DNA of 64,000 nucleotides, from the NCBI RefSeq assembly GCF_003150675.1, contig NZ_QGGB01000010.1, forward strand, positions 124,001 through 188,000, in the 5' to 3' direction. Within the stretch, counting starts at the first letter, position 1. Each line of letters opens with the position of its first letter. A program made the translations under genes and the position numbers. The DNA comes from Rhodohalobacter mucosus. GTDB taxonomy: Bacteria > Bacteroidota > Rhodothermia > Balneolales > Balneolaceae. Under the pieces are notes generated by a model. The model had not been told where the DNA came from and searched no databases. It saw only the letters and a program-made list of their open reading frames with translations. Positions 1-64,000 of this stretch are shown here, in pieces.

Positions 1-2
1 TC

Positions 3-65
3 GATCTGCTGTTTCAGTATGGACCGGAGAGCTTCAGGATTGTGGATCAACTGATTATAGAGTAG
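3..65 (+). CDS. C-terminal tail of an unidentified protein (partial)
   Basis: The first 63 bases keep one reading frame open to a TAG stop and encode a natural-looking acidic tail that begins DLLFQYGPES and ends in LIIE. The other two frames here have no comparable character. The gene begins outside the window, and too little remains to name the family. It runs in the same direction as the DUF2064 gene downstream but is separated from it by about 230 bases, so co-transcription is uncertain. Confidence 0.4.
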   Translation, partial: DLLFQYGPESFRIVDQLIIE

Positions 66-296
66 GGTGCAGTCTACTACGCTGAAGCTATGTAAGATCA
101 GGAAAGCTTTGTTGACCGGGGAGTGCAGCGAAAGCGTTACTTTTGCAACAGCTTACTTTCAACTATATCAGTATCTTTTCAGTTATAAACTTCGACAGGC
201 AACAGTTCCCGAGGGTTGGGAGCAACGGCAACAGTCAACCGGCAAAATTGACCCTTTCGTGATTTTTCTGCTCTTTTTATGACGTAACCTATCGAT
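66..296. repeat. Intergenic gap with a dispersed repeat
   Basis: This gap has no convincing gene; the short open frames lack coding character. Around 70-130 it carries the word GCAGTCTACTACGCT followed by an AAGCTT-like stretch and GACCGGGGAGTGCAG. The same words recur in the same order near 13170-13220, so this is one copy of a short dispersed repeat. Confidence 0.5.
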
Positions 297-1004
297 ATGC
301 AAGGATTTGCACATACCGCCATTCTACTGTTCAGCAGAACGCCTGAGTCTGAAGCCCGTATGAAACGCCTGGCCGGGCGAAGCGACTCCCGAAACAAGTC
401 CGTTCAGCAGGTGCTATGGCGCCAAACACTGGATCAGCTGCGAGCTGCTCCCCTCCCTCTGGTAGTGATCAGTGAAGAACGTCAGCGCGGAACCGGATTT
501 GCGGAGCGGTTCAGCAACGCAATCGCCGACGTTTTCGCTTTGGGGTATGAACAAGTCATTGCCGTGGGAGGCGATTGCCCCCATCTGCATGATATCCCCT
601 GGCATGACATTGCCGCAAAACTTTCAGGCCGGGAAGCTGTTCTGGGACCGACTCAGCGAAACGGCGCCTACCTGATTGGCCTGAGCAGGCATCAATTTTG
701 TGAGCAGACCTTCCGCAGCCTGCCGTGGCAGCAACACAGCCTGCTCGACTCACTGAAGAACTACTTTTTGAAGCGGTCTTCCGGCGTATACATTCTACGC
801 ACCAAAACCGACATCAATACATACGGCGACCTTGAAAGGTACCTCTTTCACTCCGCTACCGGAATCATCCGGATCGTCAGGAACCTTCTGAGCCAGATTC
901 TCAACACGGCCTCCGTGCCCTGCTTCCCAATAGAACGTACAGTGCCCCGGTACGCTGAACATATCCCCCCGCGTGCACCGCCCATCACCTCTCCTCTTCA
1001 CTGA
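297..1004 (+). CDS. DUF2064 / TIGR04282-like glycosyltransferase-fold protein
   Basis: The 235-residue protein resembles the DUF2064 family (rSAM/selenodomain-associated transferase 1), which has a GT-A nucleotide-diphospho-sugar transferase fold. The N-terminal strand AILLFSRTPE and a GGDCPHL motif at residues 91-97 match the family's GxDCPxL signature. The motif RNGAYLIGL near residue 122 corresponds to the later conserved GGYxLIGL segment. The last 50 residues are proline- and arginine-rich and not typical, so the useful domain probably ends near residue 185. The biochemical role of the family is unknown, and no radical-SAM partner is visible here. The start is the first ATG after an upstream stop. 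The family assignment is fairly safe, the function is not. Confidence 0.75.
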   Translation: MQGFAHTAILLFSRTPESEARMKRLAGRSDSRNKSVQQVLWRQTLDQLRAAPLPLVVISEERQRGTGFAERFSNAIADVFALGYEQVIAVGGDCPHLHDIPWHDIAAKLSGREAVLGPTQRNGAYLIGLSRHQFCEQTFRSLPWQQHSLLDSLKNYFLKRSSGVYILRTKTDINTYGDLERYLFHSATGIIRIVRNLLSQILNTASVPCFPIERTVPRYAEHIPPRAPPITSPLH

Positions 1005-1092
1005 ACGGACCCGTTCGCACCCATTCAACAACTACTCATTAGATTAATCGTCTGAAGCCGCGGCAAAGAGCGGCCAGGATATCATTACTCCC

Positions 1093-4077
1093 ATGAAATC
1101 ATTTTATCTGTTTCTGTTCCTTTTCATAGCAGCCACCCTGCAGCTGCATGCACAATCTCTTACCATTACCGTCATTGAAAATGAAACGAATCTGGCTCAG
1201 CAAAACACACAGGTCATTATTGAGAATCCGGATATCGGATTTTCGGTATCCCGAACAACATCAGAAAGCGGAAGAATTGTGCTTACGGGACTATCTACAT
1301 CCGGAGAGTACATTGTGAGAACTGAACCCTCTGAAGCTTATTTTGAGTCGATAAGTGAACCCATATCCCTTATATCGAATCGCAACACCAGCGTGCTGCT
1401 GATTGTGTTCAGCCGAAGAACCGGACGGCTCGATGAACTCACCGTTACCGCACGCTCCACAACAATCAATACGGTTGATGCACAGGTGGCCTCGGAGATA
1501 TCGGCAAACGAAATTGAATCGATACCCATTGAAGCCCGCGATATTTCCCGTGCCCTCTACAGGCTCCCGAATATATCACAGTCAACCGGTTTCTTTCCGG
1601 AGGCCCCGAATGTGGCCATCAACGGCGCCAACTCTCTCTTTACCAATTACCAAATCGATGGGTTTGATAACAATGAAAATTTTCTGGGCGGACAGCGTTT
1701 TCGGATCCCGGTCGGCATCACACAAAACATCACAGCGCTTACCAATAACTTCAGTGCGGAATATGGCAGAACAAGCAACGGCGTGATCAATATTACAACC
1801 CTTTCGGGAAGCAATGAGTTGAGCGGCGAAGTTTTTCTGATGACGCGTCCCGGCCCGCCGCTCGATGCCTCATCCCCGTTTGCGCAGCGCGACCTCAGCG
1901 GCAACCAGGTGAAAGATGGCTTTGCACGCTACCAGGTAGGATTCTCGGTTGGAGGGCCGATCGTGGAAGACCAAACATTCTTTTTTGTAAATGCTGAACA
2001 CTACACCGACCTGAAGGACAATCTGCTGAATGTGCCCCAGCTTGGCGTTAACGAAACCGTATCGGGAACCAATCACTTCACATTCCTTTCAGGACGTTTA
2101 GACCATAACTGGAGCAGCCGTTTCCGATCCAATCTCCGGATCAATAAAGGAATTATCAATATCGAGAGACAGGGTGGAGGTATTGATGGCGGTGTGACAT
2201 TCGCCAGCGCGGGAAACCGGCAGGACAGAAATTCGTTTGCAATAGCCAACCGGAATACCTATTCCGGGAACGGCTTTGTTTCCGAAACGGGATATCAGTA
2301 CGGGCGTTTCCGCTGGAATTACGCAAACCCGGACTCTGATGCGGGACCCAATGTTACGGTTCTGGCTCCCAACGGTGAAACAATCGCCCTGCTGGGGCAC
2401 CCGGGATTCGTGTTCGACGAGACTGAGAACACGCACCAGCTTCAGCAAAAATTCACTTTTTACAAGGGCCGGCACACACTGAAAGCAGGTGCCGACTTTA
2501 AAACATCGGGTTTTGCACTGCGCGGCGGGGGAAATCCGGACGGCAGCTGGCTGGTTCAGCTCAGCCCGGAGCAGCTGCAGAATCTTAGAAACAGCGGTGT
2601 AACGCAGAATCTGGCACCGCAGGATCTTCCGCCGGATGTTGACGTACTCAATTTTGGAGTTGAACTGCGGCCCGATGCCTTTAAAAAGAGACAGAACCTT
2701 ATCGGTATCTATCTGGAGGATCAGTTTTCCGTAAACAGCAATCTGAATCTGAATCTCGGGCTGCGATACGACTATGACAACCTCTCAAAAGCCGGTGACT
2801 CAAGCGGCGACTTCAACAATTTCGCGCCACGGTTTAGTGCCAACTACCGACTGAACGACCGCAGCAGCATCAGGGCGGGCTACGGCATCTACTATGACAA
2901 AATTCTGTATGCCGTTTACAGCGATGCGCTGCAGTTCAGTTCGAATTCGGATGATTTCAGATCCCAGATCTCACTTTTGGTAAACCAGGGTATTCTGCCG
3001 TCGGATACCGACATCGACAAGGTAACGAATGAAGGGAACCTGGTTGCAGGCGTACCCTCTGCGAGCTACCTCCGGGGCCCCGACCGCGGGCAGCTCCAAA
3101 GTGAGCGGGAGTCCGTTTTCAGCAACGAACTCAGAATTTTAAACCCGAACGGGCTTGATAATCCCTATTCACATCAGTTCATGGTCGGTTTTCAGCGGCA
3201 GCTAACAAGCAATTCGCTGTTGTATGTTGATCTGATGCACAACAGAACCTACAACCTTTACCGACTGCGTGATCTCAATGCTCCTGCAGCCTTCCCCATT
3301 GATCCGCAGAACGTTGAGGTGCGCACACAGGAAGAGGCCGATGCAACCAGGGCAACACCCATTTTCCAGGATAACGAAGGCTTTTACACCCCGGGCCCGG
3401 GTGGCGAGAGGCTGCACGGTGTGGCCCGCAGTATTGTGATGACGGAGACCAAGGGCAGATCGAACTACTATGCCCTGAACCTGACGTACGATCGCACACG
3501 GGGCGAGAGCGACGTAGCTCTGCGCGTGATCTATACGCTCTCCTATCTTGAAAACAATACCGAAGACATCAACTTCCGCGCGATGGATGCAAATAACTTT
3601 GATGCGGAATGGGGGCCGGCACTTAACGACAGGCGGCACATGATCCATGCGCTGGTAAGCTACTCCCCGGTAAACAGCCTCTCAATAACGGTTGCCCCGC
3701 TCATTCAGAGCGGTCTGCCGATTAACAGAGTAGCGGACGCCTCGCAATATGGAACCAATGACCTGAACGGCGACGGCCGCTCGTTCTCCCAACAGTTTGT
3801 GGGCAACAACGACCGAAGTCCGGGGCTGAGCCGAAACAGTGACCGGCTGCCATGGTCCACCGTTTTTGACCTGAACCTGAGATACACGCTTGATATTGAT
3901 GACAACAGGTTTGAATTGGGTGCGGATATCTATAACCTGTTTAATGCTGAAAACCTGAGCGGGTTCAACGCCAACCTGACGCAGAGCAACCAGATCCAGG
4001 TGGGTCCGGAGGGACGTGAGGTCCGCAACGTAAGCCCGCCCCGCCAGTTCCAGTTTTCAGTTCGATATTTGTTTTAG
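1093..4077 (+). CDS. TonB-dependent receptor, Oar-like, with carboxypeptidase-regulatory-like domain
   Basis: This 994-residue outer-membrane protein starts with a signal peptide of about 20 residues ending HAQ. A carboxypeptidase-regulatory-like beta domain spans roughly residues 22-110, and a plug domain spans about 125-235 with the segment NFSAEYGRTSNGVINITT. A long beta-barrel follows and ends in the phenylalanine-terminated strand FSVRYLF expected of Bam-dependent outer-membrane proteins. The motif RYQVGFSVGGPI is typical of Oar-like receptors. Such receptors import or bind large or scarce substrates using TonB energy. The genes just downstream encode a binding protein-dependent ABC importer, which suggests, but does not prove, that they serve the same ligand. 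The ligand cannot be read from the sequence. Confidence 0.88.
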   Translation: MKSFYLFLFLFIAATLQLHAQSLTITVIENETNLAQQNTQVIIENPDIGFSVSRTTSESGRIVLTGLSTSGEYIVRTEPSEAYFESISEPISLISNRNTSVLLIVFSRRTGRLDELTVTARSTTINTVDAQVASEISANEIESIPIEARDISRALYRLPNISQSTGFFPEAPNVAINGANSLFTNYQIDGFDNNENFLGGQRFRIPVGITQNITALTNNFSAEYGRTSNGVINITTLSGSNELSGEVFLMTRPGPPLDASSPFAQRDLSGNQVKDGFARYQVGFSVGGPIVEDQTFFFVNAEHYTDLKDNLLNVPQLGVNETVSGTNHFTFLSGRLDHNWSSRFRSNLRINKGIINIERQGGGIDGGVTFASAGNRQDRNSFAIANRNTYSGNGFVSETGYQYGRFRWNYANPDSDAGPNVTVLAPNGETIALLGHPGFVFDETENTHQLQQKFTFYKGRHTLKAGADFKTSGFALRGGGNPDGSWLVQLSPEQLQNLRNSGVTQNLAPQDLPPDVDVLNFGVELRPDAFKKRQNLIGIYLEDQFSVNSNLNLNLGLRYDYDNLSKAGDSSGDFNNFAPRFSANYRLNDRSSIRAGYGIYYDKILYAVYSDALQFSSNSDDFRSQISLLVNQGILPSDTDIDKVTNEGNLVAGVPSASYLRGPDRGQLQSERESVFSNELRILNPNGLDNPYSHQFMVGFQRQLTSNSLLYVDLMHNRTYNLYRLRDLNAPAAFPIDPQNVEVRTQEEADATRATPIFQDNEGFYTPGPGGERLHGVARSIVMTETKGRSNYYALNLTYDRTRGESDVALRVIYTLSYLENNTEDINFRAMDANNFDAEWGPALNDRRHMIHALVSYSPVNSLSITVAPLIQSGLPINRVADASQYGTNDLNGDGRSFSQQFVGNNDRSPGLSRNSDRLPWSTVFDLNLRYTLDIDDNRFELGADIYNLFNAENLSGFNANLTQSNQIQVGPEGREVRNVSPPRQFQFSVRYLF

Positions 4078-4080
4078 TTA

Positions 4081-4190
4081 CACCGCCGATGCGCGGAGGT
4101 GCAAAGAACTTTTATTTGAAGAACTTGATCATGGTTCGGATCTCTTGGTGGCTTTGTGTCTTCGCAGTAATAAATAGAATTTTACCATAG
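4081..4190. repeat. Degenerate inverted word-repeat between receptor and importer genes
   Basis: The gap contains CGCGGAGGTGCAAAG on its left side and CTTGGTGGCTTTGTGTCTTCGC on its right side. The reverse complement of the right part reads GCGAAGACACAAAGCCACC, a loosely inverted relative of the left part. It resembles a degenerate member of the better-preserved element at 49093-49263. No gene is visible here. Confidence 0.4.
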
Positions 4191-4219
4191 TAAATTTCAG
4201 AACGTTTCACTTAATCTGA

Positions 4220-5512
4220 ATGAATAATCCTGCTCCATCCATCCGCGAAAATCAGCGCATCCCTCTGCGCAAATCTGCGAGAAAGAGTTCAAAGGCTACT
4301 ACACTCATCAGATTTAGCTTATTCGTGCTGCTCCTATTTTCGGTTTCATGCAGCAATCCAGTGGAGGATGAACCAGATTTCGCTCAGCTTGAATGGGACG
4401 AGATCAGGGAGCTTTCGGAGGGCGAAGATCTGACACTGATGATGTGGATGGGGGATCCCTATATCAACGGCTACATGAACGATTACGTGGTGCCGGAGGT
4501 GAAAAACCGCTACAATATTGACCTGAATATTGTGAGCGGCCAGGGTGCCCAGATCGTCTCCACCCTGATGGCTGAGATCGAAGGCGGAACCCGCACCAGT
4601 CAGATTGACCTTGTCTGGATAAACGGGGAGACCTTCTTTCAGCTGCGGCAGATTGATGCGCTCTATGGCCCATTTACCGGTATGCTTCCCAATTCAACGT
4701 TCGTCAATTACGATAACCCGTTTATCGGAACCGACTTCCAGCAGCCCGTTGACGGGTATGAAGCGCCCTGGGGCAATGTTCAGTTCACATTGATTTACAA
4801 TCCCGGTCAGGTAAACTCTCCTCCCCAGACATTTCAGGATTTCGAAACCTGGATCGTTACTAATCCGGGACGCTTTACCATACCCACCGAATTTGCCGGA
4901 ATGACCCTTCTCAAATCATGGATGATGACACTCAATGGATCTCCCGAACCGTTTTACGGTGATTTTGATGAGGAGCTCTATAAATCGGCCAGCAGGGAGT
5001 TATGGGATCGTCTGAACAGGCTGAAACCCTACTTTTGGCGTAATGGAGAGACCTTTCCGGCAAGTGTGGCCCAGATGCATCAACTCTTTGCAAACGGGGA
5101 AATATCATTCACCATGAGCAACAACGACGGTGAAGTCGATAACAAAATTGCCCGGGGTTTGTTTCCTGAAACCAGCCGCGCATACGTTCCGGAACACGGC
5201 ACGATCCGGAATTCACACTACCTGGGCATTCCCCGGAAATCCGCACATAAAGCAGCGGCCCTTGTGGTCATTAACTTTTTGCAATCGCCCGAAGCTCAAC
5301 TTGAAAAAATGAAACCGGATGTTTGGGGCGACGGAACCGTGCTCTCCATACCCGATCTGCCGGAAGGGTGGCAACAGAGGTTCAGCCGGATTCCCGGAAG
5401 AGTACAAGCCCCCGACCGCTCTGAGATTCGTGAAAGAGCTCTGCAGGAACCGGGGCCCGAGTATATGATCCGTATCTTTGAGGACTTCAGAACCTATGTG
5501 GTAAACCGCTGA
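4220..5512 (+). CDS. ABC transporter substrate-binding lipoprotein, YnjB-like
   Basis: The 430-residue protein is a periplasmic extracellular solute-binding lipoprotein related to E. coli YnjB. A hydrophobic segment ends in the lipobox FSVSC with the lipidated cysteine at residue 44. The segments DLVWINGETF near residues 130-139 and ALYGPF are characteristic of the YnjB group. It sits 2 bases upstream of two permease genes and an ATPase, forming an importer operon. The substrate of YnjB-type systems is not established. The N-terminal 25 residues before the signal peptide are unusual: they are encoded by word-like DNA (ATCCGCGAAAATCAGCGC and CTGCGCAAATCTGCGAGAAA) resembling intergenic repeats. 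No other good start codon precedes the signal peptide, so the repeat seems to supply the start. Confidence 0.82.
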   Translation: MNNPAPSIRENQRIPLRKSARKSSKATTLIRFSLFVLLLFSVSCSNPVEDEPDFAQLEWDEIRELSEGEDLTLMMWMGDPYINGYMNDYVVPEVKNRYNIDLNIVSGQGAQIVSTLMAEIEGGTRTSQIDLVWINGETFFQLRQIDALYGPFTGMLPNSTFVNYDNPFIGTDFQQPVDGYEAPWGNVQFTLIYNPGQVNSPPQTFQDFETWIVTNPGRFTIPTEFAGMTLLKSWMMTLNGSPEPFYGDFDEELYKSASRELWDRLNRLKPYFWRNGETFPASVAQMHQLFANGEISFTMSNNDGEVDNKIARGLFPETSRAYVPEHGTIRNSHYLGIPRKSAHKAAALVVINFLQSPEAQLEKMKPDVWGDGTVLSIPDLPEGWQQRFSRIPGRVQAPDRSEIRERALQEPGPEYMIRIFEDFRTYVVNR

Positions 5513-5514
5513 GT

Positions 5515-6357
5515 ATGTCTAAACGTAAACTAATGGTCGCTCTCTTTGCCATTGCCTGGCTTGCTCCCCTGGGTATGGCAATCGGCTACTCTTTTTTATA
5601 CAGCCTTGGATTGGCGGGAGTGCTTCAGGATGGGTTCACTTTCTCATATTGGGCCGGTCTTTTTCAGGGTGAGTTTCTGCAGTCTATTCTCTACTCTGCA
5701 TGGGTTGCCGGGGCATCCACTATTTTGGTACTGCTTACCTCCCTGGGAATGCTTTTTTTATTTCGCAGGCAGTTCAGCAACCGAACTATATACAACAGCC
5801 TGTTCCTGCCGCTTGCCATCCCGCCCATCGTGCTGGCGTTTTCTATCTATCAGCTTTTGTCCGGTTCGGGGCTTCTCTCCCGCGCTGCATACCATATGAA
5901 CCTGATCACCGAAGCAAGCCGGTTTCCGGCACTTGTTCAGGATCCGTGGGCAATCGGCATTATCCTGGCACACCTGTTTCTCGTTTTCCCATTCTTTCTT
6001 CTCATTTCCCTGAAACTGTACGAACATCAGAAGCTTGAGGAATTGGGCAGGGTCGCTTCAACACTTGGGGCATCAACCGGAACCATTCTTTTTCAGGTGC
6101 AGCTGCCAATCCTCCTCAGGGGTCTTTCCCCGCTGATCGCACTCTATTTTATTTTTTTTATGGGCGCCTACGAAATACCACTGATCCTGGGAGAGTCCTC
6201 ACCACAGATGATTTCGATCCTGATCCTTGAAAAATTGCAGCGTTTTAACCTGGCAGATATCCCGGTGGCCCACTCAATGGCGGTCTGGTACGCTATTCTT
6301 TGTATAGCCACTATAGCCTGGCTTTTTTCAGGGTCCCAAAAGAAGGTGTTCGTATGA
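5515..6357 (+). CDS. ABC transporter permease, first half of a YnjC-like pair
   Basis: The 280-residue protein is an integral inner-membrane permease with about six hydrophobic segments. A cytoplasmic EAA-type loop near residue 175 (EELGRVASTLGAS) is the segment that docks with the ATPase. Its start lies 2 bases after the stop of the binding protein, and its stop overlaps the next permease start in an ATGA, so translation is coupled. In E. coli YnjC the two permease halves are fused in one chain; here they are separate genes. It works with the binding protein, the second permease and the ATPase as one importer of unknown substrate. Confidence 0.85.
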   Translation: MSKRKLMVALFAIAWLAPLGMAIGYSFLYSLGLAGVLQDGFTFSYWAGLFQGEFLQSILYSAWVAGASTILVLLTSLGMLFLFRRQFSNRTIYNSLFLPLAIPPIVLAFSIYQLLSGSGLLSRAAYHMNLITEASRFPALVQDPWAIGIILAHLFLVFPFFLLISLKLYEHQKLEELGRVASTLGASTGTILFQVQLPILLRGLSPLIALYFIFFMGAYEIPLILGESSPQMISILILEKLQRFNLADIPVAHSMAVWYAILCIATIAWLFSGSQKKVFV

Positions 6358-7130
6358 AAAAGCTCACCGTTCTCCTGTTTTTGCTGCTCAGTTTCCTGGT
6401 ACCCGTCGCAACGCTGCTCTACCTCTCCTTTTCAGTGCAGTGGTACTACCCCTCCATCATCGATCATCCGTTTACCACCGAACACTGGACGTGGTACCTC
6501 AGCGGCGGCTCTGAGCTTCTGAGGAGTACGGTTCTTTCGGTCCTTCTATCCATCACAGTGAGTGCACTTTCCGTAATCTGCGGATTTTTCGCCAGCCGGG
6601 CCATCGCCTACTATACCAGGAGCCGCTGGTGGGTGGTTTCAGCTTATTTTCCCTATGTTATTGCTCCGGTTGTTCTGGCTGTGATGCTTAACTACTATTT
6701 TTTGCAGCTACAGTTGTCGGGTACCGTTGGCGGCGTTATCATTGCACAATTTTTAATAACATTTCCCTATGCCATTATCTTTTTTTATGGCTTCTGGAAC
6801 ACGGAGATGCGTAATCTGGAGGGTCTGGTTTCAACCATGGGCGGTAGTTTTTTTACCATCGTGAAGCATGCACTGTTTCCTTCGGCGAGGGGACTGCTCA
6901 CCATCTGCTTTTTTCAGTGCTATCTGATATCCTGGTTTGAATACGGGCTGACTCAGTTTATCGGCGTAGGCAAAGTGCAAACACTCACTGTTATGGTTTA
7001 CAGATATGTTAGCGAGGCTAATCCCTATCTGGCTGCTCTTGCAGGTGTTTTGCTGGTCATTCCGCCTGTTCTGCTTCTGATCACAAACCGGAAATATCTC
7101 CTTCAAAACGTATGGGCACCGCAGTCATGA
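6354..7130 (+). CDS. ABC transporter permease, second half of a YnjC-like pair
   Basis: The 258-residue membrane protein has six predicted transmembrane segments and an EAA-like loop (NLEGLVSTMGGSF) near residue 160. The ATG at 6354 was chosen because it overlaps the preceding stop as ATGA and begins with a lysine-flanked signal-anchor (MKKLTVLLFLLL); an in-frame start further upstream would overlap the previous gene heavily. Its own stop overlaps the ATPase start in another ATGA. The protein should form the heterodimeric membrane channel with the first permease. Confidence 0.85.
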   Translation: MKKLTVLLFLLLSFLVPVATLLYLSFSVQWYYPSIIDHPFTTEHWTWYLSGGSELLRSTVLSVLLSITVSALSVICGFFASRAIAYYTRSRWWVVSAYFPYVIAPVVLAVMLNYYFLQLQLSGTVGGVIIAQFLITFPYAIIFFYGFWNTEMRNLEGLVSTMGGSFFTIVKHALFPSARGLLTICFFQCYLISWFEYGLTQFIGVGKVQTLTVMVYRYVSEANPYLAALAGVLLVIPPVLLLITNRKYLLQNVWAPQS

Positions 7131-7849
7131 TGATTGAAGCACGCGGCATATCGAAATCATACGGCAATGAAAAGGTTCTGCAGGATGTAAGCTTTTCACT
7201 TTCGGAGAACGAAACGCTCTCCGTACTGGGCAGGTCAGGCAGCGGCAAGACCACCCTACTTAAAATCTTTGCAGGACTCACACAGGAATATACGGGAACC
7301 ATTCAGCTTAACGGTCAGGCGATCGACAACCTGAAGCCCAGCGAGCGCGGAATGGTCTATCTCTACCAGGAGCCGCTTCTGTTCCCGCATCTTACCGTGA
7401 GTGAGAACATTGGGTTTGGCCTCAGAATCCAGGGATATGATGACAAAACTATTCGTATTAAGACAGGTGAAATGATTGAGCGGCTGCACATACAGGGGCA
7501 GGAGGAAAAGTATCCGCATCAGCTATCCGGCGGGCAGAAACAGCGTGTAGCTTTTGGCCGGGCATTTATCATACACCCGCGCGTACTGCTTCTGGATGAA
7601 CCCTTCGGCAGTCTGGATCCGGAAACGCGAAGCGAAATGCAGCAGCTCTTTGTGGAGATTTCAAAAAGTGAAAAAATCACCACTATGTTTGTGACACACG
7701 ATCTTAAAGAAGCGCTGATTACCGGTACACGGTTCGGTATGATGATAAACGGATCATTGAATGTATACGATAATCACGATGATTTTATCAATGATGCCCA
7801 AACGGGCGTTCAGGATGAATTGACATTCTGGAAAAATCTGATGCGATAG
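7127..7849 (+). CDS. ABC transporter ATP-binding protein, YnjD-like
   Basis: The 240-residue cytoplasmic ATPase powers the importer encoded just upstream. It has a Walker A motif GRSGSGKT at residues 35-42, the signature LSGGQKQR at 133-140, a Walker B LLLDEP at 154-159 and the switch histidine in FVTHD. Starting at 7127 gives an ATGA overlap with the permease stop, matching the other junctions in this operon; an ATG five codons earlier is possible. The set of binding lipoprotein, two permeases and ATPase is complete. No regulatory C-terminal domain is present. Confidence 0.88.
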   Translation: MMIEARGISKSYGNEKVLQDVSFSLSENETLSVLGRSGSGKTTLLKIFAGLTQEYTGTIQLNGQAIDNLKPSERGMVYLYQEPLLFPHLTVSENIGFGLRIQGYDDKTIRIKTGEMIERLHIQGQEEKYPHQLSGGQKQRVAFGRAFIIHPRVLLLDEPFGSLDPETRSEMQQLFVEISKSEKITTMFVTHDLKEALITGTRFGMMINGSLNVYDNHDDFINDAQTGVQDELTFWKNLMR

Positions 7850-7985
7850 AGCCGTTTTTAGATTAAAATCATTGTGAAGGAATTAATCATAATTCTCACA
7901 CAAGCACCTTTTCATAGATATCCGAGTTTTCAACGTGGAAATAACGTTTTGATTCCAGGAATGCATAAAACTTTTTTTTAACCAC

Positions 7986-8804
7986 ATGACAGATTCCAAA
8001 AAGAGAAAAGCCGGACCTAAAAGCCTTGGTATCATTCTGGGCAGCGCATTCGAAAATGAATTTGCATCAAAACTTATGCTTGAGCCTGAAGTGGCAGATA
8101 CTCCATGGGGCCGAATAACCCTGTTCAGTAGCGGGCTCAGCAACGACAGGCCCGTCTATATTTTGTTCCGTCATGGCCTGCCTCACTCCCTTCTACCCAA
8201 CCAGATCAACTATCGTGCCCAGGCCGCCGCACTTCAGCAGGTAAACTGTGGCGCTCTTCTTATCAACAGTTCTGTCGGCGTGCTCGACCCCGACCTGCCC
8301 ATCTACAAGCCGATGCTTGTAACGGATTTGCTGATGCCCGAAAACAGGCTGCCGGACGGCTCCACGTGTACCATGTATCCCGAACCAAAGGCTCATCAAG
8401 GCCATCTTTTGATCCGGGAGGGTCTCTTTTCACAAAGCCTCAATGAACAGATCTCTGCACGACATCCCGGATCTATTTTTAAACCCGAAAACGGTCTGGT
8501 CTTCGTCTATGCAGGCGGTCCGCGCAGCAAAACAGCTGCCGAAAACAGGATGTGGGCACAGCTTGGGGGTCAGGTCAACTCCATGACCCTGGCACCCGAA
8601 GTGGTATTGGCCAATGAACTCGAAATTCCGGTCTCAGCCCTGGTGGTCGGGCATAAATATTCAGTTCCCGGCAGAATTAACCCGGAGGTCCGGAAGATTG
8701 CGGAAACCCTTGTTGACGCTCGCGAAGCCACGGAGTCCATCCTCCTTGACTTTATAGAACACGGGGAGCCAGTAGTATTTGCCAACCAAATTTACCGCTA
8801 TTGA
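7986..8804 (+). CDS. Nucleoside phosphorylase of the MTAP/PNP family
   Basis: The 272-residue protein has the trimeric phosphorylase fold: GIILGSAFE near residue 15, the phosphate-site segment FRHGLPHSLLPNQINYRA around 62-79, and MTLAPEVVLANE in the C-terminal half. These match the S-methyl-5'-thioadenosine phosphorylase (MTAP) and purine nucleoside phosphorylase family, which cleaves nucleosides with phosphate to free base and pentose-1-phosphate. The base-recognition segment is odd. Where human MTAP has TDYD and human PNP has TNK, this protein reads GHKYS, with lysine at the deciding position. The base preference is therefore not assignable, and MTAP is a best guess from overall similarity. 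It lies 136 bases after the importer ATPase and one base before the kinase gene. Confidence 0.72.
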   Translation: MTDSKKRKAGPKSLGIILGSAFENEFASKLMLEPEVADTPWGRITLFSSGLSNDRPVYILFRHGLPHSLLPNQINYRAQAAALQQVNCGALLINSSVGVLDPDLPIYKPMLVTDLLMPENRLPDGSTCTMYPEPKAHQGHLLIREGLFSQSLNEQISARHPGSIFKPENGLVFVYAGGPRSKTAAENRMWAQLGGQVNSMTLAPEVVLANELEIPVSALVVGHKYSVPGRINPEVRKIAETLVDAREATESILLDFIEHGEPVVFANQIYRY

Positions 8805-8805
8805 G

Positions 8806-9864
8806 ATGGCCCCCGACAGGAATCAAATTTTCCGTTTTGTTCAGAAGTGTCTGCCTGATTTTGAACCAGCCGGGAGCCCCGAAGAGCTGATCGGAGGCAA
8901 TATAAACCGGGTCTGGCGCATACCGGGAGATTCGGACAGTGTAATTGTAAAGTACGCCCCACCCTACATTGCAGCCAGTCCCGATGTTCCAATGAACAGT
9001 AACCGGCTTTCGTTTGAAGCACGGGCTCTTGGCAGTTTTATGCAGTCAGGCCCGCTATCCGGAATTGACCAAACCTATGTTCAGCCTCCGGAGCTGCTCG
9101 GGCATGATACCGATGCCAGCCTGCTTCTGATGGAGGATATCACACCCTCAGTTCCATGGTTTGAGGCACTCAGAAAAGGCCGTGCTGAGATTGAGACGGC
9201 GAGGGATCTGGGCCGATTTATCGGTGCGCTTCACCGCATCACATACGGACAACCTGCTATCGCCGGGCAATTTCACAATATGCCGGTTCAGGAGACGAGA
9301 TATCACGTTCAGTATATGTCACTGGCAGAAACGCTCTCAAAAAAAGATGATCCTGATTTTCGTTCGGCGGCCGAACGATGCAGACAGCTGGGCAGGCTGT
9401 TAATGAAACAGGGGCGTTGCCTTCTGATGGGAGATCTATGGCCGCCTTCACTTCTCTGGAGCAGAAACAAAATCAGAATTATCGATTGGGAATTTGTTCA
9501 CTACGGAAGGCCGCTGCAGGATCTGGCCCATTTTTGCGCACACTGTATGATGCACCATGCTGTGGCATCGGCTGGAACCAGGGATCTGTTTACCGATATC
9601 TGGGGCCGTACCATGAATGGGTACAAAAGAGAAACATCACAACTGTATCAGGAGTTAATAAACGGAGATGAGATCGAGTGGTTTTCCGTACATGTAGGAG
9701 CTGAGATCCTTGCACGCACGATCGGGGCTTTTTCACAGGGTTATCTTTTTGAGGACCCTAAACAACGCATGGCCCGGGAAAAAATCTCAGAAGAAGCCGT
9801 GAAACTGATGGCGGGAAACGTAGTGTTCAACAAACATTTATTTTTGAGAATGTTATATAAATAA
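8806..9864 (+). CDS. APH-fold phosphotransferase with altered catalytic loop
   Basis: The 352-residue protein has the aminoglycoside phosphotransferase fold: a glycine-rich GGNINRVWR loop at 30-38, a lysine in IVKY at 46-49, a catalytic-loop GDLWPPSLLW at 209-218 and a metal-binding IDWEF at 226-230. The usual HGD is MGD, and the usual asparagine five residues after the aspartate is serine, while both aspartates are kept. The family phosphorylates small hydroxylated molecules. Because it follows the nucleoside phosphorylase by one base, a sugar or nucleoside substrate such as a methylthioribose-like compound is possible but unproven. The ATG at 8806 is preferred over a TTG nine codons earlier that would overlap the phosphorylase. 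Confidence 0.7.
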   Translation: MAPDRNQIFRFVQKCLPDFEPAGSPEELIGGNINRVWRIPGDSDSVIVKYAPPYIAASPDVPMNSNRLSFEARALGSFMQSGPLSGIDQTYVQPPELLGHDTDASLLLMEDITPSVPWFEALRKGRAEIETARDLGRFIGALHRITYGQPAIAGQFHNMPVQETRYHVQYMSLAETLSKKDDPDFRSAAERCRQLGRLLMKQGRCLLMGDLWPPSLLWSRNKIRIIDWEFVHYGRPLQDLAHFCAHCMMHHAVASAGTRDLFTDIWGRTMNGYKRETSQLYQELINGDEIEWFSVHVGAEILARTIGAFSQGYLFEDPKQRMAREKISEEAVKLMAGNVVFNKHLFLRMLYK

Positions 9865-9955
9865 GGGCAATAGAGTGAATCTGCGTGGTCCCAGCTTTTT
9901 CATTGAACTTCCAACCTGAAGCGCAAAGGCAGATCACTCGGGATAGGCGTCCATC

Positions 9956-10417
9956 TCACTCAAAGTAGTGTTCAGGCTCCACTGAAAGCTGGCTGTGTAT
10001 CGCATTCCTGAAGCTCGAGGCATTTGAAACTCCGCGGATTTTTTGGGTTCGGATCCCTATGCCGTATAACGTAATAATGCCCCTGTCCCACCAGCGATCC
10101 AGTTTATTTTGCCATAACGTTACATGTCCCACCTTTTCAAGAAGCACTTCCTCCGCACGGATATAATAATACCCTGAAACTTTCAGCAGCCTGCTGTCGG
10201 TGAGAATAAACTCGTAATACGACCATTTGAAAAAACCGATAATCATAAATAGAGCTCCAAATCCGGCAGAGATAAGATTTGAAATGTATCCGGTGAAAAT
10301 GGAAACAAAAATCGCATAAAATATGATCATACAACCCGCGATCATAAGTCCCGGATGCATCCTGGAACGGAGCAAAATCTGTTCTCCCGATTTCAGTTGG
10401 ATCTCTTTCTGAAACAT
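9956..10417 (-). CDS. Membrane protein with bacterial PH-like domain (DUF304)
   Basis: The 153-residue protein has two adjacent hydrophobic segments (residues about 25-70), then the bPH_2 core with FILTDSRLLKVSG, the segment EEVLLEKVGHVTLWQNKLDRWWDRGIITL split over residues 85-115, and a terminal alpha helix. Proteins of this type sit in the inner membrane; their ligand is generally unknown. The ATG at 10417 was chosen because it starts the basic-charged domain; codons further upstream encode a non-conserved stretch reading into repeat DNA. It is monocistronic. Confidence 0.72.
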   Translation of the reverse strand: MFQKEIQLKSGEQILLRSRMHPGLMIAGCMIIFYAIFVSIFTGYISNLISAGFGALFMIIGFFKWSYYEFILTDSRLLKVSGYYYIRAEEVLLEKVGHVTLWQNKLDRWWDRGIITLYGIGIRTQKIRGVSNASSFRNAIHSQLSVEPEHYFE

Positions 10418-10754
10418 GAGGTTCTCTTTTGTGTTATGAAACCTGACTGTACGCCCTTTAATCGTCTGTTCTGTTATCAGCGGTTCTGTAATATGGTGAG
10501 AGAAAAGGCAAATGGCAAAAGGCAAAAGCATGCCCTGAGCGGAGCCGAATGGGTGAGGCGTCAGACGATAAACGGGGCAGTATTATGCCACAGCAACCGT
10601 GGGAGTCTCTTTTCTGCAGCTCATTAACACCTTAACACACTACCACGTTTTCACTTTTTTTATCTGAGAAAATAATTTCTGATGTATCCTCCGCCTGCAA
10701 CCTGCCGCTTGCTGCTTGTTACTTGTACCATGCGCCCTGAGCCCCGTGCCTGAA
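10418..10754. repeat. Intergenic region of word-like repeats
   Basis: No gene is visible in this stretch. It contains AAAAGGCAAATGGCAAAAGG near 10504-10523, the phrase CTGAGCGGAGCCGAATGGGT near 10537, and CTGCAACCTGCCGCTTGCTGCTTG near 10696 (given here in part). Related words occur at 13220-13375. These look like decayed members of a dispersed repeat family rather than regulatory sequence. Confidence 0.45.
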
Positions 10755-12275
10755 TCACACATCAAACTCTATACCCTGTGCCAGCGGCAGCTCGTCTCCC
10801 CAGTTGATGGTGTTGGTTTGGCGCCTCATATAGGCTTTCCATGCATCCGATCCAGATTCACGTCCGCCCCCGGTCTCTTTCTCTCCCCCGAATGCACCAC
10901 CTATTTCCGCACCGCTTGTGCCGATATTCACATTGGCAATACCGCAGTCCGATCCGATGTGACTCAGAAACTTCTCCGCTTCACGGATGTTCAGCGTAAA
11001 TATTGACGAACTGAGCCCCTGACGTACACCGTTATGATAGCCGATAGCTTCGTCCATCGTCTTGTATTTGATCAGATAAAGAATGGGAGCAAATGTTTCG
11101 TGCTGCACAATCTCATAGTGGTTCTCTACTTCACAGATTGCGGGTTTCACGTAATGCCCCTCCATATTCTCCAGCACATCACCACCGCAGAGTACCGAAC
11201 CTCCCTCCTCTTTCACTTTCTTCAGCGCAGTCTGCATATTTTCGACTGCATCCTTATCGATAAGCGGTCCTACAAGAGTGTCCGGGTCAAGCGGGTCGCC
11301 AATGTTGATGCTCTGATAGATTCCTTCCAGTCGGTCCCGTATTTCATCATACACATCTTCATGTATAATCAGGCGCCGTGTGCTTGTACAGCGCTGACCT
11401 GCGGTTCCTACCGCGCCAAATACAACCGCACGGATCGTCATTTCCAGATCCGCATGCTTGCTGATGATGATTGCATTATTTCCGCCCAGTTCGAGGATGG
11501 TCTTGCCAAGGCGTGCCGCTACGGCCTGACCAACGGCACGGCCCATCGGTATCGATCCTGTTGCTGAAATCAGGGGTATTCGTTCATCCCCTGTCATCCA
11601 CTCACCCGTATCACGCGTTCCTGTTATCAAACCGAAAATCCCTTCAGGCAGGTCATTTTCTTTCAGTACTTCAGCAATGATTTTTTGAACCGCGATTGCA
11701 CATAGCGGCGTTTTTTCGGAACCTTTCCAGATCACCGTATCACCGCAAACTGCTGCGATCATGGCATTCCAGCTGTAAACGGCCACAGGAAAATTAAATG
11801 CCGATATGATACCGACCGGTCCCAGCGGGTGCCACTGCTCATACATCCGGTGCCTTGGCCGCTCCGAATGCATTGTGAGACCATAAAGTTGTCGCGAAAG
11901 TCCGACGGCAAAATCACAGATATCGATCATCTCCTGCACCTCACCGAGTCCCTCCTGGTAAATTTTACCCATTTCATAGGAGACCAGTTTCCCAAGCGGT
12001 TCTTTGTATTCACGAAGCTTCAGCCCAATCTGGCGTACAATCTCTCCCCTTTGCGGAGCCGGGGTCATTTTCCACGTATCAAAAGCTTGCAGAGACGCTT
12101 TTATAACTTCTTCATATTCATCTTTCGTAGTTTCAAAAACACTTGCAATTTCTGAACCGTCTACCGGCGTATAGCTCATGATCTCGGGTGCTTCATCATT
12201 CTGTAAAAATGTTTGTCCGGTTGAGGTTCCTGCATTCTCGTTTTTGATTCCAAGCTGTTTCAGAAAGTCTTTCAT
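10755..12275 (-). CDS. ALDH7-type aldehyde dehydrogenase (alpha-aminoadipic semialdehyde dehydrogenase-like)
   Basis: The 506-residue enzyme has the full aldehyde dehydrogenase fold. The general-base glutamate is E262 in LELGG and the nucleophile is C296 in GQRCTST. The sequence AFNFPVAVYSWN near 159-170 belongs to the cofactor-binding region. The N-terminal form (a helical FLKQLGIKNENAG segment) and the overall pattern match the ALDH7/antiquitin group, which oxidises alpha-aminoadipic semialdehyde in lysine catabolism using NAD+. No lysine-degradation gene lies beside it, so the substrate stays an inference from family. The gene is single and divergent from the TrmH-family gene. Confidence 0.85.
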   Translation of the reverse strand: MKDFLKQLGIKNENAGTSTGQTFLQNDEAPEIMSYTPVDGSEIASVFETTKDEYEEVIKASLQAFDTWKMTPAPQRGEIVRQIGLKLREYKEPLGKLVSYEMGKIYQEGLGEVQEMIDICDFAVGLSRQLYGLTMHSERPRHRMYEQWHPLGPVGIISAFNFPVAVYSWNAMIAAVCGDTVIWKGSEKTPLCAIAVQKIIAEVLKENDLPEGIFGLITGTRDTGEWMTGDERIPLISATGSIPMGRAVGQAVAARLGKTILELGGNNAIIISKHADLEMTIRAVVFGAVGTAGQRCTSTRRLIIHEDVYDEIRDRLEGIYQSINIGDPLDPDTLVGPLIDKDAVENMQTALKKVKEEGGSVLCGGDVLENMEGHYVKPAICEVENHYEIVQHETFAPILYLIKYKTMDEAIGYHNGVRQGLSSSIFTLNIREAEKFLSHIGSDCGIANVNIGTSGAEIGGAFGGEKETGGGRESGSDAWKAYMRRQTNTINWGDELPLAQGIEFDV

Positions 12276-12386
12276 GAATTGGGTACCTTTTACTTTGCTT
12301 AATGGCAGATTGCGCTGTTCTGTTATACTTTAAATATATAGCCTCGCACTGCGAAACCCAATCACTCTCTTCACAACTGCCGAAAC

Positions 12387-13157
12387 ATGTCAATAAAACC
12401 GGCCTCCGGCAATCAGATTAAATCATGGAAGAAGCTGTCTATGAGCAAATACCGTAAGCGAATGAACCGGTTTCTTGCTGAAGGCGAGAGATGCGTTGAG
12501 CAGATTCTGGAAAACCGAAAAATTATGGTTGAATCCGTCCTTCTGCTGGATGATTCAACTGATACAGGTCGATTCCGGCACGATGAAGTTCCCGCTTATA
12601 CTCTTTCAGCTCACGATTTTGGCTTAATCACCGATACACAATCTCCTCAGGGTGTGGCTGCTGTCTGCGTTATTCCCGATGAATCTGCTGCCGGACAACT
12701 GGCCGGAACGGGCGGGCTTATCGCTGCCATGGACGCCATACAGGACCCGGGAAATCTGGGCACCATGATCCGCACGGCATCTTGGTTCGGTGCAACCGGC
12801 ATTCTTCTCGGTGAAGGTACCGCAGACCCTTTTCATCCGAAGGTGGTAAGAAGCACGGCCGGTGCAACAGGAATACTTCCATACCGAAAAGGCCCTCTTT
12901 CCAAAGAACTGGCCGAGCTGGAGAAGGCAGGATACCGGACTTGTCTTTTGGATGGAGGTGAAGATGCAATATCCATCAAGCAGGTGAAACCTCACCAAAA
13001 AACCGTTCTGGTTGTTGGCAACGAAGCCAATGGCATCAGCAGCAGCCTCTTCACCAACGGACGGATACCGGTTCGCATCGATGGGCACGAGGAGTATGTT
13101 GAGAGCCTCAATGCTGCTATCGCATTGAGTATTGGCTTGTGGCATTTTGCAGGGTGA
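12387..13157 (+). CDS. TrmH/SpoU-family RNA methyltransferase
   Basis: The 256-residue protein carries an N-terminal substrate-binding domain (residues 1-100) and a C-terminal SPOUT knot domain. Motif 1 is DPGNLGTMIRTA near 120-131 and includes the catalytic-type asparagine and arginine. Motif 2 is VVGNEANGIS around 209-218, and motif 3 is ESLNAAIALSIGL near the end. These three motifs define enzymes that 2'-O-methylate ribose in rRNA or tRNA with S-adenosylmethionine. The modified nucleotide cannot be deduced. The gene stands alone, facing away from the aldehyde dehydrogenase gene. Confidence 0.88.
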   Translation: MSIKPASGNQIKSWKKLSMSKYRKRMNRFLAEGERCVEQILENRKIMVESVLLLDDSTDTGRFRHDEVPAYTLSAHDFGLITDTQSPQGVAAVCVIPDESAAGQLAGTGGLIAAMDAIQDPGNLGTMIRTASWFGATGILLGEGTADPFHPKVVRSTAGATGILPYRKGPLSKELAELEKAGYRTCLLDGGEDAISIKQVKPHQKTVLVVGNEANGISSSLFTNGRIPVRIDGHEEYVESLNAAIALSIGLWHFAG

Positions 13158-13430
13158 GCTAAGGCAGGGAGCAGTCTACTACGCTATCTACTATGCTAAA
13201 GCTTCGCAGACCAGGGGGTGCAGGGTTCAAGGCTCAAGGTACAGGGTGCAGGGTGTAGTACTAAAAAATCCTTCTGAGATCGAAATTCAACAATCTCCAA
13301 TCAGAGATCACCCTACCCTCTCCCGTCTCACGTTTCACTTCTGCCTTCTGCCTTTTGCCTTCTGCCTTCACACTTCTCAAGACTCAAGACTAAAATCAAC
13401 GTTATTTCTGCGTTAAGATTTAAAGTCGAA
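13158..13430. repeat. Intergenic block of dispersed word-like repeats
   Basis: No gene is seen between the methyltransferase and the PhoH gene. The block opens with GCAGTCTACTACGCT and CTAAAGCTTCGCAGACC, shared with the start of the window. A tandem-like stretch of GGTTCAAGGCTCAAGGTACAGGGTGCAGGG follows near 13217-13252 (words CAAGG and CAGGG repeated). Then comes a CTTCTGC/CTTTTGC tandem near 13341-13375 and a CAAGACTCAAGACT doublet. The words suggest several decayed repeat units stacked in one place. Confidence 0.5.
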
Positions 13431-13459
13431 TTGACTCTCACTCTGCGTTTAATTATTGT
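13431..13459 (+). promoter_or_regulatory. Candidate sigma-70-type promoter for the PhoH gene
   Basis: TTGACT at 13431-13436 and TATTGT at 13454-13459 are separated by 17 bases and lie about 53 bases ahead of the PhoH start codon. The site lies just after the repeat block, in AT-rich DNA. It is a motif match only. Confidence 0.35.
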
Positions 13460-13512
13460 TAGTTAATGTATCATTACAGACACCTCCTCTTGCAATTTAA
13501 ACTGGAAGGTTT

Positions 13513-14847
13513 ATGCCCTCTAAGAAGAAAACGAAGAAGATCTTCGTTCTTGACACCTCTGTACTACTCTACGACTCCGATGCCGTTAAAAACTTCCAAA
13601 AGCATGACATAGCCATTCCGATTACCGTTCTGGAAGAGCTCGACTCTTTCAAAAAAGGAAATTCGGTCACCAATCTGCATGCACGGGAATTTATCCGGTA
13701 TCTTGACAAGATTTCGGATGCCAACATGATTCAGAAGTGGATCCCGCTTAATGGCCGGACGCATGGCAAATTGAGGGTGATCAGCGATGAAGGCAGCAGC
13801 CAGGATGCATCGGAAGTTTTCGGTTCCGTCAAAAATGATCACCGGATTCTTAACTCTGCCCTTAAACTGCGTGAGGAAGAACCCGACAAAAAAGTAGTTC
13901 TCGTCTCCAAGGATATCAATTTGAGACTAAAAGCAAGGGCTCTTCAGCTCGATGCAGAAGATTACGAAACCATCCAGATCAAAGACATTGATCACCTCTA
14001 CAAAGGAAAGACGGATCTCAAATTTGATGACAATTCAGCCATCAACAAACTCTACGAAGAGGGGCAGATCAGCCACTCTGAAATTGAACAGAGTAAACCG
14101 GTAAGCAACCATTACTACATCTTAAAAAATCACAAGAGTTCTGCGCTTGGTTACTACAATCCAAAAAGCAAGAAAATTGAGTTGGTTGCAGCACTGAACG
14201 CATACGGTATCACGCCAAGAAATGCTGAACAGACGTTTGCCATGCATGCACTCATGGATCCCGACATTCAGCTGGCTACCATAACAGGTGCGGCGGGAAC
14301 AGGCAAGACACTTCTTGCCCTTGCATGTGCCCTTGAGCAGCGGCGTCAATACCGGCAGGTCTATCTTGCCCGTCCCATTGTTCCGCTAAGCAACCGTGAC
14401 ATCGGGTATCTGCCCGGAGATGTGAAATCCAAGATTGATCCCTACATGCAACCCCTTTGGGACAACCTGAACATCATTAAAAACCAGTTCAAAGAGAGCA
14501 GCAAGCAGTACAAAAAAATTGATGAACTGGTTGAAACCGAAAAATTGTCAATCGTACCTCTGGCCTATATTCGCGGCCGAAGCCTCAATAACGTCATTTT
14601 CATCATCGATGAGGCACAGAATTTAACGCCGCACGAGATCAAAACGATCATTACACGTGCCGGAGAAAATACGAAAATCATCTTTACGGGCGACATCTTC
14701 CAAATCGACACCCCCTACCTTGACACGCAGTCGAACGGCCTTTCGTACCTGGTAGACCGTATGAACAACAATGACCTCTACGCCCATATAAATCTGGAAA
14801 AAGGTGAGCGGTCAACGCTTGCAAACCTGGCGAGTAAGTTTTTGTAA
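13513..14847 (+). CDS. phoH: PIN-PhoH fusion ATPase (PhoH2/YlaK-like)
   Basis: The 444-residue protein joins an N-terminal PIN ribonuclease domain to a C-terminal PhoH ATPase. In the PIN domain the acidic residues start with D14 in FVLDTSVLLY and E41 in LEELDSF. The PhoH half has Walker A GAAGTGKT at 259-266, the segment VYLARPIVPL, and Walker B IIDEAQN at 364-370. Fusions of this type have RNA helicase and ribonuclease activity in mycobacteria. Unlike mycobacterial phoH2 there is no small antitoxin gene immediately upstream, only repeat DNA. It is probably transcribed alone. Confidence 0.92.
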   Translation: MPSKKKTKKIFVLDTSVLLYDSDAVKNFQKHDIAIPITVLEELDSFKKGNSVTNLHAREFIRYLDKISDANMIQKWIPLNGRTHGKLRVISDEGSSQDASEVFGSVKNDHRILNSALKLREEEPDKKVVLVSKDINLRLKARALQLDAEDYETIQIKDIDHLYKGKTDLKFDDNSAINKLYEEGQISHSEIEQSKPVSNHYYILKNHKSSALGYYNPKSKKIELVAALNAYGITPRNAEQTFAMHALMDPDIQLATITGAAGTGKTLLALACALEQRRQYRQVYLARPIVPLSNRDIGYLPGDVKSKIDPYMQPLWDNLNIIKNQFKESSKQYKKIDELVETEKLSIVPLAYIRGRSLNNVIFIIDEAQNLTPHEIKTIITRAGENTKIIFTGDIFQIDTPYLDTQSNGLSYLVDRMNNNDLYAHINLEKGERSTLANLASKFL

Positions 14848-14930
14848 TAAATATATTTGTGACCGGCTGTTCGTTGTCAGATGCGGGTTTTCAGGCAGGA
14901 ATCTGTATTTCACATGCCTGAATTGACAAT

Positions 14931-16187
14931 CTATTTTCCGGTCTGATACTTCTCTGCAAGGGCTTTGGCAGCAAGCCAGCCATTGGTCCAGGCTGCCTGA
15001 AAGTTAAAGCCGCCGGTTACGCCGTCAATGTCGAGTACTTCTCCCACAAAATAGAGACCGGGTACTTTTTTACTCTCCAGTGTATCCGGGTTCACCTCTT
15101 TCAGCCGGATACCTCCGCATGTAACAAACTCCTCTTTGTATGTGGTTTTTCCCTGGATATCGTATCGTGCATTTACCAGGTTCTGTACCAGTTCGTGCAC
15201 CTCTTTGTTCGACAGTTCAGCCCATCGTTTCCGGTCATCGATTCCCGAAAGCTGAATCTGGCGCTCCCAGAGCCGTGCAGGAAGAGGTAGGAGATCCTGT
15301 CTGACAACCTTTTTCCTGGCGTTCCGTTCACGCAAATCAAGCAGTTTTTCCCGAACCTGCAGCTCGTTCATGGGTGCCAGCCAGTTCACGCGAACCGTAT
15401 ACCGATACTCCTTCTCGTGCAGCTCCCTGGCCGCCCATGCCGAGAGTTTGAGTACCGCGGGGCCGCTCAAACCCCAGTGTGTAATCAATAAAGGACCTGA
15501 TTCCGTAAATCGGGTACCTTCAATGTGTACTTCTGCCTGGTTGACTGATATCCCCGCCAGGTCACTGAACACTTTCTCCCTGAAATTAAAGGTAAACAGG
15601 GAGGGTACGGGCGTACGGATTGTATGTCCCAGCTCTTTCAGCCATTCGTAGGCCTTCTCTCTGTTGTAGCCGCCTGTTGCCACAACAACAGCATCGAAAT
15701 ACTCAGCTTCTTTCTTGTTTATGGAAAGGCTGAACCCTGAATCACTTAATGGACTGATTCGGTCAACCCGGGTTTTATTACGAATTTTCACGCCGTGGAT
15801 ACGGGCTTCATGCATCAGGCAGCTGATGACAGACTCCGAGCTGTCGCTGACAGGAAACATTCTGCCGTCGGGCTCTGTTTTCAGTGCCACGCCTCTCGAC
15901 TCAAACCACGCTGCAGTATCCCGAGCCTGAAACTGTTCAAAACTCCAACGCAGCATAGCCGCACCCCTGGGATAGTGAGCGGACAGTTGTTCAGGGTCGA
16001 AACAGTGATGGGTTACATTACACCTGCCACCTCCTGATATCCTCACTTTAGAGAGAACATTTTTCGACTTCTCAAAAATGGTAACCCGCAAGCCAGGATT
16101 AAGCCGGGCAGCATTTACTGCAGTAAAAAAGCCTGCAGCTCCTCCGCCAATGACGGCAACTGCAGGCTTATTCATTTTCTTTCGCAT
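14931..16187 (-). CDS. HI0933/YhiN-family flavoprotein (FAD/NAD(P)-dependent oxidoreductase)
   Basis: The 418-residue protein starts with a Rossmann FAD-binding motif VIGGGAAGFF near residues 11-20. KVRISGGGRCNVTH near 46-59 is the hallmark of the HI0933 (BaiN/RdsA-like) family, and the C-terminal GEVLDIDGVTGGFNFQAA is the second flavin-binding signature. Members are soluble flavoproteins; one group reduces bile-acid-like enones, but the physiological role in most bacteria is unknown. It is convergent with PhoH and has a 7-bp hairpin (14891-14921) in between. A second ATG four codons downstream could be the true start. Confidence 0.88.
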   Translation of the reverse strand: MRKKMNKPAVAVIGGGAAGFFTAVNAARLNPGLRVTIFEKSKNVLSKVRISGGGRCNVTHHCFDPEQLSAHYPRGAAMLRWSFEQFQARDTAAWFESRGVALKTEPDGRMFPVSDSSESVISCLMHEARIHGVKIRNKTRVDRISPLSDSGFSLSINKKEAEYFDAVVVATGGYNREKAYEWLKELGHTIRTPVPSLFTFNFREKVFSDLAGISVNQAEVHIEGTRFTESGPLLITHWGLSGPAVLKLSAWAARELHEKEYRYTVRVNWLAPMNELQVREKLLDLRERNARKKVVRQDLLPLPARLWERQIQLSGIDDRKRWAELSNKEVHELVQNLVNARYDIQGKTTYKEEFVTCGGIRLKEVNPDTLESKKVPGLYFVGEVLDIDGVTGGFNFQAAWTNGWLAAKALAEKYQTGK

Positions 16188-16229
16188 GCCTTAAGATAAA
16201 AAAGGCATAAACGTACTCAAACAGCTGGA

Positions 16230-16997
16230 TTAATCCTGATTCTCATCCTCTCCATTTTCCTGTTCAAAGATCCTCAGGTCTTCATCGAGAGTGTCGCCCT
16301 GCTGATTTCTGAACTGCAGACGCATCTGCCGCTCAATCAAATCACTTTCCAGAATCTGATAAACCGAGGTGAGATCCTCAAGCTCCTCTTCAGTCAGTGC
16401 GCCGCTTTCAGGTGAACCATCGTCGGTAATTCTTACGAATTCCATGTCGTTGAGTGTGATCAATTCTCCCGTAGAACGGACCTCGACCTCCACTTCACCT
16501 TCCTCAACCCAGACATAGCCGTCTGCATTGACGCCAAATTTGGTTCCTTTTACAGAAGCCACTGTGTTTGATGTAGTTACCTCAAATTCCTTATCCGTAC
16601 CTCTCTGAACATCCATAAAAAGTCCGCCTATAGCGAGACTTATCTGTGTTCTGAGGTTCAGGTTACGCTGCTCATTGAGCGAGCTGCGTATCACCATTTG
16701 CGAGGATGGGCTTACCCTTGCAACTGTTTCATCCAGAAATAGCAGCATCGCATAGCCGCTCTGGTTTGTGGTTAGCGTATCACCTGAAACAAGCGGCTGA
16801 CCAACGGTTTGAATGGTGTCTGCCGTTATGTTTGAAACCGTAACGGAAGGTACATAACGTCGTACGTATGCGATTTCATCCTCTGCGTTTTCAGTTGTCA
16901 AATCCACGCTCTCTTCAGGAATCATGTATATAATTGCCACAATAGCGGCAATCACCACGACTGCAAATCCGAGTAATCCTTTATTTTTATTTTCCAT
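16230..16997 (-). CDS. FecR-domain membrane-anchored protein
   Basis: The 255-residue protein has a basic N-terminus and a single transmembrane segment near residues 8-25. A periplasmic FecR domain spans about 50-180 and includes SGDTLTTNQSGYAMLLF and a VASVKGTKFGV segment. The acidic C-terminus is rich in glutamate and aspartate. FecR domains usually transmit a signal to an anti-sigma factor partner, but no sigma or anti-sigma gene lies nearby. A structural or surface-sensing role is therefore also possible. The ATG at 16997 leaves one base after the stop of the preceding gene and is preferred over a TTG that would overlap it. Confidence 0.75.
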   Translation of the reverse strand: MENKNKGLLGFAVVVIAAIVAIIYMIPEESVDLTTENAEDEIAYVRRYVPSVTVSNITADTIQTVGQPLVSGDTLTTNQSGYAMLLFLDETVARVSPSSQMVIRSSLNEQRNLNLRTQISLAIGGLFMDVQRGTDKEFEVTTSNTVASVKGTKFGVNADGYVWVEEGEVEVEVRSTGELITLNDMEFVRITDDGSPESGALTEEELEDLTSVYQILESDLIERQMRLQFRNQQGDTLDEDLRIFEQENGEDENQD

Positions 16998-16998
16998 T

Positions 16999-18162
16999 TT
17001 ATTCACCAATTGTTGCTCGTCTGTTTCTGATTTTTTGCAGCATCTCTCTTAATATTACTACTGCTTCCTCAGCCGAATAGACTTCCCCGCCCAATTCGAC
17101 CTGCTGAAGTTCATATCCCTGATTTACCATATCGTCTACTTTGTCTTCGCCTAAAATTTCCGACAATATGGATATTAATTCTTCATTAACGGTGTCAGGT
17201 TCCGGAATTGTAAATCTCCAGACGTCTGATTTCACCTGCATAGTCTGCTTTAGTGTAGCAATTTCTGCTCCAACCTGCCAAACATAATCATTTCCTGGAA
17301 CTAATTGCTGCTCAATTGCACCGGGAACCTGAAATTCCGTTTCATCCACAAGTACATCTAAAAGAATGTTTTCCCGGAGATCCGTTACAGATCGGGGGTT
17401 AAACTCGCTTCTGAAGCGATTTTCAAGAACGTTCTCAGCGGCACCGGAACTTTCGTCGACAGAGGCCAGAATCAATCTGTACCGCTGATTTTGCGGTGCA
17501 ACCCATCTCAAAGATGGCAGATTATCGGTGGACTCAAGCGCAGATAGCGCATTCAGCGTTGGCCCGTGCCCCCTTATTTCCAGATAAACATCAGGAACGG
17601 ACGTTTCGATTTCAGCACTTGATGACGCCACAGGCTCAGCCTGATAATCGTCTTCAGGCAGAATTCGAACATCCACGTAAAAACGGTCTTCATCGACAAC
17701 AGCCCCTTCATTTAAGCGGCTTAGCAGCTGTCTCCCGCGATTGGTCAGCACAAAATCGAATTTAACATCGCCGGATTGACCCGGAATCGTGCCGCGGATG
17801 ATATCCAGGTTGCTGAAACGGAGTATTTCTCCCGCATCCATCTCGAATACCGTATTCGGGTTCTGTGATGACCGCAGAATAAGCCCCTCGTTTTCACTCC
17901 GTATGAATGTTTCTATCAGGAATCGTGCAGTCCCGGATGAGCGATTGTTGGCTATTTCATAGTTCACAACCGGCTTCTCATTCAGGCTGCTGAACGTCAG
18001 GGTAATCAGGTTTTCAATGTTTACTGCGTCGAAATCAGGGGCTATGGATACATTTACTGATAGCCCACTGTCCGGATCAGAATTCTGAGCCGCTGCACCG
18101 GTTACAGTGAAACAGCAAAAGAATATCTGCAGTAAGATCCGCCTGTATGATAAATGATACAT
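16999..18162 (-). CDS. Secreted protein of unknown function, paired with the FecR gene
   Basis: The 387-residue protein has a clear signal peptide (ILLQIFFCCFTVTGAAAQ, cleavage after residue 26). It is acidic throughout and predicted to be mostly beta structure, with segments such as LRWVAPQNQRYRLILASV and NDYVWQVGAEI that resemble fibronectin-like or DUF928-like periplasmic domains. The last 60 residues are helical and charged. It is not recognised as a known family. It is the first gene of a two-gene unit with the FecR protein, one base apart, so the two probably act together in the periplasm or on the surface. Confidence 0.6.
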   Translation of the reverse strand: MYHLSYRRILLQIFFCCFTVTGAAAQNSDPDSGLSVNVSIAPDFDAVNIENLITLTFSSLNEKPVVNYEIANNRSSGTARFLIETFIRSENEGLILRSSQNPNTVFEMDAGEILRFSNLDIIRGTIPGQSGDVKFDFVLTNRGRQLLSRLNEGAVVDEDRFYVDVRILPEDDYQAEPVASSSAEIETSVPDVYLEIRGHGPTLNALSALESTDNLPSLRWVAPQNQRYRLILASVDESSGAAENVLENRFRSEFNPRSVTDLRENILLDVLVDETEFQVPGAIEQQLVPGNDYVWQVGAEIATLKQTMQVKSDVWRFTIPEPDTVNEELISILSEILGEDKVDDMVNQGYELQQVELGGEVYSAEEAVVILREMLQKIRNRRATIGE

Positions 18163-18248
18163 TTTTATGTAAAGTAGGTTTTTCAGAGAGTAATTCTACT
18201 TAAATCTGCTTAATAAAACACATCAGGTATTATTTTTTCTTAATACCG

Positions 18249-19235
18249 CTACATTCCCATCAGGATGATCTTACCGGCATTTCTATTATCAGCCATATAC
18301 TGATGCGCTTTTTCTGCATCTTTCCAGTCATATATGCTGTCAATTACGGGTTTTATCTCCTGCTTCGGAAACTTATCGGCAGAATCTTCCCAAAACTTTC
18401 GCATTAAATCGATTTTGTACTCAGCATTGCGGTTTCTAAGGGTTGAGCCGGCTATGGTAAGCCTCTTTTTCAAAACAGGCACAAGGCTGATTGAATCAAT
18501 TTTTGATCCACCCAGCATCGAAAGATAAATGATCCTGCCATCGGTTGCTGCAATCCGCAGATTGTCGTGCCAATAGGGAGCACCGATAAAGTCAATTATC
18601 AGATTTGTGGAATCGGGCCCTTTATGCTCAATGATTGGTTCGGCAAACGATTCCTTTTTGTAATTGATGGCCAGATCTGCACCGAGTTCACGGCATAACG
18701 TCAGTTTTTCAGGCGTACCTGCCGTTGCCAGCACAGTCGCATCTTTCAATACACGCGCAAGCTGTATGGCAGCTGTACCAACCCCGCTGGCACCTGCATG
18801 AATCAAAACTGTTTCCCGCTTTTCCAAACGTCCTAAAAGAAAGAGGGCCTGATACGCTGTCAAAAATACCTCCGGTATGGCAGCCGCTTCCTCAAATGAA
18901 AAATTTTCAGGAATTATACGGGCCATTCGGTAGTCGATGATGCAGTACTCCGCATAACCGCCGCCCCCAAGCAGTCCGAATACGGGATCTCCCGGCTTGA
19001 AGCCCTCTACATCTTTTCCAGCTTGCTCCACAACACCCGACATTTCCAGACCTAAAATGGGTGATTCACCATCCGGGGGCGGATATTTCCCCGCTTTCTG
19101 CAGAAGATCAGCACGATTCAGGGCAGCAGCCTCTGTTTTTACCAGCAACTCCCGGTCACCGGGTACAGGATCCGGAAACGTACCGGTTCTCATAACCGGT
19201 GAGCCATTCTGATGATCTACCAGTAGTGCCTTCAT
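18249..19235 (-). CDS. NAD(P)H:quinone oxidoreductase, zinc-independent MDR family (PIG3-like)
   Basis: The 328-residue protein belongs to the medium-chain dehydrogenase/reductase superfamily. It has the N-terminal catalytic fold (LNRADLLQKAGKYPPP), then VLIHAGASGVGTAAIQLA as the nucleotide-binding glycine motif around residues 141-158. It lacks the zinc-ligand cysteines and matches the PIG3/TP53I3 quinone oxidoreductase subgroup (TIGR02824). These enzymes use NADPH to reduce quinones. Its start lies 2 bases after the stop of the flippase gene, implying a shared transcript, although the functions are not obviously connected. Confidence 0.85.
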   Translation of the reverse strand: MKALLVDHQNGSPVMRTGTFPDPVPGDRELLVKTEAAALNRADLLQKAGKYPPPDGESPILGLEMSGVVEQAGKDVEGFKPGDPVFGLLGGGGYAEYCIIDYRMARIIPENFSFEEAAAIPEVFLTAYQALFLLGRLEKRETVLIHAGASGVGTAAIQLARVLKDATVLATAGTPEKLTLCRELGADLAINYKKESFAEPIIEHKGPDSTNLIIDFIGAPYWHDNLRIAATDGRIIYLSMLGGSKIDSISLVPVLKKRLTIAGSTLRNRNAEYKIDLMRKFWEDSADKFPKQEIKPVIDSIYDWKDAEKAHQYMADNRNAGKIILMGM

Positions 19236-19237
19236 GA

Positions 19238-20719
19238 TTACATAAATGTTCGGAAAAATTTCGCAACCAGATTATTCAGGTCCTCTGAAAGCCTGAAAAG
19301 GAGTACGGGGGCAGCAAAAAACAGTGTAAACAGCACGGATTGCGCTATAGCTCTGAACCAGACTGAATCACCAATCCAGGGACCTGTAGCATCCAGGATA
19401 AATATCAGGAAAAATCCTATCGCCAGTGCGGTCATTGCAGCACCGGTAAGTGGCTGTATACCGATATTTAAAAGGATATAGATCGATTTTACACTGTTAT
19501 AAACAAATATGGCAAATGCGGAGGCCATTGCTGCACCCTCGATACCATATGTTGGGATGAGCAGGTAGTTTGCAGCAATTGTCAGGAGAACCAGCAAAAC
19601 ATTGCTGTAGAAACTTACCCTGTAATGGCTGGAATTAAGTAGTATGATTCCGTTGGCACCGGTTCCGACTTCAATCAGTTTTGCGAGTCCAATGATAAAA
19701 ACAACCCACCGGCCGGAAGAGTAAATATCCGGCAGAAACTGAAAGAGTAGTTCCAGGTTGATCCAGATAAGTCCGAAAATGAATATTCCCGGAATGAGTT
19801 GATTCAGAGATGTTTTCTTGTACAGAATCGCGACCTCATCCCATTTTTTGCTTTTGATGAATTCTGATATCAGCGGACCCGCAATCTTTTCAACCGACCG
19901 CTGGGGTACGGCAATGACCGACCCGATATAAAATGCGATGGCATAAACAGCGGTGCTTTCAAGATCTGTCATTGCTCCAAGCATAAGTACATCTACGTTC
20001 CAGACCATCACGGTAGTAAGCCCGCCGAGCAGTGAAAAAAGGGAGTAGCTTGCCATCCCTTTTAAGAGTTTTTTTCTAAGAATATCAAACCTTGGTTTCA
20101 GGTCAAGGCCGCCCTGCCGCGCAATCTGAATGGTTAGAAAAACAGGTTGAAGTCCGTAACTCAATACAAACAATCCAATAAATTGAGAAAATGACATCAG
20201 CCCAAACAGGTAGAGTAACAGCAATGCAATAACAAGAACCCGCTGAAATACTTCATTGACAAAGGAGCCTGAAACTGCATCGCGCAGTGACCTGAGATAA
20301 TTGTTGAGCACCTCAAAATAGAGAACAAACAGAGTAAGAGGCAGAACCCAGAGGTAAAAATCGGCAAAAAGCGGGGAGCGCTCCGAATACACTGAGATGA
20401 AAAGATCATCCAGTAAAAAAAAGAGCAGTGCAAATACCAGAAACCCGGAAAAGGGGATTATAAAAGCCCAGAATAACAGCCCATGCCCTTCCGGGTAAGC
20501 TTTTTTAAAAAAAGGGAAATAGCGAAGAATCAGGTTATGAAACCCAAGATGGGCAAACTGTGAAGAGATGAGGGCAGCTGATATCAATACCCTTGTAAGG
20601 CCATATTGATCCGGGTCGAGTATGTGCGGATACAAAAAAATGGTTAGCACAAATCCGAGACCAATCCCAAAATAGGTGATGGCTGCGTTTACAATGCTTT
20701 GTCGGATTACGATTCCCAC
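19238..20719 (-). CDS. Polysaccharide flippase (Wzx/MurJ-like MATE-fold membrane protein)
   Basis: The 493-residue protein is almost entirely hydrophobic, with about 14 transmembrane segments, and fits the oligosaccharide flippase family that moves lipid-linked sugar units across the inner membrane. The paired repeats, the N-terminal IVNAAITYFGIGLGFVL and the YGLTRVLISAAL segments are typical. The start is a GTG. The gene precedes the quinone oxidoreductase and lies close to two GT2 enzymes, a TupA-like protein and YfhO. This fits a cell-surface glycan cluster, although these genes are on separate transcripts. Confidence 0.85.
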   Translation of the reverse strand: MGIVIRQSIVNAAITYFGIGLGFVLTIFLYPHILDPDQYGLTRVLISAALISSQFAHLGFHNLILRYFPFFKKAYPEGHGLLFWAFIIPFSGFLVFALLFFLLDDLFISVYSERSPLFADFYLWVLPLTLFVLYFEVLNNYLRSLRDAVSGSFVNEVFQRVLVIALLLLYLFGLMSFSQFIGLFVLSYGLQPVFLTIQIARQGGLDLKPRFDILRKKLLKGMASYSLFSLLGGLTTVMVWNVDVLMLGAMTDLESTAVYAIAFYIGSVIAVPQRSVEKIAGPLISEFIKSKKWDEVAILYKKTSLNQLIPGIFIFGLIWINLELLFQFLPDIYSSGRWVVFIIGLAKLIEVGTGANGIILLNSSHYRVSFYSNVLLVLLTIAANYLLIPTYGIEGAAMASAFAIFVYNSVKSIYILLNIGIQPLTGAAMTALAIGFFLIFILDATGPWIGDSVWFRAIAQSVLFTLFFAAPVLLFRLSEDLNNLVAKFFRTFM

Positions 20720-20891
20720 TTCAGGTATCAGGTTCAGCTACGTTAATCGGCGGATGGCGCCTGCCGTTTGGTTCAACCTCCAAAATAGTGATCCATTTCA
20801 TGAATCCTGAGATTTTTTATCCGGCCGTCATTTCAAATATTTCTCGCTTTCAGCAGTGTCAACCCCGGCATTTCTGACCCAAATTTAATAT

Positions 20892-20921
20892 TTGAAAAAA
20901 TTATTGTAACAAACGCATATC
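20892..20921 (+). promoter_or_regulatory. Weak promoter-like motif upstream of the 64-residue ORF
   Basis: TTGAAA at 20892-20897 and CATATC at 20916-20921 are separated by 18 bases and lie 58 bases upstream of a small gene with a strong ribosome-binding site. This is a motif match only, in an otherwise featureless 259-base gap. Confidence 0.25.
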
Positions 20922-20978
20922 TGGTCCCTCCTTTTATTCAGAGAGTTCAATTGAGAATACATTCATACGAGGAGTACC

Positions 20979-21173
20979 ATGGGTAAAATCAATCTTTCAA
21001 GCCTTAAAAGCTGCGTTGAAAGCGCAAGTCAGTCGTTTCGCAAAATTGAGGATGAGAAGCCTTTCGAAATGCACATTGTAACCGGGAACAATCCGGACAC
21101 TGTAGATTCACTTATACAGAGCACGCAGAAAATGCTGAAAAATATTCCCACATTTTCTCAGACAGGATCCTGA
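20979..21173 (+). CDS. Small protein of unknown function (64 residues)
   Basis: The ORF encodes 64 residues and is not recognised as any family. Its start is supported by the ribosome-binding site AGGAG at 20970-20974, four bases before the ATG; this is among the best such sites seen in the window. The protein is charged and likely alpha/beta, with a beta-like EMHIVTGN in the middle and a helix at the end. Its last 16 bases overlap, in antisense, the 3' end of the convergent glycosyltransferase gene. It may be a real small gene, but a spurious ORF cannot be excluded without homologues. Confidence 0.5.
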   Translation: MGKINLSSLKSCVESASQSFRKIEDEKPFEMHIVTGNNPDTVDSLIQSTQKMLKNIPTFSQTGS

Positions 21174-22081
21174 GGTTTCAGAAATCCTGCAAGCACCCAG
21201 ATTCTGAATCGAATCAGCAGTGCAGCAGCCCTCTTCTTTCCACGGATCAGATAGCCCAGTGACAAGATCAGGCTGCCGAACAGTTTTATACATTCCGACA
21301 ACAGTTTCACAGCAGTTGACAGTACGGAAGACTGTACCCTGATCCGTTCACTTCGGCCAATTCCTTCCGACTGCCTCTTCAGATAGGAATTTGTCAGACG
21401 TTTTGCACCGATTCTGTGGTGCAGCTGCATTTCCGGCCAATAGTAGAGTGAATATCCCTCTTCCCTTACCTTTGCAAAGAAAGCTTTCTCCTCACTTCCA
21501 AGGAGATGGCCCGCCTTCCTGCCCAGCTCCGTATCAAACATTCCGCACGTATCGAACACCTCACGCCTGATCATCATATTGCCGCCTCTCGGAAAGTTGG
21601 ATTTGGGGTATTGCATCACTTCACTGCCTAAATCGTGCAAACCAAACATCGGCATCAGCTGCTTCGGTATCCACCCGGGATCCGCCTCATCGAACGACAC
21701 AAATATTCGCCCGCCCGCACACATTACATCCGGATACCGTTCAATATAGCCTGCAGCGGCTTCAATGAAGTGCTGATCCGGAACCACATCATCATCGATA
21801 AAAAGTATTGAATCTGCAGCTGCTTCATGTACAGCACGATTTCTGGCAAATGACAGCCCCTGCGACTCTTCTTTAAAATACCTGAATTCCAAACCCGTGT
21901 GCTTCCCTGCAAAGTCTTTGCAAACGCTGCCTGTACTGTCCGTTGAGTTATTGTCAATGACCAGGATCTCACAAAGTGACGGATCGGAAGCCTGCGGGGC
22001 AAGTGCGTCCAGCGTATCAGCCAGGTAATCTGCCCTGTTATAGGTACAAATGGCTACTGTTATGAGAGGTTGATTGTTCAT
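21158..22081 (-). CDS. Glycosyltransferase family 2
   Basis: The 307-residue protein has a GT-A fold. TVAICTYNRADYLADTLDAL at residues 8-27 is the nucleotide-sugar-binding start, LVIDNNSTD follows near 40-48, and the metal-binding DDD-type motif is FIDDDVV around residue 95. GGNMMIRREVF and a later ED-like E in GSEEKAFFA complete the fold. The last 50 residues contain hydrophobic stretches that may attach to the membrane. It probably adds a sugar to a surface polysaccharide. Sugar and linkage are unknown. It is divergent from the second GT2 gene, with about 46 bases between starts. Confidence 0.85.
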   Translation of the reverse strand: MNNQPLITVAICTYNRADYLADTLDALAPQASDPSLCEILVIDNNSTDSTGSVCKDFAGKHTGLEFRYFKEESQGLSFARNRAVHEAAADSILFIDDDVVPDQHFIEAAAGYIERYPDVMCAGGRIFVSFDEADPGWIPKQLMPMFGLHDLGSEVMQYPKSNFPRGGNMMIRREVFDTCGMFDTELGRKAGHLLGSEEKAFFAKVREEGYSLYYWPEMQLHHRIGAKRLTNSYLKRQSEGIGRSERIRVQSSVLSTAVKLLSECIKLFGSLILSLGYLIRGKKRAAALLIRFRIWVLAGFLKPQDPV

Positions 22082-22127
22082 ATGTTATCCGCTGCGGCAA
22101 ATATACTCAATAGAACAGTGAAGAACA

Positions 22128-22952
22128 GTGCGTGCTCAATCAGATCCTACAGTATCGGTTATCATTCCGACCCGCAACCGCGCAGATTCGGTTTTGAACG
22201 CTGTGGAATCCGTATTCCGGCAGACCTACCCTGCCATTGAGATCATCGTAGTGGATGATGCTTCCGACGACTCCACAAAAGAGGCACTGGCAACACTCAG
22301 CGGACCTTTTCCTGTGAAAATCCTGCGAAACAACACGCCTCGGGGAGCCGCTGCGAGCCGGAACATTGCGATAGAGCATGCAAACGGATCATTCATCTCG
22401 GGGCTGGATGATGATGATTTATGGGATCCGGAGCGCATACGCGTACTTTATGAGCACTTCAAAGCCGGTTTTTCCGCGGTTACGTCTTACGACCGCATGA
22501 TCTACGGGAAGAAAAGCCGCGTTTGGAAAAAAAAGCGTGAGATAGCGTTCGAAGATCTTCTTTACTACAATATGGCGGGTAACCAGTTGCTCACAAAAAA
22601 AGAGTACATCATTGAAGCGGGAGGGTACGATGAATCGCTTCCAGCCGCGCAGGATTATGACCTTTGGATACGCCTCACCGAACGATTCGGACCAATACGT
22701 ACCGTTCCCCGTGTACTGCAGTCTGTGAATGCGGAGGAAGAACGGGACCGGATTACGACATCAGAAAATAAAGTGCGGGGATACCGTGCCTGCCTTGAAA
22801 AACACCGTCACAAAATGAATACTTCGCAGATTCGCTATCAAAGATACAGGCTGAAGCTTGCGGAAGGGCATAAAGCGGGCTGGCTTGAACTCTTCAGGTC
22901 CGCACCCTTGAGTCTGCTGAAGAAAGAGATTACGCGCAAGCTTTTCCTTTGA
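22128..22952 (+). CDS. Glycosyltransferase family 2
   Basis: The 274-residue protein is a second GT2 enzyme. It has VSVIIPTRNRADSVLNAVES at residues 9-28, IIVVDDASDDST near 39-50 and the metal-binding GLDDDDLW near residues 92-99. SLPAAQDYDLWIRLTERFG around 187-205 is the acceptor-side signature. The start is a GTG, the first start codon downstream of an in-frame stop. It is transcribed away from the preceding glycosyltransferase, and its 3' end lies 16 bases from the convergent TupA-like gene. Donor and acceptor sugars are unknown. Confidence 0.85.
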   Translation: MRAQSDPTVSVIIPTRNRADSVLNAVESVFRQTYPAIEIIVVDDASDDSTKEALATLSGPFPVKILRNNTPRGAAASRNIAIEHANGSFISGLDDDDLWDPERIRVLYEHFKAGFSAVTSYDRMIYGKKSRVWKKKREIAFEDLLYYNMAGNQLLTKKEYIIEAGGYDESLPAAQDYDLWIRLTERFGPIRTVPRVLQSVNAEEERDRITTSENKVRGYRACLEKHRHKMNTSQIRYQRYRLKLAEGHKAGWLELFRSAPLSLLKKEITRKLFL

Positions 22953-22967
22953 AGGCACTCTCCCGGT

Positions 22968-23843
22968 TCACTGTCCGGAGGTGTCAAGATCGAGAAGCCG
23001 GCCCATCTTTTCGTCAAACTCATAGGGTGAAAATGCTTCAAATCCATTACCCGGAAAATTGGTCATCTCGCCAAACCATACCCTCTTACGGGTCAGATAG
23101 AGATCTACCCGCATAAAGTTAAAACCCTCCGACAGGCGATCAGCAAGAGTCAGTGCTTCCTGCAGATTATCAGGAAAAACCACTTTTTGTTCATTCGGTT
23201 CATAGATGATCTTCGCATTAACCCGATTCAGGGCGCGGTCATAAAAATTTCTTGTATGATCTCCATAACGGTCGAAGTCGATTTGAAAAAGCACTGTCCG
23301 CCCTTCAAAACAGAAAAATTTGTAGTCAGCGGGTACTTTGCCCTCATTTGTCAGTAATAGCTCTTCAGCCAGTATGGTTCGGGGCAGGTCCTTGTATACC
23401 CACTCGCGTCCGAATTCTGAATAGTCGGTCTGCCGCCACGCCTGCGTCATGCGAATAATCTTCTCCGGATCCTCCAGATTTTTGTCCCTGACCACTTTTA
23501 CCATGCCGGATCCGTGATTGGCTTTCAGTACAAACTGACGGGGCAGGCTTTTCCAGACCTCATGGGTTATCTTGTCATAGATTCCAATCAGGGGAATCAG
23601 GTGTTCCGGGCCGGCACGATCAGCAACAAACTGCCTGACACCCGTTCTGTCGGCCACAATCCTCCTCAATTCTGACCTGTCATTCAGCTTGAGCCAGTTG
23701 ATTTTTTCAGAAAGGGTGACCGGTGGGTTCAGTCTCAGTTTCCTTCCTGTGGTAAGGCGGTATCTTGCCCTTGCGTACTGCTCATCGGACGCCATGTGTC
23801 GATATACGCCCCAAAACAGTTTATTGAGAATGGTGCGGATCAT
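22968..23843 (-). CDS. TupA-like ATP-grasp family protein
   Basis: The 291-residue protein matches the ATP-grasp TupA family (PF14305). It has TLSEKINWLKLND near 43-55, FVLKANHGSGMV near 104-115 as the nucleotide-binding strand, ILAEELL near 151-157, DYKFFCFEGRTVLFQIDF near 168-185, and WFGEMTNFPGNGF near 261-273. Characterised relatives (TupA) ligate amino acids such as glutamate onto surface polymers. It usually sits in polysaccharide clusters, as here. Its start overlaps the YfhO stop in an ATGA, so translation is coupled to YfhO. Confidence 0.85.
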   Translation of the reverse strand: MIRTILNKLFWGVYRHMASDEQYARARYRLTTGRKLRLNPPVTLSEKINWLKLNDRSELRRIVADRTGVRQFVADRAGPEHLIPLIGIYDKITHEVWKSLPRQFVLKANHGSGMVKVVRDKNLEDPEKIIRMTQAWRQTDYSEFGREWVYKDLPRTILAEELLLTNEGKVPADYKFFCFEGRTVLFQIDFDRYGDHTRNFYDRALNRVNAKIIYEPNEQKVVFPDNLQEALTLADRLSEGFNFMRVDLYLTRKRVWFGEMTNFPGNGFEAFSPYEFDEKMGRLLDLDTSGQ

Positions 23844-26329
23844 TCATTTCCTGTTTCTGCTTCCTCCCCCGGCTTCCGGTAGAGTAGAAAAAGACCGATC
23901 GCACCGGTTCCGAATAGCAGAATCGTTCCCAGCTGCGACATCACTCGTCCTGTTGAGTACCATACCGGTTCCATTTTCATCTCCAGTATATGTTCGCCGG
24001 CCGGAATTTCAAATCCGCGCAGCACATAATTGGTTCGAATCATGTCCGTTTGCTCTCCGTTCAGGGTAACCTCCCAGCCTTGCGGATACCATATTTCACC
24101 CAAAACCAGGAAACCCGGATTGCTGCGGTTTATTTCAAGTGTGATTTGATTGGCATTGTACGTAGTTATACGTACTTCTGATAGAGAGTCCGGTGCCGTT
24201 GTTATTTCACTTTCAGTGGCCACAAACGCCTCGGCTGAGGGTTCAAAATCTTCGCTTATCCGTTCAAGCACGTCGGTCTGGGAATCCAGAACCGCAACGG
24301 AATCTGCGAACCACGCTTTGGGTAGAACGCCGAGGTTTTCCATCACCACGCCGTCATCACCGCTGTACACCCTTTCAAATCCGGGAAGTCCTACCGCTCC
24401 CTGTACGGAGAGATATTTGATATTGAGCATATTCAGCACGCCCGTGTTGATGCCCGCCGCTCCCGAAAATAAGGCTTCATCAATCAGATCCTGATAATAT
24501 CCCAGCTTGGCGCCGGAATAACCACCTGCCGATGGGTAAAAGTAGGCGGGTATTGCGTTATTAAAGGGATTGTCGAGCAGCGGAAGCACCCTGTAGTGCC
24601 ACTCCTCAGGAGTCCCGGTCTCTTCGGACAGAAACCGGTCAATGTTTCTCTCGGTTCTCTGAATATAACCTTCCCTCGTCAGGTCCCCATCAACCAGTGC
24701 ATTTTCGTTCATGTATTGACGATCTGTCTGAATCAGATCAAATGCTATCAGTACGCAAATCATGATGGCACCCAATGAAACGGAGATTTTCCCCAAACCT
24801 ATTGCAAATACGATCCCCGTTCCGGCTGCGATAAAGAGTGCGAACCGCAGTGTGTCGCTGCCTGCCATTTGCTCCCTTTCAGGGATCAGCTCGTTTTCAA
24901 TATAGCGGTCCACAGTCTGCGCTACCCTGGGATCGCCGGCCGATACCTGGTTTTGCGCGGCAATCTGCCTGGCGATTGCCTGCCGTTCCCCTGGCTTTTC
25001 AAAAGAGAGAGCTGTAAAGCCGATAATAACAAAGACCACAGACAGCCCGCACGCAATATAGACGGGCTTCTTCCAGCCGGCCGGCAATCCACTTCTTAAT
25101 TCCTGCGTAATCCAGTCAAACCCAAAAACAGAGGGCACGGTAAAGCAGAAAACCGAAATCATCAGCCACATTTCCGGAACCCTGAACTTGTCGAAAAGCG
25201 GAAAGGCCGCAAACATGAGATTATTGAGGGCCCCGAAATTTTCACCCAGTGAAAAGAGCAACGTTACAATGCCCGGTCCCAGAAAGATCCAAAGAAACCT
25301 GCTTTTCGACTTCATCACACCAATTACAAAAAAGAAAAAGGCAAGTGCGCCAAAGTAATGGGGCCCGCTGGTTACAGACTTGGGGCCCCAATATAGTTCA
25401 GATCCGCCAAAAGCTCCGGGGATCAAAAGTGTCAACAGTTCGCCCCAACCCTGCGACCATGCAAACGCATACTCCCTCGCCAGGCCATCCGTGCCGGCTA
25501 TCTCCGATCCCCCGCGCATACTGAACGCAGAGTACTCGAGGGTACTCCAGTAGAGCTGAATGCTCACCAATACGGCTATCACCGCTGCCGACAACAGCCA
25601 GGTGGTATGAATTGAAAATGATTTTAACTCACCGGCGCGGACAGCCTTTACCAGGTCGGCCAAAAACAGGGTTCCCAGCGGAAACAGAAAGAAATAGGTA
25701 ACCTGCGGATGGTAGGCCCTGAGGTGTAGTGTGAGCGCCCAGGCAAAAACAAATGCGGCCAGCCAGGGATTTATTTTAGACCGGGTGAGAAGAAGATATC
25801 CATTGTAGAGCCAGGGGATATAGATATAGGCCAAAAATTTGGCGTTATGGCCCGCACCGATTATGATGGGAATATAGGTTGTAAAACCTACGATAACGGA
25901 TCCGAAAACGGCCGCCAGAGGTCGGGCACCCAATAAGATGAACATGAGATAGGCTCCGCCCAGCAGTATCCACATTTCGGCTGCCGGGTAGATTACATCC
26001 AGAGCATTCAGCAGTGTATTATCCAGATTGCTGATTTGCGGCGGATGTGAAATTGTGGTTGCCGGCATCCCTGAAAACATGTTTGAGGCCCAGTGTGCCG
26101 GCTCATCAAACTCTTCCTGGTATTCTATCAGCGACTCAGCTCCGGCCCGCCACTGTATAGCGTCATGACCCATATACTGCTTACCTCCCAGTACCGTAGA
26201 ATAGAACAGGATAACCGGGAGCAGAAAAAGAAAAATAAGTGAAAAAAGATGCTGTTTCGTTGCCGATAGATCTTGCCAGAAATCTGCAGATTCAGCGGAT
26301 GGTTTTTTTTTGCTCTTTTTTGAAGCCAT
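23840..26329 (-). CDS. YfhO-family multi-pass membrane protein
   Basis: The 829-residue protein has about 14 transmembrane segments and a large extracytoplasmic C-terminal region (residues about 540-800), ending in another transmembrane segment. The segments MFSGMPATTISHPPQ near 104 and WYPQGWEVTLNGEQT near 760 are typical of YfhO, a GT-C-like fold family. In firmicutes YfhO adds glucose to lipoteichoic acid; in Bacteroidota-type bacteria the role is not established. It lies between gatC and the TupA-like gene in a compact leftward unit. Confidence 0.88.
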   Translation of the reverse strand: MASKKSKKKPSAESADFWQDLSATKQHLFSLIFLFLLPVILFYSTVLGGKQYMGHDAIQWRAGAESLIEYQEEFDEPAHWASNMFSGMPATTISHPPQISNLDNTLLNALDVIYPAAEMWILLGGAYLMFILLGARPLAAVFGSVIVGFTTYIPIIIGAGHNAKFLAYIYIPWLYNGYLLLTRSKINPWLAAFVFAWALTLHLRAYHPQVTYFFLFPLGTLFLADLVKAVRAGELKSFSIHTTWLLSAAVIAVLVSIQLYWSTLEYSAFSMRGGSEIAGTDGLAREYAFAWSQGWGELLTLLIPGAFGGSELYWGPKSVTSGPHYFGALAFFFFVIGVMKSKSRFLWIFLGPGIVTLLFSLGENFGALNNLMFAAFPLFDKFRVPEMWLMISVFCFTVPSVFGFDWITQELRSGLPAGWKKPVYIACGLSVVFVIIGFTALSFEKPGERQAIARQIAAQNQVSAGDPRVAQTVDRYIENELIPEREQMAGSDTLRFALFIAAGTGIVFAIGLGKISVSLGAIMICVLIAFDLIQTDRQYMNENALVDGDLTREGYIQRTERNIDRFLSEETGTPEEWHYRVLPLLDNPFNNAIPAYFYPSAGGYSGAKLGYYQDLIDEALFSGAAGINTGVLNMLNIKYLSVQGAVGLPGFERVYSGDDGVVMENLGVLPKAWFADSVAVLDSQTDVLERISEDFEPSAEAFVATESEITTAPDSLSEVRITTYNANQITLEINRSNPGFLVLGEIWYPQGWEVTLNGEQTDMIRTNYVLRGFEIPAGEHILEMKMEPVWYSTGRVMSQLGTILLFGTGAIGLFLLYRKPGEEAETGNE

Positions 26330-26386
26330 TCTTTGAGATGGGATTGTACAGGGTCGGGTTGAGGCTTTAAGCTTACGTACGTACGC

Positions 26387-26677
26387 TTATTCAATCACTT
26401 TGGGTACACGGAAATAGTCGGAGTCGGCATCCGGGGCATTCCTGAGTGCATCTTCATGGCTGAGCGGTTCTTTGGCCACGTCTTTCCTGAATGATGTGGC
26501 TGTAATTTCCGTAACGTGATCCAATGGTTCCACATCCGTGGTATCCAGCTCATTCAGCGTCTCGATATAGCCCAGAATTTTGTTCATATCTTTCCGGAGC
26601 CCTTCCGCTTCCTCGTCACTTAGTTGCAGTCGTGCAAGGTTGGCTACATAGTAAACATCTTCTTTTGTGACCGACAT
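26387..26677 (-). CDS. gatC: Aspartyl/glutamyl-tRNA amidotransferase subunit C
   Basis: The 96-residue protein has the GatC pattern throughout: VYYVANLARLQLSDEEA near residue 8, MNKILGYIETLNELDT near 31-46, VEPLDHV near 49-55 and the C-terminal FRVPKVIE. GatC stabilises the GatAB enzyme that converts Glu-tRNA(Gln) to Gln-tRNA(Gln), and Asp-tRNA(Asn) to Asn-tRNA(Asn). gatA and gatB are not in the window, so the subunits are encoded at different places. The presence of a standard gltX at the end of the window fits with use of the indirect pathway. It heads a leftward unit with YfhO. Confidence 0.92.
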   Translation of the reverse strand: MSVTKEDVYYVANLARLQLSDEEAEGLRKDMNKILGYIETLNELDTTDVEPLDHVTEITATSFRKDVAKEPLSHEDALRNAPDADSDYFRVPKVIE

Positions 26678-26839
26678 ATCTGTTTCTTCCTTTTAACTGT
26701 TCATTCCTGAAGGCCTTAAAGTAACAAATGTAGTCAAAACTTTTTGATATGAATTCTCTGCAACCTGCATATCCGCACTTTTGTATGATCAGCTTTTTTG
26801 TTTGTTTTAATAGAAATGCATCCATAAAAAATCAGTGCT

Positions 26840-27325
26840 ATGCTTATTGGTATTTGTTCCGACTCACACGATCACGTTGACCATATTCAAAAGGCCGTTT
26901 CCGTTTTCAGGGAGAACAGTGTGGATCGGGTTATCCACGCGGGAGATTACTGCAGCCCGTTTACAATTTCACATTTTGCCGGCCTGCCTCTGCATGGAAT
27001 CTTTGGCAATAATGATGGAGATAAATATCTGCTGGTAAAAAAGTTTGATGAAATCGGAGCGGAACTTCACGGTGACTTTTTCGCCTTTGAAACTGATAAG
27101 GTGAAAATAGCCGTTTATCATGGAACCTACCCCGAAATTACGCAAAGCCTGGAAACCTGCGGGAAATATGACGTTGTGATATCCGGCCACACACACCAGG
27201 CAAGGCTGGATACCGTTGAGAACACCCTCGTCATCAATCCGGGAAGCGTCAAAGGATTTGATGAGGATGCTATGGTAGCCCTGTTCGATACTGCTTCCAG
27301 GCAGGTACGTTTCACTGAGCTCTGA
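26840..27325 (+). CDS. YfcE-type metallophosphoesterase
   Basis: The 161-residue protein is a small calcineurin-like phosphoesterase of the YfcE/MJ0936 family. The metal ligands are visible in sequence order: D8 and H10 (SDSHDH), D36 (HAGDYC), N58 in GNNDGD, then H94 (VYHGT), H118 in SGHTHQA, and NPGSV near the end. Members are phosphodiesterases acting on small artificial substrates; the natural substrate is unknown. The gene is monocistronic and divergent from gatC. Confidence 0.9.
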   Translation: MLIGICSDSHDHVDHIQKAVSVFRENSVDRVIHAGDYCSPFTISHFAGLPLHGIFGNNDGDKYLLVKKFDEIGAELHGDFFAFETDKVKIAVYHGTYPEITQSLETCGKYDVVISGHTHQARLDTVENTLVINPGSVKGFDEDAMVALFDTASRQVRFTEL

Positions 27326-27413
27326 ACCACGACTGACTGCAATTCATTGAGATCGGTGACCCCTTAAAAAAAAGTAGCGCTGCAACCCACTCTACTGTCG
27401 AACGCACGTTCAA

Positions 27414-28424
27414 TTAGTCTCTCAGAAGTCTGCAGATTGCCTCTGTGTAAGTTGCTGTGGTCCCTTCTCCACCTACATCACGGGTGCAGCTGGACTTGTG
27501 TTCCTGCAGAACGGTGTAGACTGCTGACCGGATCTTCTCTGCAACCCTGCCCTCATTCAGATATTCGAGCATCATCAGGGATGAAAACAGAAGTGCCGTT
27601 GGGTTGGCGAGCCCTTTTCCGGCAATGTCGGGTGCTGAGCCGTGAACGGCCTCAAACATGGCCGCATCGTCCCCGATATTGGCTGCGCCCGTAACCCCAA
27701 GGCCACCAACCAGACCGGATGCAAGATCCGATAGAATATCACCAAAAAGGTTGGTGGTAACGATCACATCAAACCGCTGCGGACGCATCACCATCTGCAT
27801 TGCCATATTATCCACGATCAGATCTTCAAATTCTATCTCCGGGTATTTAGCGGAAATCTCCTTCCCGATTGTCAGAAATAACCCTGTGGTAAGTTTCAGT
27901 ATATTGGCTTTGTGGACCAGCGTTATCTTTTTACGTCCAAATTTCTTTGCATACTCAAATGCGGCGGTAATAATTTTTTCACTGGCTTCCCGGGTCACGA
28001 CCGCGATACTTTCTGCGTGCTTCTCTTCATCATCAATCCAATGCTCTTTTCCGATATAGAGACCCTGTGTATTTTCACGGAACAAGACAAGATCCACGCC
28101 CCTGAACGGACTTTCAATATTTGGTAAAGAACGCGCCGGTCGAATATTGCTGTACAAATTGAATTTCTGCCTTAGCGCGACATTGATCGAACGAAATCCG
28201 GCTCCCACGGGAGTTGTCAGCGGCCCCTTGAGAACAATTCTGTGCTTTTCAATGGCATCCAGCGTTTCCTGAGGCAGCGGGTTTCCCAATTCTTTGTTTG
28301 CACTCTCACCGGCACTGCATCTCACCCAGTTCATTTCAGCACCGGCCGTTTCCAATATGGTTGTAACAGATTTTGTAATCTCCTTGCCGATTCCGTCTCC
28401 GGGAATCAATACAACGTTATGCAT
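27414..28424 (-). CDS. Isocitrate/isopropylmalate dehydrogenase family protein (NAD-type)
   Basis: The 336-residue enzyme has the beta-decarboxylating dehydrogenase fold. The N-terminal IPGDGIG is at residues 7-13. Substrate-binding arginines lie in SNIRPARSLP near 94-103 and in LFRENTQGLYIG near 113-124. The metal-site segment NLFGDILSDLASGLVGGLG is near 225-243, and GSAPDIAGKGLANP near 260-273. Length and motifs resemble NAD-dependent isocitrate dehydrogenases of the archaeal-like subgroup rather than leuB, but homoisocitrate or tartrate substrates cannot be excluded. It is leftward, with tsaD 57 bases upstream. Confidence 0.85.
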   Translation of the reverse strand: MHNVVLIPGDGIGKEITKSVTTILETAGAEMNWVRCSAGESANKELGNPLPQETLDAIEKHRIVLKGPLTTPVGAGFRSINVALRQKFNLYSNIRPARSLPNIESPFRGVDLVLFRENTQGLYIGKEHWIDDEEKHAESIAVVTREASEKIITAAFEYAKKFGRKKITLVHKANILKLTTGLFLTIGKEISAKYPEIEFEDLIVDNMAMQMVMRPQRFDVIVTTNLFGDILSDLASGLVGGLGVTGAANIGDDAAMFEAVHGSAPDIAGKGLANPTALLFSSLMMLEYLNEGRVAEKIRSAVYTVLQEHKSSCTRDVGGEGTTATYTEAICRLLRD

Positions 28425-28481
28425 GATAGTGATTTATGATTTTTAGTAGTGAACATGCAATGTATGGAATTCAGCACTCCA

Positions 28482-29486
28482 TTACACCTTCGCCGACTGC
28501 GTCTCAAGCCTGGCAAATGGCTTCATTGTGAGGTCGCCCACCATTCCTTTTCTAGCCATTATGGATCCTGTTATGGCGATCATGGCTGCATTATCCGTAC
28601 AGTATTGAAGAGAGGGAATCATTAATTTGTAACCCGATCTTTCGGCAAGTATTCCGGTTTTTTTTCTTAGCATCGAATTTGCAGAAACCCCTCCGGCAAG
28701 CATCAGCTGCTTCGTTCCCGTTTTTTCGGCTGCCCTTTTCAGTTTTGCGGTCAGCACATCCGTTATTGCTGCCGAAACGCTTGCACAGATATGGTGACGG
28801 TTTTCAGCAATAAATGCTTCATCCTTCTCCTGCAGATAGTACAGCACGCTGGTCTTCAGTCCTGAAAAACTGAAATCCAGCCCCTTGCCCATCATAGAGC
28901 GTGGAAAATCATGAAAACCGGGATTCCCATCCTGCGCAAGTTTGTCCATTTCGGGGCCTGCCGGATATGGCAGCCCCAGAAGTTTACCGATTTTGTCGAA
29001 GGCTTCGCCTGCAGCATCATCTCGTGTTTCACCCAGCACATCATGTTTCAGGGGTTCTTTCACGTGCACCAGTCTCGTATGCCCACCGGATACGATCAGG
29101 CCCACAAACGGGTAACTCTCTTCGTGTTCAATGAAGTTGGCATACAGATGGGCATCGATATGATTAACTCCAATCAATGGGATGTTGTGCGCAATTGACA
29201 ATCCCTTGGCAAAACTGAGTCCGACCAACAGCGAGCCCAGCAGGCCCGGGCCCCGGGTTACGGCAATGTAGTCAATATGGCGGAGTTCGGTACCTGCTTC
29301 GCTCAAAGCCTGTTCTACCGTGCTCCATATGGTTTTATGATGAGCACGTGAGGCGAGTTCAGGAACAACTCCACCAAACCGTTCGTGCACGGTCTGTGAA
29401 GCGATCACGTTGGATAGTATTTCACCGTCACTGTATACAGCCGCTGCCGTCTCATCGCACGATGATTCAATGCCTAAAATGTTCAT
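28482..29486 (-). CDS. tsaD: tRNA N6-adenosine threonylcarbamoyltransferase TsaD
   Basis: The 334-residue protein is the catalytic ASKHA-fold subunit that transfers the threonylcarbamoyl group to A37 of ANN-decoding tRNAs. The N-terminal ILGIESSCDETAAAV and the metal-binding HIDAH near residue 106 are diagnostic. Later GGHTRLV and GGVSANSMLR segments bind nucleotide. It works with TsaB, TsaE and TsaC, none of which is in this window. The ATG at 29486 is preferred because the segment just after it begins the conserved fold; an upstream GTG would add five residues. An unrelated isocitrate dehydrogenase-like gene follows. Confidence 0.93.
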   Translation of the reverse strand: MNILGIESSCDETAAAVYSDGEILSNVIASQTVHERFGGVVPELASRAHHKTIWSTVEQALSEAGTELRHIDYIAVTRGPGLLGSLLVGLSFAKGLSIAHNIPLIGVNHIDAHLYANFIEHEESYPFVGLIVSGGHTRLVHVKEPLKHDVLGETRDDAAGEAFDKIGKLLGLPYPAGPEMDKLAQDGNPGFHDFPRSMMGKGLDFSFSGLKTSVLYYLQEKDEAFIAENRHHICASVSAAITDVLTAKLKRAAEKTGTKQLMLAGGVSANSMLRKKTGILAERSGYKLMIPSLQYCTDNAAMIAITGSIMARKGMVGDLTMKPFARLETQSAKV

Positions 29487-29540
29487 CTTTTTAAGATACA
29501 CAGAGTTTGTAAGCTTTTCTTACAGGCATTACATAGAAAT

Positions 29541-29573
29541 AGAAAAGGCCTGCCCGAATCAACCGGCAGGCCT
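29541..29573 (-). terminator. Rho-independent terminator after the HtrA gene
   Basis: Read leftward, the site forms a 9-bp stem AGGCCTGCC/GGCAGGCCT with a short loop, followed by TTTTCT. It lies 28 bases after the stop of the HtrA protease gene and before the tsaD gene. Confidence 0.7.
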
Positions 29574-29601
29574 GACCTTAACCATTAACATATTTGAGTT
29601 T

Positions 29602-31089
29602 TTACAACTCAAATGCTACGAAAATATTCCTTCCCTGTCTGTTAACGCGCAACAGGGCCACTTCAGTGCCTTCATCCATCAATGCCTGAATTGCACCATA
29701 AAATTCCTGCGGTGATGTCACCTGTGTTCCGGCCACCTGCGAAATCACATCGCCCCTGCGCAGTCCCTGACCGTAGGCCTGACTGCCCTCGCTGATATCG
29801 GAAACAACCACACCGGACGTCTGAGAGTCCAGATTCAGCTGTCGCCGAATATTATCGGTCAGTTCATCCACTGCAAAACCCAGCTCTTCACGGAGATTCT
29901 CCATATCGTTGTTCTCCATTTCGGATACAATTTCTTCTGTTTCGAGTTCACCAAGTTCTACGGTCAATGTGCGGTTCTCTCCGTCACGGAAAACTTCAAT
30001 CTCAACTTCCGTACCGGGCATTGTATTGGCAATTGCGATCCTGAAATCGAGAAAGTTTTGCACGATTTCGCCATTCAGTCGTACAACTACGTCTCCTTCC
30101 ATGAGTCCCGATTCATCTGCGGGGCCTCCTTCAACAACATCGCCCACCACAAAACCGCGGGGTGTTTCCATACCCAATGCGCGGGCCATTGTTCTGTCCA
30201 CTTCACCGCCAAGCGTAATGCCAAGATATCCTCGCGAAACACGCCCTTCGCTAATAAGTGCTTCCATAACATTGCGCGCCATATTTACCGGTATGGCAAA
30301 CCCGATTCCCTGGCTGCCGCCGCTACGGCTTGCTATGGCTGTATTGATACCGATAAGCTCTCCATCCACATTAATCAAGGGGCCGCCTGAATTGCCCGGA
30401 TTGATGGCTGCATCGGTCTGAATATAGTTTTCAAACTGATTCAGCCTGACCCCTGTACGTCCTTTGGCACTCACAATACCCATCGAAACCGTATTGGCAA
30501 ACTGGGTCTGAAGCGGGCTTCCGATCGCGAGAACCATCTCACCCACTCGAAGTTCGTCGCTGTCTCCAAGCGGTATGGCCGTAAGGTCATCCATGGATAT
30601 CTTCAGAACAGCAATATCACTTGCAGGATCCGCACCTACAATTTCTGCATCCAGCTCAGTTCCATCATATAACGATACCTGGATCTCCTCAGCTCCTTCA
30701 ATCACGTGGTTGTTAGTCAGTATATATCCGTCATCGGATACAATCACGCCGGATCCGAGTCCCCTTCTCTGAAATTCACGCTCCTGATCAAAGCGGGGAT
30801 CGTCGAAAAAGAGTGAAAAAGGCGATCGCTGGCGCTGGGTAACGGTCTGCGTTGTATTAATGGTCACAACGGTCGGGTTGGTACGGTCGGCCACGTCAAC
30901 CAGCGCATTGTTAAAGTCCCGCAGAACGTTTGGACTCGCTTCAGATTTATCCAGTGTTCTGAATTCGGGAAGCTCCTGGCCTGATCCGGCTGAATCTGAG
31001 GTGAAACCCAGATCCGATCCGAAATTTATACCAATCAGAAAAAAAGCGACGGCTACAACTGCAATAATACTCTTGGTTAATCGATCCAT
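29602..31089 (-). CDS. HtrA/DegP-family serine protease
   Basis: The 495-residue periplasmic protease has an N-terminal transmembrane or signal segment at about residues 7-25. The trypsin-like domain has a complete triad: H128 in TNNHVIEG, D158 in ASDIAVLKI and S234 in PGNSGG. Two PDZ domains follow (about 285-375 and 400-490), the second ending in the usual hydrophobic strand FVAFEL. Such proteases degrade or refold damaged envelope proteins, and DegP-type assemblies depend on two PDZ domains. It is likely inner-membrane anchored or released. It is transcribed alone from an upstream gap, with a strong terminator behind it. Confidence 0.93.
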   Translation of the reverse strand: MDRLTKSIIAVVAVAFFLIGINFGSDLGFTSDSAGSGQELPEFRTLDKSEASPNVLRDFNNALVDVADRTNPTVVTINTTQTVTQRQRSPFSLFFDDPRFDQEREFQRRGLGSGVIVSDDGYILTNNHVIEGAEEIQVSLYDGTELDAEIVGADPASDIAVLKISMDDLTAIPLGDSDELRVGEMVLAIGSPLQTQFANTVSMGIVSAKGRTGVRLNQFENYIQTDAAINPGNSGGPLINVDGELIGINTAIASRSGGSQGIGFAIPVNMARNVMEALISEGRVSRGYLGITLGGEVDRTMARALGMETPRGFVVGDVVEGGPADESGLMEGDVVVRLNGEIVQNFLDFRIAIANTMPGTEVEIEVFRDGENRTLTVELGELETEEIVSEMENNDMENLREELGFAVDELTDNIRRQLNLDSQTSGVVVSDISEGSQAYGQGLRRGDVISQVAGTQVTSPQEFYGAIQALMDEGTEVALLRVNRQGRNIFVAFEL

Positions 31090-31227
31090 GGAAATATTAA
31101 ATGTGAGTGTTTTATTTAATTCGTCAGATTGAAAACTGTTCTTCGTTTACAATCAAAATGAGATACAGGCGGGATAATCCCTGTAGATTAACCTGTTTCA
31201 AACGTACAATATTGTATCGTTACATCT

Positions 31228-31266
31228 CAAAAAAATGCCGGAGGCGCATTTCACAGCAGCTCCGGC
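31228..31266 (-). terminator. Rho-independent terminator after hsp20
   Basis: Read leftward, GCCGGAG and CTCCGGC form a 7-bp stem with a 16-base loop, followed by ATTTTTTTGAG. It lies about 58 bases downstream of the hsp20 stop, separating that gene from the HtrA promoter region. Confidence 0.75.
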
Positions 31267-31323
31267 GCTAACTAACCTGCTCTCTTTAGGGGACTAAGTA
31301 GAACAGCTCTTTTAAACATATGG

Positions 31324-31752
31324 TTACTTGACCTTAATTTGTTTTTTCAGCTTCTCTTCACTTTTATCAATGGATATTTCCAAAATCCCATCTTTATAGG
31401 CTGCTGAGACGCTGTTGTCATCTACATTATCAGGTAGCTGAAAGGTTCGTGTAAAAGAACCGTAATGACTTTCAACTCTGTGATACTGTTTTCCTTCGTC
31501 TTCTGATTCAAATTTGCGTTCACCGCTGATTGTCAGACGGCCATTCTCAAGATTTACGTCGATGTCGTCTTTATTAACACCCGGCAGCGCAACATCAATC
31601 AGAAACTGTTTCTCATTTTCAGAAATATCAATTCTGGGAGAGAAACCTGCTTGACGCGTAGCAACCGCATCATTAAAGAATTCATCAATAATGTCGGAAA
31701 ATCTCTTGCCGAACGGATCGGTTTGTGGTTGTGAATATCTAATGAGTGCCAT
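31324..31752 (-). CDS. Small heat shock protein, Hsp20/alpha-crystallin family
   Basis: The 142-residue protein has the alpha-crystallin domain (about residues 40-130) with LPGVNKDDIDVNLENGRLTI near 55-74 and AAYKDGILEISID near 120-132. The C-terminal KKQIKVK carries the I-x-V motif that docks dimers into oligomers. Small Hsps hold unfolding proteins without ATP. The ribosome-binding site GGAGG lies 7 bases ahead of the ATG. A sigma-54-type promoter precedes it, which is unusual for an hsp20 gene. A terminator follows, so the gene is a single transcription unit. Confidence 0.93.
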   Translation of the reverse strand: MALIRYSQPQTDPFGKRFSDIIDEFFNDAVATRQAGFSPRIDISENEKQFLIDVALPGVNKDDIDVNLENGRLTISGERKFESEDEGKQYHRVESHYGSFTRTFQLPDNVDDNSVSAAYKDGILEISIDKSEEKLKKQIKVK

Positions 31753-31796
31753 AATCGGACCTCCATTTTTTGTTTCAATTGTTTGTTACTACATGT

Positions 31797-31813
31797 TGCA
31801 ATTGAAGTGCCAA
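31797..31813 (-). promoter_or_regulatory. Sigma-54-type -24/-12 promoter ahead of hsp20
   Basis: Read leftward, TTGGCACTTCAATTGCA matches the sigma-54 consensus TGGCAC-N5-TTGC exactly, with 10 bases between the invariant GG and GC. The predicted start falls near 31786, giving a leader of about 34 bases that contains the ribosome-binding site. Sigma-54 promoters need an enhancer-binding activator, whose site has not been located. No rpoN gene is in the window. Confidence 0.65.
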
Positions 31814-31924
31814 ACGGATAATCAGGCGTTTTTTTGTCATACCTGACAAACTGTACTGCAGGTATTTCACTTCCTATAACGCAATACGACCCCCTGTCAT
31901 TATGTGAAAGACAGACTGGCTTGT

Positions 31925-31950
31925 AAAAACTGCAAAAGTGGCGCTTGCAG
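31925..31950 (-). terminator. Terminator after DAHP synthase
   Basis: Read leftward, CTGCAA and TTGCAG form a short stem around a 9-base loop, followed by TTTTTAC. A second hairpin (CATGCC...GGCATG, 31975-31993) lies between it and the gene. Together they are a plausible leftward stop for the DAHP synthase transcript. Confidence 0.55.
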
Positions 31951-32002
31951 TTTCCGGCGGAGGCTTATTGTAACATGCCGAAAGCAGGCATGCAGTTTAG
32001 AA

Positions 32003-33406
32003 TCACGCTTGTCCGTAGCTTTTGTTCCACTCCTTCGCGACCAGAAAGGCCATTTCCAGGCTTTGTTCGTAATTGAGCCTGGGATCGCAATATGTTTCGT
32101 AGTTGATATCAAGGCCGGTCTCGTTTAGGCCGTTTGCACCGCCAACGCACTCGGTTACGTTATCACCCGTAAGTTCCAGGTGAACCCCGCCAAGGTAGCT
32201 TCCCTCCGATCGGTGAACGGCAAACGTTGTCCTGATCTCTTCCAGAATATTATTGAAGCTGCGCGTTTTCAGATTTTTCTCTGTGGAAAATGTATTGCCG
32301 TGCATCGGGTCGCAGCTCCAGACTACAGGATGTCCTTCCTGTTTGAGTGCGCGGATGAAAGTCGGCAGATGTTTATCCACGTAATCTGCGCCCATACGGG
32401 TTATGATCACAATTTTACCAGCTTCACGGCCTGGGTTTAGTTTTTCAATAACCTGCAGGGTCTCTTCAAGGTCAAAAGGCGGCCCGACCTTGATTCCGAT
32501 TGGATTGCGTATGCCGCTCAGGTATTCGATATGTGCGCCATCGAGCTGCTTTGTACGATTTCCAAGCCAGACCATGTGTCCGCTCAGGTTGAACCAGCCT
32601 GTTTTTCTGGGCACCCGTTGCGTCTGCGCCGCATCGTAATATAGGTTCAATGCTTCATGAGACGTATAGAGATCAACTTTGTGAAGCGTGCTGAAACTGT
32701 TTGGCGTGATGGTCTCCATAAAATTGATCGCTTTATGGATGGAGTTCACCATTGCCTCGTACTCTTTGTAGTACTCGTTGTTTTTCATGAAATCGAGCTC
32801 CCACTGCTCGGGGTGCTGCAGATCGGCAAATCCTTCGTCCGACAGTGCCCGCAAAAAATTCAGCGTAAGCGCAGCTTTCTCATAGGCCGTAAGAAGGCGC
32901 TGCGGATCGGGTGTACGGGCTTCACGGGTCGCCTCAATACTGTTAATCAGATCCCCGCGGTAGTTGAGCATTTCCTCTCCGTTCACCGTTTCAAAGTCTC
33001 TGGACCTCGGTTTGGCGTATTGACCCGCAATGCGGCCTATTCTCACAACCGGCCTTCCCATTTCGTGCACAAGAATAAAGCTCATCTGAAGCATTACTTT
33101 GAGCATATTCACAATTTTGGGTGCCTTACAGGCATCAAAAGTTTCAGCACAGTCACCGCCCTGCAGCAAAAATGCCTTGCCTTCCGAGACGTTTGCAAGC
33201 TTCTCTTTCAGTGCTTCCACTTCCCAGGAAGTGATAAGAGGCGGCAGAGACCGGAGTTCATTGTATGCCTTTTGAAGCTCCTCTGTGTCTGGATAAGGAG
33301 GTAGCTGGCTGATCTCCTTTTTATTCCAGGATAACGGATGCCACCCTTCACTTTCGAACATCTCGGGTATCTGAATGGGGTTGGCGGTTTTGGACGGGGT
33401 ACTCAT
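32003..33406 (-). CDS. 3-deoxy-7-phosphoheptulonate synthase, class II
   Basis: The 467-residue enzyme catalyses the first step of the shikimate pathway, condensing phosphoenolpyruvate with erythrose-4-phosphate. It belongs to the class II (plant-type) group, as shown by length, by FLLQGGDCAETFDACKAPKI near 78-97, by RIGRIAGQYAKPRS near 122-135 and by the C-terminal DPRLNYEQSLEMAFLVAKE. The metal-binding cysteine is in GGDCAE, and the histidine in CDPMHGNTF. The gene is single and leftward, divergent from uvrA, with a terminator just after it. Confidence 0.94.
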   Translation of the reverse strand: MSTPSKTANPIQIPEMFESEGWHPLSWNKKEISQLPPYPDTEELQKAYNELRSLPPLITSWEVEALKEKLANVSEGKAFLLQGGDCAETFDACKAPKIVNMLKVMLQMSFILVHEMGRPVVRIGRIAGQYAKPRSRDFETVNGEEMLNYRGDLINSIEATREARTPDPQRLLTAYEKAALTLNFLRALSDEGFADLQHPEQWELDFMKNNEYYKEYEAMVNSIHKAINFMETITPNSFSTLHKVDLYTSHEALNLYYDAAQTQRVPRKTGWFNLSGHMVWLGNRTKQLDGAHIEYLSGIRNPIGIKVGPPFDLEETLQVIEKLNPGREAGKIVIITRMGADYVDKHLPTFIRALKQEGHPVVWSCDPMHGNTFSTEKNLKTRSFNNILEEIRTTFAVHRSEGSYLGGVHLELTGDNVTECVGGANGLNETGLDINYETYCDPRLNYEQSLEMAFLVAKEWNKSYGQA

Positions 33407-33628
33407 TCCTAATTCTTACGTTATTGCTGCAGATAATTTGTTAAAAGAGTGCCAAGATACGGATCATTTGTGTTTTAAGATACCTTACTGAAGAAGCCAC
33501 TTTATTAACGTGCGGCATCAAATGGGTAAACGATTCAGCTCCGGCAATCGTTTTTTACCCCACAGATAAGATGCCATTGCCCTAAAGCTTTTGTATTTTT
33601 GTTGGTTTAGCAATTTAATTACCGATTC

Positions 33629-36475
33629 TTGCATCAACACATCATTATACGCGGAGCACGCGAACACAATCTTAAAAATCTGGACATAGATATTCCCCGG
33701 GAACGGCTGGTCGTTTTCACCGGGCTTTCAGGTTCAGGTAAATCATCCCTGGCGTTCGACACCATCTACGCAGAGGGACAACGACGATTTATGGAGTCGC
33801 TATCTGCCTATGCACGGCAGTTTCTGGGAATGATGGAGAGGCCCGAAGTTGATTTTATCGACGGGCTCTCACCGGTGATCTCTATCGATCAGAAAACCAC
33901 TAATCGAAACCCGCGCTCCACCGTAGGAACGGTGACCGAGATTTATGACTTTCTGAGACTTCTCTATGCCCGAATCGGTATTCCGTACTCCTATCTGTCC
34001 GGCAATAAAATGGAGAAACAGACCTCTGATCAAATTGTAGAGGCCATTCTGCAGCTTCCAAAAGGCACCAAAGCCTACTGCCTTGCACCGGTTGTCAGGG
34101 GCAGGAAAGGCCACTACCGTGAACTCTTTGATCAGATGCAAAAGCAGGGGTTTGTTAAGGCCCGCGTGGATGGCGAGATGCTCGACCTTGAGGGAGAGAT
34201 AAAGCTCGACCGGTATAAAACCCACAATATTGAAGTTGTGGTCGACCGGTTTGTTATCTCGCCAAACAGTGAAAAACGCATTTCTGAAAGCGTCCACATG
34301 GCCCTGGAAATGGCTGATGGAAACCTGATTCTTGGAATTCAGGAAAAGGACGGCGGACTGAAGGATCAGGTATATTCAAAACACCTTTTTGATCCTGAAA
34401 GCGGCCTCTCCTATGAGGATCCCGCTCCGAATCTCTTCTCATTTAATTCACCGTACGGAGCCTGTAAAGCGTGTAACGGTCTTGGTTACAGATACGACGT
34501 GAGCCGTGAACTGGTTATACCCAATCCGGAGCAATCGATCAGTGACGGGGGTATCCGCTACCTGGGACAGCCGAGGGATATATTCATCTTCAAGCAAATT
34601 CGTGCGGTACTTGAGTCGGTTGATCATGATTTTGACATGCCACTGAAAAATTTCAGCGATGAAGCACTCGACTTATTGTTTGAGGGAGGCGGAGACAAGA
34701 AATTCAACGTCAGTTATGATTTCAAAAACAGCAACGTCACCTACAAGCATAAATTTTCCGGTCTGCGGTCGGTGATTCGCGAACAGTATGAGGAGAGCAA
34801 ATCAAACAAACAGCGCGACAAGGCAAAAGCGTTTTTATCAAAAATAACCTGCCCCGAGTGCGGCGGCGGAAGGCTGAATCATGAAGCGTTATCCTATAAG
34901 ATTGACGGATTCACCATTCAGGACCTGGTGCAGCGGGATATCCGGAACCTTCGGAAAACAATCGGCAACCTGAAACTGTCGGAGAGACAGCGCAAAATTG
35001 GCCAGCAGGTGCTCAAAGAGATTATCGACCGAATCGATTTTCTGTTGAATGTTGGCCTGAGCTATTTGTCGCTCGATCGCGAAGCACAAACGCTCTCGGG
35101 CGGTGAGGCTCAGCGGATACGTCTGGCTACCCAGATCGGTACGCAGCTCGTCGGGGTGCTCTATATCCTTGATGAGCCCAGTATCGGCCTTCACCAACGG
35201 GATAACATCAAACTGATCAAATCACTTGAAACCCTGCGTGATCTTGGAAACTCCGTTATTGTTGTAGAGCATGACCGGGAAACCATTGAACATGCGGATT
35301 ATGTGGTGGATCTGGGTCCCGGGGCAGGAACGCATGGCGGTTACATCGTTACCAAAGGCACACCGGACGAACTCGACCCGGACTCCATGACGATGAAATT
35401 TCTGCGTGATGAGGAGTCTATTCCCCTTCCCGGGAAGCGGCGCAAGGGTTCCGGCAAAGAGATCCGCATTCATAACGCCAGGGGGCATAACCTGAAAGAA
35501 GTGGATCTTTCGGTACCCCTCGGAAAGTTTATTTGCGTTACAGGGGTTAGCGGCAGCGGAAAGAGTTCACTGATCAATCAAACGCTGGTTCCTATTCTTT
35601 CCAACGAATTTTACAATTCCAAATCAGTCCCCCTTCCCTATAAAACTGTAGAGGGCCTGAACCATGTTGACAAGGTGATCTCCATTGATCAGAGTCCGAT
35701 AGGCCGTACACCGAGATCCAATCCGGGCACATACACCAAAGTCTTCGACCATATCAGGTCGCTTTTTGCAGAGTTGCCCGAATCCAAAATCAGGGGATAC
35801 GATCAGGGCCGTTTTTCATTCAATGTAAAAGGCGGCCGGTGCGAAACCTGCAAGGGTGACGGTGTTCGTAAAATTGAAATGAATTTCCTGCCCGATATCT
35901 ATGTGAACTGCGAAGTCTGCAACGGCAAACGGTACAATCGTGAGACCCTTGAAATTCATTATAAGGGCAAAAATATTTCGGACGTGCTTCAGATGCCTGT
36001 TAGCGAAGCCGTTGAATTTTTTGACTCCGTACCGGCAATCAAACGCAAACTGAAGACATTGAACTCCGTGGGCCTTGGTTATCTCACACTTGGCCAGTCG
36101 AGTACCACGCTGAGCGGCGGTGAAGCGCAGCGAATCAAGCTATCCAGGGAACTTTCCAAGATAGGCACCGGCGACACCATCTATATCATGGATGAGCCGA
36201 CCACCGGTCTTCATTTTCAGGATGTTCGCATGCTGGTTGACGTGATTCAAAAGCTGGTAGAGAAAGGTAACACGGTGATTGTGATCGAGCATAACATGGA
36301 TCTTATCAAAGCTGCCGACTGGATCATTGACCTTGGCCCCGAAGGCGGCGAAGGCGGCGGTGAAATTATCGCAGAGGGAACACCGGAAGAGGTTAGCCGC
36401 ATTTCCGAAAGCCATACGGGCCGTTATCTGAATGAAGAACTCTCGCGCAGCAGGGAGAAAGCGGCTGCAGACTGA
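33629..36475 (+). CDS. uvrA: Excinuclease ABC subunit A
   Basis: The 948-residue damage-recognition ATPase has two ABC modules. The first has Walker [11 protein letters not shown] near 32-41 and signature LSGGEAQR; the second has [10 protein letters not shown] and its own LSGGEAQR near the end. Four-cysteine zinc modules are visible as CKACNG with CPECGG, and as CETCKGDG with CEVCNG. UvrA finds bulky DNA lesions with UvrB in nucleotide excision repair. The start is TTG at 33629, because an in-frame stop lies seven codons upstream and no ATG fits before the conserved [13 protein letters not shown]. The gene is transcribed rightward and may be separate from what follows. Confidence 0.96.
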
Positions 36476-36546
36476 TATGTGAAGGGTTTCAAAGCCTGCA
36501 AAATTAATTTGTCAACCGGCCTGTTACTGCATATTTTTCCGTTCTG

Positions 36547-37113
36547 ATGTTTGATCGATTTCTACATATCTATCGTACGGCCGTAATCGGTTTTGTTATG
36601 GCCGGATTCCTGTCTCACCTTTTTCTCCCATTGTCGGGTCAGGCCAAAAAAACGTCCTTCACCCGCTGGCTCAGCCACAACGTTGTGGAGACGGGTGATG
36701 AGAATGAATCAAAGGTACGCGACAGCATCCGCAAGCTTCCCGATCAAACAGGTGATTTCTCGCTGCTGCTTAAAGAAGCGTCGCAGTTGATCGCCAGTCA
36801 TAAAGAAGTTTTCCGGCTCTCCGCTCACAGCGGAAGCGAAACGGAACTTCCCTCTGATCAAAACCCGTCATGGCTGATTGAACAGTGGAATGATTATCAC
36901 CATCAAAGCAGTCAGATGAACGGTTTCCTCAATGAGTCGGGGAAGATATTTTTAAAATGGCATGATTCGGGCAACGGGTGGAACAGCCTTTCGGGATTTA
37001 ATATTCACCTTAATCATGAGTCAGAATCTGTAACTGCTATATCGCATGCCGGAGCAGAGCCTTCTTCTGCACCTTCTCCACTTGCTTTTGGAATCAGCAT
37101 CAACGCTCCCTGA
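36547..37113 (+). CDS. Hypothetical exported protein
   Basis: The 188-residue protein is not recognised. It has an N-terminal signal-like hydrophobic stretch (about 12-30) and is then hydrophilic, with a histidine- and glutamine-rich middle (NDYHHQSSQMN near 116). The chain has no obvious domain and ends in a proline-serine-rich segment. It is located 71 bases after uvrA and upstream of secD, so it may be co-transcribed with either. The reading frame is open over its full length without interruption, in favour of a real gene, but homologues would be needed to be sure. Confidence 0.5.
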   Translation: MFDRFLHIYRTAVIGFVMAGFLSHLFLPLSGQAKKTSFTRWLSHNVVETGDENESKVRDSIRKLPDQTGDFSLLLKEASQLIASHKEVFRLSAHSGSETELPSDQNPSWLIEQWNDYHHQSSQMNGFLNESGKIFLKWHDSGNGWNSLSGFNIHLNHESESVTAISHAGAEPSSAPSPLAFGISINAP

Positions 37114-37292
37114 TGGTTTCCTGATTCATTTTTTCTCCAGTTGTCGTGTGTCGTGAACATACATCTTTCAGTTCGCGCCCGGCAAACATTTTTAGAATAG
37201 CTAATACCAGATCTGGCTGCCCTCTTTTCGATTGGCGACAGATCTGCTGATTAAATATTAAAACTCTACCAACCAATCATTTTCATACAATC

Positions 37293-39098
37293 ATGAAAAA
37301 TCAAAATAACGGATTTAAAATCGGCTCTATCGTCGTTTTTCTGGGCCTGACCCTTTGGTACCTGTTCCCCACCATCCAATGGAGCCTGGAACAGCGTCAC
37401 ATGGAAAGCCTCACCGAAACCGAGCTGGTTCGCTACCAAAGCGATAACAATGAAAAACTGCAGAGTCTCAGAGAACGATCACTTAAGCTTGGACTGGATC
37501 TTCAGGGCGGCATGTACGTAACCCTTCAGATCGGAGAACCACAGCTGATTCTGGAACTGGCCGGTGATAACGCGGATGACGAGCTTGAGCAAATCATCAA
37601 TGTGGCCGAAGAACAGGCTGTTCAGAACAACACTGACTTTGTGGATGAATTCGTCTCTGAATTTGAGGCCCGTAACCCTGACGGACTCCTCAGCAGATAT
37701 TACCGTTCGGATGCGGAAAATATCACACGACGCTCAACCAACGAAGAGATTGCCACCTATCTCAGAACACAGCGCGATTCGGCTGTTACCCGGGCCATGG
37801 AGATTATCAGGTCAAGGGTTGACCGCTTTGGCGTATCCGAGCCTTCAATTGTACAGCAGGGTACAAACCGAATTATTGTAGAGCTGCCCGGCGTGGATGA
37901 CGAAGAACGTGTAAGAGATCTTCTGAGAGGAACGGCGCGACTCGAATTCAGGATGGCGGCCGAACCGGATGAAATCAATGCTTCAAAACAGCAGATCTCG
38001 ACCTATTTCCAGGAAAACCGCGAGGAGCTGGAAGAACAGGGTATGCAAAACCTGCTTGACATTTTCAGTTTCCAGGGTGTATCGCAATACTCCTTCGGTT
38101 ACGCAGCGGAGACGGATACAGCTGCCGTAAATCGTTTGTTGTCGATGGAAGAGGTACAGCGACTGATTCCCAGAAATACGGTTTTGATGTGGGGAGCCCG
38201 GCCGTTTGCATTTGATAGCGGAACCGGACTCGTGGAACTGATTGCGGTCCGCAGCCAGATTGAGCTTACAGGCGATGTGATCACAGAGGCCCGCGTAGCG
38301 TTTGAGCCCACGACCAATGCCGCTGAGGTATCCATGACGATGAATTCGGAGGGTGCACGGCGCTGGTCGCGCATTACGGGGGCCAATATCGGCCGCCCTG
38401 TTGCCATCGTGCTCGACGGTTATGTAGAATCATACCCGACCGTGCAGAATCAGATCAATAACGGACGCTCATCCATTACCGGTATTGGCGGTGTGCAGGA
38501 GGCTGAGGATCTTGTAAACATCCTTCTCTCGGGTGCCCTTCCCGCCCCGCTCGATATTGTGGAAGAACGGACCGTGGGTGCTTCGCTCGGTGAAGCCTCC
38601 ATTCAGGCCGGCCTTTATTCGGTCATTTTCGGGCTCAGTGTGGTAGCCATTTTTATGATTGTATACTATCGTGTTGGTGGCGCCATAGCCGATCTGGCTC
38701 TAATCCTGAATATTATCTTCATTCTGGGAATCCTGGCCGGCTTTCAGGCTACTCTCACCCTTCCTGGAATTGCAGGTATCGTACTTACCATTGGTATGGC
38801 CGTGGATGCGAACGTGCTGATATTCGACCGGATCCGCGAGGAGATGCGCGGCGGCAAGACACTCAGGGCCGCTATCGATAACGGGTACTCTAATGCAATG
38901 AGCGCCATTATTGACGCCAACGTGACCACCTTCTTTGTGGCTATCATTCTCTACAGTTTTGGTGTAGGACCGATCAAGGGCTTTGCAATTACGCTGATGG
39001 CCGGTATTGTGGCATCTCTCTTCAGTGCCATCGTAATCACCAGGGTGGTAGTTGACTATCTGACCCGTGAAAAAACCGCAGATGTCAGCTTCGGTTGA
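37293..39098 (+). CDS. secD: Protein translocase subunit SecD
   Basis: The 601-residue inner-membrane protein has an N-terminal transmembrane segment near 7-25, and a periplasmic P1 region with the conserved LGLDLQGGMYVTLQ near 66-79. A cluster of five transmembrane segments follows in the last 180 residues, with GMAVDANVLIFDRIREE near 496-512. SecD with SecF uses the proton-motive force (or sodium) to help pull proteins out of the SecYEG channel. It is in tandem with secF, 42 bases apart. No yajC is visible. Confidence 0.96.
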   Translation: MKNQNNGFKIGSIVVFLGLTLWYLFPTIQWSLEQRHMESLTETELVRYQSDNNEKLQSLRERSLKLGLDLQGGMYVTLQIGEPQLILELAGDNADDELEQIINVAEEQAVQNNTDFVDEFVSEFEARNPDGLLSRYYRSDAENITRRSTNEEIATYLRTQRDSAVTRAMEIIRSRVDRFGVSEPSIVQQGTNRIIVELPGVDDEERVRDLLRGTARLEFRMAAEPDEINASKQQISTYFQENREELEEQGMQNLLDIFSFQGVSQYSFGYAAETDTAAVNRLLSMEEVQRLIPRNTVLMWGARPFAFDSGTGLVELIAVRSQIELTGDVITEARVAFEPTTNAAEVSMTMNSEGARRWSRITGANIGRPVAIVLDGYVESYPTVQNQINNGRSSITGIGGVQEAEDLVNILLSGALPAPLDIVEERTVGASLGEASIQAGLYSVIFGLSVVAIFMIVYYRVGGAIADLALILNIIFILGILAGFQATLTLPGIAGIVLTIGMAVDANVLIFDRIREEMRGGKTLRAAIDNGYSNAMSAIIDANVTTFFVAIILYSFGVGPIKGFAITLMAGIVASLFSAIVITRVVVDYLTREKTADVSFG

Positions 39099-39140
39099 TC
39101 CTCAAACAAACATTTTTACTTAAAAAAACAGGTATACATT

Positions 39141-40061
39141 ATGAGATGGTTTGAAACACCCAGTTTTGACTTTATAAAATATCACAATATTGCATACTTC
39201 ATTTCCGGAGCCCTGGTAATCGGGTCGATCGTTGCAATCCTTACAATGGGGCTGAACTACGGAATTGACTTCCGTGGCGGAAAAGAGTTTGTATTTCAGT
39301 TTGAAAGCCCGGTAAGCGTCACCGACATACGAAATGAACTTACAGAACCGCTGGGTTCCACACCGGAAATAAAGCTATTCGGATCTGAAAGCGAGATACT
39401 GATACGCACCGATGCAGAAGGTGACATCACCGAAGTAAGTGACATCATCATGAGCACTGTGACGGCCATGTATCCGGACAATCCCGTATCTATTCAAAAA
39501 ACCGACCTTGTGGGGCCTCGTTTTGCTGATGATCTACGGCGGGGGGCTATAAATTCCATCTTCTTTGCCCTGGCGGTTGTCTTCATTTACATTTTCATAC
39601 GCTTCAAGGGATGGTACTTTTCAGCCGGCGCGATTGCCGCCCTGGCCCACGACGTACTGATTGTATTGGGAATATTTACCGTTATGGGCGAAATCGCACC
39701 ATTTAACGTAAGCATTGATCAGGCCATCATTGCGGCTTTCCTGACTATTGTCGGATATTCACTGAACGACACCGTGGTGGTATTTGACCGTATTCGCGAA
39801 AACTCCATAGTGTACAAGACGATGGAGTTTAAGGAAATGATCAATAAAAGCCTGAATGATACACTCAGCCGTACTGTGATCACATCTGTCACTACCTTGT
39901 TTGTAGTACTCGTGCTATTTATCTTTGGCGGTGAAGTGCTGAAAGGTTTTGCGTTTGCACTTGTTTTGGGTATCATTCTAGGTACATACAGTTCTCTTTT
40001 TGTGGCAAGTTCGCTCGTCGTTGAGCTTCAGAAACGAGCCATGAATAAAGCGAAGTCTTAA
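39141..40061 (+). CDS. secF: Protein translocase subunit SecF
   Basis: The 306-residue partner of SecD has an N-terminal transmembrane segment, the family motif LNYGIDFRGGKEFVFQF near 39-55 and a five-helix membrane domain. That domain has GYSLNDTVVVFDRIRENS near 201-218, which carries the aspartates used in ion transport. The length is usual. It follows secD and precedes the STAS gene by 35 bases, so secD-secF-STAS could share a transcript. Confidence 0.96.
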   Translation: MRWFETPSFDFIKYHNIAYFISGALVIGSIVAILTMGLNYGIDFRGGKEFVFQFESPVSVTDIRNELTEPLGSTPEIKLFGSESEILIRTDAEGDITEVSDIIMSTVTAMYPDNPVSIQKTDLVGPRFADDLRRGAINSIFFALAVVFIYIFIRFKGWYFSAGAIAALAHDVLIVLGIFTVMGEIAPFNVSIDQAIIAAFLTIVGYSLNDTVVVFDRIRENSIVYKTMEFKEMINKSLNDTLSRTVITSVTTLFVVLVLFIFGGEVLKGFAFALVLGIILGTYSSLFVASSLVVELQKRAMNKAKS

Positions 40062-40096
40062 TCTTCGTTCATCTAACTTTAAAAACAGCAAATACT

Positions 40097-40438
40097 ATGA
40101 GCTTTAATGTTTCTGAGCGTTATAACTGTGTTGTCATAGAATTTAAAGGCAATGTGATGGGGGGGCCTGACGCCGTAAACCTGAATGAAAAACTTCATGA
40201 GCTTATTGAGGAAGACAAGAAAAATATCGTTGTCGACCTCGGGAAAGTAAAATTCATGAACTCTTCGGGTCTTGGCATGCTTATCGGCGGACTCACCACA
40301 ATGCGCAAAGCGGGCGGTGATCTCAGAATTGCGAATGCTGCTGATAAAATTCAGAGTCTTCTGATGGTTACCAAGCTCATTACAGTGTTTAAGAATTTTA
40401 AATCTTTAGATGAAGCCATCGCTTCATTCGAAGAATAA
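40097..40438 (+). CDS. STAS-domain anti-sigma factor antagonist (SpoIIAA-like)
   Basis: The 113-residue protein is a single STAS domain. The core is NIVVDLGKVKFMNSSGLGML around residues 44-63, where the serine in MNSSG is the usual phosphorylation site. In SpoIIAA/RsbV relatives the unphosphorylated protein releases a sigma factor from its anti-sigma kinase; in Bacteroidota-type bacteria the partner is usually elsewhere. No kinase or phosphatase lies nearby. It follows secF closely, and a strong terminator follows it. Confidence 0.85.
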   Translation: MSFNVSERYNCVVIEFKGNVMGGPDAVNLNEKLHELIEEDKKNIVVDLGKVKFMNSSGLGMLIGGLTTMRKAGGDLRIANAADKIQSLLMVTKLITVFKNFKSLDEAIASFEE

Positions 40439-40465
40439 CATTGTTACACTTAATCTAAACGATGA

Positions 40466-41779
<1,314 letters not shown>

Positions 41780-41792
41780 GGAGAGGTGTGCC

Positions 41793-42914
41793 ATGGCCAC
41801 CGTTGAACCGGAGTCCAAGCTGTTTCACGCAACCTATCGCTTTACCGCAGATGACATCGGGGCGGCTGAACAGATTGCTGATTCCATCTGCCTGGAGCAG
41901 TCTGTGGAAATGCCGCGCGATGCCGTTCCCGATCATGTCTCATCATCCATTGCTCAGCTTCTGTCACTATTCCCTTCCAGTGATAACCTTTGGTCTGCAA
42001 CCATCGGCTACCCCCTTCATCTTTTTGATGATGATCCAACCCAGTTTCTGAACGTGATTTTTGGGAACATCTCCCTTCAGCCCGGAATACAGCTAATCGA
42101 TCTGGAAAAAGATAAGCTCCATGGGGTGCTCCCGGGCCCATCATTCGGCATCCAAGGCATCCGGGAGCTTTCCGGTGTTTCTGACAGGCCACTAAGCTGT
42201 ACCGCACTCAAGCCCGTGGGATTATCACCCGATGAGCTTGCATTGCGCGCAGAACAGTTTGCAGCAGGCGGATTGGACATCATAAAAGATGATCATGGCC
42301 TTGCAGATCAACAGAGCGCCCCGTTCTCGGCGCGAGTAAAGGCTTGCGTATCGGCAATTGAAAAAGGAATGCAGAAAAGCGGCAAGAGAACACTCTATTT
42401 TCCAAACATTACAACCACCCCCAACCGGCTTATGGATCGGTATCGGGAAGCTGCTGATTGCGGTGCAGACGGTGTTCTGGTTTCTGCCCAGCTCTGCGGA
42501 CCCGCCATTATGAAGGAACTTGCAACGATTGGTGAGCTGCCGGTAATAGCACATCCCTCATTTTCAGGATCCATGGTTGTAAGTCACTCTCAGGGGATCG
42601 TTGCCCCGCTCTACTTTGGAACCCTCTGGAGAGCGATGGGAGCTGATTTTATCATCTATCCAAACGCAATGGGCCGGTTTTCTTTCACTGTTGAACAGTG
42701 TATGGATATAAATGAACATTGCAGGCAGAATATTGAAGGCATAAAAAGTGCATTTCCGGTGCCCGGAGGCGGAATAAACAGAGACACTGTACCGGAGTGG
42801 ATGAACAAATACGGCCGGGATACCGTTTTTCTGATAGGCGGGAGCTTGTATCAGCACCCAGAGGGCCTGCAGTTCGCTGCAGCTGAATTTCAACAAAGAT
42901 TACGGAATACATGA
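41793..42914 (+). CDS. RuBisCO-like protein (form IV)
   Basis: The 373-residue protein is a form IV RuBisCO-like protein, shorter than true RuBisCO (about 470). Recognisable parts are TALKPVGLSPDELA near 137-150 with one of the two loop lysines, and GGLDIIKDDHGLADQ near 158-172 with the carbamate lysine and metal aspartate. The glutamate after KDD is histidine. Further parts are IAHPSFSG, PNAMGRFSF and PVPGGGINRDTVP. The changed residues rule out carbon fixation. The Rhodospirillum rubrum relative isomerises 5-methylthioribulose-1-phosphate in the methylthioadenosine-isoprenoid shunt. The overlap with a cupin gene supports that reading. It is less like the Bacillus MtnW enolase group, but clade placement needs a tree. 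Confidence 0.85.
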   Translation: MATVEPESKLFHATYRFTADDIGAAEQIADSICLEQSVEMPRDAVPDHVSSSIAQLLSLFPSSDNLWSATIGYPLHLFDDDPTQFLNVIFGNISLQPGIQLIDLEKDKLHGVLPGPSFGIQGIRELSGVSDRPLSCTALKPVGLSPDELALRAEQFAAGGLDIIKDDHGLADQQSAPFSARVKACVSAIEKGMQKSGKRTLYFPNITTTPNRLMDRYREAADCGADGVLVSAQLCGPAIMKELATIGELPVIAHPSFSGSMVVSHSQGIVAPLYFGTLWRAMGADFIIYPNAMGRFSFTVEQCMDINEHCRQNIEGIKSAFPVPGGGINRDTVPEWMNKYGRDTVFLIGGSLYQHPEGLQFAAAEFQQRLRNT

Positions 42915-43363
42915 AAAACAGATCCAGGATAATAAAAGCGGACGGTTTTACATGGAAAGGTGTGGAGCGGAAAGAGTACAAAACCGGTACCAGCAATTTC
43001 AAGGGGGTCCATCGCTATTCACTTTTGGGTGACGAAACAGAGGAACTGAATTTTCACAGCAGGTATTTTGAAATCCGGGACGGGGGTTATTCAAGCCTGG
43101 AGCAGCACCGGCATCCGCACAGTGTTGTGATTATCAGGGGCAGTGGTTCGCTGATCCTGGACAATGAAATTCATCATCTCGCACTTCATGACGTCATATT
43201 CATCTCTCCGGATACCATCCATCAGTTTCATGCCGACAAAGGTGAACCTCTCGGTTTTCTGTGCATGGTAGACCGATACCGTGATAAACCGGTTATACCT
43301 GATGATGATGCCATCCAAAACAGGATTACAGACAGGAAGGTATTACAGAAAATCAGAAAATAG
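42911..43363 (+). CDS. Cupin protein, probable partner of the RuBisCO-like protein
   Basis: The 150-residue single-cupin protein begins inside the last codons of the RuBisCO-like gene (ATGA overlap). The metal-site histidines are in QHRHPHSVVIIRGSG near residues 61-75 and in SPDTIHQF near 96-103; the usual glutamate of cupin motif 1 is not seen. In Rhodospirillum rubrum a manganese cupin (methylthioxylulose 5-phosphate methylsulfurylase) acts after the RuBisCO-like protein to release methanethiol and form 1-deoxyxylulose-5-phosphate. This protein is a candidate for that step. The translational coupling strengthens the idea, but the cupin fold alone gives little functional precision. Confidence 0.72.
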   Translation: MKNRSRIIKADGFTWKGVERKEYKTGTSNFKGVHRYSLLGDETEELNFHSRYFEIRDGGYSSLEQHRHPHSVVIIRGSGSLILDNEIHHLALHDVIFISPDTIHQFHADKGEPLGFLCMVDRYRDKPVIPDDDAIQNRITDRKVLQKIRK

Positions 43364-43365
43364 TC

Positions 43366-43395
43366 TTGAAAAGGTCTCGAAAATGGCTGTATATT
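43366..43395 (+). promoter_or_regulatory. Candidate promoter of the tRNA-Gly array
   Basis: TTGAAA at 43366-43371 and TATATT at 43390-43395 are separated by 18 bases. The start would fall near 43402, ten bases ahead of the first tRNA-like unit. The site begins three bases after the cupin stop, so the tRNA array has its own likely promoter. Confidence 0.5.
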
Positions 43396-43411
43396 TACAG
43401 TCTTGATAAAA

Positions 43412-43552
43412 GCGGGAATAGCTCAGCCCTCCTGCGTCCGGAAATTCCCGGACTTCAAAGGGTAAATGGTAGAGCATCCCGACGTCTCGGGACCAAGGTC
43501 GGGGTCGCACCCAGCCGGACCGATTGACATACTGTTTTTTGTACCAACTTTA
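43412..43552 (+). pseudogene. tRNA-Gly-like degenerate unit 1, with D-loop insertion
   Basis: The unit starts like the intact tRNA-Gly (GCGGGAATAGCTCAG) and then has a 40-base insertion in the D-loop. The insertion can fold (CCCT...AGGG outside, TCCGG...CCGGA inside). It resumes at TGGTAGAGCA. The anticodon arm is replaced by TCCCGACGTCTCGGGA, and the T-arm and 3' acceptor strand are missing, so it cannot be a working tRNA. The rest is the spacer shared by the next units. Confidence 0.7.
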
Positions 43553-43653
43553 GCGGGAATAGCTCAGTGGTAGAGCATCCCGACGCCTCGGGACCAAGGT
43601 CGGGGTCGCACCCAGCCGGACCGATTGACATACTGTTTTTTGTACCAACTTTA
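43553..43653 (+). pseudogene. tRNA-Gly-like degenerate unit 2
   Basis: This 101-base unit has the intact tRNA's first 25 bases, the palindrome TCCCGACGCCTCGGGA in place of the anticodon arm, then CCAAGGTCGGGGTCGC shared with the real tRNA. It diverges into CACCCAGCCGGACCGATTGA and a T-rich spacer. There is no T-arm or 3' acceptor strand. Confidence 0.75.
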
Positions 43654-43754
43654 GCGGGAATAGCTCATTGGTAGAGCATCCCGACGTCTCGGGACCAAGG
43701 CCGGGGTCGCACCCAGCCGGACCGATTGACATACTGTTTTTTGTACCAACTTTA
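43654..43754 (+). pseudogene. tRNA-Gly-like degenerate unit 3
   Basis: A 101-base unit nearly identical to unit 2. The changes are GCTCATTGG in the D-arm, TCCCGACGTCTCGGGA in the anticodon position and one base in AAGGCCGGGG. The palindrome is kept. No T-arm or 3' acceptor strand is present. Confidence 0.75.
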
Positions 43755-43856
43755 GCGGGAATAGCTCAGTGGTAGAGCATCCCGAAGTCTCGGGACCAAG
43801 GTCGGGGTCGCACCCAGCCAAACCGAGTGACATACTGTTTTTTTGTACCAACTTTA
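43755..43856 (+). pseudogene. tRNA-Gly-like degenerate unit 4
   Basis: A 102-base unit like the previous two. The palindrome is TCCCGAAGTCTCGGGA, with one arm mismatched. The unit ends CCAAACCGAGTGACATACTG plus a T-run one base longer, then directly abuts the intact tRNA gene. Confidence 0.75.
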
Positions 43857-43931
<75 letters not shown>

Positions 43932-43940
43932 TTTATTAAA

Positions 43941-43977
43941 AAGCTCAATTCGTGTACTCATGGATTGAGCTTTTTTT
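43941..43977 (+). terminator. Terminator after tRNA-Gly
   Basis: AAGCTCAAT and ATTGAGCTT form a 9-bp stem followed by a T-run (TTTTTTTATTTT). It ends about 20 bases before the GIY-YIG start codon, leaving no room for a normal promoter between terminator and gene. Confidence 0.8.
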
Positions 43978-43997
43978 ATTTTAAGTAATCAAGAGAC

Positions 43998-44264
43998 ATG
44001 TATTACGCATACATTATCTACAGCCCTTCCAGAGATACCTACTACAAAGGACACACCTCACTGACGCCGCAACAACGACTGGAGCGTCATAACGATCAAT
44101 GGACTGTTTCAACCAGGTCCGGAATTCCATGGGACCTGACGTTTTACAAGTCATTCGAAACCAAAACCGAGGCCATTCGCTATGAACTATTCCTGAAGAA
44201 ACAGAAGAACCGGGCCTTCATAGAATCCCTTATCTCGTCCAGGGAAAATGAATTTACTCAATAG
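43998..44264 (+). CDS. GIY-YIG nuclease family protein, copy 1
   Basis: The 88-residue protein is a single GIY-YIG domain of the UPF0213/YhbQ type. The active-site parts are YYAYIIYS near the start (the GIY strand), YYKGHT near 16-21 (the YIG part), the catalytic-type arginine in QRLERHND near 27-34, and the glutamate in RYELFLKK near 60-67. The family belongs with structure-specific or homing-type nucleases, although many small members have no known target. It lies right after the tRNA-Gly terminator. Its stop codon TAG is bases 8-10 of the next tRNA-like copy, so the ORF end was set by duplication. Confidence 0.82.
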   Translation: MYYAYIIYSPSRDTYYKGHTSLTPQQRLERHNDQWTVSTRSGIPWDLTFYKSFETKTEAIRYELFLKKQKNRAFIESLISSRENEFTQ

Positions 44265-44337
44265 CTCAGGGGCAGAGCATCCCGACGCCTCGGGACCAAG
44301 GTCGGGGTCGCGGGTTCAAATCCCGTTTCCCGCTCCA
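44254..44337 (+). pseudogene. Hybrid tRNA-Gly-like copy downstream of the GIY-YIG gene
   Basis: The 3' half from CCAAGGTCGG to CCA is identical to the intact tRNA-Gly. The 5' part carries the palindrome TCCCGACGCCTCGGGA of the degenerate units, and the first seven bases (TACTCAA) no longer match the acceptor strand. It looks like a recombinant between a degenerate unit and the intact gene, and should not fold as a working tRNA. Confidence 0.75.
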
Positions 44338-44346
44338 TTTATTCAA

Positions 44347-44383
44347 AAGCTCAATTCGTGTACTCATGAATTGAGCTTTTTTT
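44347..44383 (+). terminator. Duplicated terminator of the tRNA unit
   Basis: AAGCTCAATTC and GAATTGAGCTT form an 11-bp stem followed by a T-run. It is the second copy of the hairpin after the intact tRNA-Gly. It differs by one base that lengthens the stem and again sits about 20 bases before a GIY-YIG start. Confidence 0.75.
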
Positions 44384-44403
44384 ATTTTAAGTAATCAAGA
44401 GAC

Positions 44404-44892
44404 ATGTATTACGCTTACATTATGTACAGTCCTTCCAGAGATACCTACTACAAAGGACACACCTCACTGACGCCGCAACAACGACTGGAGCGTCATAACG
44501 ATCGATGGACTGTTTCAACCAGGTCCGGAATTCCATGGGACCTGACGTTTTACAAGTCATTCGAAACCAAAACCGGTGCCATTCGCTATGAACTATTCCT
44601 CAAAAAACAGAAGAACCGGACCTTCATAGAATCCCTTATCTCGTCCGGGAAACGAATTTACTTGTTAGACCAGCAACATACAGAGTGCACTATTCTGGTG
44701 AGTCTGTACTGTTATTTCCCGTTTTCAGGAAGAGAAGCCCTGCCATGCCAACAAAAATGCCGTTCCGCATCACCATCTTCCAGCCGAATTCACTACCCAG
44801 AAGCATGGCCAGAATGGATCCGTTTTCAGGATCTCCGAAGCAGCCGCAGTCTCCCTCCATTCCGGATCCAAGACCGTAAATGGCAAAAATAA
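44404..44892 (+). CDS. GIY-YIG nuclease family protein, copy 2 with foreign C-terminus
   Basis: The first 80 or so residues are nearly identical to copy 1 (a few substitutions such as I to M in YIMYS, E to G before AIRYE). The active-site residues are kept. Beyond about residue 84 the frame reads into different DNA and, for most of its last half, into the antisense strand of the MauE/DoxX gene. That tail of about 78 residues has no natural character. The gene is either a truncated copy with an accidental tail or the original copy that lost its stop. It may not give a stable product. Confidence 0.6.
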   Translation: MYYAYIMYSPSRDTYYKGHTSLTPQQRLERHNDRWTVSTRSGIPWDLTFYKSFETKTGAIRYELFLKKQKNRTFIESLISSGKRIYLLDQQHTECTILVSLYCYFPFSGREALPCQQKCRSASPSSSRIHYPEAWPEWIRFQDLRSSRSLPPFRIQDRKWQK

Positions 44893-45160
44893 AGAATGCC
44901 AGATAAATGGCTGACACAGCAGGTTTTACAACCGAGCCAAACAGATTAAAAATCAGAAGGGAACCCATCACAATTTCAATCCAGGGAAGTGTATCAATGA
45001 TCAGGGATTTTAAACCAAGCGGGATCCAGGTGATATATGCCACACTTTCGAACAGTGCGCTGTTGTCCTGAACTTTTAAAATACCCGCAACCAGAAGCAG
45101 TGCTCCGAGCAGAATCCGGAACGAAGTCTGGATGTATGGAAGAATCTGTTTTGCTTTCAT
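44690..45160 (-). CDS. MauE/DoxX-family redox-associated membrane protein
   Basis: The 156-residue inner-membrane protein has four hydrophobic segments and a GDCGCFG motif near residue 105. That motif marks the MauE branch of the DoxX superfamily. MauE-like proteins help supply reducing power or disulfide handling in the periplasm; the partner here is unknown. The ATG at 45160 is preferred over a TTG six codons upstream. The 3' part lies antisense to the tail of GIY-YIG copy 2. It is transcribed alone, divergent from purF. Confidence 0.78.
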   Translation of the reverse strand: MKAKQILPYIQTSFRILLGALLLVAGILKVQDNSALFESVAYITWIPLGLKSLIIDTLPWIEIVMGSLLIFNLFGSVVKPAVSAIYLAFFIFAIYGLGSGMEGDCGCFGDPENGSILAMLLGSEFGWKMVMRNGIFVGMAGLLFLKTGNNSTDSPE

Positions 45161-45339
45161 GGCAATAATAATACGCAATACTTTCTAAAAAATGATACCG
45201 GAGCTTGTTAAAATTGGAGTTGCAGCGAAATAGCCGGAAACCTTTGCCACCCGGAACACAAGAATACCAGACTGCGATTTAAGCATCTTTTCCATATCTT
45301 TTGAACTCCTTGGAACCCTATTGATTCGCTTCTTCTGAC

Positions 45340-46842
45340 ATGATGGATAAACCTTATGACTACTGCGGTATTTTCGGTATTTATGACCACACCGATGCTG
45401 CACTTCTCACCTACTACGGACTTCACGCTCTCCAGCATCGCGGTCAGGAATCAGCGGGGATCGTAAGCACCTATTACGATGAAAAAAAAGGGCGTTATGT
45501 GATGCCCATGCACAAGGATTTCGGTTTGGTTTTATCGGTATTTGATGATGCAAAAATTTTCAAAAAGGAATTGAAGGGTCGCTCTGCTATCGGCCACAAC
45601 CGGTATTCCACATCGGGTTCATCCCGCAATCCCGCCAATATTCAACCTTTTCGCGTACACTATAGAAACGGAAACCTGGCCATAGGACATAATGGAAATC
45701 TGTCGAATGCCAGAACTCTTCGCGAGCGATTTCGGCATGAGGGTGTTCTTTTTCAAAGTACCTCCGATACGGAGTTGATACTTCACCTGATCTCACACAG
45801 CCGCAAGGAAACACAGATGGAGCAGATCATGGACGCCCTTCAACAGATCGAAGGGGCGTACTGCCTTGTTATTCTGACTGACACAAAGCTTATTGCGGTC
45901 AGGGACCCAAATGGGTTCCGACCACTCGCACTGGGCATGATCGACGGCTCCTATACGGTTGCCAGCGAAACCTGTGCATTTGACATCATCGGTGCCGACT
46001 ACATCCGTGATGTGGAGCCCGGCGAGGTGATTGTCATTGACCGGGAGGCGAATGCACGAAAGGAGCCCAAATCCTACTACCTTGAACCGCAAAAAGGAAC
46101 CTCGAGCAGTCAGTGCATTTTTGAATATGTCTATTTTTCGCGCCCCGACAGCAAGATATTCGGTGAGATGGTGGATAAAATCCGCCGAAATCTTGGCAAA
46201 CAACTGGCCAAGGAACACCCTATTGATAAGATTCTGAACCACCCCGATCCCGATAAAAAGCCAATTGTCATTTCGGTGCCTGATTCAAGCAATACTGCCG
46301 CCCTGGGATATGCCCATGAAAATCAGAAAGCCGGCAATGACTGTAAGTACGACATCGGGCTGATTCGAAATCACTATGTAGGCCGTACCTTCATCTCACC
46401 CGGGCAAAAATCAAGAGAGCAGAAAGTACGGACCAAGTTCAATACGGTGAAAGGTGTGATTGAAGGCCGCTCCGTTATTATCGTGGACGACTCGATCGTG
46501 CGCGGCACTACATCCCGCTATCTTGTGGATATGATACGGGAGGCCAATCCGCTTGAGATTCATTTCCTGGTGAGTTCACCGCCTATCACCCACCCCTGTT
46601 TTTACGGCATGGACTTTCCAAGCCCCGACGAGCTCATCGCAAACCGCTTCAATCGTGATGTGCACGCGATTGCAGAAGAGATCGGCGTAGACAGCCTGCG
46701 TTACCTTTCCGCTGAAGGACTGGTAACCGCCGTCAGGGAAGCCAACCCATCCAGGCACGGCTACTGTACAGCCTGCTTTACCGGTAACTACCCGGTGCCC
46801 GTCGATTTTGGCGTACAGAAAGAAGAAAATGAAATTGTTTGA
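45340..46842 (+). CDS. purF: Amidophosphoribosyltransferase
   Basis: The 500-residue enzyme catalyses the first committed step of purine synthesis. The nucleophilic cysteine follows a short N-terminal extension (MMDKPYDYCGIFG), so the first eight residues must be removed for glutaminase activity. The glutaminase domain (1-240) has HRGQESAG and GHNRYST motifs. The phosphoribosyltransferase domain has the PRPP signature VIIVDDSIVRGTT near 382-394. Cysteines later in the chain (C253 region, the EYVYF segment and CYGM) could hold a [4Fe-4S] cluster, as in Bacillus-type PurF. Its stop overlaps the engB start. Confidence 0.95.
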   Translation: MMDKPYDYCGIFGIYDHTDAALLTYYGLHALQHRGQESAGIVSTYYDEKKGRYVMPMHKDFGLVLSVFDDAKIFKKELKGRSAIGHNRYSTSGSSRNPANIQPFRVHYRNGNLAIGHNGNLSNARTLRERFRHEGVLFQSTSDTELILHLISHSRKETQMEQIMDALQQIEGAYCLVILTDTKLIAVRDPNGFRPLALGMIDGSYTVASETCAFDIIGADYIRDVEPGEVIVIDREANARKEPKSYYLEPQKGTSSSQCIFEYVYFSRPDSKIFGEMVDKIRRNLGKQLAKEHPIDKILNHPDPDKKPIVISVPDSSNTAALGYAHENQKAGNDCKYDIGLIRNHYVGRTFISPGQKSREQKVRTKFNTVKGVIEGRSVIIVDDSIVRGTTSRYLVDMIREANPLEIHFLVSSPPITHPCFYGMDFPSPDELIANRFNRDVHAIAEEIGVDSLRYLSAEGLVTAVREANPSRHGYCTACFTGNYPVPVDFGVQKEENEIV

Positions 46843-47444
46843 TGGCTTTTAATAAGGCGCGCTTCATTACAAGTGCCCCAAAATTATCCGACTGCCCGCC
46901 CGAATCGCTGCCCGAGATATGTTTTGCGGGACGATCGAATGTAGGCAAGTCATCAATCATCAATAAGATCACCAACCGAAAAAGGCTGGCCCGTACGAGC
47001 AATACTCCGGGTAAAACCCAACAGATGAACTACTACGAGATAGACGACTCGTTCTACCTTGTTGATCTTCCCGGATTCGGCTATGCAAAGGTTCCCAAAA
47101 AAGAACGTGATCGCTGGGGTCGGGATATTCAGAACTACCTGCTTAAACGAAACACGCTTCACCTCGTCCTGCATCTGGTAGATTCACGGCATCCTCCATC
47201 CAAGCTGGACGAAGAATTCTTTTACTGGCTTGGTTCGAACCAGAAACCATTTGCCATTCTTCTTACCAAAGCCGACAAGATCTCCAATAACAAGCTGAGA
47301 AGCTCACTTGCAGCAATCCGGAAAATTCTTGAAGAGATGAATATCGACGTACCTGTAATTCCCTGTTCCGCCCAATCCGGTAAAGGTATTGAAGAAATAC
47401 GAAGCCTCATTCTGGAATTTACCGATCAGGAACACCTGCACTGA
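46842..47444 (+). CDS. engB: Ribosome biogenesis GTP-binding protein EngB/YsxC
   Basis: The 200-residue GTPase (YihA/YsxC family) assists large-subunit ribosome assembly. Residues ICFAGRSNVGKSS near 26-38 hold the G1 loop, DLPGFGYAKV near 74-83 the G3 loop, LTKADK near 144-149 the G4 loop and CSAQSGKGI the G5 loop. The ATG at 46842 overlaps the purF stop by one base, so translation is coupled. An in-frame TTG three bases earlier is less likely. Confidence 0.94.
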   Translation: MAFNKARFITSAPKLSDCPPESLPEICFAGRSNVGKSSIINKITNRKRLARTSNTPGKTQQMNYYEIDDSFYLVDLPGFGYAKVPKKERDRWGRDIQNYLLKRNTLHLVLHLVDSRHPPSKLDEEFFYWLGSNQKPFAILLTKADKISNNKLRSSLAAIRKILEEMNIDVPVIPCSAQSGKGIEEIRSLILEFTDQEHLH

Positions 47445-47485
47445 ACAATTTATCGATTTCACCCGGAACCGGAGTGCATACACTG

Positions 47486-49030
47486 CTAGTTGCGAAATGC
47501 CTTTCTAAAGTAATATGACCCGTTTGCCACGGCAACTACGATCACAGCGCCTGCAAATGTATAGAGCGGCCACGCAACTGTAAGTCCTTCCCCGGGAATA
47601 TACTGCTGAAGCGCACCTTCAACCATGAACAGCAGGGAAATCAGGCCGGAAAAAAATCCAACCATCGCATCGGTCTTATCAGGTTTTGCAAACAATCTGC
47701 CCAACACAAAAATACCCAGCAATCCGCCGTACGTATATGATGCAATTCCCAGGCCCAGCTCAACGACCGCCGGCTGGTCATCTCCGGAGAGCTGCAGCCA
47801 GGTAAAAAGGAATGCGGAACCGCTCAGCATCAAACCCCAAAAAATAGTGGTTAGCCTGGAAATCCAGAGCTCTTTTTCACCGTCCCAATCGGTGCCAAAA
47901 ACCGGCTTGAGAAGATCATAGGTTGTGGATGACGCGAGCGCATTCAGTGATGAACTGAGGCTGCTCATGGCGGCGGCAAAAAGGGAAGCTATGATCAGCC
48001 CTGCGACACCCGGGGGCATCTGATCCACGATAAAACGGGCAAATATTTCATCGGTCGTTCGCAGGTTCAGCTCTTCGAGACCGGCTCCCTGATAAAACAC
48101 GTAGAGCATCAGTCCGATAAAGAGGAAAAAAGCGAACTGTGCAGACGCCGCAAAGCCGCTCCAGATCAGGGCTTTCCGGCTTGATTTCACATCGCCTGTT
48201 GCCAGCAGCCTCTGGACAATAAGCTGATCGGTACCGTGCGATGCAATGGAAAATATCGCACCGCCAAATAGAGACACCCAAAACACATACGGATTCGCCA
48301 GTATTTCACGTATGCCAAGGTCTGTTCCCCAATTAAAGAGCCTCATCTTGTTCTCAGCTGACAGAAATGCCGTTATTTCGGATCCTGTCAAAGGAATTTT
48401 TCCGACCATCAGCAACAGTGCAAAAAGCGCTCCGCCCAGGTAAACCACCATCTGAACTACATCCATCCAGATTACTGCCCTGATGCCTCCGATAAATGTA
48501 TAAACCAGCGTAACGGCAGCAATAACTGTGATCGCAAGCAGATAGAGTGATCCATCACCCCATGAATCGAACAGTCCTGCAAATCGGAAAATGATCGCCA
48601 GGGGAATAGCAGTGGCAAAAAGACGGACTCCATCCGCCAGCAACCGTGTGATTATGAATGTGGAACCAGCAGCTTTTCTCAATCCGGAACCAAATCGCTG
48701 CTCCAGAAACTGGTAGGCAGTGGTCATCTCCCCCTTCACGTAGGCCGGCAAAAACCAGACGGCAACAATGATACGTCCCAGGATATAACCAAACGTAAGC
48801 TGAAGAAACGTCAGGTCTCCGCCATACGCCACGGCAGGAATACTGATAAACGTGAGGGTACTGGTCTCTGTAGCTACTACCGAAAACAGAATGGCCCACC
48901 AGGGCATGTTGCGCCCACCGAGAAAATAATCCGTAGAGGTTTTCTGTTTACCCGCCGACCAGATGCCGAAAAAGGCAACGGCAATCAGGTACAGTACAAT
49001 CACAATCCCGTCGAGAAGGGTAAATCCCAT
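47486..49030 (-). CDS. Sodium:solute symporter (SSS family)
   Basis: The 514-residue protein has about 13 transmembrane segments in the LeuT-like SSS fold. The N-terminal GIWSAGKQKTSTDYFLGGR near 23-41 and FISIPAVAYGGDLTFLQLTFGYILG further on are family hallmarks. Substrates in this family range from sugars to carboxylates and amino acids and cannot be told from sequence. Sodium coupling fits a saline habitat. It is monocistronic, and its upstream end abuts a repeat element near 49093. Confidence 0.85.
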   Translation of the reverse strand: MGFTLLDGIVIVLYLIAVAFFGIWSAGKQKTSTDYFLGGRNMPWWAILFSVVATETSTLTFISIPAVAYGGDLTFLQLTFGYILGRIIVAVWFLPAYVKGEMTTAYQFLEQRFGSGLRKAAGSTFIITRLLADGVRLFATAIPLAIIFRFAGLFDSWGDGSLYLLAITVIAAVTLVYTFIGGIRAVIWMDVVQMVVYLGGALFALLLMVGKIPLTGSEITAFLSAENKMRLFNWGTDLGIREILANPYVFWVSLFGGAIFSIASHGTDQLIVQRLLATGDVKSSRKALIWSGFAASAQFAFFLFIGLMLYVFYQGAGLEELNLRTTDEIFARFIVDQMPPGVAGLIIASLFAAAMSSLSSSLNALASSTTYDLLKPVFGTDWDGEKELWISRLTTIFWGLMLSGSAFLFTWLQLSGDDQPAVVELGLGIASYTYGGLLGIFVLGRLFAKPDKTDAMVGFFSGLISLLFMVEGALQQYIPGEGLTVAWPLYTFAGAVIVVAVANGSYYFRKAFRN

Positions 49031-49092
49031 GGCAGTGGTTGGTTGTAGAATCCGTAAAAGAAAAGAATTTCAGACTTCGAATCAAAAGGAGG

Positions 49093-49263
49093 GTTCACCG
49101 AAAAGGCGCTAAGGCCGCGGAGTTTGATGAATCGCCACAGAAATCACGGAATTTATTTTATAAACCTGTTAATAAGTCTGGTTGGTACCATCATTTCTCT
49201 GTGCTTCCGTGGCTATACTTTTTCGCCCTTGCGCCTTTGCGCCTTAGCGCCTCTGCGGTGAAC
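49093..49263. mobile_element. MITE-like element, 171 bp with 22-bp terminal inverted repeats
   Basis: The left end GTTCACCGAAAAGGCGCTAAG(G) and the reverse complement of the right end GTTCACCGCAGAGGCGCTAAG(G) agree in 20 of 22 bases. No ORF lies between them. The inside also contains word pairs such as CACAGAAATCACGG and CACGGAAGCACAG. The right terminal repeat contains the last codons and stop of rdgB. No obvious target-site duplication is visible. Confidence 0.6.
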
Positions 49264-49849
49264 TCCTGCTAATGAATTCTATGAATTTTTGCAATGCGCG
49301 TCCCCTGTGGCTGATTTTGTTTTTTTCATCGCCGCTTAGTTCTGCGAACGTTTGGTCATATCCCTCCGGCACGAAAACGGGGTCGTAGCCAAATCCCTTT
49401 TCACCTCTTTTATCCCTGATTATTTCGCCTTCACAAACACCCTCAAAAAAGTAGTGATCATCATCCGTTACATATGCAATGACTGTTCTGAACCGGGCGC
49501 TGCGATCTGCCGCTTCTTTCAACTCACCGAGCAGTTTATTCACATTATCGTTGTAGGATGCATCTTCACCGGCATAGCGTGCCGAGTAAACACCCGGAGC
49601 CCCACCCAAGGCATCCACTTCCAGACCGGTATCATCGCTCAGCGCGGGCAAACCCGTTTTTTCATGCCAAAATCGTGCTTTCTTCAATGCATTTCCCCGA
49701 AGATCGGGACGGTCCTCCTCAACCTCTTCGGGGTTTTCGACATCCAGTGTGGACTTCAGGTCAAAACCGAGCGGATGAAGCAGCTGCCGTAGTTCCTCAA
49801 TTTTATGCTTATTCGCTGATGCAAGAAAAATGGGTTTATAGCTTTTCAT
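49244..49849 (-). CDS. rdgB: Non-canonical purine NTP pyrophosphatase, RdgB/HAM1 family
   Basis: The 201-residue enzyme removes dITP, ITP and XTP from the nucleotide pool. LASANKHKIEELRQLL at residues 8-23, ALSDDTGLEVDALGGAPGVYSARYAG around 69-94 (split over the family core), GEKGFGYDPVFVPEG near 147-161 and HRGRALQKF near the end match the family. The last few residues (SSPQRR) and the stop are encoded in the terminal repeat of the neighbouring MITE-like element, so the natural C-terminus was probably altered. It is in a leftward unit with the PfkB kinase. Confidence 0.92.
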   Translation of the reverse strand: MKSYKPIFLASANKHKIEELRQLLHPLGFDLKSTLDVENPEEVEEDRPDLRGNALKKARFWHEKTGLPALSDDTGLEVDALGGAPGVYSARYAGEDASYNDNVNKLLGELKEAADRSARFRTVIAYVTDDDHYFFEGVCEGEIIRDKRGEKGFGYDPVFVPEGYDQTFAELSGDEKNKISHRGRALQKFIEFISRSSPQRR

Positions 49850-49862
49850 ATCACTGATGAGC

Positions 49863-50780
49863 TTAGTCCACTTCCGGGATCTGGCTCAGCCTTCTGAATT
49901 CCCTGTAGCGATCATAAATCTGTTTCTCATTCAGGCTCCTGAGCCTTCCGGGCCCAAATTCCTCCACACAAAAACTGGCCATCACGGAACCGAATACGAC
50001 AGCCTTTCGCATATTGTTCGGAGTTAGGTCGTTGGTATATGCCAGCCATCCCAGAAGTCCGCCCATAAACGTATCGCCCGCACCAGTGGGGTCAAATATA
50101 TCTATAACCGGATAGGCCGGGGCCGAGAATATCTCATCTCCTGTAAAGAGCAGTGCGCCGTGTTCTCCCTTTTTGATGATAAGCGATTCCGGACCCATAG
50201 CGCGAACTTTGTCGGCCGCCTTAATCAGGTTCGGTTCCTCCGCCAATTCACGCGCCTCCGAGTCGTTGATTACAAGCAGATCAACGCGCTTCAGGGTTTG
50301 TTTAAGTGCATCGGGCGTACCCTCGATCCAAAAGTTCATCGTATCCATTACCACCAGACCGGGACTGGCAACCTGCTCAAGCACCTTTTCCTGCAGGCTG
50401 GGTTCAATATTCCCGAGGGCAACGTATCTGGAATCCCTGTACTTTTCCGGAATCACAGGATCGAAGCGTTCAAAAACATTGAGCTGGGTATCGAGGGTGT
50501 CCCGGTTATTCAAATCATAATGATATTTTCCTGACCAGAAAAATGTATCCCCGCTGTTGTCGACCTGCAGACCTTCCAGGTCGATGGCACGGCTTTTAAG
50601 CACGTCGATATCTTCATCCGCAAAATCGCGTCCTACAACTCCAACCAGATTAATGTTCTTTGCAAAATAGGAGGCGGCAAGGGAGAGGTAGGTGGCAGAA
50701 CCACCCAGAATTTTTTCAGTTTTACCGAATGGGGTTTCGATACCGTCGTACGCAACGGATCCTACGACTAAGAGAGACAT
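49863..50780 (-). CDS. PfkB-family carbohydrate kinase
   Basis: The 305-residue kinase has the ribokinase-type fold. The C-terminal active-site motif DIFDPTGAGDTFMGGLLGWL near 233-252 holds the catalytic-type aspartate and the anion hole, and LGGSATYLSLAA near 25-36 is the N-terminal signature. The substrate is not evident; members act on ribose, fructose-6-phosphate, adenosine or other sugars. It lies 13 bases ahead of rdgB, and the two probably share a transcript. Confidence 0.85.
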   Translation of the reverse strand: MSLLVVGSVAYDGIETPFGKTEKILGGSATYLSLAASYFAKNINLVGVVGRDFADEDIDVLKSRAIDLEGLQVDNSGDTFFWSGKYHYDLNNRDTLDTQLNVFERFDPVIPEKYRDSRYVALGNIEPSLQEKVLEQVASPGLVVMDTMNFWIEGTPDALKQTLKRVDLLVINDSEARELAEEPNLIKAADKVRAMGPESLIIKKGEHGALLFTGDEIFSAPAYPVIDIFDPTGAGDTFMGGLLGWLAYTNDLTPNNMRKAVVFGSVMASFCVEEFGPGRLRSLNEKQIYDRYREFRRLSQIPEVD

Positions 50781-50876
50781 AAAAATGGTGCAGGTTTAGT
50801 TGATTTCAGATTTTTAAAGCAGCGTGAAGATATGGAAAAGTGTCATCGAATGTAGAATGCTATTGATTGCAGACAT

Positions 50877-50910
50877 AAAAAAAGCGCCTTCTCTTACGAA
50901 AAGGCGCTTT
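50877..50910 (-). terminator. Terminator after the subtilase gene
   Basis: AAAGCGCCTT and AAGGCGCTTT form a 10-bp stem around a 10-base loop, followed in the leftward direction by a run of T. It lies about 20 bases after the stop of the secreted subtilase gene. The stem is symmetric and could work in both directions. Confidence 0.8.
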
Positions 50911-50928
50911 CAATCCGTTCAGTTTCAT

Positions 50929-52152
50929 TTACTGATGAGAAGCAATCGGATAGCTTACTCCGTTGGGAGCCGTTGAGGAGGTGCCGTTCGAATTCACGGT
51001 TCCGCCAGTTACTATCAGAATGCCTGCAACGTGAGGAGCCGCCATCGAGGTACCGCTGATGGTGCGATAGCTGCTTCCGGTCCATGTGCTTTCAACGTTT
51101 ACTCCGGGTGCCGCAAAGCTTGTGGGCGGCCCATAGTTTGAAAATGACGCAAATGTATCATTTACATCTGTTGCTGCAATGGTCCATGTATTGGGGTGAT
51201 CCACTCTTGCAGGAGAAGATCCGGAAGCCCATGTACCGCTGTTGCCTGCAGCGATTGAAAAGAGTACACCCGCATCAGCAGCTGCAATAACAGCATCATC
51301 GAGCGACTGCGACGTACCGCCTCCAAGACTCATATTGGCAACATCGCCTGGATTTGCATTAGCGGCTACATAATCCACACCGGCAATCACGCCTGATACC
51401 GACCCGCTTCCGCGCCGGTCGAGCACCTTAACAGGAACCTGAACCACGCCGGACGCTACTCCCAGAATGCTGTTTTGGGCACCTATGGTACCTGCAACGT
51501 GGGTGCCATGGCCATTGCGGTCGTCAGCACTCTTTGAGTCCGGTCCACTGTTAAATGCTGTGAAGCCTCTGCTTCCATCTACGTTCAGATCTGGATGATC
51601 GAGCTGGATGCCAGTATCTATAACCCAGGACACGGCTGATCCTGTGTAGGTTACAGAACCGCCCACGCGATCGATCCCCCAGGGAGTTATTACAGTTGAT
51701 CCGCCTCCATCTCCGGAGTCGCCACCACCGTCGTCAGGTTCACATGGACCTCCGTTCGGCGTTCCACAGGGGGGAGCTAATGTCACTATTTTATCTTCTT
51801 CAATATAATCCACGCGGGGATCAAGTTTAAGACGGTTAAGCTGCGATTCATCCAGTTTGGCTGAAAAACCTACAAATACTGTCGAGTAGCTACTCATAAT
51901 GAGATCGTCCGAAATTCCGGCCTCGTTCATCACTGCCAGACGAAAATTCTCGGCATAAGCTTTGCCCCTGGAATCGAGTTCCGCTTCGTCCGGATTCAGG
52001 ACAACGATATACTGACCGTCGATTACTTCACCGGCAACAGGTTCCGTCTGAACCTGTTCTTCCATTGCGGGCTGTGTTACTGTGTCGCAGCTGATGCTGA
52101 TCATCGCAATGATCAGGGCTGCAAATCCAAGCTTACATACAAGTTTATTCAT
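50929..52152 (-). CDS. Secreted subtilisin-like serine protease (S8), lipoprotein
   Basis: The 407-residue protein has a lipobox ending in cysteine 22 (MISISC), so it is likely membrane-attached and processed. An inhibitor-I9-like propeptide spans about 40-125, then a glycine/aspartate-rich linker (near 136-152), then the S8 domain. The triad is D179 in VIDTGIQ, H215 in GHGTHVAG and S369 in SGTSMAAPHVAG, with N304 for the oxyanion hole. It resembles proteinase K/thermitase-type subtilases. It digests protein outside the cell or in the periplasm. A strong terminator follows. Confidence 0.9.
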   Translation of the reverse strand: MNKLVCKLGFAALIIAMISISCDTVTQPAMEEQVQTEPVAGEVIDGQYIVVLNPDEAELDSRGKAYAENFRLAVMNEAGISDDLIMSSYSTVFVGFSAKLDESQLNRLKLDPRVDYIEEDKIVTLAPPCGTPNGGPCEPDDGGGDSGDGGGSTVITPWGIDRVGGSVTYTGSAVSWVIDTGIQLDHPDLNVDGSRGFTAFNSGPDSKSADDRNGHGTHVAGTIGAQNSILGVASGVVQVPVKVLDRRGSGSVSGVIAGVDYVAANANPGDVANMSLGGGTSQSLDDAVIAAADAGVLFSIAAGNSGTWASGSSPARVDHPNTWTIAATDVNDTFASFSNYGPPTSFAAPGVNVESTWTGSSYRTISGTSMAAPHVAGILIVTGGTVNSNGTSSTAPNGVSYPIASHQ

Positions 52153-52473
52153 ATCAGTTGAGTTGGTATGTTTTGGTTAATGAAACCTGCTGCGAACTAT
52201 ATTTTCCCGATATACTTACTCTTGTCCGGCAGTCGGTTTCCTGTATAGACAAGAGTAAAAAAGTGGGACAACTGTTACAAATTGTTAAAAAGTAGTTTAA
52301 AGCAAAATAGACAAGATTTTTATATACTTATTTAAGAGCATGATATTAATAGATATATATTGATAATTGTTTTAGAGAAAAAATTCTGTAAATGAATGTG
52401 GATAGTATCTTTTTTTGTTATGATGGTTGTTCATTTACTGCATACTTTGCGCATGGCAACCTGAACAGGACAG
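52153..52473. other. AT-rich intergenic region without a recognised gene
   Basis: This 321-base gap separates the divergent subtilase and Nudix genes. It is strongly AT-rich from about 52280 to 52420, with runs such as TATATACTT and AGATATATATTG that could supply promoters in both directions. No ORF, hairpin with T-run or repeat word is convincing. Confidence 0.4.
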
Positions 52474-53127
52474 ATGCAAGACTTCGGATTTTACAGATAT
52501 TTGTGTGAGCGTATGAAGGGCTCTTTTCCGGGCGAGTCCGCCCATGAAAAAATGCTTCCGGAACCGATCGACAGCTCATACAGTTATCCACGCAAGAGCA
52601 ACGGGAGTGCCCATCCAAGCAGCGTGCTGATTCCTTTGTATCCGGATCATGAAGGTGATATGCATGTATTGCTAACCCTCCGAACGGGCCATATTCGCCA
52701 TGCCGGTCAGATCAGTTTTCCGGGAGGCCGATCGGAAGTTAATGAAGAACTGATTGACACGGCCCTAAGGGAAACGCATGAGGAGATCGGTATCAATCCG
52801 CAATCTATTCGCGTTGCCTGCTCTATTACATCAATATATCTCTATCGCAGCAATAGCCAGATCACACCCTTTGTGGGTTTTTTACATCAGAAGCCCGATC
52901 TGACCATCAATCCCAATGAAGTGGAAGAGGCCTTCAGTGTGCCGCTTTCGCAGCTGCTCGACGACCGCAATCTCGTGCGTGAAGTCTGGGAATTGAACAA
53001 GCGAAAAGTGGATGTGCCATACTGGGATATTCACCCTACAACACCGTTATGGGGTGCCACTGCAATGATTATGAGTGAGCTGCTCGTTCTGTATCGTGAG
53101 TATCTGAACCAAATCTCACAATCCTGA
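52474..53127 (+). CDS. Nudix hydrolase, CoA pyrophosphatase-type
   Basis: The 217-residue protein has an intact Nudix box, from GGRSEVNEE through RETHEEIGI around residues 90-113, with the glutamates in REtxEE order. The preceding LLTLRTGHIRHAGQISFPGG (68-91) matches the UPF0035/CoA pyrophosphatase subgroup, which hydrolyses CoA and its derivatives. The start follows a long AT-rich gap. It is convergent with the downstream oxidase gene, 10 bases apart. Confidence 0.85.
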   Translation: MQDFGFYRYLCERMKGSFPGESAHEKMLPEPIDSSYSYPRKSNGSAHPSSVLIPLYPDHEGDMHVLLTLRTGHIRHAGQISFPGGRSEVNEELIDTALRETHEEIGINPQSIRVACSITSIYLYRSNSQITPFVGFLHQKPDLTINPNEVEEAFSVPLSQLLDDRNLVREVWELNKRKVDVPYWDIHPTTPLWGATAMIMSELLVLYREYLNQISQS

Positions 53128-53137
53128 AAGCCTGAAT

Positions 53138-54238
53138 TCACCGTGAATTCCGGATCAGCTCAAAAAGCTCTTTTGCGACCTGCATTCCAATTGCAATACC
53201 CATTCCGCTGAGACCGGCCGCCGCGTACACTCCCGGTTTTATCTCATTGATATAAGGCTCCTTATCTGCGGTAATTCCCATAATACCGCTCCATTCCACA
53301 TCGATCTCCCATTCGGGCGGTAATTTTATTACATCATTGGCAAAGCTCAGGAGGTACTCTTTAATAACGGGATTGATCCCAAAGCGATCGGTCGTTTCCT
53401 CCTCAACAGCCAGGTTACGAGCCCCTCCAAGAAGCAGACGGTTATCTACATTTCGAAAATAGACATACCCCCTGTCGTGGTTAAATGTGCCCTTCCACCC
53501 AAGATCTGCAATCGGTTTTGTGATGAAAACATATCCCCGCGCAGGCTTTACGGGTAAACCGACCAGCGATTCTGCAAAGCCATTTACTGCCACAGCGATT
53601 TGTTCGGCCTGAATGCCTGTATCGTTGTCAAGGTGTGCCACTCCTGAATCAATCGATTCTACACGTGTATTCCACCAAATTCGAACGCCCGCCTTCTGTA
53701 TTTTTTGATGAAGGGTACGCATCATTTTGCCGCTGTTGATCGCGCCTTCCACGTGATTGTGTATTGCCGGATAGCCCATGTATTCCCTGCGGGAGTACAC
53801 ACTTTCTATTCCCAGCCGTTCATGCAAAAGCGTATTCATTTCATCCAGTCTGCCGGAGCACTCCGCAAGTAATTCATTATCGGTAAAGATTTCATAACCT
53901 CCAGAATGGATATACCCCATCTCCCCAGCTGCAAGTGTTGACCTGAGAAGGTTCAGGCCGTTCCACCTCCGTTCGATCCTCTTCAGCACGGTCTCTTCAC
54001 CGGCTTTCTGCATGTCGGAAAGATGTTCTGACAGTGACCCTATACATGTAAAACCCGCATTCCGTGTGCTGGCACCCTCGGGTGCAACACCTTTTTCAAC
54101 AATCAAGACATCGTGCCCGGGGAAAGCTTTTTTATAAAACAGGGCAAGTGATGCCCCCACAATTCCGGCTCCAACAATCAGCAGGTCGGGTTTTTTAAGC
54201 CACTCTTCACGTTCCCAGAAAGAAAATGTTCTGTTCAT
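53138..54238 (-). CDS. FAD-dependent oxidoreductase, DAO family
   Basis: The 366-residue flavoprotein has LLIVGAGIVGASLAL near residues 19-33 as the FAD-binding glycine motif, followed by DVLIVEKG. It belongs to the glycine/D-amino-acid oxidase (DAO) family; the C-terminal AAGLSGMGIAIGM is the second flavin signature. The substrate is unknown, likely an amine or amino acid. The ATG at 54238 was chosen because it overlaps the stop of the WbuC-like gene in an ATGA, rather than an earlier in-frame ATG. Confidence 0.82.
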   Translation of the reverse strand: MNRTFSFWEREEWLKKPDLLIVGAGIVGASLALFYKKAFPGHDVLIVEKGVAPEGASTRNAGFTCIGSLSEHLSDMQKAGEETVLKRIERRWNGLNLLRSTLAAGEMGYIHSGGYEIFTDNELLAECSGRLDEMNTLLHERLGIESVYSRREYMGYPAIHNHVEGAINSGKMMRTLHQKIQKAGVRIWWNTRVESIDSGVAHLDNDTGIQAEQIAVAVNGFAESLVGLPVKPARGYVFITKPIADLGWKGTFNHDRGYVYFRNVDNRLLLGGARNLAVEEETTDRFGINPVIKEYLLSFANDVIKLPPEWEIDVEWSGIMGITADKEPYINEIKPGVYAAAGLSGMGIAIGMQVAKELFELIRNSR

Positions 54239-54732
54239 GGATACTTTCCTTTTTTTGATAGCCATTCAGCTGCCTCCAAACTGCCCTCGGCAGGTGCCCA
54301 ACTCGCAAATACCTTATCGGTATCTGCATCATACGGACCCTTTTTGCACTCAAATAATACAGTATCCTTTTCAAGCACCAGAAAAGAGTGCCATATGCCC
54401 GGTTCTATATCAGTGATACCCGGAAACGGAGCGAAAGATATAATTCTGTCGGTCTGCGGACTTCCTGAATCATTAAACGTAAAAAAACGGATTTTGCCTC
54501 TCAGCACGACAATCGATTCGGTGGCATGCGGCATGGGATGCATATGAGGCCGGATGTACGTACCGGGCTGTAAAAAATTGATTAACCGCTGAACCTCTGC
54601 GTCCTGTTCTCTGTGAAGCGGCAGAATGATTCTCAGCCGATCGCTTCTACGCGATGCCTGCAGCCCCTCCTCCATCTGTTTCTCTTCCAGAAAAAAAACA
54701 TCCCCTGAAGGGTTTTCAAACGCTTGCTTCAT
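54235..54732 (-). CDS. WbuC-family cupin-fold metalloprotein
   Basis: The 165-residue protein has a single cupin domain. Metal-ligand histidines lie in RPHMHPMPHATES near 61-73 and the domain closes with GIWHSFLVLEKD near 112-123. The overall form matches WbuC, usually found in O-antigen clusters, where its role is unknown. Here it is translationally coupled to the DAO oxidase by an ATGA overlap, with no other glycan gene in the neighbourhood. It starts right after the toxin-antitoxin pair. Confidence 0.75.
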   Translation of the reverse strand: MKQAFENPSGDVFFLEEKQMEEGLQASRRSDRLRIILPLHREQDAEVQRLINFLQPGTYIRPHMHPMPHATESIVVLRGKIRFFTFNDSGSPQTDRIISFAPFPGITDIEPGIWHSFLVLEKDTVLFECKKGPYDADTDKVFASWAPAEGSLEAAEWLSKKGKYP

Positions 54733-54744
54733 TTGCGATCATCT

Positions 54745-55023
54745 TTAATCATTCCAGGTTCCCGAGAGCCTGAGAATGATAATGGATTCATTTCTGACAG
54801 AATAGAAAAGTTTGTACTGTTTCTCGATAAGATGGTACCGCACATCCTTACGCTCCGTCTCCAGTCCGCAGTCAGGGAAGAGCCGTGTCTGAAAAAGTTT
54901 ATCCTCAATGAGCTGATGTATCGTCCGGGAGTAATCCTTATCACCCGTTTTCTTATTCCAAAACCGGTACAGACGAATTCTGTCAGTTTGTGCAGATTGG
55001 GTCCACAATACATTCAGAGCCAT
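54745..55023 (-). CDS. RelE/ParE-family toxin of a type II toxin-antitoxin pair
   Basis: The 92-residue basic protein has the RelE/ParE pattern: LNVLWTQSAQTDRIRLYRFW near the start, a helix pair, then RYHLIEKQYKLFYSVRNESIIILRL split over residues 60-84, ending in the usual beta strands. Its start overlaps the antitoxin stop by ten bases. Toxins of this kind inhibit translation or gyrase; the target cannot be told here. The family assignment is moderate. Confidence 0.7.
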   Translation of the reverse strand: MALNVLWTQSAQTDRIRLYRFWNKKTGDKDYSRTIHQLIEDKLFQTRLFPDCGLETERKDVRYHLIEKQYKLFYSVRNESIIILRLSGTWND

Positions 55024-55247
55024 TTCTTCACCTGTTTTTCGGCGTCTTCTTCCCGAATCAGCCTTCCTTCCACTACATCGTCTTCGGCCTGAACTATGGC
55101 GAGAAGTTCGGAGTGCTCCATCTCAACAGGCGATACCGGCTCTTCCTGCATATTTTCGATGTACGAAAATATCTTTCGTATTGCCTGTTCGTCCTCAATT
55201 TCCTGAATACGATGTATCAGACGATTTTTCAGGGTTTCTAAAGCCAT
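55014..55247 (-). CDS. Probable antitoxin of the RelE/ParE-type pair
   Basis: The 77-residue acidic protein is mostly helical, starting MALETLKNRLIHRIQEIEDE. Glutamates dominate its C-terminal half, which ends EDAEKQVKKWL. It overlaps the toxin gene by ten bases in the expected antitoxin-first order. No DNA-binding domain is certain. Proteins of this size, charge and position commonly neutralise a RelE-type toxin and repress their own promoter. Confidence 0.65.
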   Translation of the reverse strand: MALETLKNRLIHRIQEIEDEQAIRKIFSYIENMQEEPVSPVEMEHSELLAIVQAEDDVVEGRLIREEDAEKQVKKWL

Positions 55248-55353
55248 AAATGATGATCTTTCCTTCGCTGCAAATGCGGTGTCTTGTTATGGTAAATACC
55301 CGGGGTTTCAAAACGAACCGTATGTTGAATATAACGTAAAAGGGTAAATGGTG

Positions 55354-56541
55354 CTATACGCCAAGGGCGATTCCGGCCATGAGCGACGACCCGGTTAAAA
55401 ATGCATCCTCATCAATATTGTACCTCGGGTGGTGCCAACTCCATTTTGAATCTGCTTTTTTACTCCCGCTCCCAAGCATGAAAAAAGCTCCTGGGAACTG
55501 TTGCTGGTAGAAGGAGAAATCTTCGCCCGCCATCAGCGGTTTTTCCATCTCGATCACTGACTCCGTCCCCGCAATTTTTTGGGCCGTCTGAACCAGTTTT
55601 CGTGTGCATGCAGGGTCATTTACCACCGCAGGATATCCTTCATTAAAATTGAATGTAAACGTTATTCCGGATGATTCTGCAGCGCCTTTCAGTATTCGCT
55701 CCATTTGGTCGGAAATACGCATTGCCGTTTCCCTTGAAAACGTTCTCACTGTCCCGATCATCTCTGCTTTCCCGGGAATTACGTTGTATGTTGACCCTGC
55801 TCTCACTCTGCCTACGGTGACCACTGCCGGTTCTGCGGGATCAAGTGTACGGCTTACAATGGTTTGAAACTGTGTGATAATCTGCGCCATGATTACAACA
55901 GGGTCTACGGTTAAATGCGGAGAAGCGGCATGGCCGCCACGACCGGTGATCTCGATTTCAAATTCATCGGGGCGTGCCATAATAGGACCTTCCTTCAAGG
56001 CAACTTTCCCTGGACTGTAATCAGGGTTCATATGGAGCCCGTAGATCTCCTTTACACCCAGCTTCTGCAGGTAACCGGTTTCCGTCAGAAGTTTCCCGCC
56101 GCCGGGCAGGCTTTCTTCTCCCGGTTGAAATACCAATACAACGGTTCCCTCCAGCTCATCGCTCAGATCATTGATGATATTGGCAGCCCCAAGTAGGTTG
56201 GCGGTATGCGCATCATGTCCGCAGCAGTGCGCGGCTCCCGGCCGTTCCGAAAAGAACTCTTTTTTTGCCTCACCCTCCTCATCCATTGCCAAGGCATCAA
56301 TATCGGCCCTCAGTGCAATTACCCTGTCGGAGGGTTTGCCTTCAATCACGGCAACACAGCCTGTTTCGAGTGGCCGTTCAGCCTCAAGGCCGATTTTTTT
56401 TAATTCATGAATGATATAATCGGTCGTATCATACTCCCTGAAGCTCACTTCCGGGTTTTTGTGCAGGTACCTTCGGGTCTGAACCATGTAGTCGAAATGA
56501 TCTTCTGCTTTTTTCGCGATGATATTACGTAGGTCGGCCAT
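55354..56541 (-). CDS. M20-family amidohydrolase (hippurate hydrolase-like)
   Basis: The 395-residue metallohydrolase has the M20D features: RADIDALAMDEE near 78-89, the metal-binding CCGHDAHTANLLGAA near 105-119, FQPGEESLPGGGKLL near 138-152 and the C-terminal GEDFSFYQQQFPG near 345-357. It probably deacylates an N-acyl amino acid such as N-acetyl-diaminopimelate, hippurate or an indole-amino-acid conjugate. The gene is single and leftward, divergent from the iron alcohol dehydrogenase gene. Confidence 0.9.
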   Translation of the reverse strand: MADLRNIIAKKAEDHFDYMVQTRRYLHKNPEVSFREYDTTDYIIHELKKIGLEAERPLETGCVAVIEGKPSDRVIALRADIDALAMDEEGEAKKEFFSERPGAAHCCGHDAHTANLLGAANIINDLSDELEGTVVLVFQPGEESLPGGGKLLTETGYLQKLGVKEIYGLHMNPDYSPGKVALKEGPIMARPDEFEIEITGRGGHAASPHLTVDPVVIMAQIITQFQTIVSRTLDPAEPAVVTVGRVRAGSTYNVIPGKAEMIGTVRTFSRETAMRISDQMERILKGAAESSGITFTFNFNEGYPAVVNDPACTRKLVQTAQKIAGTESVIEMEKPLMAGEDFSFYQQQFPGAFFMLGSGSKKADSKWSWHHPRYNIDEDAFLTGSSLMAGIALGV

Positions 56542-56649
56542 AAATTGAGAACGGGATTGTTTTCAGTTATGTTGATTCATTCATGACGGTACAGAATCTG
56601 TGTGGTACCATATTTTGCTTAATACGAATCAGGAAAATAGCCTTTTTTT

Positions 56650-57888
56650 ATGAATAGTTTCGATCTTCACATTCCGACACATATCTACTTCGGCAAGGAA
56701 AAGCGAGAGTCCTTTCTTGAGCATCTCGAAAAATTTGGCAAGCGTGTTCTGATCGTAACCGGGGGCGGAAGCGTAAAACGTCTTGGCTATTACGATGATT
56801 TGTCGCAACTGCTGAACAGCCGCGGATTTGTACTAACACATTTTGAAGGAATTGAACCCAATCCGCACTCCAGAACCATTAACCGTGCAGCTGAACTTGG
56901 AAGCCGCAAGGAGGTCGATTTTGTCCTCGCATTCGGAGGCGGCTCAGTGATGGATGCGTCCAAAGCCATCGCAGGCCTCATTCATGATGAAGAAACTGAT
57001 ATCTGGCCTTTTGTGTTGGGCGAACCCCGTTACAAAACCATGAAGGGCGCGTTACCTGTTGCCACTATTCCAACCACTGCTGCTACAGCTTCAGAAGTTA
57101 CCGCCCATGCTGTAATTTCCAACCCGGACGTAAAGGGCAAGGCACCCGTCAGTTATCCTTTTATGAAACCGTCGGCCTCATGGCTTAATCCGGAATTTCA
57201 CACGTCCCTCCCGCTTCACACCACACGCGACGGGGCATCCGATATTATCAGTCATGTGATAGAAAACTATCTATTGGGAGGCAACGACTCACCCCTGGCC
57301 GACCGCTACAGTGAAGCGGTGATGGAAACAGTTCTAACAACATTGCCCATGATTGAGAAGAATCCTGAAGATGAAGCCCTGCGCGGCCGGCTGTTATGGG
57401 CCTCCACTATGGCGCTTAACGGTATGCAGGTTGCAGGACGAAAGCCTGCACCTTTTACCCTGCATAACCTGGAGCATTCACTGAGCGGGTACCGCCCTGA
57501 ACTTGCGCATGGCCGCGGACTGGCAACGCTTTATCCGGCTTATCTCCGCTGGTTGTTGGAAAATGACAGAGTAAAAGACCGGATCGCACTGATGGGCAGA
57601 CGGCTTTTTAATATTGAATCCACAGATGACTATGAAGCATCCATGGGTGCAATAACTGCATTTGAGAACTGGTTGCGCATCAACGGGCTGTTTCAATCGC
57701 TGTCGGATGTTGGCATACCCGCCGATGCTTTTGAAGAGATTGCCAACTACGCAATCACAACCTATGGCGGAGGAAGAGAGCTCTCAGCGGCAGGACCGCT
57801 GAATAAAGGCCAGATTATAGAAATTTTTCAAAAAACAGAATTGCAGGGTAAAGAGGCACAAACAGACGCTTCATTACCTCAAATCTGA
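56650..57888 (+). CDS. Iron-containing alcohol dehydrogenase
   Basis: The 412-residue protein has GGGSVMDASKAIAGL near 97-111 for cofactor binding. The metal-site segment DGASDIISHVIENYL lies near 196-210 and histidines follow in HNLEHSLSG and ELAHGRGLATL near 275-295. These match group III alcohol dehydrogenases of the BdhA/YugJ-like type, which use NADPH to interconvert aldehydes and alcohols. The metal is iron or a substitute. It is 21 bases upstream of the YciI gene, likely in one transcript. Confidence 0.9.
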   Translation: MNSFDLHIPTHIYFGKEKRESFLEHLEKFGKRVLIVTGGGSVKRLGYYDDLSQLLNSRGFVLTHFEGIEPNPHSRTINRAAELGSRKEVDFVLAFGGGSVMDASKAIAGLIHDEETDIWPFVLGEPRYKTMKGALPVATIPTTAATASEVTAHAVISNPDVKGKAPVSYPFMKPSASWLNPEFHTSLPLHTTRDGASDIISHVIENYLLGGNDSPLADRYSEAVMETVLTTLPMIEKNPEDEALRGRLLWASTMALNGMQVAGRKPAPFTLHNLEHSLSGYRPELAHGRGLATLYPAYLRWLLENDRVKDRIALMGRRLFNIESTDDYEASMGAITAFENWLRINGLFQSLSDVGIPADAFEEIANYAITTYGGGRELSAAGPLNKGQIIEIFQKTELQGKEAQTDASLPQI

Positions 57889-57909
57889 ATAAACTTCAAA
57901 GGTACTGAT

Positions 57910-58209
57910 ATGCACTATCTACTGATTTACGACCTTGCGGACGATTACCTGGAACGCAGGCAGCAGTTCAGAAAGGAACATCTCGAGCTGGCCTGGATCG
58001 CCAGTGACGAGGGGTACCTTATCGCAGGCGGGGCTTTACAGGATCCGGCCGATCGTGCCATTTTGCTTTTTGATTCCGATTCTCCATCGGTAGCAAGAGA
58101 GTTCGCCGAAAAAGATCCATATGTTCAGCACGGACTTGTAAAAAGCTGGACTGTACGGCCGTGGATTACAGTAGCTGGTGAATTGGCAGCTACCCCGGTA
58201 AAACCCTGA
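57910..58209 (+). CDS. YciI-like protein
   Basis: The 99-residue protein has the YCII domain with the central conserved histidine-aspartate arrangement: RKEHLELA near 22-29, GGALQDPADRAILLFD near 41-56 and FAEKDPYVQHGLVKSW near 65-80. YciI proteins are small ferredoxin-like dimers with dehydrogenase or unknown roles. It follows the alcohol dehydrogenase closely. Confidence 0.82.
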   Translation: MHYLLIYDLADDYLERRQQFRKEHLELAWIASDEGYLIAGGALQDPADRAILLFDSDSPSVAREFAEKDPYVQHGLVKSWTVRPWITVAGELAATPVKP

Positions 58210-58234
58210 CCCCAGGCAAATAAGAATACCAATC

Positions 58235-59026
58235 ATGACAAAACGCAGCCTTTTATTCGCTTTTATCTCTGCATTGATCCTTTTTCCCACCGGTCTCCCG
58301 ATGACTGCATCAGCCCAGGACCGGATAACCGATGAAGATCAGGCCCGTTCCATTTTTGAAGAAGTGGATGACAGAAGAAACTCCGTTCAATCAGAAACAG
58401 CCGTTATGGAGATGGTAATTACCGACGACCGTGGTCGTACACGAAGCCGATCCATGCAGTCGTGGAGCCAAACCGGTGAGGATATAAACAAGAGTCTGAT
58501 TATTTTTACCGCACCCGGCAATGTCCGGGGAACAGGGTTTTTATCAGTCACCGAAAATAGCAACACCACGCAGCGTCTCTATCTGCCAACCGTAGGGAGA
58601 ATTCAGGTGATTGGATCAGGGGAGCGAGGAGACCGGTTTATGGGAAGTGATTTCACCTATGAAGATCTTGGAGATCAGGATCCCGACAGTTATGAATTTG
58701 AGTGGCTTGAGGAGTACCCGGAGTACTACAAAATACGGGCGAACAAGCCCGAATCGGACCAGTATGCACATATAGAGTTTGACATTGAGAAAGAGACTTA
58801 TGCCGTGCGGACCATCCACTATTACAATTCAGAAGGTGAACAGATTAAAAGACTGGAAGCAGAGCGATTTGAACAGCTGACAGACAGACTTCGAAGCCCT
58901 TCAAAAATGACCATGTATGATCTCCGTGAAGACCGCAATACAGTGATTACATGGTCTGAACGGGAAATTAACACGGACATTGAAGAGTGGCGGTTTACGG
59001 AGCGGGGCTTGCGCCGGGGAATCTGA
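58235..59026 (+). CDS. LolA-like outer-membrane lipoprotein-sorting protein
   Basis: The 263-residue protein has a signal peptide cleaved near ASAQ (residue 28). The rest is a LolA-like beta fold with PGNVRGTGFLSVTE near 93-106, TQRLYLPTVGRI near 110-121 and a GSDFTYEDLG near 136-145. Family members (PF17131-type) bind hydrophobic molecules in the periplasm and may deliver lipid or lipoprotein to the outer membrane. Such genes often sit beside RND-type transport proteins, which are absent here. It is 26 bases after the YciI gene. Confidence 0.75.
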   Translation: MTKRSLLFAFISALILFPTGLPMTASAQDRITDEDQARSIFEEVDDRRNSVQSETAVMEMVITDDRGRTRSRSMQSWSQTGEDINKSLIIFTAPGNVRGTGFLSVTENSNTTQRLYLPTVGRIQVIGSGERGDRFMGSDFTYEDLGDQDPDSYEFEWLEEYPEYYKIRANKPESDQYAHIEFDIEKETYAVRTIHYYNSEGEQIKRLEAERFEQLTDRLRSPSKMTMYDLREDRNTVITWSEREINTDIEEWRFTERGLRRGI

Positions 59027-59062
59027 AATACTCCGCTCAGCTGGTTCATTTATCGATTCTGT

Positions 59063-62000
59063 TCAAGATCCGTTACGGTTAAAGAGCCGTTTGAGCACGT
59101 CTTCAGCTCCTTCTCGCGCCCGCTCCCTTATCACTTCTTCTATAACGCGTGTATCAGGCCTCACCACCGGGCTGCCAGTCGTGCCGGTTATCCGGATCGG
59201 TATTCCCATGGCTCCGTTTTCCTGCTGCAGTGCATCGGCAGCCGGAGTTGAAATTACGGATGCGATAGTGCCTTTGAAGCTTGCCGGCAACAGCAGTGTA
59301 GCCACATAATCGATTCGGTTTGTCATCAAATGCTGTGTACCGTTCATTTCAACACCGATACTGTCGCTGGTAAGCGATAGATTGCTTAGCGTAAGCACTG
59401 TATCGCTGATGGCGAAATCTGCTTCCCACTGATCCAGGTTAGCCCGCTCAAGCCGGGGGGCCCGTAAAAATTCAGCGATCTTAACCTGGATGGGGTGCCC
59501 TTCCAGGCTGGAACGTGTCATCCCGAATGAGCCATCCGCCTCAGCCGTGGTTATGTCGGGACTCAATTCTTCATCTAGTTCAGCGTAGTAGTCCACACTG
59601 ACATTCAGCGCGCCACTTACATGATTATGCAGATTGCGATCCTTACCAAGGAACCCTGTATCTCTGAAAAAATCCTCAGCCCGCAGGGTATCCAGACTGC
59701 CTTCAAAACGAACATTCGTACGCAGCGGATCGGGTACCTGCCAGTTCATGGATCCATTGGCCGTTCCTCCAAAAAGCCTGGCATTGGCTTCTTCCAAAAG
59801 AATTTGCCGGGGGTTCATGGATCCAGATCCTGAGATATCCGTTATGCGGAGCCCAAAAATGGTCAATGAATCTATTTCTGCATCCACGGTTGCCAGCATA
59901 TCTGGAATCTCAACCGGTATCGGACCTTCCGACTCCTCTTCCCAATCGATCATCTCGTCCATGTTAAGGTGTTCACTTCTGTAAGATCCCGATATTTGCG
60001 GCATCGACTCTTCCGATTCGTTCGATTCCTCAAGGAAACCGAGGTAGCGATTCAGGGTTCCCTGGAGTGAAATGTCGGTTGATCCATAGTTCATCCCGAG
60101 GCTGTCGAGTGACATGCTGGCCGGCCGGATGGTCAGAAGGCCATTTAAATCTGTAACCGGAAGCCCAAGCGAATCTCCATATGCGTTAACTTCATTTGCA
60201 GCCAGTGACCCATTGAGCGAAATTTGTTTGGGGTCCCCGACCGGCCCACTCACATTCATACGCATCGTTGCACTGCCTGTTATTTCCTGAATCCACGGCT
60301 CAAGTGAATAGTACGTCGTTATATCCGCAAAAACCGCATCCCCGTCGAACATCAGATCGATGGAGGGACGTTCACTCAGGTAATCGTCAACCGATCCGCT
60401 TACCGTCAAAGAGTTATCCCCCGCTTCAAAGTCCGCACGGTTGATGGTAAGTGATGTACCGGATGCTTCAGCCAGGAATGATATCTGTTCAATCGGTTTA
60501 GCGATCGAATAGTGTGAGATAAAACCGTTTTTCAGCTCTGCCCTTCCATCCCGAACCAGGGATTCGATATTTTCGGGATCCGGCCTTCCCTGAAGCGATA
60601 CGTTCACACTTAAATCACCCCGCATTGAAAGTGTGTCTTCGTGTAAGGGATAGAATTCCTTTACCGATGCCAGATCCATGTTCAGGTTCGCTGCAATGTC
60701 CACCAGCCTGCTTTCTTCATCCAGCGGACGAACAACGCTGCCCGAGAGGCTTAAGCTGCCGGAGGATGTACGAAAGCCGGATTCACGAATAAGCAATCTG
60801 TCATTCCGGGCATCAATCCGGGCGTTGATCTCCTCAATAGGCTGCGGCACATCTGCGTATTTCAGTCGCCCGTTTTCAAGCAGTATTACTCCTGAAAATG
60901 ATGCTTCTTCAGGTACGTCAAGCCGTCCGTTTGCAGTTGCGTCAGCTTGTAGAACCCCTGCCAGATCTTCCAGGCCAAAGTCGGATATCGGATAAAAATT
61001 ACCAATAGTTGACAGATCAACATCTCCGTTAACTGTGAGGTCGAAAACAGCATCATCCTCCATCGGACGTTCAAGTGTGCCGGACAGATATACCGTGTTG
61101 CCGGCTGCCGTAGCCCTGAATTCACGTATTGTGGCGAGCTCGTTATTAATTTCCAGGTTCAGGATTATATCGCGAATGGCTTCCGAGAGATCCGGATTTT
61201 TAAGATATCCGTCATTTACCTCTACAATCAGATTAAATGCGGGAAGCACATCTCCCCCGATGGGTCCCGTTACTGAACCTTCCATCGTAAGAGAGCCTCT
61301 TGATTCAAGCCCTTCAATTGTCTCTTCGAACTGTGGAGGTGCAAGTCGGAGCAGCTCTTCAAAACTGTCGGAACTGGATGAAAATTCGAGATCTGCGGTC
61401 GGAAAATCCGAACTCCATGATGTTACGGAACCAGCCAGGTTTAGGGCCAGTCCACGGATGCTGAGTGTTGCTTCTGTGAGAGTAAGAATCTCATTCTGAA
61501 GATCTATCGTTGACGTTTGATCAAGGCTCAGGGACAGGTTCTCTACATAATTTACTCCTTCCACGGTGGCACTGAGCTCTCCCAAACGAGCGGATATACT
61601 TGATTCGATAAGATCGGCGAATCGCAGGGAGATATCAGCATCGAGATCATCCAGCTTGAAAAGTGATTCATTTGTAGCATCGGCATAGAGCAGGGATCCT
61701 TCTGAAACAGAGAACCTTGGAATGGAGATATCGAAGCCGCTTCCGGTTTCTTCCTGCACTTCCGAGTCACTCTCAAGCAAGAAGTCAATATTTGTAGTGG
61801 AATCGGGGCGTATCTGATAATTGATGACCGGCCGTTTCAGGTCGAGTCTTGAAACAGACAGTTCATTCCTGAGTAGTGGAAAAAGTTCGACGGAGACAAG
61901 GATTTGATCAGCGGAAAAGATGGAATCCCCCATTTGATCCGGTATCTGAACATGTTGCGCTTCCACGCCAAACCTGGGAAACGTTCTGAAAAATGTAAGT

Positions 62001-62158
62001 GAGAGTTTGTCTACCTGAATATCTGCGCCGGTTGCTTCACGAATATCCGGAAGAACCATATCGCTCAATCTGTCGTCGGTGAAATAGATATTTAACCCGA
62101 CTAATATGACTATTAACAGCCCTACGACGACTGCAGCTATCTTAAAAAACGTCTTCAT
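59063..62158 (-). CDS. AsmA-family protein, large (1031 residues)
   Basis: The protein has an N-terminal transmembrane anchor (AAVVVGLLIVILVGLNIYF at about 8-26), then a long extracytoplasmic chain of beta repeats rich in serine and aspartate, with repeated SLTISGSV- and DIQVDKLSL-like strands. The C-terminal AsmA_2 region contains VRFEGSLDTLRAEDFF and GVEMNGTQHLM. AsmA-family proteins (with TamB and YhdP) form channels that carry phospholipids from inner to outer membrane. The start lies within a set of codons typical for signal anchors. The gene is leftward, convergent with the LolA-like gene. Confidence 0.85.
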   Translation of the reverse strand: MKTFFKIAAVVVGLLIVILVGLNIYFTDDRLSDMVLPDIREATGADIQVDKLSLTFFRTFPRFGVEAQHVQIPDQMGDSIFSADQILVSVELFPLLRNELSVSRLDLKRPVINYQIRPDSTTNIDFLLESDSEVQEETGSGFDISIPRFSVSEGSLLYADATNESLFKLDDLDADISLRFADLIESSISARLGELSATVEGVNYVENLSLSLDQTSTIDLQNEILTLTEATLSIRGLALNLAGSVTSWSSDFPTADLEFSSSSDSFEELLRLAPPQFEETIEGLESRGSLTMEGSVTGPIGGDVLPAFNLIVEVNDGYLKNPDLSEAIRDIILNLEINNELATIREFRATAAGNTVYLSGTLERPMEDDAVFDLTVNGDVDLSTIGNFYPISDFGLEDLAGVLQADATANGRLDVPEEASFSGVILLENGRLKYADVPQPIEEINARIDARNDRLLIRESGFRTSSGSLSLSGSVVRPLDEESRLVDIAANLNMDLASVKEFYPLHEDTLSMRGDLSVNVSLQGRPDPENIESLVRDGRAELKNGFISHYSIAKPIEQISFLAEASGTSLTINRADFEAGDNSLTVSGSVDDYLSERPSIDLMFDGDAVFADITTYYSLEPWIQEITGSATMRMNVSGPVGDPKQISLNGSLAANEVNAYGDSLGLPVTDLNGLLTIRPASMSLDSLGMNYGSTDISLQGTLNRYLGFLEESNESEESMPQISGSYRSEHLNMDEMIDWEEESEGPIPVEIPDMLATVDAEIDSLTIFGLRITDISGSGSMNPRQILLEEANARLFGGTANGSMNWQVPDPLRTNVRFEGSLDTLRAEDFFRDTGFLGKDRNLHNHVSGALNVSVDYYAELDEELSPDITTAEADGSFGMTRSSLEGHPIQVKIAEFLRAPRLERANLDQWEADFAISDTVLTLSNLSLTSDSIGVEMNGTQHLMTNRIDYVATLLLPASFKGTIASVISTPAADALQQENGAMGIPIRITGTTGSPVVRPDTRVIEEVIRERAREGAEDVLKRLFNRNGS

Positions 62159-62212
62159 GTTTCTCCTGATTCAGATAATGATATCTACAAGTATAACGCA
62201 AATCCGGCTGTC

Positions 62213-62243
62213 ACCGATCAGGGCTCATTTCCCTGTCGGTTTT
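62213..62243 (+). other. Rightward hairpin with short T-run between gltX and the AsmA gene
   Basis: ACCGATCAGGG and CCCTGTCGGT form a strong stem with one bulged base and a 7-base loop, followed on the plus strand by TTTTAG. No plus-strand gene ends here, since both neighbours run leftward. It may be a cryptic terminator or a structure in the leftward transcript. Confidence 0.35.
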
Positions 62244-62272
62244 AGCTCAGGCCTTGTAAATTATTAATTTAA

Positions 62273-63763
62273 TTAGGAAAGCCGCTCCAGTGCGGTGTCA
62301 ATCCTGCGAATCACCACATCCTTGCCAATCAGCTCCATGGATTGAAACAGATCGGGTCCAAATCCCTGTCCCGTCACAGCAATTCTCAAGGGCATCATCA
62401 GCTTGCCAAAACCCACATCATTGGCCTCAATTACCTCTTCAAGGGTCTTTTTAAGCGTTCCGGCGGCGAAGTCGGATTCAGGCAATTTCTCAATCTTGCC
62501 GCGATACTGTTTTACAAGATCACTGCTGCCGTCTTTCCATTTATTGAGTGCCTTGGGGTCGTACTCCTCCGGATCCCTGAAGAAAAAGAGTCCCATTTCA
62601 ATCAGTTCGTCCAGTCTGGATACTCTCTCCTTAAGCAAACCTACAGCCTGTTCCAGATAATCGTGATCGGTTAATTCCACCCCATGTGCTTCGGCCAGCG
62701 GCTTGAGCCGGTTGGCCAACATCTTGTCGGACTGGCTTCGCAGATAGTGTTCATTATACCACAAGAGCTTTTTGTGATTGAATACCGCCCCACCCTTGCT
62801 CACACGATCGAGAGAGAACAAACGGCAGAGTTCTTCCAGTGAATGAATTTCGCTGTCATCACCGGGGCTCCATCCCAGGTAGGCCAGAAAATTTACAAGA
62901 GCTTCCGGTTCGTAATGAAGGTCAATATAATCACGCGTATTTACCGGAATTCCCTCCTCTTCAGCTTTTCGCTTGGAGAGTTTCCCTCCGCTGGGCGACA
63001 TGATAAGCGGCAGGTGAGCCATTTTGGGCGGCTCCCAACCAAACGCCTTATACAGCAGCATATGTTTTGGCGTACTGCTGAGCCACTCCTCGCCACGTAT
63101 AACATGAGTGATTTTCATCAGGTGGTCGTCAACCACATTGGCCAGATGATATGTGGGCATTCCGTCCGACTTCAGCAGAACCTGGTCATCCAGGCCTTTC
63201 GATTCGAAGGATACATGTCCGCGAATCATATCCTCAAAGCGGATGCTCTCACGACGTGGAACCTTCAGCCTTACCACATACTCTTCGCCGGCACTGAGTC
63301 TCTTCTGAACCTCATCCTGCGGCAAGGTAAGGCTGTTTTTCATGGACTGGCGGGTAATATAATCGTATTTGGGCGATGGATTGCCCGATTTCTGCAGACG
63401 CTCGCGCATCTGTTCAATTTCGTCCGTGGTGTCGAATGCATAGTACGCTTCATCCTGCTCAATCAGTTTTTCCGCATACGCATTGTAGATCGATTTTCGC
63501 TCACTTTGACGGTAAGGTCCTGAATCCCCCCCAACCGCCGGTCCTTCATCCACACTCATTCCGCACCACTCCAGCGACCGTATGATGTCTTGTTCCGCCC
63601 CCTCTACATATCGGCTTTGATCGGTATCTTCAATACGGAGGATAAATTTCCCGCCTTCATGCGAGCGGGCAAACAGATAGTTGTAAAGTGCAGTGCGAAG
63701 CCCTCCAATATGCAGAAAACCGGTGGGTGAGGGTGCAAAACGTACGCGAACAGAACCTTCCAT
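62273..63763 (-). CDS. gltX: Glutamate--tRNA ligase
   Basis: The 496-residue class I synthetase has a catalytic HIGH variant in PTGFLHIGGLRTALYNYLF near 13-31. The KMSKS-like loop reads KLSKRKAEEEG near 263-273. A central anticodon-binding region and a helical C-terminus are present. It charges tRNA(Glu), and with GatCAB usually also tRNA(Gln) when no glutaminyl-tRNA synthetase exists. Length is normal. It is followed leftward by the AsmA gene after 114 bases, but they are likely separate transcripts. Confidence 0.95.
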   Translation of the reverse strand: MEGSVRVRFAPSPTGFLHIGGLRTALYNYLFARSHEGGKFILRIEDTDQSRYVEGAEQDIIRSLEWCGMSVDEGPAVGGDSGPYRQSERKSIYNAYAEKLIEQDEAYYAFDTTDEIEQMRERLQKSGNPSPKYDYITRQSMKNSLTLPQDEVQKRLSAGEEYVVRLKVPRRESIRFEDMIRGHVSFESKGLDDQVLLKSDGMPTYHLANVVDDHLMKITHVIRGEEWLSSTPKHMLLYKAFGWEPPKMAHLPLIMSPSGGKLSKRKAEEEGIPVNTRDYIDLHYEPEALVNFLAYLGWSPGDDSEIHSLEELCRLFSLDRVSKGGAVFNHKKLLWYNEHYLRSQSDKMLANRLKPLAEAHGVELTDHDYLEQAVGLLKERVSRLDELIEMGLFFFRDPEEYDPKALNKWKDGSSDLVKQYRGKIEKLPESDFAAGTLKKTLEEVIEANDVGFGKLMMPLRIAVTGQGFGPDLFQSMELIGKDVVIRRIDTALERLS

Positions 63764-64000
63764 AGATTGCTTTAGATTTAGAATTCATTACGATTCTAAA
63801 ATACAGGGAAATTGAAAGGAAGGCTAATGAAATTAGATCGGCAACGCACAGCGGTTATGATTCTTACATAACTTGCAGAACCCGTCTATTGCCCGATTTC
63901 TGCTTTTTGATTTGGTCACGTCCTGATTTTGATTGAATTACTTTTCCGTTTGGTTCTTCATTAAATCTCTCCGGGTTTCCGGGATCTGCTGGTCACCGGA
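63764..64000. other. Window end without a complete gene
   Basis: No complete gene is visible. On the minus strand a frame stays open from 63864 to about 63992 but has no start codon and is closed upstream by a TGA inside the window. Plus-strand frames are short. Any gene entering from the right would be cut off, so nothing can be called. Confidence 0.3.

Follow-up and report, generated by a model that had tools for sequence, protein, structure and literature searches.

Candidate methylthioadenosine-isoprenoid shunt encoded by a RuBisCO-like gene and a cupin gene in Rhodohalobacter mucosus

The closest described counterparts of the genes analysed here are those of the methylthioadenosine (MTA)-isoprenoid shunt of R. 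rubrum (RuBisCO-like protein Rru_A1998 and cupin Rru_A2000) and R. palustris (RPA2169 and RPA2170). Rru_A2000 is the R. rubrum enzyme that converts 1-methylthioxylulose-5-phosphate (MTXu-5P) to methanethiol and 1-deoxyxylulose-5-phosphate (DXP) (PMC4958253). A second reference system is MtnW, the DK-MTP-1P enolase of Bacillus and Geobacillus, which shares with our protein the RuBisCO fold, the carbamate lysine, the metal aspartate and a connection with methionine salvage.

We analysed a window of 64 kb from the 3.9-Mb genome (97% complete) of Rhodohalobacter mucosus, which contains genes of the same two families in the same neighbourhood as in R. rubrum and R. palustris. The conserved residues of the cupin are also shared with these organisms, as is the presence in the genome of mtnA and the entry genes of the MEP pathway. 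Unlike in R. rubrum and R. palustris, the pair occurs in another phylum, purA comes first in the likely operon and the RuBisCO-like protein belongs to a well-supported branch of its own within Balneolota.

A conserved purA, RuBisCO-like and cupin locus

The genes of the locus are the following.

40496..41779, + strand: purA, adenylosuccinate synthase (616 bits)
41793..42914, + strand: DeepYkr-group RuBisCO-like protein, candidate 5-methylthioribulose-1-phosphate (MTRu-1P) 1,3-isomerase (373 aa; PF00016; best PDB match 3qfw)
42911..43363, + strand: cupin, candidate MTXu-5P methylsulfurylase (150 aa; matches 3jzv, 3kgz and 3ibm)

The RuBisCO-like gene (Pfam RuBisCO_large, E 3.4e-23) and the cupin gene (Cupin_2, E 9.8e-7) share the four-base overlap ATGA reported in an earlier note on this DNA, and the gap between purA and the RuBisCO-like gene is 13 nt. 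Judged by consensus matches only, a terminator-like hairpin lies upstream of purA (40468-40491) and no strong one occurs in the intergenic spans of the three genes, of whose operon purA is likely the first.

Both genes are on one strand and at most 200 nt apart in 41 of the 51 loci that hold them, overlapping in 22 of those 41. The genomes G061, G089 and G092 retain both at a distance of about 5 to 12 kb. In a wider locus set, the gene immediately preceding the RuBisCO-like gene is purA in 37 cases, and the order purA, RuBisCO-like gene, cupin gene is conserved across Balneolota. We also examined a sample of 118 Bacteroidota-phylum genomes, counting the DeepYkr-type gene at E 1e-42 or better; it was present in 15 of them, and the cupin in exactly those 15 and none other. 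This co-occurrence and the conserved arrangement of the locus indicate that the pairing is not due to chance. The distribution is patchy within Balneolaceae, which probably reflects repeated joint loss of the two genes.

In the region 43411-44311, four tandem 101-nt units begin like the tRNA-Gly gene at 43857-43931 and lack its 3' part, another tRNA-like copy occurs near 44260, and two copies of a 300-nt stretch carrying a GIY-YIG-like ORF occur at a spacing of 406 nt (43890 and 44296). A second cupin in the window (54235-54732) is unrelated and belongs to the WbuC family (124.9 bits, cut-off 42).

Phylogenetic placement and conserved residues

The closest solved relative of the RuBisCO-like protein was PDB 3qfw (E 1.7e-62, nearly full length), which we take to be R. 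palustris RLP1. MtnW enolases ranked behind it as structure matches (E 1.4e-50), with the N-terminal domain left out of the match. A phylogeny against MtnW had been set beforehand as a check: a maximum-likelihood tree, built from 103 sequences, placed our protein in a 95-row clade together with 3qfw (support 100/98). The three MtnW sequences grouped by themselves outside this clade (100/100), and the sequences of Photo, OiaX and form I lay farther out than MtnW. Within the 3qfw clade, the Balneolota proteins and those of R. palustris are on separate branches, and the substrate may therefore have shifted. A single clade for the cupin-bearing RuBisCO-like proteins is compatible with the data (AU p 0.66).

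The following positions were located in the two genes.

42066..42068, + strand: codon of Asn92, at the MtnW catalytic base Lys98 (N in 98/98 DeepYkr-group rows, K in 3/3 MtnW rows)
42210..42212, + strand: codon of Lys140, aligned with RuBisCO Lys175 (K in every row)
42285..42296, + strand: codons of K165-D166-D167-H168 (the carbamate Lys and the metal Asp are conserved; the second metal Glu is replaced by His)
43100..43120, + strand: cupin motif 1, E64-x-H66-x-H68-x-H70, candidate metal ligands (53/53 sequences, identical in Rru_A2000)
43220..43222, + strand: cupin motif 2 His104, candidate metal ligand (53/53 sequences)
43262..43264, + strand: invariant cupin Cys118 (53/53 sequences, also Rru_A2000)

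Lys98 acts as the catalytic base in the Geobacillus MtnW enzyme. The second metal ligand is His in 98/98 DeepYkr-group rows and Glu in the MtnW, OiaX, Photo and form I rows, and the window protein thus combines the carbamate Lys, the Asp, the His in place of the second Glu and the Asn in place of the MtnW base that make up the DeepYkr active-site pattern. The KDDHG motif, which had been noticed before and attributed to the R. rubrum group, is present (K165, D167, H168) and is general to the DeepYkr group. From its placement and residues, the RuBisCO-like protein is a member of this group and a candidate MTRu-1P 1,3-isomerase.

The best solved relatives of the cupin were 3ibm (E 2.5e-33), 3kgz (E 6.8e-27) and 3jzv (E 1.2e-22), the last of which is named Rru_A2000 in the PDB. 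Residues E64, H66, H68, H70, H104 and C118 showed no variation among the 53 homologues collected and are the same in Rru_A2000; TM1459, a manganese cupin that is less closely related, departs from this set at E64 and H68. Since it matches a characterised enzyme and retains all the candidate metal ligands, the cupin is a candidate MTXu-5P methylsulfurylase, in agreement with its earlier assignment.

A proposed route from MTA to isoprenoids

The sequence evidence makes it very probable that the pair encodes the two core enzymes of an MTA-isoprenoid shunt. The route would start with phosphorolysis of MTA to methylthioribose-1-phosphate, which MtnA, encoded elsewhere in the genome, would convert to MTRu-1P. 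The RuBisCO-like protein would then shift protons between C1 and C3, giving MTXu-5P, and the metal cupin would move the methylthio group onto a low-molecular-weight thiol, leaving DXP; both reactions are extrapolated from homologues that have been characterised (PMC5893883, PMC4958253). DXP would enter the MEP pathway via Dxr, and methanethiol would be returned to methionine. The R. rubrum cupin uses glutathione, and the thiol cosubstrate is expected to differ between lineages (PMC6302742).

The first step of the shunt can be taken by an MTA phosphorylase (MtnP) or by MtnN together with MtnK, and one candidate for it lies in the window.

7986..8804, + strand: MTAP-like nucleoside phosphorylase (MTAP best NCBIfam model, 97 bits against a cut-off of 275)

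The nucleoside phosphorylase that the earlier note had placed elsewhere in the window therefore exists, but it is MTAP-like only, scoring below the family cut-off. It is the best of three MTAP-family matches in the genome, all below that cut-off, as compared with two such genes in most sampled Balneolaceae, and none of the 118 sampled genomes contained an MTAP above it. One of the other two matches in the genome, a nucleoside phosphorylase on contig C5, was rejected as the MTAP, since it scores as a purine nucleoside phosphorylase above the cut-off of that family. The MTAP-like gene overlaps an MTR-kinase-like gene (8779-9864; 73 bits, cut-off 275), and the region 4220-9864 comprises ABC transporter genes followed by these two genes.

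The genome search for mtnA and dxs, which the note had called for, recovered both (444 and 822 bits, respectively) as well as dxr (436 bits), and mtnA was found in 15/15 genomes carrying the pair. In neither the window's genome nor any Balneolota locus examined is mtnA adjacent to the pair; its neighbours in R. mucosus are acyl-CoA dehydrogenases and ribonuclease D, with no pathway genes. The shunt first put forward as a candidate is thus supported by a RuBisCO-like protein outside the MtnW clade, a cupin resembling Rru_A2000 and the presence of mtnA, dxs and dxr.

The same proteins could catalyse the same order of steps mainly on another sugar phosphate, for example 5-deoxyribulose-1-phosphate derived from 5'-deoxyadenosine, which would give DXP directly with no need for a cupin. 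The chemistry would presumably be identical, and in the DHAP shunt the salvage of MTA and of 5'-deoxyadenosine share kinase, isomerase and aldolase (PMC6079011, PMC10986504). Nevertheless, we consider this unlikely, because a deoxy substrate needs no cupin and the strict pairing in Rhodothermia with a methylsulfurylase-type cupin points to a methylthio substrate.

A replacement of Dxs by the shunt has been raised for a few species (PMC10663253), and the shunt could serve here mainly as a DXP-supply route. The Rhodothermia families f3, f6 and f8 bear the shunt and lack dxs while keeping dxr, and the dxs-less genomes checked in the 118-genome sample (G003, G008, G030, G050, G058, G085, G096 and others) retain dxr. 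Such a general replacement in Rhodothermia looked promising in that sample but was rejected on class-wide counts: 107 of 244 Rhodothermia genomes had no dxs match at E 1e-100, yet the cupin, too, is missing from 92 of these 107, and 67 of 82 cupin genomes possess dxs, indicating that the loss of dxs does not track the shunt. For R. mucosus this reading is very improbable, and since its own genome contains dxs, the shunt would add to the supply of DXP, not replace it.

Finally, a reading of the RuBisCO-like protein as an MtnW-type diketo-methylthiopentyl-phosphate enolase of aerobic methionine salvage, and of the cupin as an acireductone dioxygenase or other oxygenase, is hardly credible and was rejected on the tree, the residues and the absence of mtnB: the top NCBIfam models are indeed MtnW, but their scores are far below cut-off (230.6 bits against 409 and 194.4 against 513.6), the MtnW rows form their own clade, Lys98 and the second metal Glu are replaced, mtnB, maker of the enolase's substrate, had no match in the window's genome, and the cupin groups with Rru_A2000.

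A sister clade with split transketolase and the wider distribution of the probable shunt

Outside the window, 32 of 43 related loci from beyond Balneolota, two rhizobial plasmids included, contain a split transketolase, which in nearly all 32 is immediately upstream of the RuBisCO-like gene. The RuBisCO-like proteins of these loci fall within a 41-row group in the 103-sequence tree (support 99/99), with hosts among Clostridia, Nitrospirota, Spirochaetota, Chloroflexota, Thiotrichaceae, rhizobial plasmids and an Asgard archaeon. A whole-genome search found a window-type cupin in only 4 of the 41 genomes behind them. The order mtnK-mtnA-TKN-TKC-RLP occurs on Pararhizobium and Ensifer plasmids, in Clostridium ljungdahlii, C. 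drakei and an Anaerosolibacter, and on a Lokiarchaeota contig.

L104:1685-7116: mtnK-mtnA-split transketolase (two genes)-RuBisCO-like operon; also in L035, L037, L043, L075 and L103

In several loci these relatives have mtnA or mtnK as a neighbour, which ties the RuBisCO-like family to methylthioribose metabolism. The two transketolase subunits, which have no counterpart in the window, resemble the split-chain transketolase of Carboxydothermus hydrogenoformans (PDB 6yaj/6yak); that enzyme was studied with hydroxypyruvate and aldehydes, and we found no link to methylthio sugars there (PMC7661550). MTXu-5P, the expected product of the RuBisCO-like protein, differs from xylulose-5-phosphate in bearing SCH3 instead of the hydroxyl at C1, and would be a plausible donor for a split transketolase. 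We tentatively suggest, as a possibility short of a firm expectation, that the clade represents a shared MTRu-phosphate isomerase module with two outlets, either the cupin, yielding DXP and methanethiol, or the split transketolase. The latter would cleave MTXu-5P (or DXP from 5'-deoxyadenosine) to glyceraldehyde-3-phosphate and a two-carbon unit and, if so, would constitute an undescribed branch of MTA or 5'-deoxyadenosine salvage. A literature search, with subscription papers outside its scope, found nothing relevant on RuBisCO-like proteins with transketolase or with 5-deoxyribulose.

In one Firmicutes member of the split-transketolase clade (L064:5430-7110), the gene immediately before the RuBisCO-like gene encodes a cupin (37% identity), and there is no transketolase nearby, suggesting that the partner of the RuBisCO-like protein can be exchanged.

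The earlier expectation that the pair would extend the shunt beyond Proteobacteria holds in that the pair is found here, but this is not new in itself, because Meiothermus is already listed among the organisms with both homologues in similar order (PMC4958253). The pathway is known and has been proposed outside Proteobacteria before; what Balneolota add is an unusually clear record of its inheritance. If the pair does function as the core of the MTA-isoprenoid shunt, oxygen-independent recycling of MTA to methanethiol and an isoprenoid precursor would not be peculiar to purple bacteria, and the shunt would be an old, mostly vertically inherited trait of Balneolota and some other Rhodothermia. 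Fodinibius, with F. halophilus as one strain that carries the pair, would then provide cultivable hosts, and the question would arise of which thiol the cupin uses where glutathione is missing.
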